The notes beneath the pieces were generated by a model. It saw only the letters and a program-made list of their open reading frames with translations, ran no database searches and was not told where the DNA came from. A stretch of 64,000 bases of DNA from Bacteroides eggerthii (lineage in GTDB: Bacteria > Bacteroidota > Bacteroidia > Bacteroidales > Bacteroidaceae), in NCBI RefSeq assembly GCF_025146565.1, contig NZ_CP102258.1, forward strand, positions 62,001-126,000. The letters run 5' to 3'. Positions 1-64,000 of this stretch are shown here, piece by piece (position 1 is the stretch's first letter; each line of letters begins with the position of its first letter). Position numbers and translations under genes: made by a program.

Positions 1-1
1 A

Positions 2-874
2 AGGAAAGGAGAACGAATTTTTTATTCCAGTGGATATTATACATCTTTTGCAGATCCACATTCGATGACTTCTTATCGAAACACTCGGGCATCTAATACC
101 ATTTTAGTAAATGATTGCGGACAAGCTTTTGGGCATGAAGGATACGGATTTATCAAACGTTTTCTTGCCGGTAAAGAAATAACTTATGTTTGCGGTGATG
201 CCACTGCGGCTTATAAACCTACTACGGACAAACAGTTTCTAACGATGAATGCCGAAAACGGTATAAAAGAGACCCAAGCATATGGAGTAGGTGATTCAAA
301 ATTAAAACTTTTTGAACGGCATTTAGCCTTCATTCGCCCAAATCTAATAGTCATCTATGATGTATTAGAGTCAGAACAAGATTGTAATTGGACCTTTCTG
401 TTACATACCATGAAAGATCAGCAACCCACAATTGAGAAATCAGGCACTTTGCGTGTAGTTACTCCTCTAAATACCGCTTGTGTCAATGTTTTTGGTTCCT
501 CATTCATACAACCTTTTTGCACAAACCAGTTCTTTTCTCCAGCCATTGATTTTAAGAAAAAGTATAAAGAAGTTCCCAATCAATATCACATAAGTTATAA
601 AACAGCTAAAAAGTCTAAAAGAATGCGTTACCTTGCTATTTTGCAACTAGGAGAGAATGGGGATAAATTAACACCTATCCACCCTAATCATAAAGGAGAA
701 ATAAGATTAGGAGATATTACAATTTCTGCAGAAATGAGTCCAACTAAACCTGCAAAAATGAATATCAAAACGACAAAAACGTCCCTCGATGTTCAACCTA
801 CAAAAACAATACTGAAAGATACTACAAAAAAACAAATTTGTTACAATCAATATCCAGAACAGATGCATAGGTAA
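2..874 (+). CDS. Heparinase II/III family protein, 3' part (cut by window edge)
   Basis: Only the C-terminal part of the protein is present; the frame is open from base 2 and the true start lies before the window. The visible part opens with a Y-T-S-F-A-D-P-H stretch and then R-N-T-x-A-S-N-T-I-L-V-N, which resembles the beta-sandwich C-terminal domain of heparinase II/III family polysaccharide lyases, where a His and the RNT/NTI segment are conserved. It ends in a Lys/Thr-rich tail of about 50 residues. It would act on an uronic-acid-containing polysaccharide, probably in the periplasm, but the substrate cannot be read from this fragment. It is followed 64 bp later by a GH29 fucosidase and then a PL12 lyase on the same strand, so it is probably in the same polysaccharide-utilisation operon. 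Confidence 0.72.
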   Translation, partial: RKGERIFYSSGYYTSFADPHSMTSYRNTRASNTILVNDCGQAFGHEGYGFIKRFLAGKEITYVCGDATAAYKPTTDKQFLTMNAENGIKETQAYGVGDSKLKLFERHLAFIRPNLIVIYDVLESEQDCNWTFLLHTMKDQQPTIEKSGTLRVVTPLNTACVNVFGSSFIQPFCTNQFFSPAIDFKKKYKEVPNQYHISYKTAKKSKRMRYLAILQLGENGDKLTPIHPNHKGEIRLGDITISAEMSPTKPAKMNIKTTKTSLDVQPTKTILKDTTKKQICYNQYPEQMHR

Positions 875-938
875 ACTATTACGATATCTTTCCTGTAAAT
901 GTACAGTATTGTATAACCAATAAAACATAATAATCAAC

Positions 939-2393
939 ATGAAGAAAAAAATACTATTATTATTGACACTTACATTATTTCTGCAAAATGGTTTCACACA
1001 AACCGAAGAACATGACAGAAAAATGAAGTGGTGGCGCGAAGCACGTTTCGGAATGTTTATCCATTGGGGACCATATTCTATTTTAGGAGGAGTTTATAAT
1101 GACTATCTACAACGAGTAGGAGGTACAGAATGGATAATGAATCGATGCAAAATTCCTGTAAAAGAATATCAGGAAATAACCAAAACATTCAATCCAGTGA
1201 AATATGATGCTGAAGCGTGGGTAAAAATGGCGAAAGATGCCGGCATGAAATATTTAGTAATCACTGCCAAGCATCACGATGGTTTTGCCTTGTTTAAAAC
1301 TAAAGCCAGCAAATATAATATTGTAGATTTTACTCCATATGGTAAAGATGTGCTAGATGCTTTAGCAAAGGCGTGCCGTAAACACGATATGAAATTAGGT
1401 TTCTACTATTCACAAATACAGGATTGGAATAATCCGGGAGGAACTACCGGTCGAAGAACCATGGACCAAGGATGGCCCAATCCGAAAGCAAACGAAATAG
1501 ATGAGTATACCCAAGCACACAATGGTAGTTGGGATCCTTTACAACAAACGGCTACTCGCAAAGAATACTTCAACAATATAGCTATTCCCCAAATCAAAGA
1601 ATTGCTCACCAATTATGGAGACATTGCTATATTCTTTTGGGACACCCCTACAGGAATGACAGAAGAGTATGCAAAAAAAATAAATGATCTCTTTAAAGAT
1701 TATCCGCACATCATTACCAATGACCGCCTAATCAGAGGTAGCAAAAAATATACTGGTGATTATAAGACTCCTGAACAAATAATTCCCACCGTCAAGCAAC
1801 TTGACGGTACCGACTGGGAAACCAACATGACTTTAAATGACAGTTGGGGATACAAGAAACGAGGTTGTGTATGGAAAACATCGGAGACCCTGATTCTTAA
1901 CCTAGTAGATATAGTGTCTAAAGGGGGAAACTACCTACTAAATATTGCTCCGGACGGTGAGGGAGGAATTCCTGAAATAAATTACCACCGACTGAAAGAG
2001 ATAGGAAACTGGATGAAAAAATACGGAGAGTCAATTTATGAAACAGAACGTGTAAAGACATCTCAGCCGATGTGGGGACGCTGTACACAGAAAATCGTAG
2101 GAAACAAAACCTATGTTTACCTGCACGTAATTGATTGGCCGGAAGACCAACAGTTACTGTTCCGTCTGTATGAAAAGGCTATATCCGCCAAATTATTACA
2201 CAACGGACAAACTTTAAAGTTTAAAAACACCCATGATGGCATTTACATTGATCTTCCGAAATACGCTCCAGACAAGTATGTGTCGGTAATAAAGGTTGAA
2301 TTCGACAAGCAGCTTCCCCGATTTAAAATCAGGCCAATGAACCAAAGCAACTACGAAATAGTAGATGCCGATAAAGAATCCCAAAAGAAGTAA
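939..2393 (+). CDS. GH29 alpha-L-fucosidase, secreted
   Basis: The protein is 484 residues with an N-terminal signal peptide (MKKKILLLLTLTLF, cleavage near the Gln around residue 21). The body is a GH29 catalytic barrel: W-W-R-E-A-R-F-G-M-F-I-H-W-G near residues 31-44, K-H-H-D-G-F near 111-116, and I-F-F-W-D near 231-235, where the Asp is the likely retaining nucleophile. The family releases alpha-linked L-fucose from glycan ends. It lies 64 bp after a heparinase-like gene and 9-21 bp before a PL12 lyase gene on the same strand, which implies one operon. Fucose is not a normal part of heparan sulfate, so the pairing hints at a fucose-bearing uronic-acid glycan. The exact linkage is not predictable here. 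Confidence 0.9.
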   Translation: MKKKILLLLTLTLFLQNGFTQTEEHDRKMKWWREARFGMFIHWGPYSILGGVYNDYLQRVGGTEWIMNRCKIPVKEYQEITKTFNPVKYDAEAWVKMAKDAGMKYLVITAKHHDGFALFKTKASKYNIVDFTPYGKDVLDALAKACRKHDMKLGFYYSQIQDWNNPGGTTGRRTMDQGWPNPKANEIDEYTQAHNGSWDPLQQTATRKEYFNNIAIPQIKELLTNYGDIAIFFWDTPTGMTEEYAKKINDLFKDYPHIITNDRLIRGSKKYTGDYKTPEQIIPTVKQLDGTDWETNMTLNDSWGYKKRGCVWKTSETLILNLVDIVSKGGNYLLNIAPDGEGGIPEINYHRLKEIGNWMKKYGESIYETERVKTSQPMWGRCTQKIVGNKTYVYLHVIDWPEDQQLLFRLYEKAISAKLLHNGQTLKFKNTHDGIYIDLPKYAPDKYVSVIKVEFDKQLPRFKIRPMNQSNYEIVDADKESQKK

Positions 2394-2414
2394 ATTGGAA
2401 CAATGCAACAGATT

Positions 2415-4400
2415 ATGAAGAGTACAATCATTCTATTCGTTAGTTTTTTATATTGCGCGATTGTGCAAGCTCAAATACTTAATAAAGAGGTTTTCAACTT
2501 GCTTAACCTGAATTATCCCGGTTTGGAGCAGGTAAAGAGGGCTTATTATGAAGACAAATTGGAAACAGCCGCTAATGAGTTGCTGAAGTACTACCGCAAG
2601 CGGACACACGTAGTCAATCCTTTCCTTGATTTAGCAAATGTCACCATCACCCCGATCGAACAAGGATGGGCGGATGACGCCATGCAGCATACTTTCTTCG
2701 TTCATAAAGGTTATCAACCGTCGTATAATTACGGAAAAGACATCGACTGGCAATACTGGCCGGTGAGAGACAACGAACTGCGCTGGCAACTTCATCGGCA
2801 TAAATGGTTCACCCCTATGGGAAAAGCCTATTGGCTGACGAAGGACGAGAAGTATGCCAAGGAATGGGTCTATCAGTATCTTGACTGGATAAAGAAAAAT
2901 CCTCTGCAACAGATTGACCCCGTACTTTACGAAGTTTATGACATAGACGGTGTGAAAGGTCCAGCAGAAAACGTGCGCTTCGCATGGCGCCCATTGGAAA
3001 CGAGCGGCCGTTTACAAGACCAAATGAATCAGTTTACTCTTTTTCTGCATTCTCAGGCGTTTACCCCTGCGTTCCTTACAGACTTTTTGGTAAATTATTC
3101 CAAACATGCCCACCACACCATAGCCAACTACTCACAACAAGGCAACCACCTTCTGTTTGAGGCCGAATATGTACTTTGTGCAGGGATTTTCTTTCCTGAG
3201 TTTATCGAAGCTCCCAACTGGCGCAAAAGCGGTATTGACATACTAAACCGCGAGATAAAGAAACAAGTGTACGATGATGGCGGACAGTATGAACTGGATT
3301 TAGGCTACCATGGAGGCTGCATCGGCATTTTCAGCAATGCGCTCAACATGGCTAAAGTGAATGGCTATGGTAAAGAGTTTCCCGATTCTTATGCCAACAC
3401 CATAAAAAAAATGATGATGTTCTCAATAAACACCTATTTCCCCGACTATACTTTTCCTTGTTTCAGCGATGCCAAACGCGCAAAACCGTTCAGCCTTGTG
3501 CGCAACTATCAGCGTTGGTCAGAACTCTTCCCCGAGGATGAGCAACTGCGTTATTTTGCCACACAAGGCAAGAAAGGCAAACAACCCACTTGGCTCTGCC
3601 ATGCTTCCGCCAACTCCGGTTTTTTCACTTTCCGCAATGGTTGGGGACAAGATGCCACCGTAATGATATTGAAAGCAGGTCCTAAAGCTGAATGGCATTG
3701 TCAACCGGACAACGGTACCTTCGAACTATGGTTCAACGGCAAAAACCTCTTTCCAGACTCAGGCGCGTTCATCTATGGTGGTGATGAAGAAGTGTGGAAA
3801 CAACGCAACTGGTTTCGTCAGACAGCAGTGCACAACACGCTAACGCTTGACAACAAAAACATTGAAACCACCCAGTCCGTCACCAAGTTATGGAAGACAC
3901 TGCCCGATGCCCAAGTACTTGTAACCGAAAATTCAAGTTATAAGGACCTGACACACCGCCGTTCCGTATTTTTTGTAGACAACAGCTATTTTGTCATCGT
4001 AGACGAAGCCATTGGAAATGCTCTCGGCATTGTGAACCTTCACTATCAACTCTGCGATGGTAAAGTAGAACTTGACAAGTCTAAAGGGCTACTCTGCACA
4101 CGCTACCCGGGCAATAGCAATGTAGTACTCCGTTGCTTTGGCCCAGACAACTTACAGATAGAGGAAGAAGAAGGCTGGTACTCCATTGCCTACCGCCAGC
4201 GCACAAAACGGCCAGCAGTGACATTCAATGCAGAAAAGAGCACCGGTGAAACCATCCGCTATGTCACTGTTATTTATCCGCAGGAGCAGGTGAAGAAGTC
4301 TATGAAAATATCGGCATCCATCAAGAATGCAACTACAGATAGAATGAAAGTAGAAGTAAACGTAAACGGTCGGAAGCGTACACTCAGTTATGAGTTGTAG
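2415..4400 (+). CDS. Heparin/heparan-sulfate lyase-like protein, PL12 (HepC-like)
   Basis: Heparinase II/III family enzyme of about 661 residues with a signal peptide (MKSTIILFVSFLYCAIVQAQ). I prefer this ATG to the one at 2403 because it places the charged residues directly before the hydrophobic core. Residues about 25-350 form the alpha-toroid (D-I-D-W-Q-Y-W-P-V, N-E-L-R-W-Q-L-H-R-H-K-W, S-Q-Q-G-N-H-L-L-F-E, Y-E-L-D-L-G-Y-H). Residues about 380-661 form the beta-sandwich (W-H-C-Q-P-D-N-G-T-F, N-L-F-P-D-S-G, V-H-N-T-L-T-L-D-N). These blocks closely recall Bacteroides HepC (PL12). The expected reaction is beta-elimination of uronic-acid-containing glycosaminoglycan in the periplasm. It is the last gene of the + strand block and is followed by a strong bidirectional terminator. 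Confidence 0.88.
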   Translation: MKSTIILFVSFLYCAIVQAQILNKEVFNLLNLNYPGLEQVKRAYYEDKLETAANELLKYYRKRTHVVNPFLDLANVTITPIEQGWADDAMQHTFFVHKGYQPSYNYGKDIDWQYWPVRDNELRWQLHRHKWFTPMGKAYWLTKDEKYAKEWVYQYLDWIKKNPLQQIDPVLYEVYDIDGVKGPAENVRFAWRPLETSGRLQDQMNQFTLFLHSQAFTPAFLTDFLVNYSKHAHHTIANYSQQGNHLLFEAEYVLCAGIFFPEFIEAPNWRKSGIDILNREIKKQVYDDGGQYELDLGYHGGCIGIFSNALNMAKVNGYGKEFPDSYANTIKKMMMFSINTYFPDYTFPCFSDAKRAKPFSLVRNYQRWSELFPEDEQLRYFATQGKKGKQPTWLCHASANSGFFTFRNGWGQDATVMILKAGPKAEWHCQPDNGTFELWFNGKNLFPDSGAFIYGGDEEVWKQRNWFRQTAVHNTLTLDNKNIETTQSVTKLWKTLPDAQVLVTENSSYKDLTHRRSVFFVDNSYFVIVDEAIGNALGIVNLHYQLCDGKVELDKSKGLLCTRYPGNSNVVLRCFGPDNLQIEEEEGWYSIAYRQRTKRPAVTFNAEKSTGETIRYVTVIYPQEQVKKSMKISASIKNATTDRMKVEVNVNGRKRTLSYEL

Positions 4401-4434
4401 CCTGTCCGTACATATTATTATAATCTGTTCAAAT

Positions 4435-4490
4435 GAAATCCCTTGATTTACTTTTCCGTATGCAAACGGAAAGTTAAATCAAGGGATTTC
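4435..4490. terminator. Bidirectional terminator between convergent genes
   Basis: A 25-nt left arm (4435-4459) and 25-nt right arm (4466-4490) pair almost perfectly around a 6-nt loop, with one local mismatch. A T-rich stretch follows on the + side. It sits between the stop of the PL12 gene and the stop of nrnA, so it can end transcription from both directions. Confidence 0.8.
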
Positions 4491-4531
4491 AATCTTTTCA
4501 CTTAAGGATATCTCCGTTTCAACTGTCGCTT

Positions 4532-5569
4532 TCAGCCTTTGGCGTTAAGCAGCGGTTTGAACTTCTCCAAGGCAAGTTCCAATACTTTTTTAGCCTCCCC
4601 CAGCGTTCCATAAAATTCCCCGCCGGAAGCGTTCAAGTGTCCACCGCCGTTAAAGAATTCAGCTGCCAACCGGTTGCAAGGGAAACTTCCAACCGAACGC
4701 AAGGATACCTTTATCATAGGTTTCTCCGTATCTTCACGCAAGAAACAAGAGAAAACGACGTTCTTGATGCTCAATGGAATGTTCACAAACCCCTCACTGT
4801 CTCCGCGAATATAATTGAAATGACTCTGTTCTTTCTTTGTCAGCGTAATCAAAGCTGCACGATGGTCCGGATACACCTTCATCTGCGACAGCACATGTCC
4901 CATGAGACGCAAGCGGCTCTCGGAATAAGTATTATATACCTTCCGGTAAATATCATCCTTATCAATGCCTTTTGACAATAACTCACTGATTATAAAGTAT
5001 ATTTCACGATTATTGGAGTTGTAGGTGAAACCACCCGTATCGGTCATCATACCGGTATAGATACACTCCGCCCCCGACTTCGTGATATCATCGAAATATC
5101 CCATACGGCAAATCAAACGGAAAACAAGCTCCGAAGTGGAAGATATTTCGGGATGGGAAATGATAATTCTGCAGAAGTCTTCCGGGTTCAAATGATGATC
5201 GATCAGAATCTTGCGCGCCGGAGACGCCAATACGGCCTCAGCCATAGCATCAATACGGCTGATAGCATTGAAATCCAGACAACATATCACGTCCGCTTCC
5301 GCTATCAACTTATCGGCAAACTCTTTATAACGATCATACAAAAGTATGTCTTTACTACCGGGCATCCAACGCAAGAAATCAGGGAAAGCATTGGGGACAA
5401 TGATGTTCACATCCTTGTCCTGCGTATTGAGGAAATGCCATAATCCCAAAGAGGAACCGATTGCATCTCCATCGGGGCCCACATGAGCAACAATTACAAT
5501 TTTATCCGCACGCTCCATCCACTTGGCAAAGTGGTCTATCTTAGATTGCTCTATTACTTTTGTCAACAT
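4532..5569 (-). CDS. nrnA: DHH/DHHA1 phosphoesterase, NrnA-type oligoribonuclease / pAp phosphatase
   Basis: 345 residues, normal for NrnA. Motif I is H-V-G-P-D-G-D-A-I-G-S-S at about residues 29-40, an Asp motif lies in C-L-D-F around 97-100, and the signature D-H-H is at 124-126. The C-terminal DHHA1 part ends in G-G-G-H-L-N-A-S-G-G, which binds the substrate end. The family degrades 2-5-nt RNA oligomers and dephosphorylates 3'-phosphoadenosine 5'-phosphate in the cytoplasm using Mn2+. It follows comEC by 101 bp and has a -7 motif of its own at 5647-5654, so it may be transcribed both from the operon and alone. It converges on the upstream lyase gene across a shared terminator. Confidence 0.88.
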   Translation of the reverse strand: MLTKVIEQSKIDHFAKWMERADKIVIVAHVGPDGDAIGSSLGLWHFLNTQDKDVNIIVPNAFPDFLRWMPGSKDILLYDRYKEFADKLIAEADVICCLDFNAISRIDAMAEAVLASPARKILIDHHLNPEDFCRIIISHPEISSTSELVFRLICRMGYFDDITKSGAECIYTGMMTDTGGFTYNSNNREIYFIISELLSKGIDKDDIYRKVYNTYSESRLRLMGHVLSQMKVYPDHRAALITLTKKEQSHFNYIRGDSEGFVNIPLSIKNVVFSCFLREDTEKPMIKVSLRSVGSFPCNRLAAEFFNGGGHLNASGGEFYGTLGEAKKVLELALEKFKPLLNAKG

Positions 5570-5646
5570 ATAGTTTATCTGCTACTTTACGATTTTACGT
5601 TCAGAACAAACGGAAAAGTTCCGATTATCCATAACAATTGGAAAGG

Positions 5647-5654
5647 CAAAAGTA
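5647..5654 (-). promoter_or_regulatory. -7 promoter motif for nrnA
   Basis: On the minus strand this reads TACTTTTG, a match to the Bacteroides -7 consensus TAnnTTTG, about 78 bp before the nrnA start. No clear -33 TTTG is visible at the right distance. Confidence 0.4.
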
Positions 5655-5670
5655 CGAAAAAGTTTATGAT

Positions 5671-7770
5671 TTATAATAATATGCGGACAGAACCTTTTTC
5701 CGAAAGAAGAAGATAAGGAATTCCCAAACTGATGCAATCATCAATCAGCCTGTTCCGATAATAACCGGAAAGAGATGAATCGGCCACTACCGTACCCACG
5801 TCAAATAAAGAAACAAACTCTCTTATGCTTCCTTTATATCCTTGGGACACATGCAGATAGTCAATGGTGACTGTTGCACCGGACACTTTATTGCGCCAAC
5901 GGTCATCGCACAGCAAACAGATGCGTTTTCCGGCATAAAAGACTATCCGGTTACGAACGGAAATATCCGGAGCCGAATAATCCCCTGCAATAACGGCAGG
6001 GCACTCCAGATGCAGGCGATTCCAATAGGGAGAAAGTGCACGCTGCAAATAGGACGTATCGGACAAGCTGTCGGCGCAGACCAGCCATGAACGGGAATTA
6101 TCCGCCAGGCAATGTACGGAAGGACATCCGCGGACATTATAAAAAACAATACTGCGTCGGGGAGCATCCGCTACGAATGAATACGAATGATAAGCAGCGC
6201 CAAGCAGCAAGCCTGACAAAGCAATGTAAACATTCAGCGCCGTACGCCTTGCCCAAACGCGGCAGACCAGCAACAGGCAAAAATAAAACAGAACGACGTC
6301 CCACATATCAACCCAAACATGATCAATAGAAGCCCAAGGGAGTTGCTCGATCCAACGGAGCGACAGATTCTGCACCCGAACCAATCCTTCCACCATATCC
6401 GCAACAACTTGTTGCAAACCGGGAAAAGGAGTCAGTACAAGCAGTACGACAGCTGCATATACAATCAATGACACCAACGGGATCACCCAAAGGTTAGTCA
6501 AAAGAAAATGAGTAGAGAATCGAGAGAAATAGAACATAACCAAAGGCGCCGTCCCTACCTGAGCAGCAACAGAAACAGTTGCCAGCCCCCATATTTTCCG
6601 TAGAACCGTATTCTTGACCGACACCAATCCGTACAGTCCGGGTTGCAGAAGCAAGATTGCCGCAACAGCCGAAAAAGACAGTTGAAAACCTACATCAAAC
6701 AACCATACGGGCTTGAACAACAACATCAGAAAAGCCGTAGCCCCCAATGTGTTCAAAGCCATCTTGCCGCAAGCTGAAAAAAGAGTGGAGAGCAACCAAA
6801 ACGAACACATGATAACGGCACGTATCACAGAAGGAGACAACCCCGTAAGGAAGGCAAATCCCCATAAGAATACGATTACCATTAACAGCAGAAGTGGTTT
6901 CAAGCCCCGCCATCTGTTCCACAATGGAGAAAGGAAAAACAGCAGCAAGGCGGAAATGAAGCCAATATGCAGTCCGGAAAGCGCCAGTACATGACTGGCT
7001 CCGGCAACCGAGTAGGTTTCAATTATATGCTCACTCAATTCCTCCTTATCGCCCACTGTCAGTGCAGAAAGTACGGCCAGTTCATCTCCTTGCAAACCCA
7101 TATCCCGATATAAACCGGCTACCATGTCCCGACAGTCCAAAGCCTGTTGACGAAAAGTAGAAGAGCTGTCACAACCAATCACCCGCCATCGCCCGGCATG
7201 CACATAAGCAGTTCCGCACACTCCCTTCCGAAGCAAATAGCGGGCATAATCAAACTCATCCGGATTTCCATTGCTTACCGGTGCAGACAAACGAGTACGT
7301 ACCAGCAGCTCGTCCCCTCTCTTCAGGGAATCCGCCGCCGAATCTTTAGGAAAATAGAATAAGAAGACCTTTTCAGAAGAAGTGTGCAAAAGTGTATCGT
7401 CCCGCACTTCTCCTTTCAAGACTGCACGAAACAAAATGCTGTTTGCCTTGATTTCAGGCTTCGCAGCAAGAGAAACCTGATAGACGGAAAGGGTTTCCGT
7501 ATCCGGAAACTGGTATTCAGCCTGTTTTAACTGCAAGCTGACTAAAGCCCCTCCCAAGACAAAAAGAGAAAAGAACACGACAACTCCATAAAACCGGCAA
7601 AGGACATAATACCTCCGGCTAAGGATATACGCCCCTATCAACAATAAAGCTCCTGCCACCCACAAGCCGACAGGTAATATATAAGGATATTTGTCCCCAT
7701 ATACTATTCCACCCGCCAACGGCATCAGGAGTCGCAGGAAAGGATGCCGCTGTAAGCTGTCTGTTATCAA
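5671..7770 (-). CDS. comEC: ComEC/Rec2-type DNA-uptake channel protein
   Basis: 699-residue polytopic membrane protein. The first ~200 residues hold several membrane segments and a DUF4131-type soluble domain. Residues about 235-500 are the competence domain with the family signature A-L-S-G-L-H-I-G and a dense series of hydrophobic helices. The C-terminal ~170 residues are soluble but do not show the zinc-binding H-x-H-x-D-H of the beta-lactamase-like domain of full ComEC, so the nuclease-like part is degenerate or absent. The family forms the inner-membrane channel for single-stranded DNA during transformation; its role in Bacteroides is not established. It starts 6 bp after rpe on the same strand. 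Confidence 0.85.
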   Translation of the reverse strand: MITDSLQRHPFLRLLMPLAGGIVYGDKYPYILPVGLWVAGALLLIGAYILSRRYYVLCRFYGVVVFFSLFVLGGALVSLQLKQAEYQFPDTETLSVYQVSLAAKPEIKANSILFRAVLKGEVRDDTLLHTSSEKVFLFYFPKDSAADSLKRGDELLVRTRLSAPVSNGNPDEFDYARYLLRKGVCGTAYVHAGRWRVIGCDSSSTFRQQALDCRDMVAGLYRDMGLQGDELAVLSALTVGDKEELSEHIIETYSVAGASHVLALSGLHIGFISALLLFFLSPLWNRWRGLKPLLLLMVIVFLWGFAFLTGLSPSVIRAVIMCSFWLLSTLFSACGKMALNTLGATAFLMLLFKPVWLFDVGFQLSFSAVAAILLLQPGLYGLVSVKNTVLRKIWGLATVSVAAQVGTAPLVMFYFSRFSTHFLLTNLWVIPLVSLIVYAAVVLLVLTPFPGLQQVVADMVEGLVRVQNLSLRWIEQLPWASIDHVWVDMWDVVLFYFCLLLVCRVWARRTALNVYIALSGLLLGAAYHSYSFVADAPRRSIVFYNVRGCPSVHCLADNSRSWLVCADSLSDTSYLQRALSPYWNRLHLECPAVIAGDYSAPDISVRNRIVFYAGKRICLLCDDRWRNKVSGATVTIDYLHVSQGYKGSIREFVSLFDVGTVVADSSLSGYYRNRLIDDCISLGIPYLLLSEKGSVRILL

Positions 7771-7776
7771 TAAATA

Positions 7777-8427
7777 TTACAGATTTCTCAAAGCATGGAT
7801 CGCTTCTACCGGGTCGGGAGCAGAGAAAATTGCATTACCGGCCACCAAAACATCAGCTCCGGCCGCTACCAGACGGGCGCCGGTCTCCAAGTTTACACCT
7901 CCGTCAACCTCTATCAGAGCTTCCGAACCGGTCACCGTTATCAATTCACGCAATTCACGTACCTTATCAATGGTATGCTCAATAAACTTCTGACCGCCAA
8001 ATCCCGGATTCACACTCATCACCAACACCATATAGACATCATTTATGATATCTCTTAACATAGCCACCGGAGTAGCCGGGTTGATAGTAACCGCAGGCAA
8101 CATTCCCGCTTCACGAATCTGCTGCACCACCCGGTGAAGATGCGGGCAGGCCTCATAGTGTACATTCATTATACGCGCACCCAAAGCCTTTACTTCAGGA
8201 ATGAACTTCTCCGGCTGTACTATCATCAGATGTACATCCAACGGCTTTTCCGCCAGCTTTGCCACATATTTCAGCACAGGGAAGCCGAAAGATATGTTGG
8301 GCACAAACACACCGTCCATAATGTCGATGTGCACCCAGCCGGCTTCACTACCGTTAATCATTTCAATATCATTTGCCAAATATGCAAAGTTGGCAGACAG
8401 TATGGAAGGCGATATTATAGGTTTCAT
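7777..8427 (-). CDS. rpe: Ribulose-phosphate 3-epimerase
   Basis: 216-residue TIM barrel of normal length, starting M-K-P-I-I-S-P-S-I-L-S-A-N-F. It has the metal and catalytic motifs H-I-D-I-M-D-G-V-F-V-P-N, D-V-H-L-M-I, M-S-V-N-P-G-F-G-G-Q-K-F and E-V-D-G-G-V. It interconverts D-ribulose 5-phosphate and D-xylulose 5-phosphate in the non-oxidative pentose phosphate pathway. It lies between fmt (70 bp gap) and comEC (6 bp gap), and a -7 motif in the 70 bp gap suggests an internal promoter. Confidence 0.96.
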   Translation of the reverse strand: MKPIISPSILSANFAYLANDIEMINGSEAGWVHIDIMDGVFVPNISFGFPVLKYVAKLAEKPLDVHLMIVQPEKFIPEVKALGARIMNVHYEACPHLHRVVQQIREAGMLPAVTINPATPVAMLRDIINDVYMVLVMSVNPGFGGQKFIEHTIDKVRELRELITVTGSEALIEVDGGVNLETGARLVAAGADVLVAGNAIFSAPDPVEAIHALRNL

Positions 8428-8466
8428 AACAGTTATACTCTATCAGGTTACATGAATTACAACAAA

Positions 8467-8474
8467 CAAATATA
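8467..8474 (-). promoter_or_regulatory. -7 promoter motif for rpe
   Basis: The minus strand reads TATATTTG (TAnnTTTG) about 40 bp before rpe, in the only sizeable gap of this operon before comEC-nrnA. No good -33 partner is visible. Confidence 0.4.
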
Positions 8475-8497
8475 GCGAAAAGATTTCAGATAAGTAA

Positions 8498-9472
8498 TTA
8501 ACGCACCTTGTAATCTTCGGTCAATTTAAAGCCACGCAACAGTTCGTCGGTTTTCAGCCGTTTCTTGCCGGGAAGCTGCAATGCACGCACACTAATCCAG
8601 CCGTCCGTACCGGATATGCGGATGTATGTCTTACCGTCGGTCTGCAAAGTTCCCGGAGAAAACCGATGCGGCTGTTCCATTTTCTCCGTCTCAAAGATTT
8701 TCAGTACCACCACCGTTCCGTCCGGTTGCACCAGTTCCGTCCATGCAGCCGGGTAAGGAGACAAACCGCGGATAAAATCATAAATCCGTTTGACAGGCAT
8801 GTTCCAATCAATACGGCAAGTGTCCTTGAATATTTTGGGAGCCGGACGCAACTCGCCCACTACCGCCATTTCCTCCTGCGGAACAGGTTTCACCTTACCG
8901 GCAATAATGGCATCCACCGTCTCCACAACCAAACGACCGCCAAGCATCATCAACTTATCATGCACAATACCCACATTGTCCGTATCGGCAATCGGCACGC
9001 GCACCTGCTGAATGACCTCGCCCGTATCTATTTCATGCTTCAAGAAAAAAGTAGTGATACCCGTTTCCGTATCACCATTGATCACCGCCCAATTGATAGG
9101 TGCAGCCCCCCGGTACTGCGGCAACAACGAAGCATGCAAATTGAAAGTCCCCAGCCGCGGCATATTCCATACCACCTCCGGCAACATCCTGAAAGCGACC
9201 ACAATCTGCAAATCCGCATTCAAGGCACGCAAAGCCTCAACAAAGGTTTCATCCTTCAGTTTCTCCGGCTGGAGAAGCGGCAGGCCATGCTCCAGTGCAT
9301 ATTGTTTCACCGGGGAAAATTGTACCTTATGCCCACGTCCTGCCGGTTTGTCGGGCATGGTAATCACTCCTGCTATATTATATCCTCCTTCTACGAGACA
9401 ACGCAAAGGTTCCACCGCAAACTCAGGAGTACCCATATATACAATCCGCAAATCTTCTTTTCTCATAACCAT
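8498..9472 (-). CDS. fmt: Methionyl-tRNA formyltransferase
   Basis: 324 residues, the usual Fmt length. The N-terminal formyltransferase domain has Y-M-G-T-P-E-F-A-V, then H-A-S-L-L-P-Q-Y-R-G-A-A-P-I-N-W, which carries the catalytic His and the folate-binding SLLP loop, and G-D-T-E-T-G-I-T-T-F. A C-terminal OB-like domain for tRNA binding follows from about residue 210. It formylates initiator Met-tRNA with 10-formyl-THF. A second in-frame ATG at 9466 could equally be the start (M-R-K-E-D). It is 7 bp after the ClC gene in the same operon. Confidence 0.96.
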   Translation of the reverse strand: MVMRKEDLRIVYMGTPEFAVEPLRCLVEGGYNIAGVITMPDKPAGRGHKVQFSPVKQYALEHGLPLLQPEKLKDETFVEALRALNADLQIVVAFRMLPEVVWNMPRLGTFNLHASLLPQYRGAAPINWAVINGDTETGITTFFLKHEIDTGEVIQQVRVPIADTDNVGIVHDKLMMLGGRLVVETVDAIIAGKVKPVPQEEMAVVGELRPAPKIFKDTCRIDWNMPVKRIYDFIRGLSPYPAAWTELVQPDGTVVVLKIFETEKMEQPHRFSPGTLQTDGKTYIRISGTDGWISVRALQLPGKKRLKTDELLRGFKLTEDYKVR

Positions 9473-9479
9473 CTCTTTA

Positions 9480-11270
9480 TTAATCTTCTGAAAAATGCAC
9501 CAGTACCTGACGGTACGAATTGAATATCTTTGACTTGGAAACGAATCCGAGATATTTGCCTTCCGTATCCACTACCGGCAAGTTCCACACTTTCGTATCA
9601 TCGAAAGTACGCATCACCTGCTCCATGCTGTCCGTATCATAAAGACGTGCCGGAACAGAAGTCATCAGCTTACCTACCGTAAAGCGATGATACAATTCCT
9701 GCCGGAACATGATATTTCGTATATCGTCCAGCAAGACGATACCTATCAGTTTATCTTCCTTGTCCGTCACCGGAAAAATATTACGGTGCGAAGCGGAGAT
9801 CGCTTTCACCAATTCGGCAAGATCCATTTCCGGATGTACCGCCACAAAGTCTTTCTCCACCACGTTTTCCATTTTCATCAGTGTCAACACCGCCTTATCC
9901 TTATGGTGCGTCAGCAACTCTCCTTTCTTTGCCAGACGCATAGAGTAGATGCTATGTGGTTCGAAAACAATAATCGTCAGATAGGAACTGACCGCAACAA
10001 TCATCAACGGAAGGAACAAATCGTAGCCTCCCGTCAGCTCGGCAATCAGAAATACTCCCGTCAACGGTGCATGCATGACACCACTCATCACCCCTGCCAT
10101 GCCCAACAGTGCGAAATTCTTTTCGGGCAAGAAAGCGGTCATCTCAAAATCATTGCTAAAGTGGGAGAATACGAATCCGGCAATACATCCCAAGTACAGA
10201 GAAGGCGCAAAAATACCGCCGCAACCGCCACCGCCATTTGTCGCACTCGATGCGAATACCTTAAACAAGATTATCAGTATCAGATACAACAACAGCAATT
10301 GGCTATGTCCGTAGAAGAAGGAGTTGTTCATCACTGTATCCCACTCCACATTGCTGGTACCGTTCAACAGCAGTTCTATCGTGTCATAGCCTTCACCATA
10401 AAGCGGTGGGAAAAGGAATATCAGGATACTCAACATGGAACCGCCTACCAGCAGTTTCTTATAAGGGAGTTTCAATTTGCCGAACAACCCTTCCACCGAA
10501 TTCATGGCACGAGTAAAGTAGAGGGAAACCAGTCCACAGAAAATTCCCAGCATAATCACATACGGAATACGCTCCAATTCAAAAGCCTGATCGAGATGAA
10601 ACTTAAACATAGCTTCCGTACCTGTCACGATATATGAGACAGTTGCCGCCGTCACCGCCGAAATCAGCAGCGGAAGCAGTGAAGACATGGTCAAATCGAT
10701 CATCAACACTTCCAGCGTAAACACAAGTCCCGCAATCGGAGCTTTAAAGATGCCCGCCACAGCGCCGGCAGCGCCACACCCCACCAACAACATAAGCGTG
10801 CGATGCTCCATCCTGAACAAACTTCCCAGATTGGAACCGATAGCCGAACCGGTGAGCACAATCGGTGCCTCTGCCCCGACCGAACCACCGAACCCGATTG
10901 TTATGGAACTGGCTATAATGGACGACCACGTATTATGCCGCTTGATGCGCCCTTGCCTACGGGATATGGCATACAGTATTTTGGTGACCCCATGACTGAT
11001 ATCATCTTTTACGACATAGCGCACAAACAGCCCTGCCAAAAAGATTCCTACCACCGGATATATCAGATACTGGTAATTAGCTTCCGTCGTATCAAAGTTC
11101 TCCGTAAGAAAATTCTGTATCCAGTGTATCAACACTTTCAATATCAATGCAGCAAATGCCGTAAAGATGCCAACCAAGAAACTAAGGAGCAGGATAAACC
11201 GTTTCTCCTTAATATTCCTCTCACGCCAAATGATAAAGCGCTGCAACCACCCTCTTTCTTCTCCAACCAT
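9480..11270 (-). CDS. ClC-family chloride channel/transporter with two CBS domains
   Basis: 596 residues. Residues about 25-440 hold the multi-helix ClC core. G-S-V-G-A-E-A-P-I-V is the counterpart of the GxEGP selectivity loop and keeps the gating Glu, and G-G-C-G-G-I-F-A-P-S-L is the second anion-binding loop. The C-terminal ~140 residues form a pair of CBS domains (F-V-A-V-H-P-E-M-D..., I-G-I-V-L-L-D-D, ...Y-L-G-F-V-S-K), which in this family sense adenine nucleotides. Whether it is a channel or an H+/Cl- antiporter cannot be told from sequence alone. It sits 5 bp after tsaC and 7 bp before fmt, so it is translated from the same transcript. Confidence 0.92.
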   Translation of the reverse strand: MVGEERGWLQRFIIWRERNIKEKRFILLLSFLVGIFTAFAALILKVLIHWIQNFLTENFDTTEANYQYLIYPVVGIFLAGLFVRYVVKDDISHGVTKILYAISRRQGRIKRHNTWSSIIASSITIGFGGSVGAEAPIVLTGSAIGSNLGSLFRMEHRTLMLLVGCGAAGAVAGIFKAPIAGLVFTLEVLMIDLTMSSLLPLLISAVTAATVSYIVTGTEAMFKFHLDQAFELERIPYVIMLGIFCGLVSLYFTRAMNSVEGLFGKLKLPYKKLLVGGSMLSILIFLFPPLYGEGYDTIELLLNGTSNVEWDTVMNNSFFYGHSQLLLLYLILIILFKVFASSATNGGGGCGGIFAPSLYLGCIAGFVFSHFSNDFEMTAFLPEKNFALLGMAGVMSGVMHAPLTGVFLIAELTGGYDLFLPLMIVAVSSYLTIIVFEPHSIYSMRLAKKGELLTHHKDKAVLTLMKMENVVEKDFVAVHPEMDLAELVKAISASHRNIFPVTDKEDKLIGIVLLDDIRNIMFRQELYHRFTVGKLMTSVPARLYDTDSMEQVMRTFDDTKVWNLPVVDTEGKYLGFVSKSKIFNSYRQVLVHFSED

Positions 11271-11275
11271 CTTCT

Positions 11276-11839
11276 TTATTCGCGGATTATTTTAATCACA
11301 CCACCCTTATCCAACTTTATTATGCTGGAGGGCTTCGGATTACTCATCTCTTCCTGACGATAGCCCACAATATAATCTACCGCCGACTTGACTTCCTCAC
11401 TTATCTCACTGAAATTTCTCGGAGAGGGCTGCCCGCTTATATTAGCTGAGGTGGAAACAACAGCTTTGCGGAACTGTTGACAAAGGCGTTTCGAGAAATC
11501 CTCGTTTGTCACCCTGATGCCCACACTGCCGTCTTCCGCCAGCAAGTTTGCCGCCAGATTACGTGCACCCGAATAAATAATAGTCAACGGTTTGTCTGCC
11601 AAGTCTATCAAGTCCCACGCCACTTCCGGCACATCCTGAACGTAGAAATCCACTTTTACGGAAGAATCCACCAACACAAGCATCGCCTTGCTGTCCTGAC
11701 GTTGCTTTATTTCATATACACGACGCACCGCATCTTCATTGGTAGCGTCACAACCGATTCCCCAAATGGTATCGGTGGGATATAAAATCACCCCGCCCTC
11801 CCGCATCACTTGGCAGGCTTTTTTAATGTCTTCTATCAT
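11276..11839 (-). CDS. tsaC: Threonylcarbamoyl-AMP synthase (Sua5/YciO/YrdC family)
   Basis: 187 residues, the single-domain TsaC/YrdC length without the C-terminal Sua5 domain. Signature motifs are Y-P-T-D-T-I-W-G-I-G-C-D-A, K-Q-R-x-D-S-K and V-S-T-S-A-N-I-S-G-Q. The enzyme makes threonylcarbamoyl-AMP from Thr, bicarbonate and ATP for the t6A37 modification of ANN-decoding tRNAs. It is the first gene of the tsaC-clc-fmt-rpe-comEC-nrnA run, so two tRNA/translation genes share the operon. Confidence 0.93.
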   Translation of the reverse strand: MIEDIKKACQVMREGGVILYPTDTIWGIGCDATNEDAVRRVYEIKQRQDSKAMLVLVDSSVKVDFYVQDVPEVAWDLIDLADKPLTIIYSGARNLAANLLAEDGSVGIRVTNEDFSKRLCQQFRKAVVSTSANISGQPSPRNFSEISEEVKSAVDYIVGYRQEEMSNPKPSSIIKLDKGGVIKIIRE

Positions 11840-11870
11840 TTCTTGATATATAAATACAGTGATTAATACG

Positions 11871-11878
11871 CAAAAGTA
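11871..11878 (-). promoter_or_regulatory. -7 promoter motif for the tsaC operon
   Basis: The minus strand reads TACTTTTG (TAnnTTTG) about 32 bp before the tsaC start, which gives a short leader. Confidence 0.5.
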
Positions 11879-11947
11879 GTATTTTTTATTTTGCTATTAC
11901 CTATCAAACACCTATTTAATTTAGAAAGGAGACAAAACCAACAAACA

Positions 11948-11973
11948 AACGGCCCCTCCCAACGGAGCAGGCC
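11948..11973 (-). terminator. Terminator of the GH43 gene
   Basis: A GC-rich hairpin (CGGCC...CTCC paired with GGAG...GGCCG on the minus strand), followed on the minus strand by a T-rich run with G interruptions. It lies between the GH43 stop and the tsaC promoter. Confidence 0.55.
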
Positions 11974-12016
11974 GCTTTCCATGAAACTAACCATTCATGC
12001 TGTGACTCAACGAGCT

Positions 12017-14095
12017 TTACGGCATGGAGGCGTTAAATTTAATCTTATAGGTTTTCACCAAACCCTTATAATCAAATTTCACAACAGCTGTCTTTGAGTT
12101 CGAATCGGCCTGTGTAATCGTTGTTTTCACACTCTTATCCGTTGCTGTAGCCGACACTTTCGGCAAGCCGGCTGCATTTGACGGAAGTTCATAAACCGTT
12201 TCGTACAGGTCATATCCCAAAACACCGTTGCTTTCAGTAGAACGTACGGGAGTTGCCGGCAACTCAATCTGTTTCCCATTAACAGCTATGTTCACTTCGG
12301 GAACAACCGGACGGGCTATATCTTTCTTTTTTGAGCTAAACCCTAAACCGATCAGATCAAAAAGTTCTTCTCCCCCTTCGCCTTCGGCAACAAGGAAAAT
12401 GGCATGTTTCTTATCCAGGTGGTCGACGAACTTAGATACATCAACCGTAAACCGGGTTATCTCCTGTGCCGAATTACCCGGAACGCTTATCTCACCTATT
12501 TTTGTTCCTTTCCAAACCGCATTGCTCCATGGGCCATCCAACCATACGTTAACCTTGAACGCTTTTGATGTTTTCGGTGTGAGGAAAAGATTAAATGCGG
12601 TCTTATTCCCTTTTTGAGTCCCCTTAAACGCTTTCAAGCCCAACTTATCTTTATCCAAGCCGCCGAACCCGAAATATTTGTATCCTATTATATTACCATT
12701 CTTTACATTTGTGATGGATGCATGGTTATTCCAAATATCCCATGCATCTTGCTGAAGAGCTACATCGGAAAGATAACATGCAAATCCTGCCGAATAATAT
12801 TGATAAGGATCAAGGCCGAAAATATGGAATCCTTCCGAAGTGACTTCTGCACCCTTATATTCGTTTCCCTGCGCATCCTTAGCTGTCCAAATGCCATCTT
12901 TTGCATACGGGTCATACCCCTTGATAGAGACTTTTCCTCCTTCCGACACAGCCTTTTCATCCCATTCCACATGGATCGGAGCCACCATTGCCTGGCGTGC
13001 ATTTCCGAATCCCCGGGGTGGGCGGTGATAAAACACATACCACTGTCCGTTGATCTGCTCTATACTGCCATGGGTATTATGAGCGGCATTGCTTGTTTCC
13101 AAATGGGTGCCGTCCTGATTCAGCACCGGTGCGCGTGAATCCACCAATACTCCCCCGCTTTTCCAGGGGCCCAACGGTGAATCGCCATAGGCATAGCGCA
13201 AAGTGGAGTTGGTCATGCCCAGTCCATATTCGCGTCCGGAATATCCGCTGTAAATCGTGACATACTTATTCCCGATCTTACGGATGGAAGAAGCCTCAAA
13301 GAAGTTAAACGCTCCAAGATCTTCCCCCGGATAAATGTGCGGATATGAAATCGAATCGCGCACCATTCCGTTTCTGCGGCCTGCCGGCATAAAATATGGA
13401 ATGACATCAGTGCCGGGACGTACGGAATACATTGTCTTTTGGTCCAACTGCGCTGCCAACGAACGTTGGAATCCCCAGTAGCCGTATGCCCTAAAACCGA
13501 TTTCATAGTCAGGATCATCCGGATCCGTAACATATTCAATGTAAACAGAAGGGTCAAAACCCATGATACTTCCGGGCAAAGTCTTCGTTCCGTCGGCTGT
13601 CAGGTTGATAGGAGTGAAAGGTCCGTCGGGACGCTCTCCCTTAGCGACCATCGCTTCCCGGTGTCTGCCGCGGCTATGAGGATACAGATAATATTCCTTC
13701 TTACCGTCTTTTCTTCTCACCTCAACAAGATCGGGTGCATACATTACATCCCACTTCCCGCCTATCTGATACGTAAAAATCGGTCCTTCGTCACGCCAAG
13801 CGGACAAGTCCTCCACAGGTGCCGACCACATTCTTATATCAGCCCCGCAATAGCTCTTAAAGCGGACATCATGCGAACCGATGATATAAGCGCGGTATTT
13901 TCCCGGATTATCGGGATCTTCAAAAACGCGCGGCTCGCCATCAGGCAGATGTTCCCACAACGGCAGATACGGATTGCCCGTTCCCCGGTAAATGAAATTA
14001 GAGGTGTTTGCCCCCTCGTCATTAGCTACTGCTTTTGCCTCCGTGAGTCCGCATATAGCCAAAAATAAAAGCAATATTACCGATTTGTTTTTCAT
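12017..14095 (-). CDS. GH43-family glycoside hydrolase with C-terminal carbohydrate-binding region, secreted
   Basis: About 692 residues from the ATG at 14095; a longer frame to 14140 exists, but M-K-N-K-S-V-I-L-L-L-F-L begins a clear signal peptide and a -7 motif lies between the two. Residues about 30-400 are a five-bladed propeller of GH43 type: N-P-Y-L-P-L-W-E-H, G-E-P-R-V-F-E-D-P-D, M-Y-A-P-D-L-V-E and M-G-F-D-P-S-V, then N-F-F-E-A-S-S-I-R with the likely acid Glu. A beta-rich region (about 440-610) resembles a CBM6-type module, and a short beta domain ends the protein. Family members are mainly arabinofuranosidases, xylosidases or galactosidases; the substrate is not predictable. It is a monocistronic unit with no SusC/SusD beside it. 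Confidence 0.85.
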   Translation of the reverse strand: MKNKSVILLLFLAICGLTEAKAVANDEGANTSNFIYRGTGNPYLPLWEHLPDGEPRVFEDPDNPGKYRAYIIGSHDVRFKSYCGADIRMWSAPVEDLSAWRDEGPIFTYQIGGKWDVMYAPDLVEVRRKDGKKEYYLYPHSRGRHREAMVAKGERPDGPFTPINLTADGTKTLPGSIMGFDPSVYIEYVTDPDDPDYEIGFRAYGYWGFQRSLAAQLDQKTMYSVRPGTDVIPYFMPAGRRNGMVRDSISYPHIYPGEDLGAFNFFEASSIRKIGNKYVTIYSGYSGREYGLGMTNSTLRYAYGDSPLGPWKSGGVLVDSRAPVLNQDGTHLETSNAAHNTHGSIEQINGQWYVFYHRPPRGFGNARQAMVAPIHVEWDEKAVSEGGKVSIKGYDPYAKDGIWTAKDAQGNEYKGAEVTSEGFHIFGLDPYQYYSAGFACYLSDVALQQDAWDIWNNHASITNVKNGNIIGYKYFGFGGLDKDKLGLKAFKGTQKGNKTAFNLFLTPKTSKAFKVNVWLDGPWSNAVWKGTKIGEISVPGNSAQEITRFTVDVSKFVDHLDKKHAIFLVAEGEGGEELFDLIGLGFSSKKKDIARPVVPEVNIAVNGKQIELPATPVRSTESNGVLGYDLYETVYELPSNAAGLPKVSATATDKSVKTTITQADSNSKTAVVKFDYKGLVKTYKIKFNASMP

Positions 14096-14126
14096 GATAA
14101 TTAATAAGTATGTAAATATTATGTCG

Positions 14127-14134
14127 CAAATGTA
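14127..14134 (-). promoter_or_regulatory. -7 promoter motif for the GH43 gene
   Basis: The minus strand reads TACATTTG (TAnnTTTG) about 32 bp before the chosen start at 14095. This supports the shorter start, because the motif would otherwise lie inside the coding frame. Confidence 0.45.
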
Positions 14135-14356
14135 CGGCATTACCCCTTATCGGTTTAAGGATCATGTTACACATTTATTTCCCGTTGTTACATCATTCAC
14201 TAAATATACTTAAAAACCGGCAAATAAACGCTTCTTTCCCATTTCATAGAAAGGAGAGCGGTATAGACAAACCTTTATCCGCACGCACAAATGACAAAAG
14301 CCCAAGCAGCTAATATTTTTTGGTTCCCACAGATATAATTACTCACAAAAAAGCTC

Positions 14357-14364
14357 TATCTTTG
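14357..14364 (+). promoter_or_regulatory. -7 promoter motif for the thioesterase gene
   Basis: TATCTTTG matches TAnnTTTG, about 120 bp before the thioesterase start, in a 388 bp AT-rich divergent gap (14096-14483). Apart from this and the motif at 14127 I see nothing else in the gap. Confidence 0.45.
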
Positions 14365-14483
14365 CTCAAAATTAGCAATATGCTTTTGTCGTCTTTTTAA
14401 GACATTGATTATTTCTATTTTCGCAAACGGCAAACTTTGCCTTTTGCACAACAGATATGACAAACAAGGTTTAAGAGAAAACA

Positions 14484-14921
14484 ATGGAAGAAGAGATTAA
14501 ATTTAACCACACATTACCCATACAACTGCGCTTTAACGACGTCGACAAATTCGGTCATGTCAACAATACCGTTTACTTCTCTTTCTACGATTTAGGCAAG
14601 ACAGAATATTTTGCTTCCGTATGCCCGCACGTCGATTGGCAGAAAGACGGAATTGTCGTAGTCCATATAGAAGCTGATTTTCTTGCACAGATTTACGGTT
14701 CCGACCACATTGCCGTACAGACTGCTGTGACTAAGATCGGCACAAAGAGTTTCAATCTTGCGCAACGCGTTATTGATACAGAGACGCAGGAAGTGAAATG
14801 CACCTGCACCTCCGTCATGGTGACTTACGACCTTAGCAAACACGAATCCAAACCGCTGACGGAAGAATGGATTGAGGCTATCTGCAAATACGAAGGGCGA
14901 GATTTGCGCAAAAAATCATAA
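14484..14921 (+). CDS. Acyl-CoA thioesterase, 4-hydroxybenzoyl-CoA thioesterase-like (hotdog fold)
   Basis: 145 residues, one hotdog domain. The N-terminal R-F-N-D-V-D-K-F-G-H-V-N-N-T-V-Y carries the D-x-x-G-H-V-N-N signature, in which the Asp is the catalytic residue in the 4HBT/YbgC group. The family hydrolyses acyl-CoA or acyl-ACP thioesters in the cytoplasm; the chain specificity is not readable. It is transcribed alone and ends 10 bp from the convergent yaaA gene. Confidence 0.86.
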   Translation: MEEEIKFNHTLPIQLRFNDVDKFGHVNNTVYFSFYDLGKTEYFASVCPHVDWQKDGIVVVHIEADFLAQIYGSDHIAVQTAVTKIGTKSFNLAQRVIDTETQEVKCTCTSVMVTYDLSKHESKPLTEEWIEAICKYEGRDLRKKS

Positions 14922-14931
14922 CAGCGGAATC

Positions 14932-15702
14932 TTATCCCGGCGTAAACAGCAAATGATCGTCCGTACTGCGTTTTTCATCGAAAGCAAAGCCTTCCCATGA
15001 AAAGCCCCTCAAACCTTCGGGAGAATCCACACGCTCTTTAATTATATAGCGCACCATTTCTCCCCGGCACATCTTTGCATAAATGACAACGGTCTTCAGC
15101 CCACCATCTTTCCAAATCCGGAACTCAGGAGTGACAACCCGCACTTCCTTTTCCACCCGTTTCCAATCAAACAAATCTTTCATCTCGCCACTTGCCAGAT
15201 TCACCAGCACACCTCCCTGACGCTTGATTTCCGCAATGAAACAGTCTGTCAACAGCGGTTTCCAATAATCGAACATGGACACTCCCCCTTTTTCGGGCAG
15301 ACACACATCACCCTCCAGACGATAAGGCTTGATACCGTCCAACGGACGAAGCAAACCATAAAGAAAAGAAGTTATACGGAGATGTTCCTGCGCATAACGA
15401 AAATCATCGGCAGTAAAATCTTTCGGCAAAATACGTTTGAAGACAGCCCCCGTATACGCGCCGATTGCCGGCATGGGACGATTGTCTTCCGAGCAGAAGT
15501 CATGAAAACGCAGTCTGTTTTCCGCTGCAATCTTTGCGTTCACCCTCAAGATTTTTTCCAGTTCCGCAACAGGCATCTGCGACATTTCCAACACATTCCG
15601 CACAGCTTCCGCCTCAAAATGCGGAACCGTCATTTCGGGTACATCCAAAGAGCAACGCGATGCCATGGTTTTGGCACAAGAGATAAAAGTGAGCATAGGC
15701 AT
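14932..15702 (-). CDS. yaaA: YaaA-family peroxide stress protein (DUF328)
   Basis: 256 residues, the standard YaaA length. It begins M-P-M-L-T-F-I-S-C-A-K-T-M, matching the family start, and has R-P-A/M-P-A-I-G-A-Y-T-G-A-V-F-K, F-L-Y-G-L-L-R-P-L-D-G-I-K-P-Y-R-L-E and L-V-N-L-A-S-G-E. In E. coli YaaA limits intracellular free iron and DNA damage during peroxide stress, and related proteins bind DNA. It converges on the thioesterase and is divergent from recJ. A minus-strand TATTTTTG at 15793-15800 may be its -7 element. Confidence 0.92.
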   Translation of the reverse strand: MPMLTFISCAKTMASRCSLDVPEMTVPHFEAEAVRNVLEMSQMPVAELEKILRVNAKIAAENRLRFHDFCSEDNRPMPAIGAYTGAVFKRILPKDFTADDFRYAQEHLRITSFLYGLLRPLDGIKPYRLEGDVCLPEKGGVSMFDYWKPLLTDCFIAEIKRQGGVLVNLASGEMKDLFDWKRVEKEVRVVTPEFRIWKDGGLKTVVIYAKMCRGEMVRYIIKERVDSPEGLRGFSWEGFAFDEKRSTDDHLLFTPG

Positions 15703-15792
15703 ATTTATTTACTTCAGAACCTGTTGGGATTTCATCCGGCATTATCTTGAAAGCAAGTTTGGAGAAAAGTTCAGACAGGCTCTTAGACAATA

Positions 15793-15800
15793 CAAAAATA
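15793..15800 (-). promoter_or_regulatory. Possible -7 promoter motif for yaaA
   Basis: The minus strand reads TATTTTTG (TAnnTTTG), about 90 bp before the yaaA start in the 278 bp yaaA-recJ divergent gap. No fitting -33 partner is seen; the rest of the gap shows nothing further. Confidence 0.3.
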
Positions 15801-15980
15801 AAAGGTTTTTGGGAGAGAATACACATCGTTAAGAATATTTTCTATATAATTCACGCCGATTTCAAGAGTTTTTCATACCTTTACAGCTTGTTGGAGAAAT
15901 AGCATATAGCAAGCGGATAGCGAAAATCCCCTTTCATTCTCCGGCATTTTGCGATAGAAAAAGAAAAAATAATATATAAA

Positions 15981-17696
15981 ATGACTCACAAATGGAATTA
16001 TTTACCCATTACATCCGAACAGACAGAAGCAAGCCAACGACTGGCCCAAGAATTAGGGATTAGCCCGATACTTGGGGAATTGCTGGTGGAACGGGGAATA
16101 ACGACAGCTGCTGCTGCCAAGAAGTTTTTCCGCCCGCAACTACCGGATTTGTACGACCCGTTCCTCATGAAGGATATGGACGTGGCCGTAGAACGCCTGA
16201 ACAAGGCAATGGGAAAGAAAGAGCGTATTCTGGTTTATGGAGATTACGATGTGGACGGAACTACTGCCGTAGCGCTGGTCTACAAGTTCATTCAACAGTT
16301 CTATTCTAATATAGACTATTACATACCCGACCGCTACAATGAAGGGTATGGAGTTTCGACCAAAGGCGTGGACTATGCCACCGAAACCGGTGTAGGCCTG
16401 ATTATAGTGCTGGACTGCGGCATCAAAGCCGTAGACGAAATAGCATACGCCAAAGAAAAAGGCATTGATTTCATCATCTGCGACCACCACGTGCCCGATG
16501 AAGTTCTCCCTCCCGCCGTAGCCATACTGAACGCCAAGCGCGAAGACAACACCTATCCCTACGAGCACCTCTCAGGTTGCGGAGTAGGTTTTAAATTCAT
16601 GCAGGCATTCGCCATCAGCAACGGCATCGAGTTTCATCATCTGATACCTTTATTAGACCTGGTTGCAGTCAGCATAGCCTCGGACATTGTACCGATTATG
16701 GGAGAGAACCGCATCCTTGCCTATCATGGCTTGAAGCAACTCAACAGCAATCCGAGCGTGGGGTTGAAAGCCATTATCGACGTATGCGGGCTGGCGGAAA
16801 AAGAGATTACCGTCAGCGACATCGTATTCAAGATAGGTCCGCGAATCAACGCTTCGGGACGCATCCAAAACGGCAAGGAAGCAGTAGACCTGCTGACGGA
16901 GAAAGACTTCTTGCTTGCTTTGGAAAAGGCAGGACAAATCAACCAGTATAACGAAACCCGCAAAGATCTCGACAAAACCATGACCGAAGAGGCCAACCAG
17001 ATTGTTGCCGGACTGGAAGGGCTTGCCGACCGCCGTTCCATCGTCCTGTACAACGAAGACTGGCACAAAGGAGTCATCGGTATCGTCGCTTCCCGTCTTA
17101 CGGAGGTATATTACCGTCCCGCCGTAGTGCTGACGCGCACCGACGACATGGCAACCGGTTCGGCACGCTCTGTCTCCGGGTTCGATGTGTACAAAGCCAT
17201 TGAATACTGCCGGGATTTACTGGAAAACTTCGGCGGTCACACCTATGCAGCCGGATTGTCCATGAAAGTGGAAAATGTTCCCGCTTTCACCCAACGTTTT
17301 GAAGAGTTCGTGTCCCGGCACATCCTGCCGGAGCAGACCAGCGCCGTAATCGACATCAATGCCGAGATTGATTTCCGGGACATCACCCCGAAATTCTGTA
17401 ACGACCTGAAGAAGTTCAACCCGTTCGGCCCCGACAATACCAAACCTGTGTTCTGCACCCATAATGTCTACGACTACGGAACCAGCAAAGTGGTGGGACG
17501 CGACCAGGAGCACATCAAACTGGAATTGGTGGATAACAAATCGAACAACGTCATGAACGGCATTGCCTTCGGGCAAAGCTCCCACGTCCGCTACATCAAG
17601 ACCAAGCGTTCGTTCGACATTTGCTATACCATTGAAGAAAACACCCACAAACGTGGAGAAGTGCAGTTGCAGATTGAAGATATAAAACCTAACTAA
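15981..17696 (+). CDS. recJ: Single-stranded-DNA-specific exonuclease RecJ
   Basis: 571 residues, normal for RecJ. The DHH domain shows Y-G-D-Y-D-V-D-G-T-T-A (about residues 82-92), L-D-C-G near 149-152 and C-D-H-H-V-P near 171-176. The DHHA1 part follows with G-x-x-x-R-I-N-A-S-G-R-I and later G-G-H-T-Y-A-A-G. An OB-fold lies in the last ~100 residues. It degrades ssDNA 5' to 3' in RecF-type recombination and mismatch repair. It is directly followed by recQ, its usual functional partner; a hairpin terminator lies between the two. Confidence 0.96.
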   Translation: MTHKWNYLPITSEQTEASQRLAQELGISPILGELLVERGITTAAAAKKFFRPQLPDLYDPFLMKDMDVAVERLNKAMGKKERILVYGDYDVDGTTAVALVYKFIQQFYSNIDYYIPDRYNEGYGVSTKGVDYATETGVGLIIVLDCGIKAVDEIAYAKEKGIDFIICDHHVPDEVLPPAVAILNAKREDNTYPYEHLSGCGVGFKFMQAFAISNGIEFHHLIPLLDLVAVSIASDIVPIMGENRILAYHGLKQLNSNPSVGLKAIIDVCGLAEKEITVSDIVFKIGPRINASGRIQNGKEAVDLLTEKDFLLALEKAGQINQYNETRKDLDKTMTEEANQIVAGLEGLADRRSIVLYNEDWHKGVIGIVASRLTEVYYRPAVVLTRTDDMATGSARSVSGFDVYKAIEYCRDLLENFGGHTYAAGLSMKVENVPAFTQRFEEFVSRHILPEQTSAVIDINAEIDFRDITPKFCNDLKKFNPFGPDNTKPVFCTHNVYDYGTSKVVGRDQEHIKLELVDNKSNNVMNGIAFGQSSHVRYIKTKRSFDICYTIEENTHKRGEVQLQIEDIKPN

Positions 17697-17704
17697 GCGT
17701 GAAA

Positions 17705-17742
17705 GGATGTGCCGGAAATCCGAACTGGCACATCCTCTTCAT
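17705..17742 (+). terminator. Intrinsic terminator after recJ
   Basis: GGATGTGCC (17705-17713) pairs perfectly with GGCACATCC (17727-17735), followed by a pyrimidine/T-rich tail. A GTG that could extend recQ upstream lies inside this stem, which argues for the recQ start at 17760. Confidence 0.7.
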
Positions 17743-17759
17743 TTTTCAACTTTACAATC

Positions 17760-19694
17760 ATGCCCGCTCAATCCGACAACTCCCAGCTTTCAACACTCAA
17801 CGCCCAACTCTTGAAGCAGTACTGGGGATATGACAGCTTCCGGGGCATCCAAGAGGAGATCATCAACAGCATCAGCGAGAACAAAGACACATTGGGACTG
17901 ATGCCTACCGGCGGCGGAAAGTCCATAACCTTTCAGGTTCCGGCACTTGCCAAAGACGGTCTGTGCCTCGTCATCACCCCCCTGATAGCCCTAATGAAAG
18001 ACCAGGTCCAGAATCTGAGAAAGCGGGGAATCAAAGCACTCTCCATCTATTCCGGCATGAGCCGGCAAGACATCATCACCACCCTGGAGAACTGCATCTT
18101 CGGCAACTACAAATTCCTCTACATCTCCCCCGAACGGTTGGATACGGAGATCTTCCGCACCAAACTCCGGAAGATGAAGGTCAGCATGATTACGGTAGAC
18201 GAAAGCCACTGCATCTCACAATGGGGATATGACTTTCGTCCCGCCTACCTGAAAATCGCAGAAATACGTGAATTGCTGCCGGACGTCCCCGTTCTGGCCC
18301 TGACCGCCACCGCCACCCCGGAAGTAGTGAAAGACATCCAGGCCCGCCTGCATTTCCGCCGGGAGAACGTTTTCCGCATGAGCTTTGAACGGAGCAACCT
18401 TGCCTACATTGTCCGCAAGACCGACAACAAGACCGGCGAACTGCTACACATCCTGCGCAGCATGCCCGGCAGTGCCATCGTGTACGTGCGCAACCGACGA
18501 CGTACCAAAGAAATCACCGAACTGCTGAACAACGAAGACATAACAGCCGACTTCTACCATGCCGGACTGGACGATGCCACCAAAGACATCCGCCAGCACC
18601 GCTGGCAATCCGGCGGGAGCCGCGTCATGGTGGCCACCAACGCTTTCGGCATGGGAATAGACAAGCCGGACGTGCGCATCGTCATCCACATGGACTTGCC
18701 CGATTCCATAGAAGCCTACTTTCAGGAAGCCGGGAGGGCAGGGCGCGACGGACAAAAAGCCTATGCCGTCATTTTATATGCCAAGGCAGACAAGACCACG
18801 CTGCACAAGCGCATACCGGATACATTTCCTGAAAAAGAATATATCAAAGACGTGTACGAGCACCTTCAATACTACTACCAAATGGCAATGGGAGACGGCT
18901 TGGACTGCGTACGCGAATTCAACATCGAAGACTTCTGCCGCAAATTCAAGTATTTTCCCGTCCCGGTGGACAGCGCACTGAAAATCCTGACGCAAGCAGG
19001 ATACCTGGAATATACCGGCGAACAGGACAACACCTCGCGCCTCCTCTTCACCATACAACGGGACGAACTTTACAGGCTGCGCGAAATGGGTGATGACATG
19101 GACAAGCTCATCCAAACCGTCCTCCGTTCCTACACAGGCGTATTCACAGACTACACCTACATCAACGAAGATTCACTTGCCATACGCACAGGGCTCACCC
19201 GCCGGCAAATCTACGAACAGCTGGTTCACCTCGCCAAACTGCGCATCGTGAGCTACATTCCCCGCAAAAAGACACCTTATATAATATACACGCGCGAACG
19301 GATAGAAGCACAACTCATCCACATCTCCCCGGAAATCTATGAAGAACGGAAAGCCCGTTATGAAACACGCATCAACGCCATGCTGGAGTATGTGACCAAC
19401 GACACCCTATGCCGCAGCCGCATGCTGCTGGACTACTTCGGAGAGAAAAACGAACACAACTGCGGGCTATGCGACACCTGCATCGGTTTACGTAAACAAA
19501 CGGCAACCTGCCAACCGGACAGAGAAGAACTTTATGAAAAGATCCATGAGATACTGTCCGGCGCCCCGCAAACTCCCGCCGGACTGCTCGAACAGCTTCC
19601 GATAGAAAAAGAGCTTTTGACCGAAGCATTACACCGGCTCTTGGATGAAGGGAAAATTATTGTCGTCGACGGAATACTGCAAATCAAAAAATAA
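17760..19694 (+). CDS. recQ: ATP-dependent DNA helicase RecQ
   Basis: About 644 residues from the ATG at 17760; an upstream GTG at 17709 lies in the recJ terminator and is unlikely. Helicase domain 1 has M-P-T-G-G-G-K-S (Walker A), the RecQ form of motif II D-E-S-H-C-I-S-Q-W-G-Y-D-F-R-P, and L-T-A-T-A-T. Domain 2 has A-T-N-A-F-G-M-G-I-D-K-P and Q-E-A-G-R-A-G-R-D-G. The zinc-binding module (C-R-S-R-M-L-L-D-Y-F-G-E and C-G-L-C-D-T-C) and a winged helix follow. No convincing HRDC domain is seen at the end. It unwinds DNA 3' to 5' and works with RecJ in recombination repair. Confidence 0.95.
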   Translation: MPAQSDNSQLSTLNAQLLKQYWGYDSFRGIQEEIINSISENKDTLGLMPTGGGKSITFQVPALAKDGLCLVITPLIALMKDQVQNLRKRGIKALSIYSGMSRQDIITTLENCIFGNYKFLYISPERLDTEIFRTKLRKMKVSMITVDESHCISQWGYDFRPAYLKIAEIRELLPDVPVLALTATATPEVVKDIQARLHFRRENVFRMSFERSNLAYIVRKTDNKTGELLHILRSMPGSAIVYVRNRRRTKEITELLNNEDITADFYHAGLDDATKDIRQHRWQSGGSRVMVATNAFGMGIDKPDVRIVIHMDLPDSIEAYFQEAGRAGRDGQKAYAVILYAKADKTTLHKRIPDTFPEKEYIKDVYEHLQYYYQMAMGDGLDCVREFNIEDFCRKFKYFPVPVDSALKILTQAGYLEYTGEQDNTSRLLFTIQRDELYRLREMGDDMDKLIQTVLRSYTGVFTDYTYINEDSLAIRTGLTRRQIYEQLVHLAKLRIVSYIPRKKTPYIIYTRERIEAQLIHISPEIYEERKARYETRINAMLEYVTNDTLCRSRMLLDYFGEKNEHNCGLCDTCIGLRKQTATCQPDREELYEKIHEILSGAPQTPAGLLEQLPIEKELLTEALHRLLDEGKIIVVDGILQIKK

Positions 19695-19699
19695 ATCAT

Positions 19700-19707
19700 T
19701 ATTTTTG
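19700..19707 (+). promoter_or_regulatory. -7 promoter motif for the TPR gene
   Basis: TATTTTTG (TAnnTTTG) just after the recQ stop, about 70 bp before the TPR gene. Confidence 0.4.
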
Positions 19708-19776
19708 TACGGTGCATTGACGACACATCAATTCTGTCAAACGATTAAACAACATAACTAAAACAACATCACAACC

Positions 19777-20736
19777 ATGGGATTCTTTAAATCTTTTTTC
19801 TCCGGCAAACCGGCAAACCCGGAAGAGGAAAAACAAAAAAATAATCAGAAAAACTTCGAGATATTCAAGTACGACGGTATGCGCGCCCAACGCATGGGAC
19901 GCGCCGACTATGCCATAAAGTGCTTCACCGAAGCCCTGGCGCTGCAAGAGGACTTTGAGACAATGGGGTATCTCGCACAGGTGTATATCCAGTCCAACGA
20001 GCTGGACGAAGCGCACCAACTGCTGGAGCGCATGATCCGGATAGAACCGGAACACACCTCCACCCTACTGACCCTTGCCAATGTCTGCTACATGCAAGAA
20101 GACTACACTGCCATGGCAGAAGCCGCCCAAAAAGCCATTGCCATTGAAGAAGGCAACGCCATGGCGCACTATCTGCTGGGCAAAGCCGGCAACGGGCAAA
20201 ACAACGGCATCATGTGCATCGCCCATCTCACAAAAGCCATCGTGCTGAAAGACGACTTTACCGAAGCCCGTCTTCTGCGTGCCGAAGCCCTGACGAAGAT
20301 GCACCAATACAAAGAAGCGATGGAAGACATCGACGCCATACTCGCCCAAGACCCGGACGACGAAAGCGCCATACTGCTCCGCGGAAAAATAAAAGAAGCA
20401 ACCGGCACCGAGGGCGAAGCGGAAGCCGACTATCTCCATATCACAGAGCTGAACCCCTTCAACGAACAGGCGTTCCTCTATCTGGGGCAACTGTACATCA
20501 GCCAGAAAAAGCTGACCGAAGCCATCGAACTGTTTGACGAAGCCATCGAACTGAACCCCAACTTTGCCCAAGCCTACCATGAGCGCGGCCGGGCCAAGCT
20601 GCTGAACGGTGACAAAGAAGGTTCTGTGGCAGACATGAAACGCGGGCTGGAGCTGAATCCCAAAGACATACAAGAATTCAACGGACAATATGCCAACCAA
20701 CCCGGCAATAATACGACAAATATATTAGGGTTATAG
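19777..20736 (+). CDS. Tetratricopeptide-repeat protein
   Basis: 319 residues. After a short basic/aromatic start (M-G-F-F-K-S-F-F-S-G-K-P) come about seven to eight TPR units, for example A-I-K-C-F-T-E-A-L-A-L, A-A-Q-K-A-I-A-I, A-I-E-L-F-D-E-A-I-E-L-N-P-N-F-A-Q-A-Y-H-E-R-G and A-D-M-K-R-G-L-E-L-N-P. There is no signal peptide and no catalytic motif, so it is probably a cytoplasmic protein-interaction scaffold of unknown partner. It follows recQ by 82 bp and has its own -7 motif. Confidence 0.85.
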   Translation: MGFFKSFFSGKPANPEEEKQKNNQKNFEIFKYDGMRAQRMGRADYAIKCFTEALALQEDFETMGYLAQVYIQSNELDEAHQLLERMIRIEPEHTSTLLTLANVCYMQEDYTAMAEAAQKAIAIEEGNAMAHYLLGKAGNGQNNGIMCIAHLTKAIVLKDDFTEARLLRAEALTKMHQYKEAMEDIDAILAQDPDDESAILLRGKIKEATGTEGEAEADYLHITELNPFNEQAFLYLGQLYISQKKLTEAIELFDEAIELNPNFAQAYHERGRAKLLNGDKEGSVADMKRGLELNPKDIQEFNGQYANQPGNNTTNILGL

Positions 20737-20786
20737 GGAAGTTTTCTATAAATTGACGCAAATATCAAAAAAAACATCGTTTTTTA

Positions 20787-20816
20787 TTTGCATATAAAAG
20801 AAAAGTGTTACTTTTG
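20787..20816 (+). promoter_or_regulatory. Promoter of the aromatic amino acid operon
   Basis: TTTG at 20787-20790 and TACTTTTG at 20809-20816 are separated by 18 bp and match the Bacteroides -33/-7 pair. Transcription would begin about 20823, just before the leader peptide. Confidence 0.65.
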
Positions 20817-20843
20817 TCGCGTAATTCAAAACGAAAAGCAAGA

Positions 20844-20930
20844 ATGAAATCATTTACTTATGCATATTACTTCTTTTTTTACTTTTACTTTAGCCAGAAA
20901 GTAGAGCGGGAGTTTGTATGTATCAAGTGA
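20844..20930 (+). CDS. Phe/Tyr leader peptide (pheL-like), 28 residues
   Basis: An ATG-started frame of 28 codons ending in TGA. Eleven of residues 4-16 are aromatic (six Phe, five Tyr), including a run of eight aromatics (residues 9-16, Y-F-F-F-Y-F-Y-F). It lies about 20 nt after the predicted transcription start and directly before a terminator and the pheA-tyrA operon. This is the arrangement of ribosome-mediated attenuation: low charged Phe-tRNA or Tyr-tRNA would stall the ribosome in the run. Codons 21-24 overlap the sequence that can form the antiterminator. It is too short for usual gene callers. The peptide itself probably has no other function. Confidence 0.82.
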   Translation: MKSFTYAYYFFFYFYFSQKVEREFVCIK

Positions 20931-21008
20931 CAGTGATGCTTAAGGACTGAATAGAGAACTAAGTAATATATAGAATCCCGCTCCATTGTATGGAAGCGGG
21001 ATTTTTTT
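20904..21008 (+). promoter_or_regulatory. Attenuator: antiterminator/terminator pair controlling the phe-tyr operon
   Basis: GAGCGGGA at 20904-20911, inside the leader-peptide frame, is perfectly complementary to TCCCGCTC at 20976-20983. The latter is the left arm of the terminator hairpin (20974-21003), so the two pairings exclude each other. A ribosome stalled in the Phe/Tyr run at 20868-20891 would leave 20904-20911 free to pair and allow read-through. One that reaches the stop at 20928 would cover it and let the terminator form. The mechanism is inferred from sequence. Confidence 0.75.
20974..21008 (+). terminator. Leader terminator upstream of pheA
   Basis: AATCCCGCT (20974-20982) pairs with AGCGGGATT (20995-21003). 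An inner CCA/TGG extension with one bulged A and a small loop completes the stem, and a T tract follows to about 21008. It sits 33 bp before pheA and can only act as a premature terminator. Confidence 0.85.
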
Positions 21009-21040
21009 ATAGCATAAACCAAGAAAAAAGATAGTCAGGA

Positions 21041-21889
21041 ATGAAAAAGGTAGCCATTCAAGGAACATTAGGTTCGTATCACGACATTGCCGCACACAAG
21101 TACTTCGAAGGAGAGGAAATACAGCTGATCTGCTGCGCCAACTTCGAAGATGTGTTTGCCGCTGTCAAGAAAGACAGCCAGACCATAGGTATGCTGGCAA
21201 TCGAAAATACGATTGCAGGCAGCTTGCTGCACAACAACGAACTGCTCCGCCAAAGCGGTGCACAGATTGTGGGCGAATACAAGTTGCGCATCTCCCACAG
21301 CTTCGTTTGCCTGCCCGAAGAAGACTGGGACGACATTACGGAAGTGAACTCCCACCCCATCGCCCTGATGCAATGCCGCGAGTTCCTCGGACAGCATCCC
21401 CACATCAAAGTGGTGGAAGGCGAAGACACCGCCCTCAGTGCGGAGATCATCAAAAAAGAGAACCTGAGAGGACATGCCGCCATCTGCTCCAAAGCCGCTG
21501 CCGAACGCTATGGCATGAAAGTGTTGCAGGAAGGCATCGAAACAAACAAGCACAACTTCACCCGCTTTCTGGTTGTGGCCGATCCCTGGCAAGTGGACGA
21601 GTTGAACCGCCACCGCAACAAAGAGGTCAACAAGGCAAGCATGGTATTCACACTTCCGCATACGGAAGGAAGCCTCTCGCAGGTATTGTCCATTCTGTCT
21701 TTCTACCGCATCAACCTGACAAAGATACAATCACTTCCCATCATCGGACGCGAATGGGAATACCAATTCTACGTAGACGTAGTTTTCGACAATGTACTGA
21801 AGTATAAACAGTCCATCGTGGCTATCACCCCACTGACCAAAGAACTTAAAATATTAGGAGAATATGAAGATGGAAAATCAAATATCTAA
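21041..21889 (+). CDS. pheA: Prephenate dehydratase
   Basis: 282 residues, monofunctional. The PDT domain starts K-K-V-A-I-Q-G-T-L-G-S-Y-H-D-I-A-A and shows the A-I-E-N-T-I-A-G-S-L family motif and N-F-T-R-F-L-V-V. The C-terminal ACT domain (about 200-275) has the expected L-P-H-T-E-G-S-L-S-Q-V-L and the E-S-R-P-equivalent segment I-Q-S-L-P-I-I-G, which binds Phe for feedback inhibition. It converts prephenate to phenylpyruvate. No chorismate mutase domain is attached; that activity is on the DAHP synthase protein two genes on. Its 3' end overlaps the aminotransferase start by 26 nt, implying coupled translation. Confidence 0.95.
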   Translation: MKKVAIQGTLGSYHDIAAHKYFEGEEIQLICCANFEDVFAAVKKDSQTIGMLAIENTIAGSLLHNNELLRQSGAQIVGEYKLRISHSFVCLPEEDWDDITEVNSHPIALMQCREFLGQHPHIKVVEGEDTALSAEIIKKENLRGHAAICSKAAAERYGMKVLQEGIETNKHNFTRFLVVADPWQVDELNRHRNKEVNKASMVFTLPHTEGSLSQVLSILSFYRINLTKIQSLPIIGREWEYQFYVDVVFDNVLKYKQSIVAITPLTKELKILGEYEDGKSNI

Positions 21890-23045
21890 AATAAAGCCCG
21901 CCGACCGGCTGGCAAGCGTAAGCGAATACTACTTCTCCAAGAAACTGAAAGAAGTGGCCCGGATGAACGCCGAAGGCAAGGATGTCATCAGCCTGGGCAT
22001 CGGCAGCCCCGACATGCCGCCTTCGGAGAATACGATACAGACACTTTGCGATGCGGCACGCAACCCCGACGGGCATGGCTACCAGCCCTATGTAGGCATT
22101 CCCGAACTGCGCCGCAGCTTTGCCGGCTGGTACAGAAAATGGTACGGCGTGGAGCTGGACTCCAATACGGAGATACAGCCGCTCATCGGTTCCAAAGAAG
22201 GTATCCTGCACGTCACACTGGCTTTCGTCAACCCCGGCGAGCAGGTGCTGGTTCCCAACCCCGGCTATCCCACCTATACGTCATTGAGCAAAATATTGGG
22301 GGCCGAAGTCATCAACTACAACCTGAAAGAAGAAAACGGCTGGATGCCCGACTTCGACGAACTGGAGAAGATGGATATGAGCCGCGTCAAACTGATGTGG
22401 ACCAACTATCCCAACATGCCCACAGGAGCAAACGCAACGCCGGAACTTTACCGGAAACTGGTGGACTTTGCACGCCGCAAGGACATTGTCATCGTCAACG
22501 ACAACCCGTACAGCTTCATCCTGAACGAACACCCCCTCAGCATCCTCAGTGTGCCGGGCGCAAAGGAATGCTGCATCGAGTTCAACTCCATGAGCAAAAG
22601 CCACAATATGCCGGGCTGGCGCATCGGCATGCTCGCCTCCAATGCCGACTTCGTCCAATGGATACTGAAAGTGAAGAGCAACATAGACAGCGGCATGTTC
22701 CGCGCCATGCAACTGGCCGCCGCCACTGCCCTCGAAGCCGGTGAAGAATGGTACGAAGGCAACAACAGGAACTATCGCGGACGCCGCCGGCTGGCAGGCG
22801 AGATTATGCACGAGCTGGGATGCACCTACGACGAAAACCAAGTGGGCATGTTCCTTTGGGGAAAGATTCCCGACAGCTACGCCGATGTAGAGGAACTGAC
22901 CGAACGCGTATTGCATGAAGCCCGCGTGTTCATCACTCCGGGATTCATCTTCGGCAGCAATGGCAGGAGATACATCCGCATCTCGCTTTGCTGCAAGGAC
23001 GGCAAGCTGGCAGAAGCGTTGAAGCGCATCAAGGAGATGAAGTAA
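21864..23045 (+). CDS. Class I/II PLP aminotransferase, probably aromatic/aspartate type
   Basis: 393 residues, fold-type I. Visible elements are S-L-G-I-G-S-P-D-M-P-P near the N-terminus, G-Y-Q-P-Y-V-G-I-P-E-L-R, N-P-G-Y-P-T-Y, N-D-N-P-Y, and S-M-S-K-S-H-N-M-P-G-W-R-I-G, where the Lys forms the PLP aldimine. Its place between pheA and the DAHP synthase suggests it transaminates phenylpyruvate and 4-hydroxyphenylpyruvate to Phe and Tyr. This is inferred from context; LL-DAP or aspartate aminotransferases share the fold. The start overlaps pheA by 26 nt; a second ATG at 21870 is possible. Confidence 0.9.
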   Translation: MKMENQISKIKPADRLASVSEYYFSKKLKEVARMNAEGKDVISLGIGSPDMPPSENTIQTLCDAARNPDGHGYQPYVGIPELRRSFAGWYRKWYGVELDSNTEIQPLIGSKEGILHVTLAFVNPGEQVLVPNPGYPTYTSLSKILGAEVINYNLKEENGWMPDFDELEKMDMSRVKLMWTNYPNMPTGANATPELYRKLVDFARRKDIVIVNDNPYSFILNEHPLSILSVPGAKECCIEFNSMSKSHNMPGWRIGMLASNADFVQWILKVKSNIDSGMFRAMQLAAATALEAGEEWYEGNNRNYRGRRRLAGEIMHELGCTYDENQVGMFLWGKIPDSYADVEELTERVLHEARVFITPGFIFGSNGRRYIRISLCCKDGKLAEALKRIKEMK

Positions 23046-23088
23046 TATCTTTACAGAAGGTCTCTGTCCGGATAAAGGCGGTATCCGT

Positions 23089-23163
23089 TTTACTAAAACA
23101 GACCCGGAGATTTACTAAAACTCCGGCAAAGATTTACTAAAACGTCCGTCCCGTTTTAGTAAA
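23089..23163. repeat. Three 11-nt repeats at exact 22-bp spacing plus one inverted copy
   Basis: TTTACTAAAAC occurs at 23089-23099, 23111-23121 and 23133-23143, so the starts are exactly 22 bp apart. Its reverse complement occurs at 23153-23163. The third copy and the inverted copy form a perfect 12-bp stem (23133-23144 with 23152-23163) with a 7-nt loop. CCGGAG/CTCCGG flanks the second copy, and CGGATA...TATCCG precedes the first. The array fills most of the 211 bp gap between the aminotransferase and DAHP synthase genes. It could be an operator array, an RNA structure or a dispersed intergenic repeat. Confidence 0.8.
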
Positions 23164-23256
23164 TTCCGCAACCGGGCTCAGGAAGGACTCTTCACTGGGA
23201 GAAGAAAGACCGAGAAACATTTATACAGAAAGAATATAATTAAACAAATCAAGAAT

Positions 23257-24324
23257 ATGGAACTTCAATTAGAATCTATTTTATTGCCGGGCATCGAGGA
23301 GAAACGTCCCTTAGTCATTGCCGGCCCATGCAGTGCCGAGACAGAAGAACAAGTAATGGACACAGCCAAGCAATTGTCTGCTAAAGGAATGAAGATATTC
23401 CGCGCAGGAATCTGGAAACCCCGCACCAAACCGGGCGGCTTCGAAGGCATCGGCGTAGAAGGCTTGTCCTGGCTCAAAGAAGTGAAAAAGGAAACAGGCA
23501 TGTACGTATCCACCGAAGTGGCCACTGCCAAACACGTATATGAATGTCTGAAAGCCGGAATAGACATACTCTGGGTGGGTGCCCGCACCACCGCCAATCC
23601 CTTTGCCGTACAGGAAATAGCCGATGCCCTGAAAGGCGTGGACATTCCGGTATTGGTGAAGAACCCTGTAAATCCCGACCTGGAACTGTGGATCGGCGCT
23701 TTGGAACGTATCAACAACGCCGGACTGAAGCGTCTGGGAGCCATTCACCGCGGCTTCAGCAGCTACGACAAAAAGCTCTACCGCAACCTGCCCCAATGGC
23801 ACATCCCCATTGAATTGCGCCGCCGCATCCCCAACCTGCCCATCATCTGCGACCCAAGCCACATCGGCGGAAAGCGCGAACTGGTTGCACCCCTCTGCCA
23901 GCAGGCAATGGACTTAGGATTCAACGGGCTGATTGTGGAGAGCCACTGCAATCCGGACTGCGCATGGAGCGATGCCGCCCAGCAAGTCACACCGGATGTG
24001 CTGGATTACATCCTCAACCTGCTCGTGATACGCAAGGACACGCAAAGCACCGAAAACCTCAGCGAATTGCGCAAGCAGATTGACGAATGCGACAACAACC
24101 TCATTCAGGAATTAGCCAAGAGGATGCGTGTGGCACGCGAAATCGGCACATACAAGAAAGAACACGATATGACGATTCTGCAAACAGGACGCTACAACGA
24201 AATCCTCGAAAAACGCGGTTCGCAAGGCGCACTCTGCGGCATGGATCCGGAGTTCATCAAGAAAGTTTTCGAGGCAATACACGAAGAGAGTGTGAGACAA
24301 CAAATGGAGATAATCAACAAATGA
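23257..24324 (+). CDS. Bifunctional DAHP synthase / chorismate mutase
   Basis: 355 residues in two domains. Residues about 1-260 form a type I-beta (KDO8P synthase-like) DAHP synthase: V-I-A-G-P-C-S-A-E, F-R-A-G-I-W-K-P-R-T-K-P-G-G-F-E-G-I-G, G-A-R-T-T-A-N-P, V-K-N-P-V-N-P-D, H-R-G-F-S-S-Y and C-D-P-S-H-I-G-G. Residues about 270-350 are an AroQ-type chorismate mutase with L-R-K-Q-I-D-E-C-D-N-N-L-I and R-M-R-V-A-R-E-I-G-T-Y-K. The first step of the shikimate pathway and the first step of the Phe/Tyr branch are thus fused. The mutase is C-terminal, as in Porphyromonas gingivalis and unlike Bacillus. This fusion complements the mutase-less pheA and tyrA beside it. Confidence 0.94.
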   Translation: MELQLESILLPGIEEKRPLVIAGPCSAETEEQVMDTAKQLSAKGMKIFRAGIWKPRTKPGGFEGIGVEGLSWLKEVKKETGMYVSTEVATAKHVYECLKAGIDILWVGARTTANPFAVQEIADALKGVDIPVLVKNPVNPDLELWIGALERINNAGLKRLGAIHRGFSSYDKKLYRNLPQWHIPIELRRRIPNLPIICDPSHIGGKRELVAPLCQQAMDLGFNGLIVESHCNPDCAWSDAAQQVTPDVLDYILNLLVIRKDTQSTENLSELRKQIDECDNNLIQELAKRMRVAREIGTYKKEHDMTILQTGRYNEILEKRGSQGALCGMDPEFIKKVFEAIHEESVRQQMEIINK

Positions 24325-24341
24325 TGATTAATTTTTGAATT

Positions 24342-25115
24342 ATGCGAATATTAATACTCGGAGCCGGCAAAATGGGCTCTTTCTTTACGGATACTTTAAG
24401 TTTTCAACACGAGACGGCAGTGTTTGACGTCAACCCGCACCAGTTGCGTTTTGTCTACAACACCTACCGTTTCACCACGCTGGAGGAAATCAAGGAATTT
24501 GAACCGGAGCTGGTAATCAATGCCGTTACGGTGAAATACACCCTTGAGGCCTTCCGCCAGGTGTTGCCTGTGCTACCCAAAGACTGCATCATCAGCGACA
24601 TCGCTTCGGTAAAGACAAGCTTGAAGAAGTTCTATGAAGAAAGCGGTTTCCGTTATGTCTCGACACATCCCATGTTCGGACCCACATTTGCCAGCCTGAG
24701 CAATCTGAATACGGAAAATGCCATTATCATCAGCGAAGGAGACCATCTGGGAAAAATCTTCTTTAAGGATCTATACCAGACCATGAAACTCAATATCTTT
24801 GAGTACACCTTCGACGAACACGATGAGACGGTGGCATACTCCCTGTCCATTCCTTTCGTTTCGACCTTTGTGTTTGCAGCAGTCATGAAACATCAGGAAG
24901 CTCCGGGAACAACCTTCAAAAAGCACATGGCCATCGCCAAAGGTCTGCTGAGCGAGGACGACTACCTGCTTCAGGAAATCCTGTTCAATCCCCGCACCCC
25001 CGGACAGGTGGAGAACATCCGCCTGGAACTGAAACGGCTGTTGGAGATTATCACCAATAAGGATGCCGAAGGGATGAAGAAATACCTGACGAAAATCAGG
25101 GAAAAGATTAAATAA
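24342..25115 (+). CDS. tyrA: Prephenate dehydrogenase
   Basis: 257 residues, a compact TyrA. The N-terminal Rossmann motif is I-L-I-L-G-A-G-K-M-G-S-F-F, followed by S-D-I-A-S-V-K and T-H-P-M-F-G-P-T-F-A, which includes the catalytic His region. The C-terminal helical domain is shorter than in E. coli TyrA, and there is no chorismate mutase or ACT domain. It oxidatively decarboxylates prephenate to 4-hydroxyphenylpyruvate. It lies 17 bp after the DAHP synthase-mutase gene and is the last gene of the attenuated operon, followed by a strong terminator. Confidence 0.9.
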   Translation: MRILILGAGKMGSFFTDTLSFQHETAVFDVNPHQLRFVYNTYRFTTLEEIKEFEPELVINAVTVKYTLEAFRQVLPVLPKDCIISDIASVKTSLKKFYEESGFRYVSTHPMFGPTFASLSNLNTENAIIISEGDHLGKIFFKDLYQTMKLNIFEYTFDEHDETVAYSLSIPFVSTFVFAAVMKHQEAPGTTFKKHMAIAKGLLSEDDYLLQEILFNPRTPGQVENIRLELKRLLEIITNKDAEGMKKYLTKIREKIK

Positions 25116-25173
25116 GCACTCTTGCCGGGGTTTTCCTTCAGGACAATACAGGGCTAATTTTAAACAGCCCTTT

Positions 25174-25210
25174 AATGAAGAACTATTTTTTTTTAGTTCT
25201 TCATTTTTTA
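25174..25210 (+). terminator. Terminator after tyrA
   Basis: A 12-bp perfect stem, AATGAAGAACTA (25174-25185) with TAGTTCTTCATT (25194-25205), around an all-T 8-nt loop and followed by T residues. A smaller AGGGCT/AGCCCT hairpin lies just before it. It closes the aromatic operon. Confidence 0.8.
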
Positions 25211-25214
25211 TAGG

Positions 25215-25222
25215 TAACTTTG
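25215..25222 (+). promoter_or_regulatory. -7 promoter motif for dnaG
   Basis: TAACTTTG (TAnnTTTG) lies only 10 bp before the dnaG ATG, which implies a nearly leaderless transcript. Confidence 0.5.
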
Positions 25223-25232
25223 TGTTCGAATT

Positions 25233-27326
25233 ATGATAGACCAAGCCACCATAGACCGCATACTTGATGCCGCACAAATCGTTGATGTGGTATCGGACTT
25301 TGTCACCCTGCGAAAGCGCGGGGTGAACTATGTAGGTCTATGCCCGTTCCATGACGACAAAACACCGTCGTTCTACGTATCGCCTGCCAAAGGATTGTGC
25401 AAGTGCTTCGCCTGCGGAAAAGGCGGCAATGTCGTACACTTCATCATGGAGCACGAGCAGATGTCCTATCCCGAAGCCTTGAAATACCTTGCCAAAAAAT
25501 ACGGTATCGAAATCAAGGAACGGGAACTGTCCAACGAAGAAAAACTGGTTCAGGGCGAACGCGAAAGCCTCTTCATTGTCAATCAGTTTGCCCGCGATTA
25601 TTTCCAGGATATCCTGCGCAACCACGTAGACGGCCGTAGCATCGGTATGGCCTACTTCCGCAACCGCGGTTTTCGCGACGACATCATCGAGAAATTCCAA
25701 CTGGGCTATTGCACCGAAAGCCACGATGCCATGGCGCAAGAGGCGCTGAAAAAAGGATATAAGAAAGAATTCCTCATCAAGACCGGACTTTGCTACGAGA
25801 CGGACGATCATCGCCTGCGCGACCGCTTTTGGGGACGTGTCATCTTCCCTGTGCACACGCTGTCGGGCAAGGTAGTGGCATTCGGAGGTCGTGTGCTTGC
25901 CAGCGCCACCAAAGGGGTGAAAGTAAAGTACGTCAACTCACCCGAATCGGAAATCTACCATAAGAGCAATGAGCTGTATGGCATCTACTTTGCCAAACAA
26001 GCCATTGTAAAGCAAGACCGTTGCTTCTTAGTGGAAGGTTATACGGACGTTATATCCATGCACCAGTCCGGCATAGAAAATGTAGTGGCTTCTTCGGGCA
26101 CCGCACTGACACCGGGACAAATCCGTCTGATTCATCGCTTCACCAATAATATGACTGTGCTCTACGATGGTGATGCAGCCGGTATCAAGGCTTCTATCCG
26201 GGGAATTGACATGCTGTTGGAAGAAGGCATGAACATCAAAGTCTGTCTCCTGCCCGACGGTGACGACCCCGACTCTTTTGCCCGCAAGCACAACTCTACC
26301 GAGTTCCAGCAGTTCATACAAGAACATGAAACCGACTTTATCCGTTTCAAAACCAACCTGTTGCTGGAAGATGCCGGCAAAGACCCCATCAAGCGCGCCG
26401 AACTGATCGGCAACCTTGTACAAAGCATCTCGGTCATCCCCGAAGCGATTGTACGCGACGTTTACATCAAAGAATGCGCCCAACTGCTGCGCGTAGAAGA
26501 CAAACTGCTGGTTTCGGAAGTTGCCAAGCGGCGTGAGATGCAAGCCGAAAAACGCGCCGAACAAACAGAACGTGAGCGCAGAAATGCGGTGAGGTCGGCA
26601 GAGGGTGCACCCAATACGCCAAAAGTTGAAGGTTCGAATCCCGCTACCCCGACAACAACAAACGGAACTGCATTACCCACCGGAGAAGCCGCCGGATATG
26701 ACACGAATGCACCTTTTCCACCGGAAGACAATTATATTTCCTTCATCCCGCAAGAGGGAAAAGAAGGGCAAGAGTTCTATAAATACGAACGGTTGATTCT
26801 CCAGATGATTGTGCGCTATGGTGAAAAGATTATGTGTAACGCCACCAATGACGAGGGACAGGAAGTCCCTATCAGTGTGATTGAATACGTCATCAACGAC
26901 CTGAAAGAGGACGAACTGTCATTCCATAACCCGCTGCACCGCCAGATACTGACGGAAGCCGCCGTCCATATACATGACGAGGGCTTCACTGCCGAACGCT
27001 ATTTTCTGGCACATCCTGAGGCAGCTATCAGCAAACTAAGTGTGGAACTCATCAGCAACCGCTATCAACTGAGCAAGTACCATTCAAAAAGCCAGAAGAT
27101 AGTAACGGACGAGGAACGTCTTTATGAACTGGTCCCGGCATTAATGATTAATTTCAAATATGCCATCGTCAGCGAAGAGTTGAAGCACATGATGTCCGCC
27201 TTGCAAGACCCCGCCGTAGCCAACAACGAAGAGAAATGCAATGCTATCATGAAGCGTTACAGCGAAATGCGTGAAGTGCAAAGAATTATGGCAAAACGAT
27301 TGGGAGACCGGGTGGTGCTCCCCTGA
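25233..27326 (+). CDS. dnaG: DNA primase DnaG
   Basis: 697 residues. The CHC2 zinc finger is near residues 38-65 (C-P-F-H-D-D-K-T-P-S-F and C-K-C-F-A-C-G-K-G-G-N). The catalytic core and TOPRIM domain follow with R-D-R-F-W-G-R-V-I-F-P, L-V-E-G-Y-T-D-V-I-S-M-H-Q-S-G and Y-D-G-D-A-A-G. A low-complexity Pro/Thr/Asn linker of about 40 residues (about 455-500) precedes a helical C-terminal region of about 200 residues that should contact the replicative helicase. It makes RNA primers at the replication fork. A -7 motif stands very close to the ATG, so the transcript leader is extremely short. Confidence 0.95.
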   Translation: MIDQATIDRILDAAQIVDVVSDFVTLRKRGVNYVGLCPFHDDKTPSFYVSPAKGLCKCFACGKGGNVVHFIMEHEQMSYPEALKYLAKKYGIEIKERELSNEEKLVQGERESLFIVNQFARDYFQDILRNHVDGRSIGMAYFRNRGFRDDIIEKFQLGYCTESHDAMAQEALKKGYKKEFLIKTGLCYETDDHRLRDRFWGRVIFPVHTLSGKVVAFGGRVLASATKGVKVKYVNSPESEIYHKSNELYGIYFAKQAIVKQDRCFLVEGYTDVISMHQSGIENVVASSGTALTPGQIRLIHRFTNNMTVLYDGDAAGIKASIRGIDMLLEEGMNIKVCLLPDGDDPDSFARKHNSTEFQQFIQEHETDFIRFKTNLLLEDAGKDPIKRAELIGNLVQSISVIPEAIVRDVYIKECAQLLRVEDKLLVSEVAKRREMQAEKRAEQTERERRNAVRSAEGAPNTPKVEGSNPATPTTTNGTALPTGEAAGYDTNAPFPPEDNYISFIPQEGKEGQEFYKYERLILQMIVRYGEKIMCNATNDEGQEVPISVIEYVINDLKEDELSFHNPLHRQILTEAAVHIHDEGFTAERYFLAHPEAAISKLSVELISNRYQLSKYHSKSQKIVTDEERLYELVPALMINFKYAIVSEELKHMMSALQDPAVANNEEKCNAIMKRYSEMREVQRIMAKRLGDRVVLP

Positions 27327-27329
27327 CAA

Positions 27330-27917
27330 TTATGAATTATGACGGATAAGGTTCATGAACTCCTCGCGCGTTTTAGCCTGATTGAAAGCTCCCGTAAAGT
27401 CGGACGTAGTAGTTATTGAATTCTGTTTTTCCACACCGCGCATTTGCATGCACATGTGTTTGGCCTCTACCACCACCATCACGCCCAAAGGATTCAGTGT
27501 TTCCTGAATACATTCTTTTATCTGCAGCGTCATGCGTTCCTGCACTTGCAGGCGGTGAGAGAAAATATCCACCACGCGGGCAATCTTGCTTAAGCCGGTA
27601 ATATAGCCATTGGGAATATAGGCCACGTGCGCTTTTCCATAGAATGGCAGCATGTGGTGTTCGCAGAGAGAAAAGAAATCAATGTCTTTCACAATCACCA
27701 TCTGATTATAATCTTCCTTGAATTTTGCGGAACGGAGCACTTCGTGCGGATCCATGGAATAGCCCTTAGTCAGCGTCAGCATAGCTTTTGCCACTCGTTC
27801 CGGGGTTTTCAGCAAGCCCTCGCGTTCGGGGTCTTCACCCAACAAAGTCAATATACGGTGATAATGTTCTTTCAGTTCGTCCAATGAAGGAGATACGATT
27901 TCTTCTTTTCCTAACAT
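27330..27917 (-). CDS. folE: GTP cyclohydrolase I
   Basis: 195 residues, normal for FolE. It has T-P-E-R-V-A-K-A-M near the N-terminus, [16 protein letters not shown] with the zinc-binding Cys and His, [10 protein letters not shown] and Q-V-Q-E-R-M-T. It opens GTP to 7,8-dihydroneopterin triphosphate for folate and, in some bacteria, queuosine synthesis. It is 29 bp after the SPOR-domain gene on the same strand and converges on dnaG with a 3 bp gap. Confidence 0.96.
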
Positions 27918-27946
27918 GCGAAGATTTATGATTTATGAGTTATGAA

Positions 27947-28405
27947 TTATAGAGGAATGTTGATCTGGTCTTTCACAATTGACACTTCCTTAAAGACACC
28001 GGTTGCACGCAGCTGGCGCATCATGGCATCCGCTTCCTCAATGCTTCGGAAGTCACCCGCACGACACAACCAGCGGGGCGGATTGAAAGATGTATAAACG
28101 GGAAGATCAGGAAAACGCTCTTTTATATCGGAAGCTACCGAATAGGCTTCGTTCTTGGCCTGACGGGTATTATTACCGGCATACACCTGTACGCGATAAC
28201 CCGAACTCTTAATCACCTTCTGGTCTTCCGAACCGGTAGGAATATACTCTGAACCTATCAGCGCTTCAATGCGGGCATCCTGATGAATGGATACCTTGCC
28301 TTGTCCCGGTACATTACGCTCCAAACTCTTTACGATGTTATTCTGCGCTACGGATACAAGGGTAAAAGAAAAACATGCAATTAAAAGCAAACCAAGTTTC
28401 TTCAT
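27947..28405 (-). CDS. SPOR-domain protein, exported
   Basis: 152 residues with a signal peptide (M-K-K-L-G-L-L-L-I-A-C-F-S-F-T-L). The C-terminal ~80 residues are a SPOR domain: Y-R-V-Q-V-Y-A-G-N, then L-P-V-Y-T-S-F-N-P-P-R-W-L-C-R-A-G-D-F-R-S and A-D-A-M-M-R-Q-L-R. SPOR domains bind peptidoglycan lacking stem peptides, usually at division septa. The protein is probably periplasmic. It lies between tpiA (148 bp upstream) and folE. Confidence 0.86.
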   Translation of the reverse strand: MKKLGLLLIACFSFTLVSVAQNNIVKSLERNVPGQGKVSIHQDARIEALIGSEYIPTGSEDQKVIKSSGYRVQVYAGNNTRQAKNEAYSVASDIKERFPDLPVYTSFNPPRWLCRAGDFRSIEEADAMMRQLRATGVFKEVSIVKDQINIPL

Positions 28406-28493
28406 AAAAGGGTGTCTTTATACAGTTTTAAAAAACAGATTTTAAATCCTTGAAGCTGAGAACCGAATGGTCCACACCAAGGTTTAAGCATCA

Positions 28494-28542
28494 AGAGTTG
28501 GAAGTTGGCTGCATCATATCGGATGCAACAACCTCCAACTCT
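28494..28542 (-). terminator. Hairpin after tpiA
   Basis: AGAGTTGGA (28494-28502) pairs perfectly with TCCAACTCT (28534-28542), and inner bases also pair. It lies just after the tpiA stop. There is no clean T tract on the minus side, so termination may be partial and leave some read-through into the SPOR gene. Confidence 0.5.
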
Positions 28543-28552
28543 CTGTTATTTA

Positions 28553-29308
28553 TTAATTGAACGCGTCAATGATACCCTTGAAGTCGGCAACTTTCAGAGC
28601 AGCACCACCAATCAGGCCACCGTCCACATCAGGATTTGCAAACAATTCCTTTGCATTGGAAGGCTTGCAGCTACCACCATAAAGGATAGAGCAGTTTTCT
28701 GCGATTTCCTTACCATACTTTGCTTCAACGGCAGAACGGATGAATGCATGGATTTCCTGTGCCTGTGCCGGAGTAGCAGTCTTACCGGTGCCAATGGCCC
28801 AAACCGGTTCGTATGCCAAGATAATCTTAGAAAAATCTTCAGCAGACAAAGAGAATACAGATGCCAACTGGGCGGCAACCACTTCATTCTGCTTGTTAGC
28901 TTCGCGTTCTTCCAAAACCTCACCGATACAGAAAATCGGAGTCAGTCCGTTGGCCAAAGCCAGTTTCACCTTTTCTTCCAGGATTTCCACTGTTTCACCG
29001 TAATAAGCGCGACGTTCAGAGTGGCCGAGGATTACATACTTGGCACCGGTTGAAGCAACCATAGCTGCCGATACCTCACCGGTATATGCACCTGATTCCT
29101 TATCTGCACAGTTTTCTGCACCTACACCGATCTTAGCGGCATCCACCAGCGGAGTAACAGATGCAAGGTGAATAAACGGGGTACAGATAACTACATCACA
29201 ATTAGGCTTTTCGTTAGCCAACGCTTCATTCAGTTCTTTTGCAAGAGCAATACCCTCTTGAAGGGTCTTGTTCATTTTCCAGTTTCCTGCAACAATGTTC
29301 TTTCTCAT
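28553..29308 (-). CDS. tpiA: Triosephosphate isomerase
   Basis: 251-residue TIM barrel, normal length. It has N-W-K-M-N-K-T with the catalytic Lys, L-G-H-S-E-R-R-A with the catalytic His, and [15 protein letters not shown] with the catalytic Glu and flexible loop, then Y-G-G-S-C-K-P and G-G-L-I-G-G-A-A-L. It interconverts DHAP and glyceraldehyde 3-phosphate. It follows the DoxX-type gene by 113 bp on the same strand. Confidence 0.97.
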
Positions 29309-29421
29309 TTTGTTTTAATTATTAAAAGGGTTAATGTATGTTTTTAGTTATTGGCGGTTAATGACTGGTGATTTGCACAGCCTCTCAGCATAATAGCGCA
29401 ACTCACATTATCAACAAATCA

Positions 29422-30711
29422 TTAATCACTCTTATTCTTTTTCTCCCTGCGTTTGATTACCAGAATATCTACACCGAGAACCAGCATCAAAGGTACGATA
29501 AACCATAATAACACGTAACCGATAGTATGCAAATTGTTTTCCTGTTTTTGCTGTCCCAATTCCAGCTTGTCCAGACTATCGTTCAGTACATATTCATCGG
29601 GAAATTGGCTATCGCTCCATTTATTCAGAATTGTGCCGTCTTTTATCAGCAGCAAACCGGGGTTGGAACGTATAATCGTCTTCAGCGTAATATCATCCAT
29701 CTGGCAGAATGGGTATTCCGCACCGGTTCTGTCACGCCATGCTTCAATTTCCTCATCCGGCGAAGAGGTCAGTGCATAAAAGCCATAACCATGTTCTATG
29801 CTGTAATCATAGATTTCATTGATCAAATCAATATTGCTGTCATCCGCTTCCTCTGTCCGATGAGCTACCAACAGGAAAGTATATCCTTTATCCGTCAACA
29901 CACTATCGGTTATATCTTCTCCCGTACTCAAACTTATCATGGAAAAGTCGTGAATGGGCGGTTCATAGCCTTTTTCCTTCAATACGGTACGCGTTTCAAC
30001 AAAAGTCCACGTGCTGTCCGGATAATTATCCAATGTGAATTCCTGCTGCCTGCCGTCTTTTTCCAAGACAAAACGACTTTCAAAAACACTCGGCTTCGCA
30101 CCTTCGGGTATCTCCATACCCGCTTTTATATTCACGCCAATCTTATAGGGCCTGAAATCCAGCACCGGCAAATACTCCAAGCAATAAAAAGAGAGTGCAA
30201 AGACAAACAATATGGTATATAAAGACACCATCCACTCCATTTTCAAAGTGATAAAACGGATAATGAGTTTCCGCTCTTTGAATACGATTACAGCCGCAAT
30301 CAGCAATATGATGTTTTTCCCGAATGTCTGCCAGTTCGTCAATACCCAGGCATCGCCAAAGCATCCGCAGTCGGATACGGGATTTGCCAAAGCAAGGTAA
30401 AGAGTCAACGGAGTCATTACTCCCATAAGAAAGAGTGCCAATGTAGATGCAACCTTCCGGCGTACGCCAAAAAAGAGGAAAACGCCTACACAAAACTCTG
30501 CCGATGATAAAATTATGGCGAAAAGCAACGGCAGGTATGTAGGAAACCATGAAATCATACCGAATGCCGTCAGATAATCCTGAATCTTATAAAAAGAGCC
30601 GAGCGGATCGACAGCCTTCACAAATCCGGAGAAAATAAACAGCGCAGCCAATAAAAAACGGCAGGCATTGACCCAGACAAGCTTTATGATATGTTTTCTC
30701 TCAGTCTCCAA
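29422..30711 (-). CDS. DoxX-family membrane protein with thioredoxin-like domain (BT_3928-type)
   Basis: 429 residues. The N-terminal ~150 residues hold four hydrophobic helices with the DoxX/MauE-like pattern (F-I-F-S-G-F-V-K-A-V-D-P-L-G and D-C-G-C-F-G-D). Another segment near 160-178 follows. A soluble region (about 190-400) has a thioredoxin-like trace (S-N-P-G-L-L-L-I-K-D-G-T-I) without a CxxC, and a last helix lies near 405-422. The Cys-Gly-Cys loop in the membrane part is shared with MauE-like redox proteins. The function is unknown; an electron-transfer or envelope-redox role is possible. It overlaps the DUF1599 gene end by 11 nt. Confidence 0.75.
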   Translation of the reverse strand: METERKHIIKLVWVNACRFLLAALFIFSGFVKAVDPLGSFYKIQDYLTAFGMISWFPTYLPLLFAIILSSAEFCVGVFLFFGVRRKVASTLALFLMGVMTPLTLYLALANPVSDCGCFGDAWVLTNWQTFGKNIILLIAAVIVFKERKLIIRFITLKMEWMVSLYTILFVFALSFYCLEYLPVLDFRPYKIGVNIKAGMEIPEGAKPSVFESRFVLEKDGRQQEFTLDNYPDSTWTFVETRTVLKEKGYEPPIHDFSMISLSTGEDITDSVLTDKGYTFLLVAHRTEEADDSNIDLINEIYDYSIEHGYGFYALTSSPDEEIEAWRDRTGAEYPFCQMDDITLKTIIRSNPGLLLIKDGTILNKWSDSQFPDEYVLNDSLDKLELGQQKQENNLHTIGYVLLWFIVPLMLVLGVDILVIKRREKKNKSD

Positions 30712-31243
30712 ACTCCAACTTAATCAAACCAAAGACCGAATAATTAATCATGTCCATATAATTGGCATCAACACCTTCCGAAACCAACGTCTGACCGGAC
30801 AGACTCTCAATTTGCTTCGTACGATAAATCTTCATCAGTATCAAGTCCGTATACGAACTGATACGCATGCTACGCCAAGCCTCATCATAATCATGGTTTT
30901 TGGCAAGCATCAGTTCCAGCGACTCTTTTGCATACTTATCATACAAGGCCATTGCCTCTTCATTCGTGATATCCGCCGCCTCGGCATAGCCCAATTCCAA
31001 CTGTATCAAACCGATAATACCGTAATTGACAATGGCTATGAACTCCGAACGAATACCTTCGTCCACCAAAGTCACCCCTTTAGTTTCAATACTCCGAATA
31101 CGATTGGCTTTAATAAATATCTGATCGGTTACGGAAGCCGGACGAAGAATACGCCATGCCGGACCGTAATCATGAAGTTTCTTAAAGAACAAATCACGAC
31201 AAATAGCAATGACATGCTCAAATTGTTGCTTGGTATCTTTCAT
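30701..31243 (-). CDS. DUF1599 (nucleotide-modification-associated domain) protein
   Basis: About 180 residues. I start at the ATG at 31243 and not 31264, because a TAACTTTG -7 motif covers the longer start. Two tandem copies of one domain are visible. The first (about 15-80) has H-D-Y-G-P-A-W-R-I-L-R-P and I-V-N-Y-G-I-I-G-L-I-Q-L; the second (about 100-172) has H-D-Y-D-E-A-W-R-S-M-R-I and M-I-N-Y-S-V-F-G-L-I-K-L. The domain is predicted to act in nucleotide metabolism, but no reaction is established. It overlaps the DoxX gene by 11 nt, so the two are co-translated. Confidence 0.8.
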   Translation of the reverse strand: MKDTKQQFEHVIAICRDLFFKKLHDYGPAWRILRPASVTDQIFIKANRIRSIETKGVTLVDEGIRSEFIAIVNYGIIGLIQLELGYAEAADITNEEAMALYDKYAKESLELMLAKNHDYDEAWRSMRISSYTDLILMKIYRTKQIESLSGQTLVSEGVDANYMDMINYSVFGLIKLEFGD

Positions 31244-31261
31244 ATCCTTACAAATAGACCG

Positions 31262-31269
31262 CAAAGTTA
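31262..31269 (-). promoter_or_regulatory. -7 promoter motif for the DUF1599-DoxX unit
   Basis: The minus strand reads TAACTTTG (TAnnTTTG). It covers the longer possible start of the DUF1599 gene, so it decides for the ATG at 31243. Confidence 0.5.
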
Positions 31270-31293
31270 GGAATAATTAAAGAAAAAAGAAAA

Positions 31294-31325
31294 GAGGGCA
31301 CTCTAAATTATATTAAAGTGCCCTC
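31294..31325 (-). terminator. Terminator of the M23 peptidase gene
   Basis: GAGGGCACT (31294-31302) pairs with AGTGCCCTC (31317-31325). On the minus strand the stem is followed by a T-rich run, so it ends the gene at 31366. Confidence 0.8.
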
Positions 31326-31365
31326 CTTATAGAGATTGTTTACGTTTAGAGAGTATTTTCGTTTT

Positions 31366-32235
31366 TTATGAACAACGCAACACCTGTCCCGGACGAAGAA
31401 TAGTCTTCCGGGTGATGCGGTTCAGCTTGCAAAGCTTGTCAATGCTCGTCCCCTGACGGGCTGCAATCTTAGACAAAGTATCACCTCTCTTCACTTTATA
31501 GAACAAGCCTTCACCCGATGCCATGCTGCGAGCCGTACCGGAAGTACCTTTTGTCTTACGGAAAGTATAAGAGTCGGCAACAATATCTTGCTTTTCAAAA
31601 TCGAACATTAATGCAGGATTGATAGGAATTCCCAAGAAACGGGTTTCAAAATGCAGGTGCGAACCGGTAGAACGTCCGGTGTTACCTCCAAGTGCAATCG
31701 GCTCTCCTGCCTTTACCAACTGGTTTATATCAACCAACTGTTTCGACAAGTGTCCGTACACTGTTTCCAAACCGTTATCATGGCGAATAACGACATATTT
31801 TCCATATCCGCGGCGCCCCTGATTCTTGACGATACGCACCTTGCCGTCAAAAGCTGCGCGAATGGTATCGCCTACATACACCTTGATATCCAGGCCATAG
31901 TGCGCTCTTCTTCTGCGAGGACGGTAACCGAATACATCAGTGATACGGGTATGTTCAGTAGGCATACAGAAACTTTTCAAATCAAATGTATAACTTTCCG
32001 GCACAATAGCGTTGCCATAAGCCTGCACCAATTCATTGTTCCAGCTTGGATACAAATCCAGTCCCGGATACAAAGCCTGTTCCGCACGAATCTGTTTCTG
32101 CAAAGCCAATGAATCCACACTTTTGAGTTTTCTATCAACAGGAGCTTGACGGGCAATCAGATCCTGAGAGAAAGAGTTCAGGCTGACCATTGCCGCTGCC
32201 GCTAATAAAGCCGTTCTAATCCAATTAAAATTCAT
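31366..32235 (-). CDS. M23-family metallopeptidase with LysM domain, secreted
   Basis: 289 residues with a signal peptide (M-N-F-N-W-I-R-T-A-L-L-A-A-A-A-M). The M23/LytM domain (about 100-210) shows R-A-H-Y-G-L-D-I, then G-H-L-S-K-Q and G-S-H-L-H-F-E, which give the zinc ligands H-x3-D and H-x-H. A LysM motif occupies the last ~45 residues (Y-K-V-K-R-G-D-T-L-S-K-I-A). Such enzymes cut cross-links of peptidoglycan in the periplasm or activate amidases. It is a single-gene unit bounded by its own promoter motif and terminator. Confidence 0.92.
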   Translation of the reverse strand: MNFNWIRTALLAAAAMVSLNSFSQDLIARQAPVDRKLKSVDSLALQKQIRAEQALYPGLDLYPSWNNELVQAYGNAIVPESYTFDLKSFCMPTEHTRITDVFGYRPRRRRAHYGLDIKVYVGDTIRAAFDGKVRIVKNQGRRGYGKYVVIRHDNGLETVYGHLSKQLVDINQLVKAGEPIALGGNTGRSTGSHLHFETRFLGIPINPALMFDFEKQDIVADSYTFRKTKGTSGTARSMASGEGLFYKVKRGDTLSKIAARQGTSIDKLCKLNRITRKTILRPGQVLRCS

Positions 32236-32334
32236 TCCGTTTCGTCATTCATTTTGATATCCGTAGAGCATATCCGGCGCATCAACCACACCTAATTCTT
32301 ATGCGAATATCCAGATTATTTTCAAAAATTCTTC

Positions 32335-32342
32335 CAAAGGTA
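32335..32342 (-). promoter_or_regulatory. -7 promoter motif for the M23 peptidase gene
   Basis: The minus strand reads TACCTTTG (TAnnTTTG), about 100 bp before the gene start, in the 270 bp gap between recG and this gene. Nothing else is visible in the gap. Confidence 0.45.
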
Positions 32343-32505
32343 ACATTTCTCTCCGAAAAGGCGTCTTTCTCATTAACTATTTTTTTGAAGCAGGTGGATC
32401 AAAAAAGGAGAATAGCATTCTTCAAACCATTAATAATAAGAATATTACACCGCAAACATGTTTAACAACATAAAACCGCAAATAAAGCGTATGTTTAACC
32501 GTTTT

Positions 32506-34602
32506 TCAACTAATGGCCGCCCAATTGATGTTTGTTTTCCTCAAAGCCTTCAACTGCCGCCACAATATTTCATTTTCGGGAAGCTCACCATTCGGGTCTT
32601 TATCCACAATGGCTTCGGCAACTCCACGTACATACTGCAAAAGTTGTCCGTCGCGGGCTATATCCGCTATCTTCAAATCGAAAGCGATGCCGCTCTGTTG
32701 CGTCCCTTCCAAATCGCCAGGGCCACGCAGCTTTAAATCCGCCTCGGCTATTTCAAAACCGTCATTCGTACGCACCATTATTTCCAGACGCTTGCGGGTG
32801 TCCTCCGCCAATTTATATCCGGTGACCAAAATACAATAGGATTGTTCCGCACCACGCCCCACACGACCGCGGAGCTGGTGGAGCTGGGAGAGACCGAAAC
32901 GCTCGGCGTTCTCTATTATCATCACCGAAGCGTTGGGCACATTCACGCCCACTTCAATTACCGTAGTAGCAACCATTATCTGTGCTTCACCAGAGACGAA
33001 CAACTGCATCTGCGCATCCTTTTCCGCCGGTTTCATTTTTCCATGCACCTTACAAACCTTGCAATCGGGAAACTCTTCACAGATATGCAGGAAGCCTTCC
33101 TCCAAATTCTTAAGATCAATCTTCTCACTCTCCTTGATCAAAGGATAGACAATATAAACCTGCCGTCCTTCTTCAATCTGTTTGCGCACAGAACGATACA
33201 GGCTGACACGATGACTGTCAAACTGATGAATAGTAGCAATCGGCTTTCTTCCCGGCGGAAGTTCATCAATTACCGATACATCCAAATCACCATAGAGCGT
33301 CATTGCCAGCGTCCGCGGTATGGGAGTTGCCGTCATCACCAGTATGTGAGGCGGCTGCGTGCTTTTTGCCCATAAGCGGGCGCGCTGTGCCACTCCAAAG
33401 CGATGCTGCTCGTCGATCACGACCAAGCCCAACGATGCAAAATTCACCGTATCTTCAATCACCGCATGCGTACCGATAAGTATCTGTACATCCCCCGTCA
33501 GCAAACCGGAAAGAATGGCTTCCCGTCGTTTTCCCTTTATCGAACCGGTCAGCAGTTCAACCCGCACATCCATTCCATACAGCAGTTCACGAATTGTGTC
33601 GTAGTGCTGATTCGCCAATATCTCGGTAGGCGCCATCATGCACGCCTGATAACCGTTATCAAGTGCCATCAGCATGCTCATCAGGGCAACCAATGTTTTT
33701 CCACTCCCTACATCCCCCTGCAACAGACGGTTCATCTGCCTGCCCGAACCTAAATCCCGGCGTATCTCCTTCAGGACGCGTTTTTGGGCATTCGTCAACT
33801 CAAAAGGAAGGTTACGGGAATAAAAACCGTTGAACGTATCACCCACTTTCTCAAAGACATACCCTCGATATTTGCGTTGTCTGTCTTTGGCATAGCGCAG
33901 AATGTTCAACTGGACATAAAACAATTCTTCAAATTTCAGGCGGTACTCCGCTTTCCGCAGTACATCCGGACTGACCGGAAAATGGATATTCATCAAAGCC
34001 TCCGTCAGAGGCATCAGGTGGTGTTCTGCCAGCAAAGCGGGAGAAAGCGTTTCGGGCAAAGGTTCATCCAACTGCCGAACGATGTTTTTCATCATCTTCT
34101 CTATGGCATGCGAATTGAGCGAACTCCGCTTCATCTTCTCCGTCGTATTGTAATAGGGTTGCAGCCCCATAGCCGACAGTTTCAATTCGGAAGCCGGGTC
34201 GATATCCGGATGAGCTATATTTATCCTGCCATTAAAGACAGAAGGCTTGCCGAATACGATATATTCCTGATGGACCTTGTACTTCCCAATCAGATATTTG
34301 ATGCCTTGAAACCAAATCAGGTCAACCACACCCGTTCCGTCCGAGAAATGGGCTATCAACCTTCTCTGTCGTCCTTCGCCCGCCGTTTCAAAACCCAGTA
34401 TCTCGCCTTTCAACTGAATATACGGCATCGTCCCGTCAATCTCCTGAATGTAATAGATACGGCTACGGTCCACATATTTGTAAGGGAAGTAATACAACAG
34501 GTCGTGAAAGGAAAAGATGCCCAGTTCCTTATTAAGCACCGAAGCACGTTGCGGCCCGACGCCCGACAAATATTTTATGTCACGCGTAGTCAGATCGAAC
34601 AT
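32506..34602 (-). CDS. recG: ATP-dependent DNA helicase RecG
   Basis: 698 residues, standard length. The N-terminal wedge (OB) domain occupies about 60-150. The helicase core has [12 protein letters not shown] (Walker A), [24 protein letters not shown] (DEQH) and [11 protein letters not shown]. Domain 2 has [12 protein letters not shown] and [11 protein letters not shown]. It reverses stalled forks and processes Holliday junctions and R-loops. Its start overlaps the end of ispD by 13 nt. It is the last gene of the pdxJ-to-recG operon. Confidence 0.97.
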
Positions 34603-35264
34603 GATTCCAAAAGGGCGGTAGCTATTTTTAAATCAAAAGGAGTTGTTATTTTAATATTTTCCCGGTTACCTTCTGTCAGATAAACAGACTTGCCCAATGC
34701 TTCAACAACCGAAGCATCGTCTGTGAAGTGCGAGGTATAAGGCTGTTCGTAAGCCTGTTTCAGCAAATCCGCATCAAACACCTGCGGAGTCTGCACCAGT
34801 TTATATTCGTCGCGGCTAACCGTCTCGCTTCCCTCCCCGACCAAATGGCGCACCGTCTCCACCACATCTGTCACAGGAACCACCGCCTGTTTTTCGGCAG
34901 CCAGCGAATAGCAACGGGCTATAACTTCCCGGGCCACAAAAGGGCGTACGCCGTCGTGCACCCCGACCAACCCCGGCGTTGTAACAAATGCCAGTCCGTT
35001 CTTCACCGAATGGAAGCGTGTTTCCCCACCGTTTGCAATATGATGAGGAATTAAAAAATGATGCTTCCTGCATAGCTCATTCCAGTAGGCCTGCTGGCTA
35101 TACGGAAGCACCAGTATTATCCGTATCTCCGCATTGTAAGCATAAAAGGCTTCTATGGTACGCATCAGCACAGGCTTCCCCCCTATCGGAAGAAACTGCT
35201 TGGGAAGTTCACATCCCATGCGTAACCCTTTACCACCGGCAACAATCAGAGCATACTGAACCAT
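34590..35264 (-). CDS. ispD: 2-C-methyl-D-erythritol 4-phosphate cytidylyltransferase
   Basis: 224 residues, normal IspD length. It shows [11 protein letters not shown] with [13 protein letters not shown] (CTP binding), V-H-D-G-V-R-P-F and Q-T-P-Q-V-F, all family signatures. It makes CDP-methylerythritol in the non-mevalonate isoprenoid pathway. It is 44 bp after the DJ-1 gene and overlaps recG by 13 nt, a pairing common in Bacteroides. Confidence 0.95.
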
Positions 35265-35308
35265 TTTGTTTTTTTAATTTTGAATTACGAACGGTTCTTC
35301 ATTCATAA

Positions 35309-35854
35309 TTAAACAATCATCGCTTTTCTCAACTCAGCGACCTTATCCTTGCCTTGCAGCAGTTCCACCACAGCCAAAGCAAACTCCATTGCAGCGCCCG
35401 GGCCTTTGCCTGTGATGATATTACCGTCTTTTTCCACCATTGCCGCGGTGTATTCAGCACCTTCCAAAAAGTTATCAAAGCCCGGATAGCAAGTAGCTTT
35501 CCTGCCTTTCAGCAGTCCCAACTTGCCAAGCACCATAGGAGCGGCGCAAATGGCGGCAATAGGTTTGTTTTCTTCCGCGAAACGTACAATCAATTTCCGC
35601 AAATCATCACACTCTCCCAAAGTAGCCGCACCTGGCATACCGCCCGGAAGCACTATCAGATCGGCGTCGAAGAAATCACAGTTCACAATATTCTTATCGC
35701 ACAGCACCGGTACGCCATGAGCACCCGTCACAATCTCGTCAGGAGTCACCGTAATCATCTCGACCTTCAATCCTGCACGTCTCATCACATCAACAGAAGT
35801 GAAAGCCTCTATCTCTTCAAATCCGTCTGCAAAAAACACATAAACTGTACCCAT
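35309..35854 (-). CDS. DJ-1/PfpI (YajL-type) family protein
   Basis: 181 residues. It has the family frame V-Y-V-F-F-A-D-G-F-E-E-I-E-A, L-P-G-G-M-P-G, and A-A-I-C-A-A-P-M-V-L, where the Cys is the conserved nucleophile elbow residue, then I-T-G-K-G-P-G-A-A-M-E-F. Homologues are described as chaperones, deglycases or redox sensors, and the true reaction is debated. It lies 14 bp after tonB in the operon. Confidence 0.9.
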   Translation of the reverse strand: MGTVYVFFADGFEEIEAFTSVDVMRRAGLKVEMITVTPDEIVTGAHGVPVLCDKNIVNCDFFDADLIVLPGGMPGAATLGECDDLRKLIVRFAEENKPIAAICAAPMVLGKLGLLKGRKATCYPGFDNFLEGAEYTAAMVEKDGNIITGKGPGAAMEFALAVVELLQGKDKVAELRKAMIV

Positions 35855-35868
35855 AAAAATATCTCCTC

Positions 35869-36681
35869 TTATTTTAAATTAAAATAATACGTAATCGTTC
35901 CTGTCTGGTTGTTCAAGCCACTTACCGTATTGAACCGCGCTTTCTTTGCCGCATCTTCCGCAGCCTTCCGCAAAGCGGGATTCACCGTATTGGTCTGTCG
36001 GTTGATGCTGGTTGCAATGACCTGTCCTGCCGGATTCACAGTAATGGTAACCACCACTTTCCCCTCATCCTGCACATTATATACAGGGCGTGGCAATCCG
36101 CCTTCCCCTATAGAACGTCCGCCAAGATTAAAAGTTCCATATCCCCCGGTTCCGGCAGTCGCTCCGGACGAAGAATTTCCGGTAGGGCTTCCTTGCACAC
36201 CTTCCCCTTCCGTAGTGCCCTTACTTCCCATCTGCGCACCCTTGCCAAAGGCTCCCGCAACACGTTTGCGGGCAGCTTCCTCCGCAGCCTTCCGTTCACG
36301 TTCCGCTTTCTCGGCAGCCAGCTTTCTGGCCTCCTCTGCTTTTTCCGCTGCGGTCTTCTCCGGCTTCTTCGCTTCTTTCTTTTTTTCTTCAGCCTTAGGC
36401 TTTATGGCAACTGTTTCTTCCTCCTCCTGTGTCAGCATGTCCTGCTCCACCTCCTCCGGCATTTCCGGGGCGGTTTCTTCCGGCATCACATCCACTTCCA
36501 CCAAAGAAGGATCGGCAGCTCCCCATGCATCGGGCACCTCACCCATCATCACAGGCACACCACCTTCCTCGGACTGTTCGGGCAACGTAAATCCCACCAG
36601 TATCAAAAGGGCAATGACAACCACGTGCACCAACAGCGCCCCTGCCAATCCTACGTATTTTCCTTTCTTCTTCCGATCCAC
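35869..36681 (-). CDS. tonB: TonB-family energy transducer
   Basis: 270 residues. One membrane helix near 11-31 (Y-V-G-L-A-G-A-L-L-V-H-V-V-V-I) anchors the protein in the inner membrane. A long Glu/Pro region (about 45-95) and a Lys/Ala/Glu-rich coiled stretch (about 90-145) span the periplasm. The last ~75 residues are the TonB domain (G-K-V-V-V-T-I-T-V-N-P-A-G-Q-V and T-I-T-Y-Y-F-N-L-K). It passes proton-motive energy to outer-membrane SusC/TonB-dependent receptors. It follows exbD and exbB, its channel partners, in the same operon. Confidence 0.93.
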   Translation of the reverse strand: MDRKKKGKYVGLAGALLVHVVVIALLILVGFTLPEQSEEGGVPVMMGEVPDAWGAADPSLVEVDVMPEETAPEMPEEVEQDMLTQEEEETVAIKPKAEEKKKEAKKPEKTAAEKAEEARKLAAEKAERERKAAEEAARKRVAGAFGKGAQMGSKGTTEGEGVQGSPTGNSSSGATAGTGGYGTFNLGGRSIGEGGLPRPVYNVQDEGKVVVTITVNPAGQVIATSINRQTNTVNPALRKAAEDAAKKARFNTVSGLNNQTGTITYYFNLK

Positions 36682-36718
36682 TGTTTCGATTTACGATTTT
36701 AGCTGTTTATGACTGCGC

Positions 36719-37132
36719 TCACTTACCTTCGGGCGGACGTGTGGCCAGCACCATTTTGAAGTGATTCTCATTAGCGATATTCAGCACTTTCACTATTTCC
36801 CGGTAGGGAACTGATTCATCGGCATACAAAGCCACATACATTTCGGGTTCTTTCGCCGCACACGATTGCAGGAAAGGTGTCAGTCTGTCCAAAGTCAAGG
36901 CTTGCTCCTTGTCATTGCCGAAAGCAGCATAATAATTCAAATCCTTGTCGATGATGACCCTTGTCAGCGGTTTGGCAGATGTCTGCTGTTTCCCCTGCGG
37001 AAGCAATACCTTGATTGCATTCGGTGATACTACCGTAGACGTTATCATGAAGAAAATCAACAGCAGAAATATAACATCCGTCATGGATGCCATACTGAAA
37101 TTAGGCGATATTTTGGCTCTACGTTGTAACAC
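36719..37132 (-). CDS. exbD: ExbD/TolR-family proton-channel accessory protein
   Basis: 137 residues. It has a short cytoplasmic start, then S-M-T-D-V-I-F-L-L-L-I-F-F-M (about 16-30), where the Asp is the proton-carrying residue of the ExbD membrane helix, and a periplasmic domain after it. Together with ExbB it forms the stator that energises TonB. It lies 25 bp after exbB and 37 bp before tonB. Confidence 0.93.
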   Translation of the reverse strand: MLQRRAKISPNFSMASMTDVIFLLLIFFMITSTVVSPNAIKVLLPQGKQQTSAKPLTRVIIDKDLNYYAAFGNDKEQALTLDRLTPFLQSCAAKEPEMYVALYADESVPYREIVKVLNIANENHFKMVLATRPPEGK

Positions 37133-37157
37133 TTTTCAATTACTAATTTACTTATTA

Positions 37158-37886
37158 TTATTTAGCGGGTTCGTTCAGCAGGTCCATGAATGCCATTGTT
37201 TTGGATTCCATTTTATTGACCACGCCATCCACCAGAGTCACTAGATAGTTATAGGCAAACATGGCAATGATACCCACAATCAAGCCGCCTACCGTCGTAA
37301 TCATAGCCTCGTATATACCGCCCGAAAGCAGTGTTATATCAATATTATTGCCGGCGTTCGCCATTTCAAAGAAGGCACGCACCATACCGGTCACCGTACC
37401 CAAGAACCCAATCATCGGTGCGCCACCGGAGATAGTGGCCATGATAGTCAATCCTTTCTCCAACTTTGCCACCTCAATATTACCGACATTCTCTATGGCT
37501 GCCTGTACATCGTTCATCGGGCGTCCCAAACGGCTGATGCCTTTTTCTATCATACGAGCAGAGGGCGTGTTGACACTACGGCAATAGGCAATGGCCGCCT
37601 TAATCTCGCCCCCCAGAATATAGTCCTTGATCTTATCCATGAACATCGGGTCTTCTTTGCCCGCCTTACGGATAACATAATTACGCTCAAACAGGATATA
37701 GAAGCAGACAACGGAGAGCACTCCGAGAACCACCATAATCCAACCGCCCTTGACAGCCATGCTCCACAGATTCATTTCATCGGGAGCAGCAACGGGAGTA
37801 AGTACCGGATTGGCACCGGCAATAGAATCGGCCAACGCCGGAGCCACTTGGGCTAATAATAACATAAGATTCATCAGCGGAGACAA
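37158..37886 (-). CDS. exbB: ExbB/TolQ/MotA-family proton channel
   Basis: 242 residues with an N-terminal hydrophobic segment, a membrane helix around 48-68, and two further helices in the conserved MotA/TolQ region (about 145-225). That region has [15 protein letters not shown] and [15 protein letters not shown]. It forms the inner-membrane proton channel with ExbD. Its start overlaps the end of pdxJ by 13 nt, tying it to that transcript. Confidence 0.93.
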
Positions 37887-38587
37887 TTTTTATATTCCTG
37901 AATGGTGCGTTCCAATCCCAGATACAATGCATCGCTAATCAATGCATGACCGATAGAAACCTCATCCAGCCAGGGTATGTTTGTATAGAAATAATTCAGA
38001 TTCTCCAGACTCAGGTCATGGCCGGCATTCAGTCCCAGTCCCAAGCTTCGTGCCATCTTGGCTGCTTCCACGAAAGGAGCCACCGCAGCTTCCCGTCCTT
38101 TAGGGAAAGCCGTAGCATAGGGCTCGGTATAGAGTTCTACGCGATCCGCACCGGCTTTGGCTGCATATTCTATCATTTCCACGTCGGTAGACACGAATAC
38201 GGATGTACGGATACCTGCATTATTGAATGTATCCAGCACCTCGGTCAGGAACTCCAGATTGTTTTTCGTGTCCCACCCCGAATTGGAGGTCAGTTGCGTA
38301 GGACTATCCGGCACCAGTGTCACCTGATGCGGTTTCACCTTCAGCACCAAGTCGATAAATTCGGGTGCGGGATACCCTTCTATATTGAACTCCGTACGTA
38401 ACAACGGACGCAAATCATAGACATCACTCCTGCGGATATGCCTTTCGTCGGGGCGCGGATGCACCGTTATGCCGTCGGCGCCAAAGTTCTCGCAATCCAG
38501 CGCTACTTTCACAACATTAGGGACCTCTCCTCCACGTGCGTTACGTAACGTTGCTACTTTATTGATATTTACACTTAATTTAGTCAT
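37874..38587 (-). CDS. pdxJ: Pyridoxine 5'-phosphate synthase
   Basis: 237 residues from the ATG at 38587. A longer frame to 38629 exists, but the family begins [17 protein letters not shown] and a -7 motif lies at 38609-38616. It has [22 protein letters not shown] and [12 protein letters not shown], which hold the catalytic Glu and His residues. It condenses 3-amino-1-hydroxyacetone phosphate and deoxyxylulose phosphate to PNP in vitamin B6 synthesis. It leads the exbB-exbD-tonB-pfpI-ispD-recG run and is divergent from nadK. Confidence 0.95.
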
Positions 38588-38608
38588 AAATCGGCCTATA
38601 GTTTGGGG

Positions 38609-38616
38609 CAAAAGTA
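38609..38616 (-). promoter_or_regulatory. -7 promoter motif for the pdxJ operon
   Basis: The minus strand reads TACTTTTG (TAnnTTTG) about 22 bp before the chosen pdxJ start. Confidence 0.5.
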
Positions 38617-38632
38617 CAAATAATAGCAATAT

Positions 38633-38665
38633 GTTGGCAGTATTCTGAGAAAAAAACTATTTTTG
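38633..38665 (+). promoter_or_regulatory. Promoter of nadK
   Basis: GTTG at 38633-38636 and TATTTTTG at 38658-38665 are 21 bp apart, a good -33/-7 pair, 25 bp before the nadK ATG. Confidence 0.55.
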
Positions 38666-38690
38666 CAACCTACAAAAACAGAAATCAATT

Positions 38691-39560
38691 ATGAAATTTG
38701 CCATATTTGGAAATACCTATCAGGCGAAAAAGTCATCGCATGCCGAAAATCTTTTCCGCCTGCTTGCCGGACGCAAAGCACAACTTTGTGTCTGCCGCGA
38801 GTTCTACAATTTCCTGACCTCCGACCTGCACCTCAACATTCCCGCCGCCGATTTGTTCGACGGCAACGATTTCTGCGCAGATATGGTCATCAGCATCGGA
38901 GGCGACGGCACATTCCTGAAAGCTGCCAGCCGCGTGGGCAAAAAGAACATTCCCATCTTGGGCATCAACACCGGACGTCTCGGTTTTCTGGCCGACATAT
39001 CGCCCGAAGAAATGGAAGAAACGATTGACGAAATTTACAACAACCACTATAAGGTAGAGGAACGCAGCGTGTTGCAGCTGAAGTGTGACGACGAGAAACT
39101 AATGGCGTCTCCATACGCCCTTAATGAAATAGCAGTGTTGAAACGCGACAGTTCGTCCATGATCAGCATCCATACCGCCATCAACGGAGCGCATCTCACA
39201 ACCTATCAGGCCGACGGCCTGGTCATAGCCACTCCCACCGGGTCTACGGCTTACTCCCTGAGCGTCGGCGGTCCGGTCATCGTTCCCCACAGCAAAACGA
39301 TTGCCATTACACCCGTTGCCCCTCATAGCCTGAACGTACGGCCCATCGTCATCTGCGACGACTGGGAAATCACGCTCGATGTAGAAAGCCGCAGCCACAA
39401 CTTCCTCGTCGCCATTGACGGGCGGAGTGAGTCATGCAAAGAAACCACACAACTCACGATCTCACGCGCAGACTATTCCATAAAGGTGGTGAAACGCTTC
39501 AATCACATCTTTTTCGATACACTGCGGAATAAGATGATGTGGGGGGCGGATGTTAGATAA
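38691..39560 (+). CDS. nadK: NAD kinase
   Basis: 289 residues, normal length. It has [12 protein letters not shown] with the catalytic Asp, [16 protein letters not shown], and [16 protein letters not shown], the binding and catalytic motifs of the family. It phosphorylates NAD to NADP in the cytoplasm. It has its own promoter and is divergent from pdxJ; the metalloprotease gene begins 29 bp after its stop. Confidence 0.96.
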
Positions 39561-39589
39561 CAGGATTTTGGAAGAAACTTAATTAAGTT

Positions 39590-40909
39590 ATGAAATATCG
39601 CAATTTATTATTTATCTTTTTGCTGAGTGTATTCGCCTCATGCTCCAAAGACCCGGAACTAGGGCCAGATACGCCGCCTTCGACCTTTAAGGTGCGGATC
39701 GACAACGTGATCCACGAAACCTATTTCGACAGCTATCCTCAGGGGCCCTCCCTGTTTGTTCCTTACTTAGTGATGAGCGGCTTGCCCGAAGGCGAAAAAC
39801 TGCTCGCCTTCGGAGGCTATTACTCCCCGGAGAACCCCAATCCCGACGGATCGGACTATACGTTCATCCACGATTGCGCCGACGACGAGCTGATCCAAGG
39901 GTGGGACTGGACGCAGGAGTTGATCTATTCGGCCGGATGGATCGACCTGCCAATTCCCGGCAAGACCTATTATTTCAAGGGTGTAGTCCGAACCAACAAG
40001 GCGGTTTATTACTCCAATACCGTAACGATAAATACGGACGGGTTGCCCGGTTACACGCCGGGTCCGCAGGACCGGGTGCTACCGGTCGTGTTCCATGTCA
40101 TGCCTCGTAAGGACGGCACCTATCCGCATCCCTACTTTTTTGACGAGATGCTCGCGTGCGCCAACCGCCTGTACCGGAACGTCTGGCCCCTGCCGGGGCT
40201 AGCCGACGCCGGCATCCGGTTCGTCCCGGCCACTCACACCCCCGACGGTACTGCACTGTCCACACCGGGTATACACTATCTTGACGAGCGTTACGAACTG
40301 GACCGCGATATATCCTACGAAGAGCTGAGGCAATGGGTCGGCGACAACCTGTGGGAAATGACCGAGGTTATCAATGTATGGGTATCTCCCTTCATTAACG
40401 ACGATATCGTTTCCGAAGATACTCGTACAGCGGGATTCACCTTCCTGCCTTATTTCGCTCCGGAGGAGATGCTGCAAGGGTGCAATACCGCTGTCCCGGG
40501 CTGTTTCAGCGGTATATTCTTGAACCTGGAGGAGGTAGTAGGTAACGGGTACTGCAATTCCGGGATAGTCGTGTTTGCCCACGAAGCGGGACACTACCTG
40601 GGCCTAGACCATGTGTTCGAGGAGGACTGGTGTGACGACACTCCGCAGTACGACCGGGCACGGTACCGCACAGAACAGTACATTCCGGGTATCGACACCT
40701 ATTTGCGCTATCCGATCGATGCTTCCGCAGAGCCTTATACGGCGCTCAACGTGATGGACTACGACATCGTGATCTACTCGGGTATCACACCCCAACAGGC
40801 CGAGCGGGTGCGCTACACCTTGCAGCACGCCTGTCTCGTTCCAGGTGGCAAGCCTTTGCCTGGCAACATGAAAAGCTGTGCTGGTCCGGCACCAAAAGTC
40901 ATGTATTAA
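39590..40909 (+). CDS. Zinc-dependent metalloprotease lipoprotein (BF0631-type)
   Basis: 439 residues. It has a lipoprotein signal (L-L-F-I-F-L-L-S-V-F-A-S-C, lipobox Cys at about 17), so it should be anchored in an outer or inner membrane leaflet. An N-terminal beta region of about 140 residues precedes the peptidase part. That part carries V-F-A-H-E-A-G-H-Y-L-G-L-D-H-V-F, the extended zinc motif H-E-x-x-H-x-x-G-x-x-H, and a downstream N-V-M-D-Y Met-turn, so it is a metzincin-like enzyme. Its substrate is unknown. It is visibly richer in G and C than the region after it and stands alone between nadK and a degraded toxin-antitoxin locus, so it may have been acquired. Confidence 0.85.
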   Translation: MKYRNLLFIFLLSVFASCSKDPELGPDTPPSTFKVRIDNVIHETYFDSYPQGPSLFVPYLVMSGLPEGEKLLAFGGYYSPENPNPDGSDYTFIHDCADDELIQGWDWTQELIYSAGWIDLPIPGKTYYFKGVVRTNKAVYYSNTVTINTDGLPGYTPGPQDRVLPVVFHVMPRKDGTYPHPYFFDEMLACANRLYRNVWPLPGLADAGIRFVPATHTPDGTALSTPGIHYLDERYELDRDISYEELRQWVGDNLWEMTEVINVWVSPFINDDIVSEDTRTAGFTFLPYFAPEEMLQGCNTAVPGCFSGIFLNLEEVVGNGYCNSGIVVFAHEAGHYLGLDHVFEEDWCDDTPQYDRARYRTEQYIPGIDTYLRYPIDASAEPYTALNVMDYDIVIYSGITPQQAERVRYTLQHACLVPGGKPLPGNMKSCAGPAPKVMY

Positions 40910-41012
40910 TATTACAAAATGATATTGCGTAACCGCTCAAACTAAGCAATGATTAAATATATAAATAGATAAGTTGTTTGCTGCCACATTATAACTAATT
41001 AGTTATATTTAT

Positions 41013-41333
41013 GCAATAACATCAGTTGACGGTAAAACCACCGATGTAAGAATCATATTCAGAACAGAAGAATTTGAAAAAATCTACAATAGTCTGAATA
41101 CAAGAGTAAAGGATAAGTTTGAATATACATTTGGACTTGTACAAACTGTATATGCTTTACCTGTAAAGTATATAAAAACAAACTTGTATGAGATGCGTGT
41201 ATCTGTTTGTTCAAATGAATATCGGACGGTGCTATTTGCGATTGATAACAGTAATGTCATATTATCAATGTCAAGCTTCTTTCGTATTGCTCGTGCTTTG
41301 GGTATTGAGTTTACTCCAACATTCATTTTATAG
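41013..41333 (+). pseudogene. Remnant of a RelE/HigB-type toxin joined to an antitoxin-like tail
   Basis: The frame reads V-R-I-I-F-R-T-E-E-F-E-K-I-Y-N-S-L, then R-V-K-D-K-F, Y-E-M-R-V-S-V and N-E-Y-R-T-V-L-F-A-I-D, which closely follows the Gp49-like RelE/HigB toxins of Bacteroidales. There is no usable start codon in frame. The toxin sequence breaks off after about 75 residues and continues as F-R-I-A-R-A-L-G-I-E-F, which looks like the end of an XRE-type HigA antitoxin. Another reading frame over the same stretch ends in a charged helix. The locus therefore seems to have lost the toxin start, the toxin end and most of the antitoxin. It is very AT-rich compared with the metalloprotease gene before it. 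Confidence 0.6.
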
Positions 41334-41385
41334 AATTATCATTGAGATATTTGAAAAAGCAAGAGAGCTTGAATCTAAAATAAAA

Positions 41386-41419
41386 CAGCCGGGACCGCTT
41401 CATCAAGCAATCCCGGCTG
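41386..41419 (-). terminator. Terminator of the capsule-locus transcript
   Basis: CAGCCGGGA (41386-41394) pairs perfectly with TCCCGGCTG (41411-41419). On the minus strand the stem is followed by TTTTATTTTA, so it ends the leftward transcript whose last gene stops at 41474. Confidence 0.75.
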
Positions 41420-41473
41420 CGCCTAAAACAAAATAACCGCTGTTATCTGTCGTTTATCAATTTCGTATTGCGC

Positions 41474-41716
41474 TCACATACTGTCATGCAGAAATTGTGA
41501 AGCGTCTCTTCTCCTGCGTACCGCCAACGGCGCTCCGAGTTCCTCACACTCCACTACTTCGATATATCCGGCCTGTTCCAGTTCAAACAAGGCGGGATAT
41601 ACCCGCAGTTTGTCCGCACCGGCATTCTGAATAATATCTTCCACTCCAATAACCGAACCGGGAAAAGAGTAGATATAATCAATAATTCTCCGGGTGTCAA
41701 TAGCTTTGTAATCCAT
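41474..41716 (-). CDS. Small conserved protein, winged-helix-like, function unknown
   Basis: 80 residues, not recognised by name. The sequence M-D-Y-K-A-I-D-T-R-R-I-I-D-Y-I-Y, then G-V-E-D-I-I-Q-N-A-G and V-Y-P-A-L-F-E-L-E-Q-A-G-Y-I-E-V-V has the helix-helix-helix-strand rhythm of a winged helix; the tail is Arg-rich. No signal peptide or membrane segment is present. It begins 6 bp after the last glycosyltransferase of the capsule locus and is the final gene before the terminator. A nucleic-acid-binding role is only an inference. Confidence 0.65.
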   Translation of the reverse strand: MDYKAIDTRRIIDYIYSFPGSVIGVEDIIQNAGADKLRVYPALFELEQAGYIEVVECEELGAPLAVRRRRDASQFLHDSM

Positions 41717-41722
41717 ATTCCT

Positions 41723-42466
41723 TTATTTTTTACTTTTCAACAATGCACGCCAAGCATAATGAATAAAATAATAGCAAGCCTTTAAAAAGCCTATTTTTTC
41801 AACATTCCTGTAGATATTCCATTGCCAAGAAATAACAGCTAATTTGTTGGCAGACACAGACTGCTTTCTCACTCTATACAACGCATGAACCACATTCGTA
41901 TTCCTCGCGACAAACCCTTTCTTCAAAATAGACAACCACAATACATAATCTTCATGGTGTATCTTAGAGCAATAAACCTTACCTACTTTCTCCGTATCAT
42001 AGATTCCGGTCAGATTGCCTATCACATTTCCTTTCAACAGCTCCATATAGGAAACCTGTGGCGGAACTGTCACAATTCGTTGTCCCCGTTCTCCGTCTTC
42101 ATTGATTTTCTCATAATTGGAATACACAATGGCTGTGTCCGCATCTTCAAACAACTTTAATTGTTCTTCCAATTTATTCGGTAGCCATACATCGTCACTA
42201 TCCAAGAAAGCAATATAGCGGCCTTGCGCACTCATAATTCCAATATTGCGAGGAACTGCGGGACTCCCCGAAGGCTGCTCTGTCTGCAAAAGACGGATAC
42301 GCTTGTCCCTTTTCGCATATTCCATTATAATTGCCGGAGAAATATCCGTAGAACAGTCGTCTACAATCAGCATCTCCCAGTCCATGAATGTTTGGGCCAA
42401 CACCGACTCTATCGTTTGGGAAATAAATGCAGAAGAATTATATGAAGGAGTAATAATAGAAACCAC
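41723..42466 (-). CDS. Glycosyltransferase family 2
   Basis: 247 residues. A GT-A fold starts at once: V-S-I-I-T-P-S-Y-N-S-S-A-F-I, S-V-L-A-Q-T-F-x-D-W-E-M-L-I-V-D-D-C-S-T-D, F-L-D-S-D-D-V-W (the DxD-type motif), then E-D-Y-V-L-W-L. A short basic C-terminal helix may touch the membrane. It should add one sugar to the capsule repeat unit on the cytoplasmic face; donor and acceptor are unknown. It is 6 bp after the next GT2 gene. Confidence 0.9.
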   Translation of the reverse strand: MVSIITPSYNSSAFISQTIESVLAQTFMDWEMLIVDDCSTDISPAIIMEYAKRDKRIRLLQTEQPSGSPAVPRNIGIMSAQGRYIAFLDSDDVWLPNKLEEQLKLFEDADTAIVYSNYEKINEDGERGQRIVTVPPQVSYMELLKGNVIGNLTGIYDTEKVGKVYCSKIHHEDYVLWLSILKKGFVARNTNVVHALYRVRKQSVSANKLAVISWQWNIYRNVEKIGFLKACYYFIHYAWRALLKSKK

Positions 42467-42472
42467 TTTAAA

Positions 42473-43291
42473 CTATAAATCTTTATGAGAATTCAATCTT
42501 TTCAGTTCTATGATTTTAATCACAATCATATACTCATAGATGAAGTATAATAATACGAGATAAAAAGCCCTCCACCCTTCGAGAAACCCCAAACGGATAA
42601 AGTACATATAAAAACATCTACCCCATGGTCTTATCCACCATAACCGGGCAGCCATTCTCCGCATTCTAACTTTCCGAGTTGTACTAAATTCCTTTCCCTC
42701 ATAAAGGAATTTATACGTATTCTGGGCATCCCACGATGAATATCTATCATGCTTTTCCAACCAGTATTTAAAGCCTTTTATATTAGCATGATGATCATAA
42801 GGAATATCAATATATCCGACTTTGGCGGACTGGTCAAATGATTCCCATACTCCTCCAACAATAGAGACCTCATCTTTTTTCAATAAACGATCATGCCAAT
42901 TAGGATAGCCTTGCAACCTCTTCATCCATTTCCCCCAAAAAATAAACTTAGGGGTCAACCTATAAGCATTAAACGTACCATTCTCTATCACAGACAATAT
43001 TTTCTCATGCAACTCATTAGAGATATACTCATCCGCATCCAAGAACAACACCCATTCAGTCTTTATTTCCAAATTTCTCAACGCCCAATTTCTTTGTTCA
43101 GAAATTATAAATTCAGACATTAAATGTTCCGAATAATGAAAGCCTTTAGAAAGAACAGTCTCCTTTGTACCATCTGTACTTCCTGAATCCAAAACAAAAC
43201 AATCGACCCCGTACGGTATGGCATCCAAACATTTCGATATAATATCATTTTCGTTTTTAGTCAAAATAACAATAGTGTATTTCATATTCAA
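42473..43291 (-). CDS. Glycosyltransferase family 2 (WaaE/KdtX-like)
   Basis: 272 residues. The GT-A core reads Y-T-I-V-I-L-T-K-N-E-N-D-I-I, V-L-D-S-G-S-T-D-G-T-K-E and V-L-F-L-D-A-D-E-Y-I-S, followed by W-x-x-R-L-L-K-K-D and H-H-A-N-I-K-G as in the LPS/EPS beta-glycosyltransferases of the WaaE type. The last ~60 residues are hydrophobic. It probably transfers a hexose or heptose in the repeat unit. It stands 3 bp after the GT2 gene ending at 43295. Confidence 0.9.
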   Translation of the reverse strand: MNMKYTIVILTKNENDIISKCLDAIPYGVDCFVLDSGSTDGTKETVLSKGFHYSEHLMSEFIISEQRNWALRNLEIKTEWVLFLDADEYISNELHEKILSVIENGTFNAYRLTPKFIFWGKWMKRLQGYPNWHDRLLKKDEVSIVGGVWESFDQSAKVGYIDIPYDHHANIKGFKYWLEKHDRYSSWDAQNTYKFLYEGKEFSTTRKVRMRRMAARLWWIRPWGRCFYMYFIRLGFLEGWRAFYLVLLYFIYEYMIVIKIIELKRLNSHKDL

Positions 43292-43294
43292 GGA

Positions 43295-44065
43295 TTATCT
43301 ATAAAGCCCTTTGAACTGCAAGATAAAAGCATTCATAAAGCTGACATATTGAGTATAATAACCATATTTACGAATAGAAGAATAGATAATATACGCAGCT
43401 CCCAACCACTTCCCCATAATTTTTCCGTAGGCTTCCCCTCTATCTTGGAAGTAAGAAACAGCATTTTCTTTAGTCAAATCCCAAGTAGACGCCTCCTGAC
43501 TGACAGAACCTATATAAATGGGAAGATAAATGATCGAAAGACCTTTTTTCAGGCAATCCAGCAGGAATTTATTTTCTTCTCCACCGCCCATAGTGACTCC
43601 TGCCCCCATCGTTTCATCAAACCTGATGTGATTATCTATAATAGATTTTTTCCTAAATGCAATTTGCCAACTCGCCAACCGTAAAGCTCCTATATATCCT
43701 ATTCTCTTTTGTTTCAAAGGAAACGTGCGATAAGGATTCTTAAAGTTGAAAGCAATTATATCTGCATCAGGATGAGCTTCAAAAGCATCTAATATTATTC
43801 CGCTATAATTATCAACTAAGCGTTCATCATCATCGCAAATCAGGCAAATGTCACCGCAAGCATTCTCCAATGCCATATTGCGGCTTTTGGAGAGCCCCCG
43901 TTCTGTTGATGAGATCATACGGATGCGGTGTCCGTCACATATATTTTCCACAGATTCATCTTTATTACATTGATTTATAATCAATAAGTCAGACTGAATA
44001 CGTGTGCGCAAAGCAATGCTCATGTCCTCTTGATACATACAAGAGAGCAAAACTTCTAAATTCAT
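43295..44065 (-). CDS. Glycosyltransferase family 2
   Basis: 256 residues. After M-N-L-E-V-L-L-S-C-M-Y-Q comes G-L-S-K-S-R-N-M-A-L, then I-C-L-I-C-D-D-D-E-R (DxD-type) and G-A-G-V-T-M-G-G-G-E-E-N-K-F, typical for small GT2 enzymes of EPS loci that use a variant first strand. It overlaps the polymerase gene by 4 nt, so translation is coupled. Substrates cannot be inferred. Confidence 0.87.
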   Translation of the reverse strand: MNLEVLLSCMYQEDMSIALRTRIQSDLLIINQCNKDESVENICDGHRIRMISSTERGLSKSRNMALENACGDICLICDDDERLVDNYSGIILDAFEAHPDADIIAFNFKNPYRTFPLKQKRIGYIGALRLASWQIAFRKKSIIDNHIRFDETMGAGVTMGGGEENKFLLDCLKKGLSIIYLPIYIGSVSQEASTWDLTKENAVSYFQDRGEAYGKIMGKWLGAAYIIYSSIRKYGYYTQYVSFMNAFILQFKGLYR

Positions 44066-45111
44066 AAATTATAGGATTTTTGAGTGTAGAAACGACATAC
44101 TAATAACCAAAAAATAATAGACACACCACCAACAGACGAGAATGTGTTTTCTACAAACCCACTAACCAAAACAGCTAAAATGACGGGAAAGTAGATGTAT
44201 AGTTCTTTAAAGCAGCGAGTGACGCTAAAATAGAAATTGACAAAAAAGAATAATAGTCCTGTAATTCCTCCTGTAAAAAAAAGCATCCATAAAGAACCAT
44301 CCATAGGCCCATCCGGAAGCTGTACTCCTATCAACCAGTTCAATTTTGTCATCATTCCCAAGACACCGGCATATATGCCAAGTCTGCCAGAGGTAAGGAC
44401 ATCTATATCTTTAAAATCAGACAAATTTGCTATCAAATAAAAATTGACAAGAAAAAACAACACCGGCAGAAATGCTACACAATAACGCATCCACTTTTTA
44501 AATATTCTCCATTTTACCATAAAATGAACCAATATCAAAACAATACTCCCTATCAACATCATTCGTGATAAGCAGTAATTATAGGAGATGATAGCTATCC
44601 AAAGTAAAAATAATACTAACAGAGAATTTCTCTTAAAACTTATAAAGATGATATAAGCGTTTACTATCAATGAAAATATAAATCCGCCAAATGTATTAGG
44701 ATTATTAAAGCCATAAGTTCGGGCAGCACCTTTTCCGGTTAAATACCAAATTTCTTGATTGATAGTCAGAATATCCAATTCTCTCAACAATGTCAAAAAC
44801 AAAAAGCCAATTAACAGTAATGACAAATTTATGAATGCAAGAGTTTTAATCGGAAATTTACGAAAAAGATAAACACAAAGGAATATATCCAACAATGCCA
44901 AGATTTCCCTATTGTATATCATTATAGGAAACAATAACCCAACAAAAAGGAATTTTTTCAGGTAATGGCTATAATCTATTGCCAAAAGAAGCAACAAATT
45001 TATGGTAAGTGTCAGAATAAGCGTATCATTATCTCCTATGCCACCTACAAAAGTTCTAACATTCAGCAAGCAAAGAGAAAAAACACATAGCGATAATCGG
45101 AATGATTCCAC
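44062..45111 (-). CDS. O-antigen/capsule polymerase-like membrane protein (Wzy)
   Basis: 349 residues with about ten hydrophobic helices and one larger loop around residues 230-275 (L-T-S-G-R-L-G-I-Y and N-W-L-I-G-V-Q-L-P-D-G-P-M-D-G). The topology and loop placement fit Wzy polymerases, which join lipid-linked repeat units at the periplasmic side. Sequence identity in this family is always low, so the call rests on topology and on position among glycosyltransferase genes. It starts 2 bp after the GT32 gene. Confidence 0.78.
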   Translation of the reverse strand: MESFRLSLCVFSLCLLNVRTFVGGIGDNDTLILTLTINLLLLLAIDYSHYLKKFLFVGLLFPIMIYNREILALLDIFLCVYLFRKFPIKTLAFINLSLLLIGFLFLTLLRELDILTINQEIWYLTGKGAARTYGFNNPNTFGGFIFSLIVNAYIIFISFKRNSLLVLFLLWIAIISYNYCLSRMMLIGSIVLILVHFMVKWRIFKKWMRYCVAFLPVLFFLVNFYLIANLSDFKDIDVLTSGRLGIYAGVLGMMTKLNWLIGVQLPDGPMDGSLWMLFFTGGITGLLFFFVNFYFSVTRCFKELYIYFPVILAVLVSGFVENTFSSVGGVSIIFWLLVCRFYTQKSYNL

Positions 45112-45113
45112 CC

Positions 45114-45884
45114 TTACTTGATCAGATTAAAAGATTTTACAATAGCAGAAATCTTATGTGCAACATCCTTTCCCACAATCTTTGACACAAGTTTAAAAAG
45201 TATTTGCCTTGTACCATGCCACGATGCCGCATAATGATGAATAGACCGCGTATTGTCAGTGATATTCATCTCATTTGTTTGATAGTTTACCGGACAAAAA
45301 TATTCTTTCGGATAAATCCACACATCCGCCACACATTGCATTTCATTCACATTCTTCAGCCCCTTTGCCGAGAGCAATTCCGTTGTATATTCTACCACTG
45401 TCTTGAGATTCAGCCCTCCATTGGAACGCAAGAAATGAAGTCCGGCATACAGGCCGAGGATTTCCGCATACAGGCCAAGGCCCGGATTGCAGCCCAGGCC
45501 AAGGCCCGGATTGCAGCCCAGGCCAAGGCCCGGAGCGACTGCTAACGCAGTCGCTCCGGGCTTCGCTTCATTCTCGCACCCCATAAACGCTCCACGTTCT
45601 ATAATATCATCAATAGATTTAATCACCTCCACATCCGTATCGAAATATATTCCACCATGATGATACAAAATATAGAACCTTGCATAATCACTCACAAAAG
45701 CATACTTCCGGGCTTCATAAGCCTCTTGGGTATAGGGGATGATGTTTACATCGAAATTATCTTCGTTCCACTCTTTTATCTCATAACCGGGAAGGAACTT
45801 CTTCCACGACTCAATGCACTTCACTGCAAACGGTGGAAGAGGATTTCTTCCGAACCAACAATAATGAATAACTTTAGGTATCAT
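45114..45884 (-). CDS. GT32-type glycosyltransferase with internal duplication
   Basis: 256 residues. The N-terminal I-P-K-V-I-H-Y-C-W-F-G and the later I-Y-F-D-T-D-V-E-V, a DxD motif, mark the GT32 (capsular/TcdB-like sugar transferase) family. Near residues 120-140 an eight-residue unit G-L-G-L-G-C-N-P is present twice in tandem, followed by a third partial copy. Related proteins as I recall them carry a single copy. The DNA of this stretch is far richer in G and C than the rest of the gene and carries a perfect 15-bp palindrome. The frame stays open, so the gene looks intact, but the loop near the active site is longer. It is the first capsule gene after the cassette. Confidence 0.85.
   Translation of the reverse strand: MIPKVIHYCWFGRNPLPPFAVKCIESWKKFLPGYEIKEWNEDNFDVNIIPYTQEAYEARKYAFVSDYARFYILYHHGGIYFDTDVEVIKSIDDIIERGAFMGCENEAKPGATALAVAPGLGLGCNPGLGLGCNPGLGLYAEILGLYAGLHFLRSNGGLNLKTVVEYTTELLSAKGLKNVNEMQCVADVWIYPKEYFCPVNYQTNEMNITDNTRSIHHYAASWHGTRQILFKLVSKIVGKDVAHKISAIVKSFNLIK
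45471..45561. repeat. 24-bp tandem duplication and 15-bp palindrome inside the GT32 gene
   Basis: A 24-bp unit lies at 45471-45494 and again at 45495-45518, with a 15-bp partial copy at 45519-45533. Directly next to it, 45528-45542 and 45547-45561 are perfect inverted copies around a 4-nt TAAC loop. The whole piece is GC-rich in an AT-rich gene. Confidence 0.9.
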
Positions 45885-45933
45885 AGCATCACAATTCCAT
45901 TTACAATCAATCTATCTTTTTTCGCAGTTATCG

Positions 45934-46184
45934 CTATCCCTTTACCAGCCCCATCCAGAACTCCCTGAATTCTTCTTCCGTCATTGCGCGGCGCAGGCAT
46001 GCCAAAAGTCGCAGCAGGCTGTCGTGCCTCGACCCTCTTCCCTTTTTATTTTTTGGTAGGTGTAGGGACTTATCCCTGCTTCTATGCATAAGTCAATCTG
46101 GTGAATACCCAAACGGTTACGCACTGCTTCAATCTTTTTTCCCCAGTTAAGAGGGGTAATGACATCATTTGTTAGTTGTTTCAT
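45934..46184 (-). pseudogene. XRE-type regulator gene broken by a frameshift
   Basis: The first ~48 codons encode a helix-turn-helix start: W-G-K-K-I-E-A-V-R-N-R-L-G-I-H-Q-I-D-L-C-I-E-A-G-I-S-P-Y-T-Y-Q-K-I-K-R. The frame then runs into an unrelated tail and stops at 45981. In another frame the sequence continues sensibly as D-S-L-L-R-L-L-A-C-L-R-R-A-M-T-E-E-E-F-R-E-F-W and stops at 45934-45936. A single indel near 46025-46040 restores one protein of about 80 residues. It lies head-to-head with the VirE_N gene, so it was probably the regulator of that cassette. Confidence 0.75.
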
Positions 46185-46220
46185 GTTAACGTTATTAAAT
46201 TATAATAAATTATTGTATCA

Positions 46221-46244
46221 GGATTACACCTATACGTGTAATCC
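46221..46244. promoter_or_regulatory. Palindromic operator-like site between the XRE remnant and the VirE_N gene
   Basis: GGATTACAC (46221-46229) and GTGTAATCC (46236-46244) are perfect inverted 9-mers with a 6-nt spacer, in the 113 bp divergent gap. TAACTTCG just after it is close to a -7 motif for the rightward gene. The place and symmetry suit a dimeric HTH regulator. Confidence 0.55.
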
Positions 46245-46297
46245 ACTACGGATTATTCTCTCTAACTTCGCCGGAAATTTCAAAACCAAAAGAAATA

Positions 46298-46951
46298 ATG
46301 AACGAATGTAAAATGTCACTGTTCCAAAACCCCATCGCACCCCAGCGAGACCCGCAGGGACGAATCCTAAAAGCTGCCACACTGACTCCCGCCATGGAGG
46401 TGACTCCTGCCGATGTGTATCAACTCATCACCTGCAACGAACCGTTGCGCCTTGCCACCTTACAGGTGCGGAACGCCGCCGACATACGCGCCGCCAAAGC
46501 CTCCCTGTTGCCCTACGTCACTCCCTGCGGCGTATTCACCCGCCGCAACTGCCGCTCGTTGCTGAAAATCTCCGGACTGGTAGTGGTGGACATCGACCAT
46601 TTGGACTCCCTCCAAGAGGCCGAGCAGATGCGCCGGACACTCTTCGATGATCCGTTCCTATGTCCCGTACTCTGCTTTGTAAGTCCCGGCGGACGGGGAG
46701 TGAAAGCCTTTGTGCCCTATCGGCAGGAACATGCCGCCGATGCCGCACAAAATGCCGCAGAAAGCATGTATTGGGCAATGAACTACGTAGAGATGGCCTA
46801 CGGAGGCGATACGCAAGACAAGCCCACAGGCAAAGGCGTGGACACTTCGGGCAAGGACATCGTGCGTGCCTGTTTCCTGTGCCATGATCCCGAAGCCTTG
46901 TTCAGAGAACAGAAAAACCCTCTTCCATGCCCCATAAATCACAACTTATAA
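46298..46951 (+). CDS. VirE_N-domain protein (BT4734/BF3469 family)
   Basis: 217 residues. Residues about 55-190 form the VirE N-terminal domain, including S-G-L-V-V-V-D-I-D-H-L-D-S, V-S-P-G-G-R-G-V-K-A-F-V-P-Y and V-D-T-S-G-K-D-I-V-R-A-C-F-L. The acidic V-D-I-D pair and the GGRG-x-K loop resemble archaeo-eukaryotic primase folds. These proteins are common next to capsule loci and mobile DNA in Bacteroides, and their role is unknown. The DUF3987 gene follows at once, and in other genomes the two can be one polypeptide. Confidence 0.82.
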   Translation: MNECKMSLFQNPIAPQRDPQGRILKAATLTPAMEVTPADVYQLITCNEPLRLATLQVRNAADIRAAKASLLPYVTPCGVFTRRNCRSLLKISGLVVVDIDHLDSLQEAEQMRRTLFDDPFLCPVLCFVSPGGRGVKAFVPYRQEHAADAAQNAAESMYWAMNYVEMAYGGDTQDKPTGKGVDTSGKDIVRACFLCHDPEALFREQKNPLPCPINHNL

Positions 46952-46959
46952 ATCACAAC

Positions 46960-48750
46960 ATGTTTGAATCATTAGAAAAACTTACGGCTGCCGTCGAAGC
47001 AGCCTGCGCAGACATTGCGCCCTCCTATGCCGAATACGTACAACTCGCCATGGCGATAGCCACCGACTGCGGCGAAGGCGGCCGGGCCGACTTCCACCGC
47101 ATCTGCAGCTTCTCACCCAAGTACCAGTCGTCGCATGCCGACCGTCTCTACACCAACGCCCTGAAAAACGGACATGGCAACGTGCACCTGGGCACAGCAT
47201 TTCACCTGGCCCAAACAGCAGGTGTGGACATCCGCGAAGAAAAGCGGGCAAAAGACACAAAAAATGCACTCGATGCAGAGAATGCAGTACCGCCGTTTTC
47301 TCACACACACGCACACGTATCTTATAATGCGGACGGAAACGGACAACCGGACACAACCGACACTGCGGATTGCCGGGAAGAGAAACTTTCAGGAAGCGAA
47401 CCGCTGCTCCCTCTTCCACTGCTGCCCGAAGCCGAATGGCCGGAGCCCCTGCAACACATCCGCAGCTACGGCGCCACAGGAGCACAGCGCGACGTGCTCC
47501 TGCTCGGAGCGCTCACCGTCTTAGGAGCCTGCATGGAGCGCAACGCCCGCTGCCTTTACGGCGGAAAGATGCAGTCGCCCTGTCTCCAGACATTCGTCGT
47601 AGCCCCGTCCGCAGCCGGCAAGGGCATACTGGGCTTTGTGCGTCTGCTGATAGAGCCCATACACGACGAGATACGCCGGCAAGTGGAACAACAAATGAGC
47701 GCCTACAAAAAGGCGAAAAGCAGTTACAATGCCATGGGCAAGGAGCGCAGCAAGGTGGAAGAACCGGAGATGCCGCCCAACAGGATGTTCATCATATCGG
47801 GCAACAACACAGGTACAGGCATCCTGCAGAATATCATGGATTCCAACGGAACGGGAATCATCTTTGAAACGGAAGCGGACACCATATCCACCGCCATCGG
47901 CACCGACTACGGCCATTGGAGCCACACGCTGCGCAGGGCTTTCGACCATGACTTCCTCTCGTACAACCGACGTACGGACCAAGAATACCGCGAAGTCAAG
48001 AAGTCCTATCTTTCCATCCTCATTTCCGGTACTCCGGCGCAGGTGAAGCCGCTCATACCCTCGGCAGAGAACGGCCTGTTCTCCCGCCAGATCTTCTACT
48101 ACATGCCCGCCATACACGAGTGGCAGGACCAGTTTGGTACGCACAACACCGACATGGAAAAACTGTTTACCGCTATGGGCGAAGAATGGAAACGTCAACT
48201 GGATGCGCTGAAACAAGGAGGGCTCTACACCCTGAAGTTCACCGAAGAGCAACAAAATGAGTTCAACAAACTCTTCTCCGCCCTTTTCCTGCATGCCCAT
48301 ACAAACCAAAACGATGAAATGAGCAGCTCCGTAGCACGCATGGCAGTAAACATCTGCCGCATAGCCACCATTGTAGGGCTATTGCGGGGAGACCTCACCC
48401 CCGATGCCGAACTGTCCGCCGACAACCTGAAAGACGGCATCGTTACCCGTTGGGACATCCACCTCTCTCCTGCCGACTTCAAAGCCGTAATCGGACTTGT
48501 GGAACCTCTCTACATCCATGCCGCACACATCCTTTCCTTCCTGCCTCCAACGGAAATAAACCGCCGTACCAACGCCGACCGCGACAGTTTCTTCAACGGC
48601 ATGCCGCCCACCTTCAGTCGTGCGGAACTGTTGGAACATGCTACGGAGACGGGCATCAACGCCAACACCGCACAAAGCTGGCTGCATCGCCTACTGAAAC
48701 ATGGTGCAGTGCAAGAAATGGCAAGCAAAGGCCATTATCGCAAAACCTGA
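46960..48750 (+). CDS. DUF3987-domain protein (primase/helicase-like)
   Basis: About 596 residues from the ATG at 46960. An in-frame ATG at 46927 would overlap the gene before by 25 nt. Residues about 1-85 resemble a primase C-terminal (PriCT-like) helical domain. A low-complexity linker (about 95-150) is encoded by a DNA repeat that recurs inverted after the gene. The DUF3987 domain (about 150-596) has P-S-A-A-G-K-G-I-L as a P-loop-like site, I-F-E-T-E-A-D-T-I and L-I-S-G-T-P-A-Q-V. This suggests an ATPase of replication or plasmid-primase type. It forms a pair with the VirE_N gene. The cellular role is unknown. Confidence 0.82.
   Translation: MFESLEKLTAAVEAACADIAPSYAEYVQLAMAIATDCGEGGRADFHRICSFSPKYQSSHADRLYTNALKNGHGNVHLGTAFHLAQTAGVDIREEKRAKDTKNALDAENAVPPFSHTHAHVSYNADGNGQPDTTDTADCREEKLSGSEPLLPLPLLPEAEWPEPLQHIRSYGATGAQRDVLLLGALTVLGACMERNARCLYGGKMQSPCLQTFVVAPSAAGKGILGFVRLLIEPIHDEIRRQVEQQMSAYKKAKSSYNAMGKERSKVEEPEMPPNRMFIISGNNTGTGILQNIMDSNGTGIIFETEADTISTAIGTDYGHWSHTLRRAFDHDFLSYNRRTDQEYREVKKSYLSILISGTPAQVKPLIPSAENGLFSRQIFYYMPAIHEWQDQFGTHNTDMEKLFTAMGEEWKRQLDALKQGGLYTLKFTEEQQNEFNKLFSALFLHAHTNQNDEMSSSVARMAVNICRIATIVGLLRGDLTPDAELSADNLKDGIVTRWDIHLSPADFKAVIGLVEPLYIHAAHILSFLPPTEINRRTNADRDSFFNGMPPTFSRAELLEHATETGINANTAQSWLHRLLKHGAVQEMASKGHYRKT
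47259..47328. repeat. Copy A of a ~70-bp imperfect inverted repeat (inside the DUF3987 gene)
   Basis: This stretch encodes D-A-E-N-A-V-P-P-F-S-H-T in the linker. Its reverse complement recurs at about 48776-48845 with only a few mismatches and a 2-nt gap over the best 50 bp. Confidence 0.8.
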
Positions 48751-48775
48751 TGCTATGCAGCGCGGACAGGCTATT

Positions 48776-48845
48776 ATTATATAACGCGTACGTGCGTGTG
48801 TGAGAAAACGTCTGCACTGCATTTTCTGCATCGGGTGCATTTTTT
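48776..48845. repeat. Copy B of the ~70-bp imperfect inverted repeat (26 bp after the DUF3987 gene)
   Basis: The minus strand of this stretch can be read D-A-E-N-A-V-Q-T-F-S-H-T, nearly the peptide encoded by copy A. It lies between the DUF3987 stop and the hairpin before the DUF4248 gene. Confidence 0.8.
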
Positions 48846-48886
48846 CGCATCACAGGCATGTTTCCGCAAAGTTCCATTCTACAATT

Positions 48887-48928
48887 CTAAAGTTCTATTC
48901 CACAATCCGGAAGTAGAACTTTAGAACT
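48887..48928. terminator. Terminator between the DUF3987 and DUF4248 genes
   Basis: TTCTAAAGTTCTA and TAGAACTTTAGAA are perfect inverted 13-mers around a 16-nt loop, between two convergent genes. No long T tract is present on either side, so the call rests on stem and place. Confidence 0.55.
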
Positions 48929-48941
48929 CCCGATCCTCCAT

Positions 48942-49163
48942 TCAATATGGTTCTCCCAGTGCATTGTAGATGAGTTGCACCTGTGCAGGAGTATATGTCC
49001 GCACCTTGTCCGAAGGAACCAGCGCATGAAGCTCGCTCCGCAATGTGGGATGAAAATCTATCCATTGGTTCAGCTTGCGGAAAGCGGCTTGCGGACAAAG
49101 TCCCGGACAATAGAGTTGGGCGAGTTCCGTTCGTCCGTAAGTGCGTATTTTGAAAGGTTCCAT
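48942..49163 (-). CDS. DUF4248-domain protein
   Basis: 73 residues: M-E-P-F-K-I-R-T-Y-G-R-T-E-L-A-Q-L-Y-C-P, A-A-F-R-K-L-N-Q-W-I and Y-T-P-A-Q-V-Q-L-I-Y-N-A-L-G-E-P. This is the pattern of the small DUF4248 proteins of Bacteroides, which look like short helix-turn-helix DNA binders. It is convergent with the DUF3987 gene and divergent from the HU-like gene, a stable arrangement beside capsule loci. A minus-strand TATCTTTG at 49194-49201 is its likely -7 element. Confidence 0.82.
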   Translation of the reverse strand: MEPFKIRTYGRTELAQLYCPGLCPQAAFRKLNQWIDFHPTLRSELHALVPSDKVRTYTPAQVQLIYNALGEPY

Positions 49164-49193
49164 TTCTCTTTGTTTTTGAAGTTCTTAGTGTCA

Positions 49194-49201
49194 CAAAGAT
49201 A
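49194..49201 (-). promoter_or_regulatory. -7 promoter motif for the DUF4248 gene
   Basis: The minus strand reads TATCTTTG (TAnnTTTG), 31 bp before the gene. The rest of the 200 bp divergent gap holds a CCGTAA...TTACGG inverted pair near 49257-49275, perhaps an operator for either gene. Confidence 0.5.
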
Positions 49202-49363
49202 GGCAAAAATATTCACATTTCAGCCACTATATGCGTATATAACAGATAGAAACGAACCGTAACGAACCATTACGGACAACCCGGCTTGCACCCCGTTGTA
49301 TCTTCGCATCGTGATCACAAAAGAATTGAAAACCAAGAACTGAAATTTAAAAACCGAAAGAAC

Positions 49364-49837
49364 ATGATTCGTTACAAAAAGTATCAATTTACCGGCGAAA
49401 ACCACCCGTTGAAAGGTTTGTGGTATGCCCGTCCCGTCATTGAAGAAACCTTCGACACCGAAATGCTTGCCAAACACATGGCAAACCACAACACTCCCTA
49501 CTCGGCAGGATTAATCAAAGGGGTGCTCACCGACATGATTGCCTGTACCAAAGAACTTATTCTGGACGGCAAAAACGTGAAACTGGACGACCTCGCCATC
49601 TTCTCCGTAGGCATCGTCAGCAAGAAAGGCGCCGCCTCGGCTGCCGAATTCACCCTCGCCAACAACGTGAAAGGGCTGAAACTCCGCGCACGTGCCACCG
49701 GCGAATTGAGCAACGCCCAAATCAATCTGGAAGGCCAACTGAAAGAGGCCTTCAAATACAACGCGGACAACGGTTCCGGAAACGGCGGAAGCACCCCCGG
49801 CGGGAACGGTGAAGAAGAAGAAAATCCGCTGGGATAG
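49364..49837 (+). CDS. HU-family DNA-binding protein (HU-like, extended)
   Basis: 157 residues from the ATG at 49364; a longer frame back to 49286 is poor in family features. M-I-R-Y-K-K-Y-Q, then N-T-P-Y-S-A-G-L-I-K-G-V-L-T-D-M-I and V-K-L-D-D-L-A-I-F-S-V-G fit the HU-related proteins of Bacteroidetes (HU-HIG type), with a Gly/Asn/Glu-rich tail. Such proteins bind or bend DNA, but the basic arm of true HU is not well kept. It heads the smalltalk-amidase unit. Confidence 0.85.
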   Translation: MIRYKKYQFTGENHPLKGLWYARPVIEETFDTEMLAKHMANHNTPYSAGLIKGVLTDMIACTKELILDGKNVKLDDLAIFSVGIVSKKGAASAAEFTLANNVKGLKLRARATGELSNAQINLEGQLKEAFKYNADNGSGNGGSTPGGNGEEEENPLG

Positions 49838-49898
49838 GCCTTCCGTCCTTAGGACAAACGTAGCATACAATAGTTTATAATTTATAAATCAAATCATT

Positions 49899-50006
49899 AT
49901 GGCAACAAAATCAAAATCAGTATGGGGCATCGTCCTCAAATCTATCATAGCAGTGGCTACCGCGCTGGCCGGAGTATTCGGTCTTACTTCCTGCATGGGC
50001 CGATGA
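49899..50006 (+). CDS. Smalltalk protein (35-residue membrane peptide)
   Basis: A short ATG-started frame: M-A-T-K-S-K-S-V-W-G, then a hydrophobic stretch with I-I-A-V-A-T-A-L-A-G-V-F-G-L-T-S-C. It matches the tiny smalltalk proteins that sit between HU-like and amidase genes in Bacteroides. A single membrane helix ends in a T-S-C that could be a lipidation site. It overlaps the amidase start by four bases (ATGA), so translation is coupled. Its function is unknown. Confidence 0.8.
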   Translation: MATKSKSVWGIVLKSIIAVATALAGVFGLTSCMGR

Positions 50007-50416
50007 GAATCATCACGCTTATCATCATTCATTGTTCGGCCACGCCTCAGGGCGTGAGCCTGAGCTTTGAAGATTGCCGCCACGACCACATCTTCCACCG
50101 CAACTTCCGCGACATCGGCTATCACTTCTACCTGACACGCGACGGAGAAATTCACCGCGGACGTCCGTTGGACAAAATCGGTGCGCATTGCCAAGGTCAC
50201 AACAGACATTCGATAGGTATCTGCTACGAAGGAGGACTGGACAGCAACCATAAACCCTCCGACACCCGCACACTACCGCAGAAAGCCTCACTGGTAGCTC
50301 TGCTGCGCGAGCTGAAACAAATGTTTCCGAATGTGTTGGTGGTGGGACATCACGACTTGAATCCGATGAAAGAATGTCCTTGCTTCGATGCGGTGACGGA
50401 ATATAGGGGGCTTTAA
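50003..50416 (+). CDS. N-acetylmuramoyl-L-alanine amidase (Amidase_2, zinc)
   Basis: 137 residues from the ATG at 50003. M-R-I-I-T-L-I-I-I-H-C-S-A-T-P holds the first zinc-ligand His. R-D-I-G-Y-H-F-Y, G-A-H-C-Q-G-H-N and V-V-G-H-H-D-L-N-P-M-K-E-C-P-C-F hold the remaining His and Cys ligands, as in T7-lysozyme-like amidases. No signal peptide is present; export may rely on the smalltalk peptide made just before it. It cleaves the bond between muramic acid and L-Ala. It converges on the capsule glycosyltransferase gene. Confidence 0.9.
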   Translation: MRIITLIIIHCSATPQGVSLSFEDCRHDHIFHRNFRDIGYHFYLTRDGEIHRGRPLDKIGAHCQGHNRHSIGICYEGGLDSNHKPSDTRTLPQKASLVALLRELKQMFPNVLVVGHHDLNPMKECPCFDAVTEYRGL

Positions 50417-50444
50417 AAAAGCTCCCTATTATTTAATCTGGCAA

Positions 50445-51650
50445 TTATCTCATGCATGCCATTTCCACAATATATTCAGCACATTTTTCCGGTGCCCAAT
50501 ATTCTTCATATTTATCAATAATAGCTTGCTTTCTAATAGGAGGAAGTGACTTAATCCTTTCTTTTATGGCATCATAGTCAACTTCAGCATCAGGTAAATA
50601 TCCCATAGCCCCCATTTCCACTACTTCATCACCAAATGGGCGATACCACTTAACGGAAAGATTATCTGTAGCAATGGCCGTACCACATACGAAACTGTCC
50701 ATGAAACGTCCAGGAATACTCATGCGGTAACCTGAAATATTAATATTATACTGAAACTTTGCCACATGTTTAGAAAAATCCTCAAAAGGAATCACAAGTG
50801 ATGACTGTATCTTGTTCCCCTTGTCCGAAAAGCCACGCTCTATAATTCGGGCGTCATAACCTTCACCCAAGGCCTCCAGTATGGTAGCTATTTTTGCCCG
50901 TTTCTCATTGGGATGGTTCATCCTTTCGCCATAAACCGAAAGAATATCTGCTTCCCAATCAAAATCCGGATTCTTTTTACACCCTGAAGGTTCCGGCCCT
51001 TTAGCATTTCCAAAATAGCACATTGCTTTACCTGATTGTGGAACATTACGTGCCGCTAAAAGATTTTTGTACGCAGCATCAAGAGCCTTGAAAGAACTCC
51101 CTCGCCCCATACTCCTCACTGCTAAAAGTAATGGTTTTATCTTATTCTTATATACTATAACCTCAGGACATTTTTTTCGTTCACCTCTTAAAGAATATTT
51201 ATTTATCCCCTCTACATAATCATAATCAGTCCAAGGAATACATACATTACCCAAATAAAAGCCCTCTTTACTAAATTCTTCAGGGCACTGTATCTTGAAA
51301 TATATATCTCTTTCCCTCAGATCTTTACTTGAAAATAAAAACGGAGCATCAGCAGAATCTATACAAAAAGACTTTCTTTCATCTCTAATCTTTACATACC
51401 CCCTCAACAAACTTTTATTTTTCGGATCATATTTTCCCAGCCTCTTCATTACGATAAAACGCAATTTATAAACCAACTTTGCCAATGGCCAAAAGAGATT
51501 GCTCATAAGCATCCGTTGCGTCATTGAGGTTCTGTACTTCAAGACGATTTTCCCTTTTTTCTCCATTAGCATAAAGCCATAAAGAAACCATTGATAATAA
51601 TCAATCCTGTTAGATACATTTGTCAATACAACTTCAGGGATATTTTTCAT
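50445..51650 (-). CDS. Putative capsule glycosyltransferase, GT-B-like
   Basis: 401 residues, no clear family. Towards the C-terminus, I-S-G-Y-R-M-S-I-P-G-R-F-M-D-S-F-V-C-G-T-A-I-A-T-D and later K-C-A-E-Y-I-V-E-M resemble the nucleotide-sugar half of GT-B enzymes such as those ending in Glyco_trans_1-like domains. No membrane helix or signal peptide is obvious. It lies 2 bp after the epimerase gene and is the last gene of the promoter-proximal capsule block. A transferase role is inferred from context and weak pattern only. Confidence 0.6.
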   Translation of the reverse strand: MKNIPEVVLTNVSNRIDYYQWFLYGFMLMEKKGKIVLKYRTSMTQRMLMSNLFWPLAKLVYKLRFIVMKRLGKYDPKNKSLLRGYVKIRDERKSFCIDSADAPFLFSSKDLRERDIYFKIQCPEEFSKEGFYLGNVCIPWTDYDYVEGINKYSLRGERKKCPEVIVYKNKIKPLLLAVRSMGRGSSFKALDAAYKNLLAARNVPQSGKAMCYFGNAKGPEPSGCKKNPDFDWEADILSVYGERMNHPNEKRAKIATILEALGEGYDARIIERGFSDKGNKIQSSLVIPFEDFSKHVAKFQYNINISGYRMSIPGRFMDSFVCGTAIATDNLSVKWYRPFGDEVVEMGAMGYLPDAEVDYDAIKERIKSLPPIRKQAIIDKYEEYWAPEKCAEYIVEMACMR

Positions 51651-51652
51651 AG

Positions 51653-52684
51653 CTATCTATTGGTACCAACTTTTGTTGATAAAAGTTGTACTATGTACTC
51701 TACTACATTTTTTAAACCTTGTTTCATATCTACAAGAGGAACCCATCCATACTTCTCACGTGCCAATGTATTATCACATAAAGAATACTTATTAACCTCA
51801 TGCTCCAGAATTTCATTCCTTATCGGGAAAGCACCTTCATACAGCTCCGGGTATTTACACCAATAATTTCCTGTATCAGTGTAGGTAGCAGGTATATCCT
51901 TATTCATTATTTGCCGGGTGATGTCATACATTTCGTTTACGGAATAATTTTGATTTGAAGAAACATTCACACAATCAAATCCTTTTGTTTTTTGCACTAA
52001 TATGGCAAGGTTTATAAGATCATCTACATAAATATAGTCACGTCTCTGCTTACCATCCGAATGAAACACCGGAATGCGATTATAATAGAGTTCCCTTATC
52101 ATATATCCTACAAAAGGCGGCTGTTTACGCAGGCAATCGATATGTGGACCATACACATTAGCAAAACGAAGACAGGTGACATTCATTCCATAAGTTTTGC
52201 AATAAGACTCGGCAAACAGTTCCGCACAATATTTAGTATTGGGATAAATAAGTGTAGGCTGCTTAAATTCATTCTCGACCGTAGGAAATTCTAGCTCGTT
52301 CTCATACATGGCATTTGTACTTGCCTGAATGACTTTCTTGACTCCATAGATACGGGCATTCTCCAGAATATTTACAAACCCTGTCACATTTACATCTATC
52401 GCCTCTTGAGGGTTCAATTGACAATCGGGCAACGGAGCTATGCCCGCTATGTTATACGCGTAGTCTATCTGTCCGTTCCTAAAGATACCGGCTATCTGCT
52501 CCCTATCCCTAATATCAATCTTTAAAACCTCGTCAGTAAAATCATGATCCTCAAATTTAAGATTATCATCGGAACCATAAGAGAAATTGTCTATCAGTAC
52601 GAGTTCTACTCCGTCTTTCCACAATCTGTGCGCCAGTTGGCTTCCTATAAAACCAGCAGCACCTGTTATTAATACCTTCATCAT
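51653..52684 (-). CDS. NAD-dependent epimerase/dehydratase
   Basis: 343 residues, extended SDR. The Rossmann motif is I-T-G-A-A-G-F-I-G-S-Q-L near the start, then D-I-R-D, A-S-T-N-A-M and Y-P-N-T-K-Y-C-A-E with the catalytic Tyr-x3-Lys, and R-F-A-N-V-Y-G-P. It should modify a nucleotide sugar by 4-epimerisation or dehydration; the exact sugar is not predictable. Its start overlaps the next gene upstream by 4 nt. Confidence 0.9.
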   Translation of the reverse strand: MMKVLITGAAGFIGSQLAHRLWKDGVELVLIDNFSYGSDDNLKFEDHDFTDEVLKIDIRDREQIAGIFRNGQIDYAYNIAGIAPLPDCQLNPQEAIDVNVTGFVNILENARIYGVKKVIQASTNAMYENELEFPTVENEFKQPTLIYPNTKYCAELFAESYCKTYGMNVTCLRFANVYGPHIDCLRKQPPFVGYMIRELYYNRIPVFHSDGKQRRDYIYVDDLINLAILVQKTKGFDCVNVSSNQNYSVNEMYDITRQIMNKDIPATYTDTGNYWCKYPELYEGAFPIRNEILEHEVNKYSLCDNTLAREKYGWVPLVDMKQGLKNVVEYIVQLLSTKVGTNR

Positions 52685-53382
52685 TTATTAGTTACAAAAT
52701 AGTTATACGCTTTATTACTTCCCCAATCTTCAAAATCTTTCACGATAAAGGGTCTGAATAGTATTTTGTCAAGTAGCATGAAATAAACGACATGTGACAT
52801 AAAAAGATTTTTATAACAAGACAGCTTTTCAAAATACCTGCAAAACACAGTGCTATCTTCAAAAATATAGGCGCCCGCATTAAAGTATCTGCTGATTATC
52901 TTCTTTTCTATAATATTCGTAATATAGAATTGGTCATCTAGTTCTACATAACTCTTATTACCGGGATTTACCATTTCGAGCCGATCCAGAGGATAAATTG
53001 CAATGCTATTGCACAAAGTAAAGTCGCTGGTAAAATAGCCATCGGCATCCTTAATAAAAATACACCCTTCTATATTTTCACGCTTTATTGTCTGATACAC
53101 CGTCTCTGCTTGGCAGCTTGTAGGAGTATCCAATACAACGACCTTAGCCTTTGTCCAATTCAACTTTCTGAACTGTAGTCGTAGCAAATCCGACAAACAA
53201 TACTTATCGTCCCACTTCTCTAATATCGTAAAATAAATAGCGTCGAAGCGATCCAAACTCAGTCCCTGTACGGACTTGATACATAGAGAAAGACCATCAG
53301 GAGAGAAATTGAACAAATAAGGCAGATTATATTCATATTCCGGTTTATCGGCACATAATGGTACTATTAAACTCACACTCAT
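52681..53382 (-). CDS. Nucleotidyltransferase-like capsule protein, unknown specificity
   Basis: 233 residues from the ATG at 53382, whose ATGA overlaps the stop of the kinase gene; a longer frame to 53571 only runs inside that gene. The fold trace V-S-L-I-V-P-L-C, V-V-V-L-D-T-P-T-S-C-Q-A-E-T-V, C-I-F-I-K-D-A-D-G-Y-F and F-N-A-G-A-Y-I-F-E-D resembles GT-A/nucleotidyltransferase proteins, with D-A-D in place of the usual metal-binding Asp. The G-x-G-x-R loop of active pyrophosphorylases is missing. It may be a sugar transferase or a degenerate nucleotidyltransferase for the product of the neighbouring genes. Confidence 0.6.
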   Translation of the reverse strand: MSVSLIVPLCADKPEYEYNLPYLFNFSPDGLSLCIKSVQGLSLDRFDAIYFTILEKWDDKYCLSDLLRLQFRKLNWTKAKVVVLDTPTSCQAETVYQTIKRENIEGCIFIKDADGYFTSDFTLCNSIAIYPLDRLEMVNPGNKSYVELDDQFYITNIIEKKIISRYFNAGAYIFEDSTVFCRYFEKLSCYKNLFMSHVVYFMLLDKILFRPFIVKDFEDWGSNKAYNYFVTNK

Positions 53383-54236
53383 AACATTGACTTTAATTCT
53401 TTTTTCAAAAACAATATTACTTTTTCTTCTTTGGCATACTGAATAATACGGAGAAAATTCATCAATTGAAACAGAGCATAATATTTCCCATACCAATCGT
53501 ACCGGGAATAATACTTGGCAATCTCCATATCTATCTTCTGAGAGATTATATCCATCCGCACATTGTCCCAACGATGTTCATACATAAGCCGAGACCATCC
53601 ATAATGCGAATCTTGCCTAATCTTAACCAAATCGAGTAATGGGGACTCGATAAACGAATCCAAAAAATCTATCAAATAATAGTTGTTACCATTAAACAGG
53701 ATATTAGAGAAAGTAAGGTCACCATGACAATGTCCTACCGGTATTTTAATTTCCTCATCTATACCTTGGAAAACAGAAGCGGAACATTCCATGATTTCCA
53801 TGACTTCCTTGTCTTTATTGATAAAATCATTCCGCTGAATTTTACAACATACATCCCGGAATTTATCTAAAATCACTTGCCGATCAATAATTTCCAATGA
53901 TGAATGTTCAATCTCCCAATCAATGAAAATCTTTAGGGCCTTAATGAAATAGTTTATCTGATCAAACCCTGCATCTTCAAAATAGTCTATATAATTTTTA
54001 CTATAAACATATTCCATCTTGACGTTGACATATTCCTCCGTTCTTTCTATTTCGTAAATCTCTGGTATTCGTATATGCTGATAAACAGCCCTTGATGCCA
54101 TCTGTTGTTTGACGGCTTGCCGATAGAGACGCGGAACGTAATCTTTATTGTGTGTACTTTTACTTATATACAGATTTCCACCTTTATTCACAATTTCAAC
54201 CTGACATCCAGAATGGCCTTTGATTTCTATCTCCAT
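53379..54236 (-). CDS. Phosphotransferase of the aminoglycoside/choline kinase fold
   Basis: About 285 residues from the ATG at 54236; a longer frame to 54278 would overlap the HAD gene. V-G-H-C-H-G-D-L-T-F-S-N-I-L-F and Y-Y-L-I-D-F-L-D are the catalytic H-G-D-x5-N loop and the metal-binding D of the kinase-like phosphotransferases. The N-terminal part has K-x-x in the place of the nucleotide Lys. It probably phosphorylates a small alcohol, amino alcohol or sugar. It is joined by short gaps or 4-nt overlaps to the HAD and nucleotidyltransferase genes, so it belongs to one activation module. Confidence 0.82.
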   Translation of the reverse strand: MEIEIKGHSGCQVEIVNKGGNLYISKSTHNKDYVPRLYRQAVKQQMASRAVYQHIRIPEIYEIERTEEYVNVKMEYVYSKNYIDYFEDAGFDQINYFIKALKIFIDWEIEHSSLEIIDRQVILDKFRDVCCKIQRNDFINKDKEVMEIMECSASVFQGIDEEIKIPVGHCHGDLTFSNILFNGNNYYLIDFLDSFIESPLLDLVKIRQDSHYGWSRLMYEHRWDNVRMDIISQKIDMEIAKYYSRYDWYGKYYALFQLMNFLRIIQYAKEEKVILFLKKELKSML

Positions 54237-54243
54237 AGTCACA

Positions 54244-54810
54244 TTATTGAGTGATAACCATATAATTAATCCCCGCATTACGGGCTGACTGTATCCCTAT
54301 TTCCGAGTCTTCAAATATCAACGCTTCACTTGGAAGCATGCCAAAATATGATAATACTTTTTCATATATTTCAGGAGAAGGTTTACCACATTCTACATCT
54401 TCTCCCGCCAGTATGTAATCAAAATTATCTACTACACCTATATATCTCAAAACATTATCAAGATTCTTTCGTCGAGCAGTAGACGCAACAGCTATTTTAC
54501 CTCCTCCTTTCTTGAATGTCAGTAGCAATCGGAGTAGGACATCATTTACTTGTAAATACTTGAAATAATCCGGATAATAAAACGACTTCAGTTCTTTAAT
54601 TTCCGCTGCTTTCTTTTCGTCTGTCACTCCGCATACTTCCATGAACTTCTCAAAACGATAGCCAAAACAGCAACGATAATCTGTTTCACAAAGTACCAGC
54701 CCCACCTCTTCAAATGCTTTACGATATGCCATATAATTTGCCCTGAAAGTATCGACCAAGGTTCCGTCAAAATCCGTAATCAGCAATTTTATTTCACATC
54801 CCGGTATCAT
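54244..54810 (-). CDS. HAD-superfamily phosphatase
   Basis: 188 residues. The nucleophile motif is T-D-F-D-G-T-L-V-D (about 12-20), then S-T-A-R-R-K-N in the second motif, K-P-S-P-E-I-Y in the third and F-E-D-S-E-I-G-I in the fourth. A helical cap is inserted after motif 1, as in beta-phosphoglucomutase and phosphoglycolate phosphatase relatives. It should remove phosphate from a small metabolite. It overlaps the nucleotidyltransferase gene by 4 nt. Confidence 0.88.
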   Translation of the reverse strand: MIPGCEIKLLITDFDGTLVDTFRANYMAYRKAFEEVGLVLCETDYRCCFGYRFEKFMEVCGVTDEKKAAEIKELKSFYYPDYFKYLQVNDVLLRLLLTFKKGGGKIAVASTARRKNLDNVLRYIGVVDNFDYILAGEDVECGKPSPEIYEKVLSYFGMLPSEALIFEDSEIGIQSARNAGINYMVITQ

Positions 54811-55538
54811 AAATATTGTTTCAATTCATCAGGAGTCCCGTACGAACAATATTTTTCCATCGGACAAAGCTTCACTACATGTCCTTCCCGTAACAGGTAA
54901 TTATACAACAAAGACACATAGAATTCCGACTTGCTGAATGAAGCATCAGCCAGCAACTCATGAGCCACCCGTAGAAAATCTTTGGCAAAAGAGAAAAAAT
55001 AAGCGCCACACAGGGCATGAGAAGAAATCACTTCTTTTTCGGCGGTACGCTTCACAATATTATTTTCGTCTATTTCGGCATAACTGTATTTAGGTTGATC
55101 AGACTCAAAAGAGACTAATAATCCTCCGTCCATTTCATTGGTAGATTGAGATACAATCGTTTGAATATTTTCCATCAATGCTTTACTGGAAAACTCTAAA
55201 TCACAATCCATTACGATTATAGCATCTTTTTCAGAAATAGCAGATTTTGCCATTAAGCACGTTTCTACCGCCCCTCTCGTTGTTTTTGATACGGAAAAGA
55301 CAGCAGCTTCAGGTAGAACAGATTTTATTTTTTCATCTATCTGATATTTATCAATGTGTTCCTGCCGCACTATGAATGAATATTTCATGGGAACAACATC
55401 TGATTTGACGCTATTTATCGCCCGGATAAACAAGGGAATTCCCCTTAATTCTATCAGCGGTTTAGGAATATCCCATCCTTCTTTCAAGAAACGGGAACCT
55501 TCGCCAGCCATTGGCATTATGATATGTAAAGGTCGCAT
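54807..55538 (-). CDS. Sugar/small-molecule nucleotidyltransferase
   Basis: 243 residues. M-P-M-A-G-E-G-S-R-F is the nucleotide-binding G-x-G-x-R loop, followed by I-P-K-P-L-I-E-L and I-V-M-D-C-D-L-E-F, with the metal-binding Asp. L-C-G-A-Y-F-F lies in the second half. It forms an NDP- or CDP-linked metabolite from a phosphate ester. It heads the four-gene module with HAD, kinase and nucleotidyltransferase-like genes (4-nt overlaps), suggesting they act on one compound. Confidence 0.88.
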   Translation of the reverse strand: MRPLHIIMPMAGEGSRFLKEGWDIPKPLIELRGIPLFIRAINSVKSDVVPMKYSFIVRQEHIDKYQIDEKIKSVLPEAAVFSVSKTTRGAVETCLMAKSAISEKDAIIVMDCDLEFSSKALMENIQTIVSQSTNEMDGGLLVSFESDQPKYSYAEIDENNIVKRTAEKEVISSHALCGAYFFSFAKDFLRVAHELLADASFSKSEFYVSLLYNYLLREGHVVKLCPMEKYCSYGTPDELKQYL

Positions 55539-55594
55539 GATATTACAGTTTACTTAAGAATGTTTTTACTGTTCAGTCCAATATTATGTCTATT

Positions 55595-56425
55595 CTATCT
55601 AATATCCCATACACCTCTACCTGCTGAGATACGAATTGTTTCTCCTGAAATCATCTTGCCCGATCCACTAACCAGCAACTTCGCAAGACTCGCTACTTCT
55701 GTTGGCATAATAAATCTTCCTATTTTGTTCTCATTAGTATAAATACTGTCTCCCTCATTTATACCAATTAAAGCTGTTGCTGTAGAGCCTGGAGCTATGG
55801 CATTTACAGTTATCCCATCTTCAAATAATATCTGAGCCAATCCTTTTGTCAAACCGTTCATTGCCCATTTAGAAATGCCATAAGGTGACCATGCCGGTTC
55901 AAAACCTCGGGTAGATGAAACTAAAAGGATATTACCTTTTAATTTTCTCCTTCTCATATAACTAGCCATGCTTTTACACATAAAGAAAGTCCCTTTTAGA
56001 TTAATATTCATTACCCTATCATATTCCTCTCCTGTCACTTTCCAAAAATCCACTCCTTCAGTATGTACTCCGGCTGAACTAACAAATATATCTCTATTTC
56101 CGAAAATTTTATCGGCTTCTTCTATTTTGGCATCGAATGATTCGAGCTTCAAATAATTCAGTTCCAAAATAGCGGCATTTGAAGTATTAAGATTATCAAT
56201 AGTGTCTTTTAGCTTATCCAGATTAGTTCCAGCCAAGATCACTTTACACCCGCTACTTAATAAAGTTTTAGCTATGGATAATCCGATTCCTCCTGTTCCC
56301 CCACTTATCAATGCTACTCTACCCTTAAATTGTTCTGCATCTGTTTCTATTTGAATAACAGGAACCAATTGTTCACGTTTCATTATTGAAACCAACTTCC
56401 GAATTATTAATTCAATCTTTTTCAT
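55595..56425 (-). CDS. Short-chain dehydrogenase/reductase
   Basis: 276 residues, classical SDR. The cofactor loop is S-G-G-T-G-G-I-G-L-S, then S-S-A-G-V-H, V-S-S-T-R-G, and S-P-Y-G-I-S-K-W-A with the Tyr-x3-Lys pair. A 30-residue N-terminal extension precedes the domain. Its place between a GT2 gene and the nucleotidyltransferase module suggests that it reduces or oxidises the compound activated by the module. Confidence 0.9.
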   Translation of the reverse strand: MKKIELIIRKLVSIMKREQLVPVIQIETDAEQFKGRVALISGGTGGIGLSIAKTLLSSGCKVILAGTNLDKLKDTIDNLNTSNAAILELNYLKLESFDAKIEEADKIFGNRDIFVSSAGVHTEGVDFWKVTGEEYDRVMNINLKGTFFMCKSMASYMRRRKLKGNILLVSSTRGFEPAWSPYGISKWAMNGLTKGLAQILFEDGITVNAIAPGSTATALIGINEGDSIYTNENKIGRFIMPTEVASLAKLLVSGSGKMISGETIRISAGRGVWDIR

Positions 56426-56486
56426 GTAGTGAATGGTTATACTTATACGTAATCTTTTTCAAAAGGTCTCTATAAAAGATTTCTCT

Positions 56487-57491
56487 TTACTTCAATTTAT
56501 CCTTTTGTAATGTCGCTTGTTCTCGTTTTATACAATATATAGCATAAGGGATAGGTAATAAGCTTATCAACAGCATTTTGATTTTATGTTTAAAACTGAC
56601 TTCACTTTTCCAGATTACATTTGGCAGCAAAGTCCTGACCTTAGTTAAACATTCCTTGTATTCCTTAGCATATTCATTTTTAGAATTGGTAGCTATAATG
56701 AGTTTAAGTATAAAATGATAATTACTCCAAATATGATAATTAACGGCATTTTGAAGCCTATTTGTCCTGATAACCAGCTTGTCACCAATGTTTTTCGTGT
56801 TCCAAAGAGCATTTGTACCCATAGTTACATTATAATGTGTAAGACCACTCCCTGCATTATTTAAACGATAGTTATAAATTTTACGACGCCCCACTCCTAC
56901 ATGATTGGAATACTGAGCTGCCATAGCAGAGAAATAATGTCCTTCCCCCGACCATGGGACTGAAAAATCCACTTTATTTCGACGAATCATGTCCGTCTTA
57001 TAAATCTTATTCCATGGTCCAATAGGCACCTTAGGGTATATAATGGCAATGGCAGCATCCTCTGATGTCCATGTTTCAATTTTATCAAACTTCACTTGAA
57101 TACGTTCTCTCGTTGTAAATATATTAAGGCTCATAGCCATATCTGAATCTGTCTGAAGAACCACTCTCAACAAATATTCTATATAGTCAGGTTCCAGCCA
57201 ATCGTCTCCGTCGATTATTGTTAGAAATTCTCCTGTTACAAGTTCCAGACCTTTGTTTCGAGCATCGCAACATCCACCATTAGGTTTATGAAGCACTTTT
57301 ATTCGTGAATCTATAACAGCATACTTGTCACAGATCGCTCCGCTGTTATCCGGCGAACCATCATCAACAAGAATTACTTCAATATTTTTATACGTTTGAC
57401 CAATTATTGATAAAATCAATTTCTCCAAGAATTTATCAGAGTTGTATATCGCAACAATAATAGAAACTTTTATGTTAGACTTATATTTCAT
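56487..57491 (-). CDS. Glycosyltransferase family 2
   Basis: 334 residues. It has V-S-I-I-V-A-I-Y-N-S-D-K-F-L, S-I-I-G-Q-T-Y-K-N-I-E-V-I-L-V-D-D-G-S-P-D, N-K-G-L-E and I-D-G-D-D-W-L, all GT2/GT-A signatures with the D-G-D-D motif, and a basic, partly hydrophobic C-terminal part. It adds a sugar to the lipid-linked repeat unit. It lies 7 bp after the flippase gene. Confidence 0.92.
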   Translation of the reverse strand: MKYKSNIKVSIIVAIYNSDKFLEKLILSIIGQTYKNIEVILVDDGSPDNSGAICDKYAVIDSRIKVLHKPNGGCCDARNKGLELVTGEFLTIIDGDDWLEPDYIEYLLRVVLQTDSDMAMSLNIFTTRERIQVKFDKIETWTSEDAAIAIIYPKVPIGPWNKIYKTDMIRRNKVDFSVPWSGEGHYFSAMAAQYSNHVGVGRRKIYNYRLNNAGSGLTHYNVTMGTNALWNTKNIGDKLVIRTNRLQNAVNYHIWSNYHFILKLIIATNSKNEYAKEYKECLTKVRTLLPNVIWKSEVSFKHKIKMLLISLLPIPYAIYCIKREQATLQKDKLK

Positions 57492-57498
57492 TTCACCA

Positions 57499-58902
57499 CT
57501 ATTTTTTACAAACCTTATTCATTATAGTTTTCAATAAAGATTGATTAATCGCAATTATTATTAGTAGTAATACTATTTCCAAGCCAAAAAATAACAGACT
57601 GTTGTCTAAAACAAACAATAATCCGGTTTGTACCAACAAAATCGAATACCCCAAACAATCACGCAATAAAGATATGCGCAAATTCATATACTTCTTTATC
57701 GTTCTGATCCTCATTGCCCACACAAGGCCATAGGATACTAAAGAGGCTACGGCAGCACCAAGGATTCCTGTCTGCCAAACAAGTAAAAAAGTAAGAACAA
57801 GATTTACCACTGCTCCAACTATACTTGTTTTTGCAAACGCCTTTGTATCTTTCGTTGCAGCATATATACCGCCAATATATCCACTCAATGCACCAAAAAC
57901 TGCTGCTATTGTCAGAAAAGGAGCATACTTCCAAGCATTATAAAAATCCTTGTTATACAACAATTCAGCTATTGTTCGTGACAATATAATCAAAATCGAA
58001 CATACAATGGTCATGCTTACATTGTAGGAACTATATAACTTTGCGAAAAAACCGTTTTTGTCATCTTTATCAAATTCATGTACTGCCGATAGCGTCCATG
58101 CCTGTCCGAAAATACCTTGAAACATCATAAGAACAGAAGGAATTTTATAACTTACGGAGTAAATTCCATTAGCAGCAATTCCACTTAACCAAGTAATGAT
58201 ATACCTATTAGACAAACCGTTTATCCACCATGAAATATTAGTCAATATCATCGGCTTGCTAAAATTCAACATTTCTTGATGTAACTTTGAATCAAGATTT
58301 TGCCATTTTACAAATTTCCAACCCTTAATTGCCAAAAATAAATAGAAAGACTGACTAATTATTCCAAGTATATATGCCATGAAAAAGCCCCAAAGTCCCA
58401 TATGCAGGATTAGCAAAAAAAAGAGATTGAGACAAATCATTACGAGTGAACAAATGACGCCTGATATGGCAACATCTTTGACGCAATCAATGCCTCTTGC
58501 AAAACAATTCAGAATTCCATTGATTGCTGTACTTGCAAACATCATCAAAAATAAAATCGGATAGTCATTGATTATTGATATGAAATCGAAAATATAATTT
58601 ATGCTGATGAGAATTGTACCTATAATAACGCATGCAAAAAAATGATATATACAAATAGAAAATACTTCTGTTCTATCAATTTGTGGTTCCAAAGGAAATC
58701 TGAGTGCCGAATCACAGATATTCAATGTAAAAATAGGAACTAACAGAGATATACTAGTATTCATCAAATCGAATGTCCCATACTCGACGGTAGTCAGCAC
58801 ATTAGTATAAAGAGGAACCAAAAAGAAACTTAACAATTTCGTTCCAAATTGTCCTATAACTAAAAAACCTGTATTTCTTGCAAGAGATTTTAGTTCTTTC
58901 AT
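57499..58902 (-). CDS. Polysaccharide flippase (Wzx, MATE/MVF superfamily)
   Basis: 467 residues with about 12-14 membrane helices from the start (G-F-L-V-I-G-Q-F-G-T-K-L-L-S-F-F-L-V-P-L-Y). It has the family frame of polysaccharide transporters: the N-terminal conserved block, a middle S-N-R-Y-I-I, and a C-terminal bundle. It should move the lipid-linked repeat unit across the inner membrane before Wzy polymerisation. Its partner Wzy is in the distal block at 44062. Confidence 0.93.
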   Translation of the reverse strand: MKELKSLARNTGFLVIGQFGTKLLSFFLVPLYTNVLTTVEYGTFDLMNTSISLLVPIFTLNICDSALRFPLEPQIDRTEVFSICIYHFFACVIIGTILISINYIFDFISIINDYPILFLMMFASTAINGILNCFARGIDCVKDVAISGVICSLVMICLNLFFLLILHMGLWGFFMAYILGIISQSFYLFLAIKGWKFVKWQNLDSKLHQEMLNFSKPMILTNISWWINGLSNRYIITWLSGIAANGIYSVSYKIPSVLMMFQGIFGQAWTLSAVHEFDKDDKNGFFAKLYSSYNVSMTIVCSILIILSRTIAELLYNKDFYNAWKYAPFLTIAAVFGALSGYIGGIYAATKDTKAFAKTSIVGAVVNLVLTFLLVWQTGILGAAVASLVSYGLVWAMRIRTIKKYMNLRISLLRDCLGYSILLVQTGLLFVLDNSLLFFGLEIVLLLIIIAINQSLLKTIMNKVCKK

Positions 58903-58948
58903 CTATTAGTCTAACCGATTATTTGATAAGTATCCGTTTGGGAAAATT

Positions 58949-60073
58949 TTAGCTTTCTAAAGCTTTTTGTAAAAAAATCCTTGATAACTCTATATTCATA
59001 GATAATTTCTGTTTTATACTTTTAAAATTAAGAGGAAGTAGATCTTCAATCTTTTCACAGTTATCTTCTCGTATGAATCTATCAGATATGTCCAACGTAC
59101 TTAACAACGAAATAAGTCGTTGGTTTTGTCCTTCATTTTGCCCATTGAAACGTTTAAAAGCGACAAAGGGAGTATCCAATTGAATTGCAAACAAAGTCCC
59201 ATGAAAAGAATCTGTAAACAAAATGGATGCACCATCTATATATTGAAGAAATTCCAGTGGTCCCGCAGCTACCAGTTCATCGGCACAACATGAATATTTT
59301 TTTAAATTATGAAACATTTTTAAAGAAATATGATACTTAGAGGCATACTGCCTGACATAATCTAAATAGTATTTATTATCTGATAAGAAATAGGCTAAAA
59401 CATATTTTTCATGAGAAGTCGGTTTCTCACCTATCAATTTTCTCCAATTATCACTTGGTAATAACAAAGTCGGATCAACAACATGAGTTACTTCTTTTCC
59501 TGTTATATCAGCTATGATTTTACATCCAATATCTTCCCTTGCCGATAAATATTTATAATCAGATAAGTACTCTCTAAACTGTTTCAGATGCTTATCCGGA
59601 TAAGCAGAAACGCCCAAACTTGATGCATATGATATTTTCTTTTTATTTGTAAAACCTGCATAATAAAAAGGAGTATTTAACTCTTTATACCATATCGGAC
59701 CCGGATTCCATATCTGATCGCTACCAACTATGTATTGATCATATTTATCATCAAATAGTCTCCAATCGGTATCATAGTCTATTAGCAGATAATCAGTGAT
59801 AAAACGAATAAATAATTTTTTCGATTTTACTTTGTTCTTGTAATAAAGCTTAAACGAAGGATTCAGCAATAATTTCACCCACTGTATCACTCGAATAAAA
59901 AATATATTACTTTTCTTTTGATCCGGTTCTATTATATAGGTATCATTAAGGATATGATTTTCATATCCCAAATACAAAATATATTGCTGCAAAGCATAAG
60001 CTTGCAATATTGTACCAAAATTATAATGTTTTACCCATGTTATGGTTGCCGTACGTTTATTCCTCATCAACAA
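58949..60073 (-). CDS. Polysaccharide pyruvyl transferase family protein
   Basis: 374 residues. It has T-I-T-W-V-K-H-Y-N-F-G-T-I-L-Q-A-Y-A-L-Q near the start, Y-I-V-G-S-D-Q-I-W-N-P (the family motif), S-A-R-E-D-I-G, H-V-V-D-P-T-L-L-L, and S-F-H-G-T-L-F-A-I-Q in the C-terminal half. The family puts pyruvate ketals on capsule sugars from PEP, which gives negative charge. It follows the sugar transferase by 194 bp. Confidence 0.9.
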   Translation of the reverse strand: MLMRNKRTATITWVKHYNFGTILQAYALQQYILYLGYENHILNDTYIIEPDQKKSNIFFIRVIQWVKLLLNPSFKLYYKNKVKSKKLFIRFITDYLLIDYDTDWRLFDDKYDQYIVGSDQIWNPGPIWYKELNTPFYYAGFTNKKKISYASSLGVSAYPDKHLKQFREYLSDYKYLSAREDIGCKIIADITGKEVTHVVDPTLLLPSDNWRKLIGEKPTSHEKYVLAYFLSDNKYYLDYVRQYASKYHISLKMFHNLKKYSCCADELVAAGPLEFLQYIDGASILFTDSFHGTLFAIQLDTPFVAFKRFNGQNEGQNQRLISLLSTLDISDRFIREDNCEKIEDLLPLNFKSIKQKLSMNIELSRIFLQKALES

Positions 60074-60267
60074 AACTTAACCGTTAATTAAAAAGTGTTC
60101 ATCCATCATTTCTATAAAATGGAATTTAGTAGTTAGTATCCAAAAATGACATATCCGATAATGAAAGCCGTCAAAAGACGGTTCCACTATAGTTCGAAAT
60201 CGTTACCGCTATACACTTATTACTTTTTTGGTTACAGCAGCGAATGTCAAAATTTATTTTATTTTTC

Positions 60268-60903
60268 TTAGAATTTCTTCCCGAACGCTATATTCATAAA
60301 CGTCATAAAAAGTATCTTGATGTCAAAGCCCCAAGAACGGTGTTCCAGATAGAACAAATCGTAACGCAGGCGGCGGAGCATTTTCTCCAAAGTATCGGTA
60401 TAACCATTGTAAAGAGTGGCATATGATGTGACGCCCGGACGGATCTGGAACAAATAACGATAGCGAGGATCCTCCTTCATTATTTGGTCGATAAAGAACT
60501 GACGTTCGGGACGGGGACCGATAAAGGCCATATCACCACAGAACACGTTCCAAAGCTGGGGAAGCTCATCCAAGTGGTGGTCGCGAAGAAAACGGCCTAC
60601 TTTAGTCATACGGGAGTCTCCCTCACCGGCATACAGGGCCGGGCCATGCTTCTCAGCATCCAGCTTCATACTGCGAAACTTATAGATGTTGAAAGGACGA
60701 CCGAAACGCCCGATACGCTCCTGCTTGAAGATAGCGGGACCACCGTCTTCACGCTTCACTGCTATATAACAGAGTAAAAATAAAGGAGAAAAAACAATGA
60801 GCGCGCCAAGGGCCAGAATACAGTCGCCGATACGCTTTACGTTACGCTCAAAGGCATTCATTCCGTCGGGAATGAAATGATCATCCTTCTCAATTGGTTC
60901 CAT
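60268..60903 (-). CDS. Initiating sugar-phosphate transferase (bacterial sugar transferase)
   Basis: 211 residues, the short form with one N-terminal membrane-dipping helix (about 26-50). It has I-F-K-Q-E-R-I-G-R-F-G-R-P-F, Y-K-F-R-S-M-K, H-H-L-D-E-L-P-Q-L-W-N-V and G-D-M-A-F-I-G-P-R-P-E-R. The D-E pair is catalytic in the PglC/WcaJ group. It loads the first sugar phosphate onto undecaprenyl phosphate and so starts the capsule repeat unit. It is the third gene of the locus, after upxY and upxZ. Confidence 0.95.
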   Translation of the reverse strand: MEPIEKDDHFIPDGMNAFERNVKRIGDCILALGALIVFSPLFLLCYIAVKREDGGPAIFKQERIGRFGRPFNIYKFRSMKLDAEKHGPALYAGEGDSRMTKVGRFLRDHHLDELPQLWNVFCGDMAFIGPRPERQFFIDQIMKEDPRYRYLFQIRPGVTSYATLYNGYTDTLEKMLRRLRYDLFYLEHRSWGFDIKILFMTFMNIAFGKKF

Positions 60904-60940
60904 AAAAATATAAAAGTCTTAGTTTAGTTCTATTTTCTTC

Positions 60941-61423
60941 CTATTCTATCACTTCGTAAGGATAAGGGTTCTCCTCAATGTTACGAAGCTCTTCAATGAT
61001 CTCGGCCTGTCCGGAGGACAATGAGGTATTGTCCCAGCTCCCTATTATCTCGTGGGCTTCACGAAGCAAGGCCTCTTCATAGACCTCACCATAGCAATAA
61101 GTGAGCAAGCGCACTTTCAGCAAGGAGGCGGGAAGCTGTTCGAGCACCTCAAAAGCACGATCAAGCACAGACTGCTTATTACGCTCCTTATTACCGTAGT
61201 CATAAATCGTGGCATTATAACCTAAAAGGAGAGCCAGACAGAGATTGGCCTCTTCATCGGAGGTGCTACCCCGGAGCAAGAAAAGAGAATCGCACTCCAG
61301 AAGGACATCCTTATTCAAACGGCAAAAGGTGTCTGAATAGATAGGCTCACCGTCTACACCAAGATAAATCAGCTCGTGAGCCAAACGCTGGAGCTCAAGA
61401 GCACGAGAAGTCAAATTATTCAT
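60941..61423 (-). CDS. upxZ: UpxZ-family capsule regulator
   Basis: 160 residues. It has L-Q-R-L-A-H-E-L-I-Y-L-G-V-D-G-E-P-I-Y-S-D, L-C-L-A-L-L-L-G-Y-N-A-T and a helical C-terminal part with L-L-R-E-A-H-E-I-I-G-S-W. In B. fragilis, UpxZ proteins block the antitermination activity of UpxY proteins of other capsule loci, so that one capsule is mostly made at a time. It is second in the operon, 55 bp after upxY. Confidence 0.9.
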   Translation of the reverse strand: MNNLTSRALELQRLAHELIYLGVDGEPIYSDTFCRLNKDVLLECDSLFLLRGSTSDEEANLCLALLLGYNATIYDYGNKERNKQSVLDRAFEVLEQLPASLLKVRLLTYCYGEVYEEALLREAHEIIGSWDNTSLSSGQAEIIEELRNIEENPYPYEVIE

Positions 61424-61478
61424 TGAGAAAGGGATTTTGATGGAATATTATTGTTTCTTGAAAACAATGTTTGAATTA

Positions 61479-62012
61479 TTACTTGATTATCTTCAAATAA
61501 GATTTGGGAACCTTGACACTTGCGGTCAGGATGTCCTTGATACGGATAACGACATACGTCCTGTTGGCATTTGTGGCAACCTCGCCTTCAACACCGGTGA
61601 GATCGCCCTTGACAACACGCACCCTGTCGCCTACAACAAGGGAGCCATTGTCGAAGCTGACACCGTCGGGATTCAGGTCCATCACGAACATGAAATCGGA
61701 CATCTGTTTGTCCGGAACCACAAGCATGGAACGGGTGAAGAGGTCTTTCATATAGAAAAGACGCACGCCATAGACATTGGAAAGGTCGCAGGCCGTCTGC
61801 TTGGTGGTACGGATAAAGACCAGATTGCGGATGACAGGGACTTCACTGCGCTTGCGGCGGTACTTCAACTGGGAAACCACAATACGGGTGGGAAGGTAAT
61901 AATCGACATCCAAATGCTCCTCAGACTTCAACCGGGAAAGGGATTTGCATATGGCAAACTCCTGCTTGTCACGAGTGCGGGCAGCAAACCAATATTTCTG
62001 TGTTTCAGACAC
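61479..62012 (-). CDS. upxY: UpxY-family transcription antiterminator (NusG-like)
   Basis: 177 residues. The N-terminal NGN domain (about 5-105) has Y-W-F-A-A-R-T-R-D-K-Q-E and Y-Y-L-P-T-R-I-V. The C-terminal KOW domain has G-D-R-V-R-V-V-K-G-D-L-T-G-V-E-G. It is the first gene of the capsule locus. Each UpxY lets RNA polymerase pass the leader of its own locus, so expression depends on both this protein and the invertible promoter upstream. The 5' leader (62013-62150) carries a 9-bp hairpin. Confidence 0.95.
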   Translation of the reverse strand: MSETQKYWFAARTRDKQEFAICKSLSRLKSEEHLDVDYYLPTRIVVSQLKYRRKRSEVPVIRNLVFIRTTKQTACDLSNVYGVRLFYMKDLFTRSMLVVPDKQMSDFMFVMDLNPDGVSFDNGSLVVGDRVRVVKGDLTGVEGEVATNANRTYVVIRIKDILTASVKVPKSYLKIIK

Positions 62013-62061
62013 TTAAAAGTAATATAATTTAAAGGAATCCTTCGGGTTAGGGTGCGCTTCG

Positions 62062-62096
62062 CGGTTTGAACGGGACATTTCTGACCATTCAAACCG
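62062..62096 (-). promoter_or_regulatory. Hairpin in the upxY leader
   Basis: CGGTTTGAA (62062-62070) and TTCAAACCG (62088-62096) are perfect inverted 9-mers with a 17-nt loop in the 5' leader of the capsule operon. UpxY acts on such leaders; this stem may be the pause or recognition element. Confidence 0.45.
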
Positions 62097-62150
62097 TACG
62101 ATGTTAGTTTAGCGTCTATAAAGTATTGCAAACGAATGAGTTAAAAGCAA

Positions 62151-62174
62151 AAAGTGTTTTTTAAACGTTCGTTT
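62151..62174. repeat. Left inverted repeat of the invertible capsule promoter
   Basis: 24 bp, identical to the reverse complement of 62363-62386 except for one base. It contains AAACGTTCGT, which fits the ARACGTWCGT core described for Mpi sites in B. fragilis. Confidence 0.8.
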
Positions 62175-62362
62175 AAAAAACACCTCTTTTACAGATTTCT
62201 CCAACACGTGAAATTGTTAAAATATAAACGCATTTATTTCAGAGCGCTACGGAAGCAATGCATTAATAATCAAAGCAATGTATCTAAATAAAAATAAATC
62301 ATCCATTTATTTACATCAAATATTTTGCCAATAATAAAAACACTCGTATCTTTGCGTTTATC
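62175..62362. promoter_or_regulatory. Invertible promoter segment of the capsule locus (188 bp)
   Basis: The AT-rich segment is bounded by the two 24-bp inverted repeats and holds one full promoter at 62324-62354 near its right end. In the present orientation the promoter points right, away from upxY (OFF). Inversion would place it next to the left repeat, reading into the upxY leader (ON). No recombinase gene is in the window, so a distant Mpi-like invertase would be needed. Confidence 0.75.
62324..62354 (+). promoter_or_regulatory. Capsule promoter, currently in OFF orientation
   Basis: TTTG (62324-62327), then exactly 19 bp, then TATCTTTG (62347-62354): a perfect Bacteroides -33/-7 pair. 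Transcription would start about 62361 and run to the right into a terminator at 62506-62555, with no gene in between. Confidence 0.8.
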
Positions 62363-62386
62363 AAACGAACGTTCAAAAAACACTTT
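62363..62386. repeat. Right inverted repeat of the invertible capsule promoter
   Basis: 24 bp, the inverted partner of 62151-62174 with one mismatch (23/24). The core on the minus strand is GAACGTTCGT. Confidence 0.8.
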
Positions 62387-62505
62387 CCACATAGCTACAA
62401 AGCATAAAATCAGCCTCTTCGTTGCTACAATAATATTCCCTTTCCAAGTATATTTCTTCTGTATCAAGCAGAACCTGAAACGATTTCAGCGAACTCGGAA
62501 TATAA

Positions 62506-62555
62506 AAAGAGAACCCTATCGGAGGTATTTTTGCATACCTGACAGGGTTCTCTTT
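62506..62555. terminator. Terminator between the capsule promoter region and the S41 protease gene
   Basis: AAAGAGAACCCT (62506-62517) pairs with AGGGTTCTCTTT (62544-62555), and an inner AGGTAT/ATACCT stem (62523-62528, 62535-62540) extends it. It ends the leftward S41 protease transcript and would also stop rightward transcription from the OFF-oriented promoter. Confidence 0.75.
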
Positions 62556-62576
62556 CTCAACTGTAATCAGTACTAA

Positions 62577-64000
62577 TTATTTTTTCCGGGGCAACTGTTT
62601 TAGCAGGTGTTCCACTGCAACTTTCAATTGCGCATCATCTCCGCTTATCATCTCTTCCGGCGTATTGTATATCAAAATATCCGGTTGCAAAGTATGATTC
62701 TCCAGATAATTGCCTTGCATATCCATGCAACCCACCTGAGGAATTCCAAATACAATGCTGGGATCGATCTGACGTTCCCACCACACAGCCGTCATTGTTC
62801 CGGCAACAGGCGTACCTACCAACTTGCCGATGCCTAAAGTCTTGTAAACAAAAGGAGTGCCATGGGCATTGCTGTAATTATCCTCACACACCAACATGCA
62901 GGACGGTTTCAGCCATTTATTGAACGGATCACTTCCGATATACTGCCCGCGTGGAACAAAGCGTTCGTATTCTTTTCCGCTAAGCAGCGTCACTACATCA
63001 TCATGCAGCCACCCGCCACCATTATGGCGTACATCCACCACTACCGCTTCCTTATTGCGATTACGTCCCAGCAGTTCGGAGTAGATCTTACGGAAGCTCG
63101 GACTATCCATACCTTTTATATGAACATAACCGATACGCCCGCCGGACAGTTTCTCTACTGTCCTACGGCAATTCTCCACCCATCTTTTATAGAGAAGTTC
63201 ACTTTGCATCGCATAGGTAATTGGTTTGATAGTTTCCTCGAAACGTTTCTTCGTATTCGGATCATAGACCGAAAGAATTGTTTTACGATTTGACTTGCCT
63301 TCAAGCAGCGGGAAATAGTCGGCACCGGCCTTGACAGCCACACCGTCTATCTTCTCGATGATGCAACCGGGCCTAACATCCGTTTTCTTCTTGGTAAGAG
63401 GGCTTTGGGCTATGATTTCCTTAATTTTCAATCCATCTCCGGTGTACGATTCATCATAGAACACACCCAAAGCGGCCGTAGGTAACGTTGCACCGGAAGC
63501 ATAATAACGCGCTCCCGTATGCGAAGCATTCAGTTCGCCCAACATTTCACTCAGCATCTCCGTAAAGTCGTAGTTGTTGTTGATGTAAGGCAAGAACCGT
63601 TTATAACTTGCTTTATAGCCGGTCCAGTCTGTTCCTTGCAGATCTTCTACATAAAACTTATCGTCCACTTGTTGCCACACATGATCGAAGATATATTCAC
63701 GCTCTCCATAAGGACGATAGTCAAAGAAAGCCTCAAACTCCACCGGAGTAACCTTGCTGCCCGCTACCTCTATTTTCTTCATGCCTTCGCTGCTGCAAAG
63801 GAAGATATTCTTTCCCTCTTTATCGGGCAGCAAAGCACCTGCACCTACGTCTTTCAAAAGGACTTTGGTTGAATTTTCCTTCAAATCATGCTTCCACAGG
63901 TCGTAGCCGTCCTCAAAAGTAGACAGGTAATAAAGCGCATCCCCTTTCGGAGTGAGCACAGCATCCGCCAGATGCGAGGAATTAACCGTCAGGCGTACAA
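62577..64000 (-). CDS. Tricorn-like S41 protease, C-terminal part (cut by window edge)
   Basis: The frame stays open to the right edge, so the N-terminal part, expected to be a beta-propeller, is missing; at least 470 residues are visible. The end of the propeller region is followed by the tricorn C1-type helical part (R-E-Y-I-F-D-H-V-W-Q-Q-V-D-D-K-F-Y). A PDZ domain (I-E-K-I-D-G-V-A-V) and the S41 core come next, with G-R-I-G-Y-V-H-I-K-G-M, D-V-R-H-N-G-G-G, and N-Y-S-N-A-H-G-T-P with the likely nucleophile Ser. It would degrade peptides, probably in the periplasm. It is separated from the capsule locus by a strong terminator. Confidence 0.88.
   Translation of the reverse strand, partial: VRLTVNSSHLADAVLTPKGDALYYLSTFEDGYDLWKHDLKENSTKVLLKDVGAGALLPDKEGKNIFLCSSEGMKKIEVAGSKVTPVEFEAFFDYRPYGEREYIFDHVWQQVDDKFYVEDLQGTDWTGYKASYKRFLPYINNNYDFTEMLSEMLGELNASHTGARYYASGATLPTAALGVFYDESYTGDGLKIKEIIAQSPLTKKKTDVRPGCIIEKIDGVAVKAGADYFPLLEGKSNRKTILSVYDPNTKKRFEETIKPITYAMQSELLYKRWVENCRRTVEKLSGGRIGYVHIKGMDSPSFRKIYSELLGRNRNKEAVVVDVRHNGGGWLHDDVVTLLSGKEYERFVPRGQYIGSDPFNKWLKPSCMLVCEDNYSNAHGTPFVYKTLGIGKLVGTPVAGTMTAVWWERQIDPSIVFGIPQVGCMDMQGNYLENHTLQPDILIYNTPEEMISGDDAQLKVAVEHLLKQLPRKK

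What the first reader, a model, noticed from the sequence alone, without database searches (positions are those of the whole stretch)
62151..62386. Phase-variable capsule promoter, caught in OFF orientation
Seen: 24-bp inverted repeats (23/24 identical) bound a 188-bp segment containing a perfect TTTG-N19-TAnnTTTG promoter that points away from upxY. The repeats carry AAACGTTCGT/GAACGTTCGT. Known: in B. fragilis most capsule loci have such invertible promoters, and Mpi acts on repeats with an ARACGTWCGT core. Inference: this capsule is phase variable and silent in the sequenced orientation. No recombinase gene is adjacent, so the invertase must act in trans.
Basis: partly seen in the sequence, partly recalled or inferred. 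Interest (0 to 1): 0.72.

Follow-up and report, generated by a model that had tools for sequence, protein, structure and literature searches.

The report
Mpi-type invertible capsule promoter in Bacteroides
This is a small flip-switch of DNA that turns one set of sugar-coat genes on or off in a gut Bacteroides; it is a well-known kind of switch, but in this genome several coat loci share nearly the same second-layer control genes, which could make them less exclusive than the textbook model says.

Summary
The genome has nine such site pairs, seven of them in front of its seven upxY-upxZ loci (2 ON, 5 OFF). A 198-aa serine invertase in synteny with B. fragilis mpi lies 2.3 Mb away on the contig. 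Across 149 Bacteroides genomes, site pairs and this invertase co-occur (20 of 27 versus 2 of 122). An orthologous locus inverted between two genomes places the exchange inside the 8 bp ACGTTCGT. The window's own segment was seen only OFF, here and in B. propionicigenes, so its inversion is inferred. As a kind it is known: Mpi switches are published for B. fragilis, Mpi-like ones for B. intestinalis. Less expected is what lies next door. The window and two distant loci share a 1.9-kb upxY-upxZ-sugar transferase block at about 99.3% identity behind different promoter segments, and two further loci share identical UpxY and UpxZ. Seven capsule loci thus have only four UpxY/UpxZ types.

The parts
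62151..62181 (+). upxY-proximal recombination site arm (core 62163-62172, central dinucleotide TT 62168-62169)
62356..62386 (-). distal recombination site arm (core 62365-62374, central dinucleotide 62368-62369)
62168..62369 (.). invertible segment counted from the central dinucleotides (202 bp)
   Evidence: boundaries inferred from crossover mapping at another locus
62324..62354 (+). Bacteroides promoter TTTG-N19-TATCTTTG, pointing away from upxY (OFF)
62506..62555 (+). strong hairpin with U-rich tail, a likely terminator that would stop OFF-orientation transcripts before the neighbouring gene
   Evidence: I4; -25.4 kcal/mol, z -4.3; the simple terminator scan did not list it
62013..62167 (-). 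leader between the proximal site and upxY
62062..62096 (-). leader hairpin CGGTTTGAA..TTCAAACCG followed by CGAAGCGCACCC, conserved in class-1 upxY leaders
   Evidence: (I7)
61479..62012 (-). upxY (177 aa, GTG start)
   Evidence: NF033644 156 bits, cutoff 100; PF02357
60941..61423 (-). upxZ (160 aa)
   Evidence: PF06603 148 bits, cutoff 21.2
60268..60903 (-). initiating bacterial sugar transferase (211 aa)
   Evidence: PF02397 202 bits
53379..60073 (-). capsule biosynthesis genes: pyruvyl transferase, flippase, glycosyltransferase, reductase, nucleotidyl transferase-like (below cut-off), HAD hydrolase, kinase-like
60268..62181 (-). block shared at about 99.3% with the loci at C1:1.886 Mb (L049) and 2.663 Mb (L050)

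Best explanation
An Mpi-family serine invertase encoded 2.3 Mb away on the contig (G000:C1:2434088-2434681) cuts both arms at the central TT/AA of ACG-TT-CGT and inverts the 202-bp piece between them. In the assembled orientation the promoter fires towards 62577 and a strong hairpin, so the capsule operon is OFF. After inversion it would start RNA near the proximal arm and read through the leader hairpin into upxY, upxZ and the capsule genes, where UpxY would add antitermination. Shown here: sites, promoter, orientation, genome-wide site set, invertase orthologue, co-occurrence across the genus, crossover position in an orthologous pair of another locus. Inferred: that this invertase acts on this segment, the exact cut at TT, and that the operon is silent when OFF.
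For: Nine site pairs against 1 for the reversed pattern. All 7 UpxZ loci found in the genome lie behind a pair; the other two pairs lie beside a DUF3575 gene and between two glycosyltransferase genes. Five upx loci OFF, two ON. Invertase synteny with B. fragilis mpi. 149 genomes: a pair in 20 of 27 with a match of at least 65% identity and in 2 of 122 others (Fisher p 6e-17); two or more pairs in 17 of 27 and 1 of 122 (p 1.5e-14); neither corrected for kinship. Crossover: L118/L127 (B. fragilis Q1F2 versus G081; UpxY identical, flanks 89% and 99%) have the segment inverted at 97%, with switch points at -4 and +4 around TT, so the exchange lies in ACGTTCGT; L115/L123 (UpxY 98%) are inverted too, and so is the paralogous segment of L051 against L052, where the distal flank is shared at 86%.
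Against: The window's own segment was seen only OFF: in G000 and in its B. propionicigenes orthologue L089 (99% identical segment, same orientation), the only other full-length match in 158 genomes (which scored 3 candidates per genome and capped its list). Seven genomes with an orthologue of 81-84% identity have no ACGTTCGT pair; only two of them (G043, G047) show one pair of a relaxed pattern. The reversed control pattern hits 15 of 149 genomes once each, so the four genomes with a single pair prove little. Two paralogues, 54% and 53% identical, are also in the genome.
Confidence: 0.9

Rival explanations
1. The segment is inverted by one of the Mpi paralogues (L009 at 1.834 Mb, L011 at 1.793 Mb) rather than by the mpi orthologue.
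For: Both are 53-54% identical serine recombinases in the same genome.
Against: L009 has its own adjacent inverted repeat with a different core (AAATCGTTCGTT, L058:9338-9356/9489-9507); none such was listed beside L011. Of the 23 genomes whose best match to the orthologue is only 44-57% identical, 1 (G143) has a site pair.
Confidence: 0.06
2. The segment is a relic: sites and promoter are intact in sequence but locked OFF in this lineage.
For: OFF in both genomes that hold it; the right arm carries GAACG, where the other arms aligned have AAACG or AGACG.
Against: Arms, spacing and promoter are intact; the deviating base is outside the 8-bp exchange region; the invertase frame is intact.
Confidence: 0.06
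3. The inverted repeat is a chance match or a terminator-like structure.
For: The left arm is itself nearly palindromic and the terminator scan lists it on both strands.
Against: Best chance arm in 20 shuffles of the window is 20 of 24; eight further pairs with the same extended sequence and spacing.
Confidence: 0.01

Closest known systems
Mpi-controlled invertible capsule promoters of Bacteroides fragilis
   Same: serine invertase; several ACGTTCGT-core pairs around segments of about 200 bp; TAnnTTTG promoter; upxY-upxZ downstream; invertase gene with the same downstream neighbours
   Different: different species; at the invertase gene no tyrosine recombinase stands head-to-head as in B. fragilis, a sugar transferase gene stands there instead; nine site pairs versus 13 regions reported for B. 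fragilis (PMC4747536, passages)
Phase-variable capsule loci PVR7-12 of Bacteroides intestinalis
   Same: 183-186 bp invertible promoter between GTTCGTTTAA repeats, which are part of the extended site here; at least two Mpi homologues in the genome; transcription start inside the proximal repeat (PMC8375218, passages)
   Different: there the inversions were detected by sequencing and RNA-seq; here only an assembled sequence
Tyrosine-recombinase capsule switches of B. thetaiotaomicron and B. xylanisolvens
   Same: invertible promoter before upxY
   Different: other repeats (GTTAC type), mostly with an adjacent recombinase gene (PMC12118408, passages)

Membership tests
Mpi-type invertible promoter | ACGTTCGT core with a non-palindromic centre in both inverted arms | tested here: met
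   both arms. For the nine pairs TT was part of the search pattern; that all 7 UpxZ loci, found independently, carry such a pair is not by construction
Mpi-type invertible promoter | full printed consensus ARACGTTCGT in both arms | tested here: inconclusive
   left arm fits; right arm GAACGTTCGT departs at its first base. Consensus as printed for B. fragilis in PMC8375218 (passage)
Mpi-type invertible promoter | promoter TTTG-N19..20-TAnnTTTG inside the segment | tested here: met
   62324-62354
Mpi-type invertible promoter | orthologue of the Mpi serine invertase in the genome | tested here: met
   198 aa, 78% to B. fragilis Q1F2, synteny
Mpi-type invertible promoter | many sites spread over the chromosome | tested here: met
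   nine pairs
Mpi-type invertible promoter | both orientations occur at this locus | tested here: inconclusive
   only OFF found, in two genomes; inversion seen at other loci; no reads
Mpi-type invertible promoter | inversion depends on Mpi | not testable with these tools
   needs a deletion mutant
upxY-upxZ capsule locus | UpxY and UpxZ as the first two genes, capsule genes behind | tested here: met
one-locus-one-UpxY model of capsule control | UpxY and UpxZ unique to the locus | tested here: not met
   UpxY and UpxZ 100% identical to those of L050 and 99.4% to those of L049

The most novel reading that the evidence does not exclude
The capsule loci of this genome form regulatory groups rather than mutually exclusive singles. 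The block from the promoter-proximal Mpi site through leader, upxY, upxZ and the initiating sugar transferase is copied between loci, while each locus keeps its own invertible promoter. A UpxY made from any ON member could then antiterminate all members, and their shared UpxZ would not inhibit them, so two or three capsules could be made together. UpxY specificity may come down to a few leader-hairpin classes (three seen here) instead of one per locus.
Probability: 0.4. Interest if true: 0.6.

Novelty: new member of a known kind. Interest (0 to 1): 0.36.

Why it matters
The switch itself extends the Mpi system to another Bacteroides, with support from related loci for where strand exchange occurs. 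The shared upxY-upxZ blocks matter more. Current accounts say that UpxZ proteins repress non-cognate loci so that one capsule operon is transcribed per cell (PMC12118408, passage). Seven loci with four UpxY/UpxZ types, three of the loci with practically one type, offer a natural test of that rule, and the leader-hairpin classes point at what UpxY may recognise.

Tried and rejected
The bare 10-bp core was tried as a genome marker and dropped: 48 places versus 52 for its reversed control. The 31 unpaired places, in 28 stretches and including TA-centred cores, were checked for an inverted partner within 900 bp as far as the stretch reached; none was convincing (best 16 of 26). Chance origin of the arms was rejected. 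A relaxed pattern (GTTCGTTTA pairs) in 11 genomes, 7 of them Mpi-positive without pairs, matched in only 2, so those seven remain largely unexplained. Inter-locus exchange by Mpi itself was considered for the shared 1.9-kb block. The block begins at the proximal site, but homology also ends there, so ordinary gene conversion explains it equally well. Papers recalled but not held: Coyne 2003, Chatzidaki-Livanis 2009 and 2010, Jiang 2019, Saba 2024; a sixth id was not held either.

Full report
What is there. The window is bases 62001-126000 of a single 4.21-Mb contig. At 62151-62386 two arms in inverted orientation (31 nt, 90% matching) enclose a segment with one exact TTTG-N19-TAnnTTTG promoter on the + strand (62324-62354). 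It is the only arm pair of this quality in the window; 20 dinucleotide shuffles reached 18-20 of 24. On the - strand to the left follow upxY (NF033644, above its cut-off), upxZ (PF06603), a sugar transferase and capsule biosynthesis genes. To the right is the 3' end of a gene on the - strand with weak similarity to C-terminal processing peptidases, below the family cut-off. Between the promoter and that gene lies a hairpin of -25.4 kcal/mol (z -4.3), which could stop transcripts made in the OFF state; the simple scan did not list it.

The sites are a genome-wide set. The 10-bp core alone is no better than its control (48 versus 52), but the paired pattern gives nine places against one for the control. 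The TT centre is part of that pattern, so it is not an independent result for the nine; no TA-centred pair turned up around the unpaired cores. Around the core the nine pairs share a longer, nearly palindromic sequence. Seven pairs lie before upxY-upxZ, and these are all seven UpxZ loci that a separate family search found in the genome. Five are OFF, including the window, and two are ON. The other two pairs lie beside a DUF3575 gene (promoter facing away) and between divergent GT11 and GT90 glycosyltransferase genes, where the switch would serve one gene or the other. A non-palindromic centre is what a serine invertase needs to tell orientation (general knowledge of the family).

The invertase. 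Ten PF00239 matches are in the genome, none in the window. The 198-aa one at 2.434 Mb is 78% identical to a B. fragilis Q1F2 protein and shares downstream neighbours with it: DUF308, then proteins that look like thiol peroxidase and DedA (only DUF308 of this genome was checked by family search; the other names are read by eye). In B. fragilis Q1F2 a tyrosine recombinase lies head-to-head with it, as a paper describes for mpi (PMC4747536, passages); at this genome's locus it is replaced by a sugar transferase gene. By eye, the protein also fits the mpi primers printed in PMC10939037 (passages). In 149 Bacteroides genomes, paired sites occur in 20 of 27 with a match of at least 65% identity, in 1 of 23 with a weaker match (44-57%) and in 1 of 99 with none at E 1e-40 (Fisher p 6e-17 for 20 of 27 versus 2 of 122, kinship not corrected). 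The reversed control pattern hits 15 of 149 genomes, once each, so single pairs are weak evidence; with two or more pairs required it is 17 of 27 versus 1 of 122. Results against: seven Mpi-positive genomes lack pairs, and a relaxed pattern found one pair in only two of them.

Inversion and crossover. The window's segment is in the same OFF orientation in its only close orthologue, L089 of B. propionicigenes (99% identical), so inversion at this very locus is not shown. It is shown by comparison elsewhere. L118 of B. fragilis Q1F2 and L127 of genome G081 have identical UpxY, distal and proximal flanks at 89% and 99%, and a segment that matches at 97% only when inverted; L115/L123 likewise (UpxY 98%, proximal flank 94%, distal flank in two pieces at 89% and 78%, segment 83% inverted); and within this genome L051 and L052 share the distal flank at 86% and the segment at 90% inverted, though their UpxY proteins differ. 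In L118/L127 the outer half-sites stay with the flanks from position -4 and the inner half-sites move with the segment from +4, so strand exchange lies within ACGTTCGT.

Neighbouring surprise. From the proximal site to the end of the sugar transferase (62181-60268), the window is 99.3-99.4% identical to two other capsule loci at 1.886 and 2.663 Mb (L049, L050), while the promoter segments and distal flanks differ. UpxY and UpxZ of the window and L050 are 100% identical and those of L049 99.4%; L052 and L054 are a second pair at 100%. At L049 the upstream flank and segment match B. propionicigenes L090 at 95.2%, the block only at 84-87%, and the genes further down again at 83-88%; so the block was replaced independently of both flanks in one of the two lineages, most simply by gene conversion in this one. 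Which lineage changed was not polarised with an outgroup. Of seven genomes examined (41 loci: all UpxZ matches for six, four of six for G138), three have UpxY pairs of at least 98%: this one, G062 (four loci) and B. fragilis Q1F2 (one pair, UpxZ only 77%). Two identical UpxY proteins in B. xylanisolvens are already in print (PMC12118408, passages), so the sharing as such is not new.

Leaders. The leader of the window holds a hairpin followed by CGAAGCGCACCC. Leaders fall into three motif classes in 37 of 41 loci (4 unassigned; the motifs were written down after looking at the leaders, and several loci are near-duplicates); UpxY proteins are at least 55% identical within and at most 52% between classes. 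Linkage alone can produce this match. In the window's class, 10 of 15 leaders tested keep the stem in 94% of cells, with 4 of 12 pairs changed on both sides (3 of 500 shuffles as high; related sequences, so not a probability). That nascent-RNA hairpins help UpxY is, as I recall, in Saba et al. 2024, which is not held here; I could not check whether the classes are described there. Four searches of the open library on UpxY with hairpin, leader, identical or gene conversion showed no such account in their listings or in the passages I opened; PMC7819879 and PMC7593976, which they listed, were not opened, and most subscription papers are not held.

Verdict. The finding is correct and ordinary in kind. 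Mpi switches in B. fragilis (PMC4747536; PMC12632263, passages) and Mpi-like switches in B. intestinalis (PMC8375218, passages) are known, and UpxY genes near invertons were catalogued in a defined community (PMC11892184, passages). The added value is the site set of one genome, the crossover mapped in a relative and the regulatory grouping by shared upxY-upxZ blocks.

Noticed in passing
L058:8672-9507 (G000:C1:1833671-1834506): Mpi paralogue L009 is followed by its own inverted repeat (19 nt, 95%, 132 nt apart, core AAATCGTTCGTT) with, by eye, a TAATTTTG box facing the recombinase gene, before genes that look by eye like outer-membrane or fimbria genes: perhaps a local one-enzyme switch.
   Followed up: partly
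L021:1501-1684 (G000:C1:824918-825101): Mpi-type segment between divergent GT11 (fucosyltransferase-like) and GT90 genes, so that inversion would swap which gene is read; by eye similar segments are in G018, G022 and G056.
   Followed up: partly
L020:444-1707 (pair at G000:C1:270400-270606): Mpi-type segment beside a DUF3575 gene, promoter facing away from it.
   Followed up: partly
L052 and L054 (G000:C1:2607297 and 3407193): Two capsule loci in opposite chromosomal orientation share 1.65 kb at 98% including the invertible segment; such repeats could also drive large inversions of the chromosome.
   Followed up: no
window:62062-62096 and leaders of 37 of 41 loci: Three classes of upxY leader motif that coincide with three UpxY protein groups.
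   Followed up: partly
L119 and L120 (G124, B. fragilis Q1F2): Two loci have UpxY 98% identical but UpxZ only 77%: antiterminator and inhibitor can be uncoupled.
   Followed up: no
G035, G042, G043, G047, G057, G073, G087: Genomes with an Mpi orthologue of 81-84% identity but no ACGTTCGT pair; their sites may differ.
   Followed up: partly
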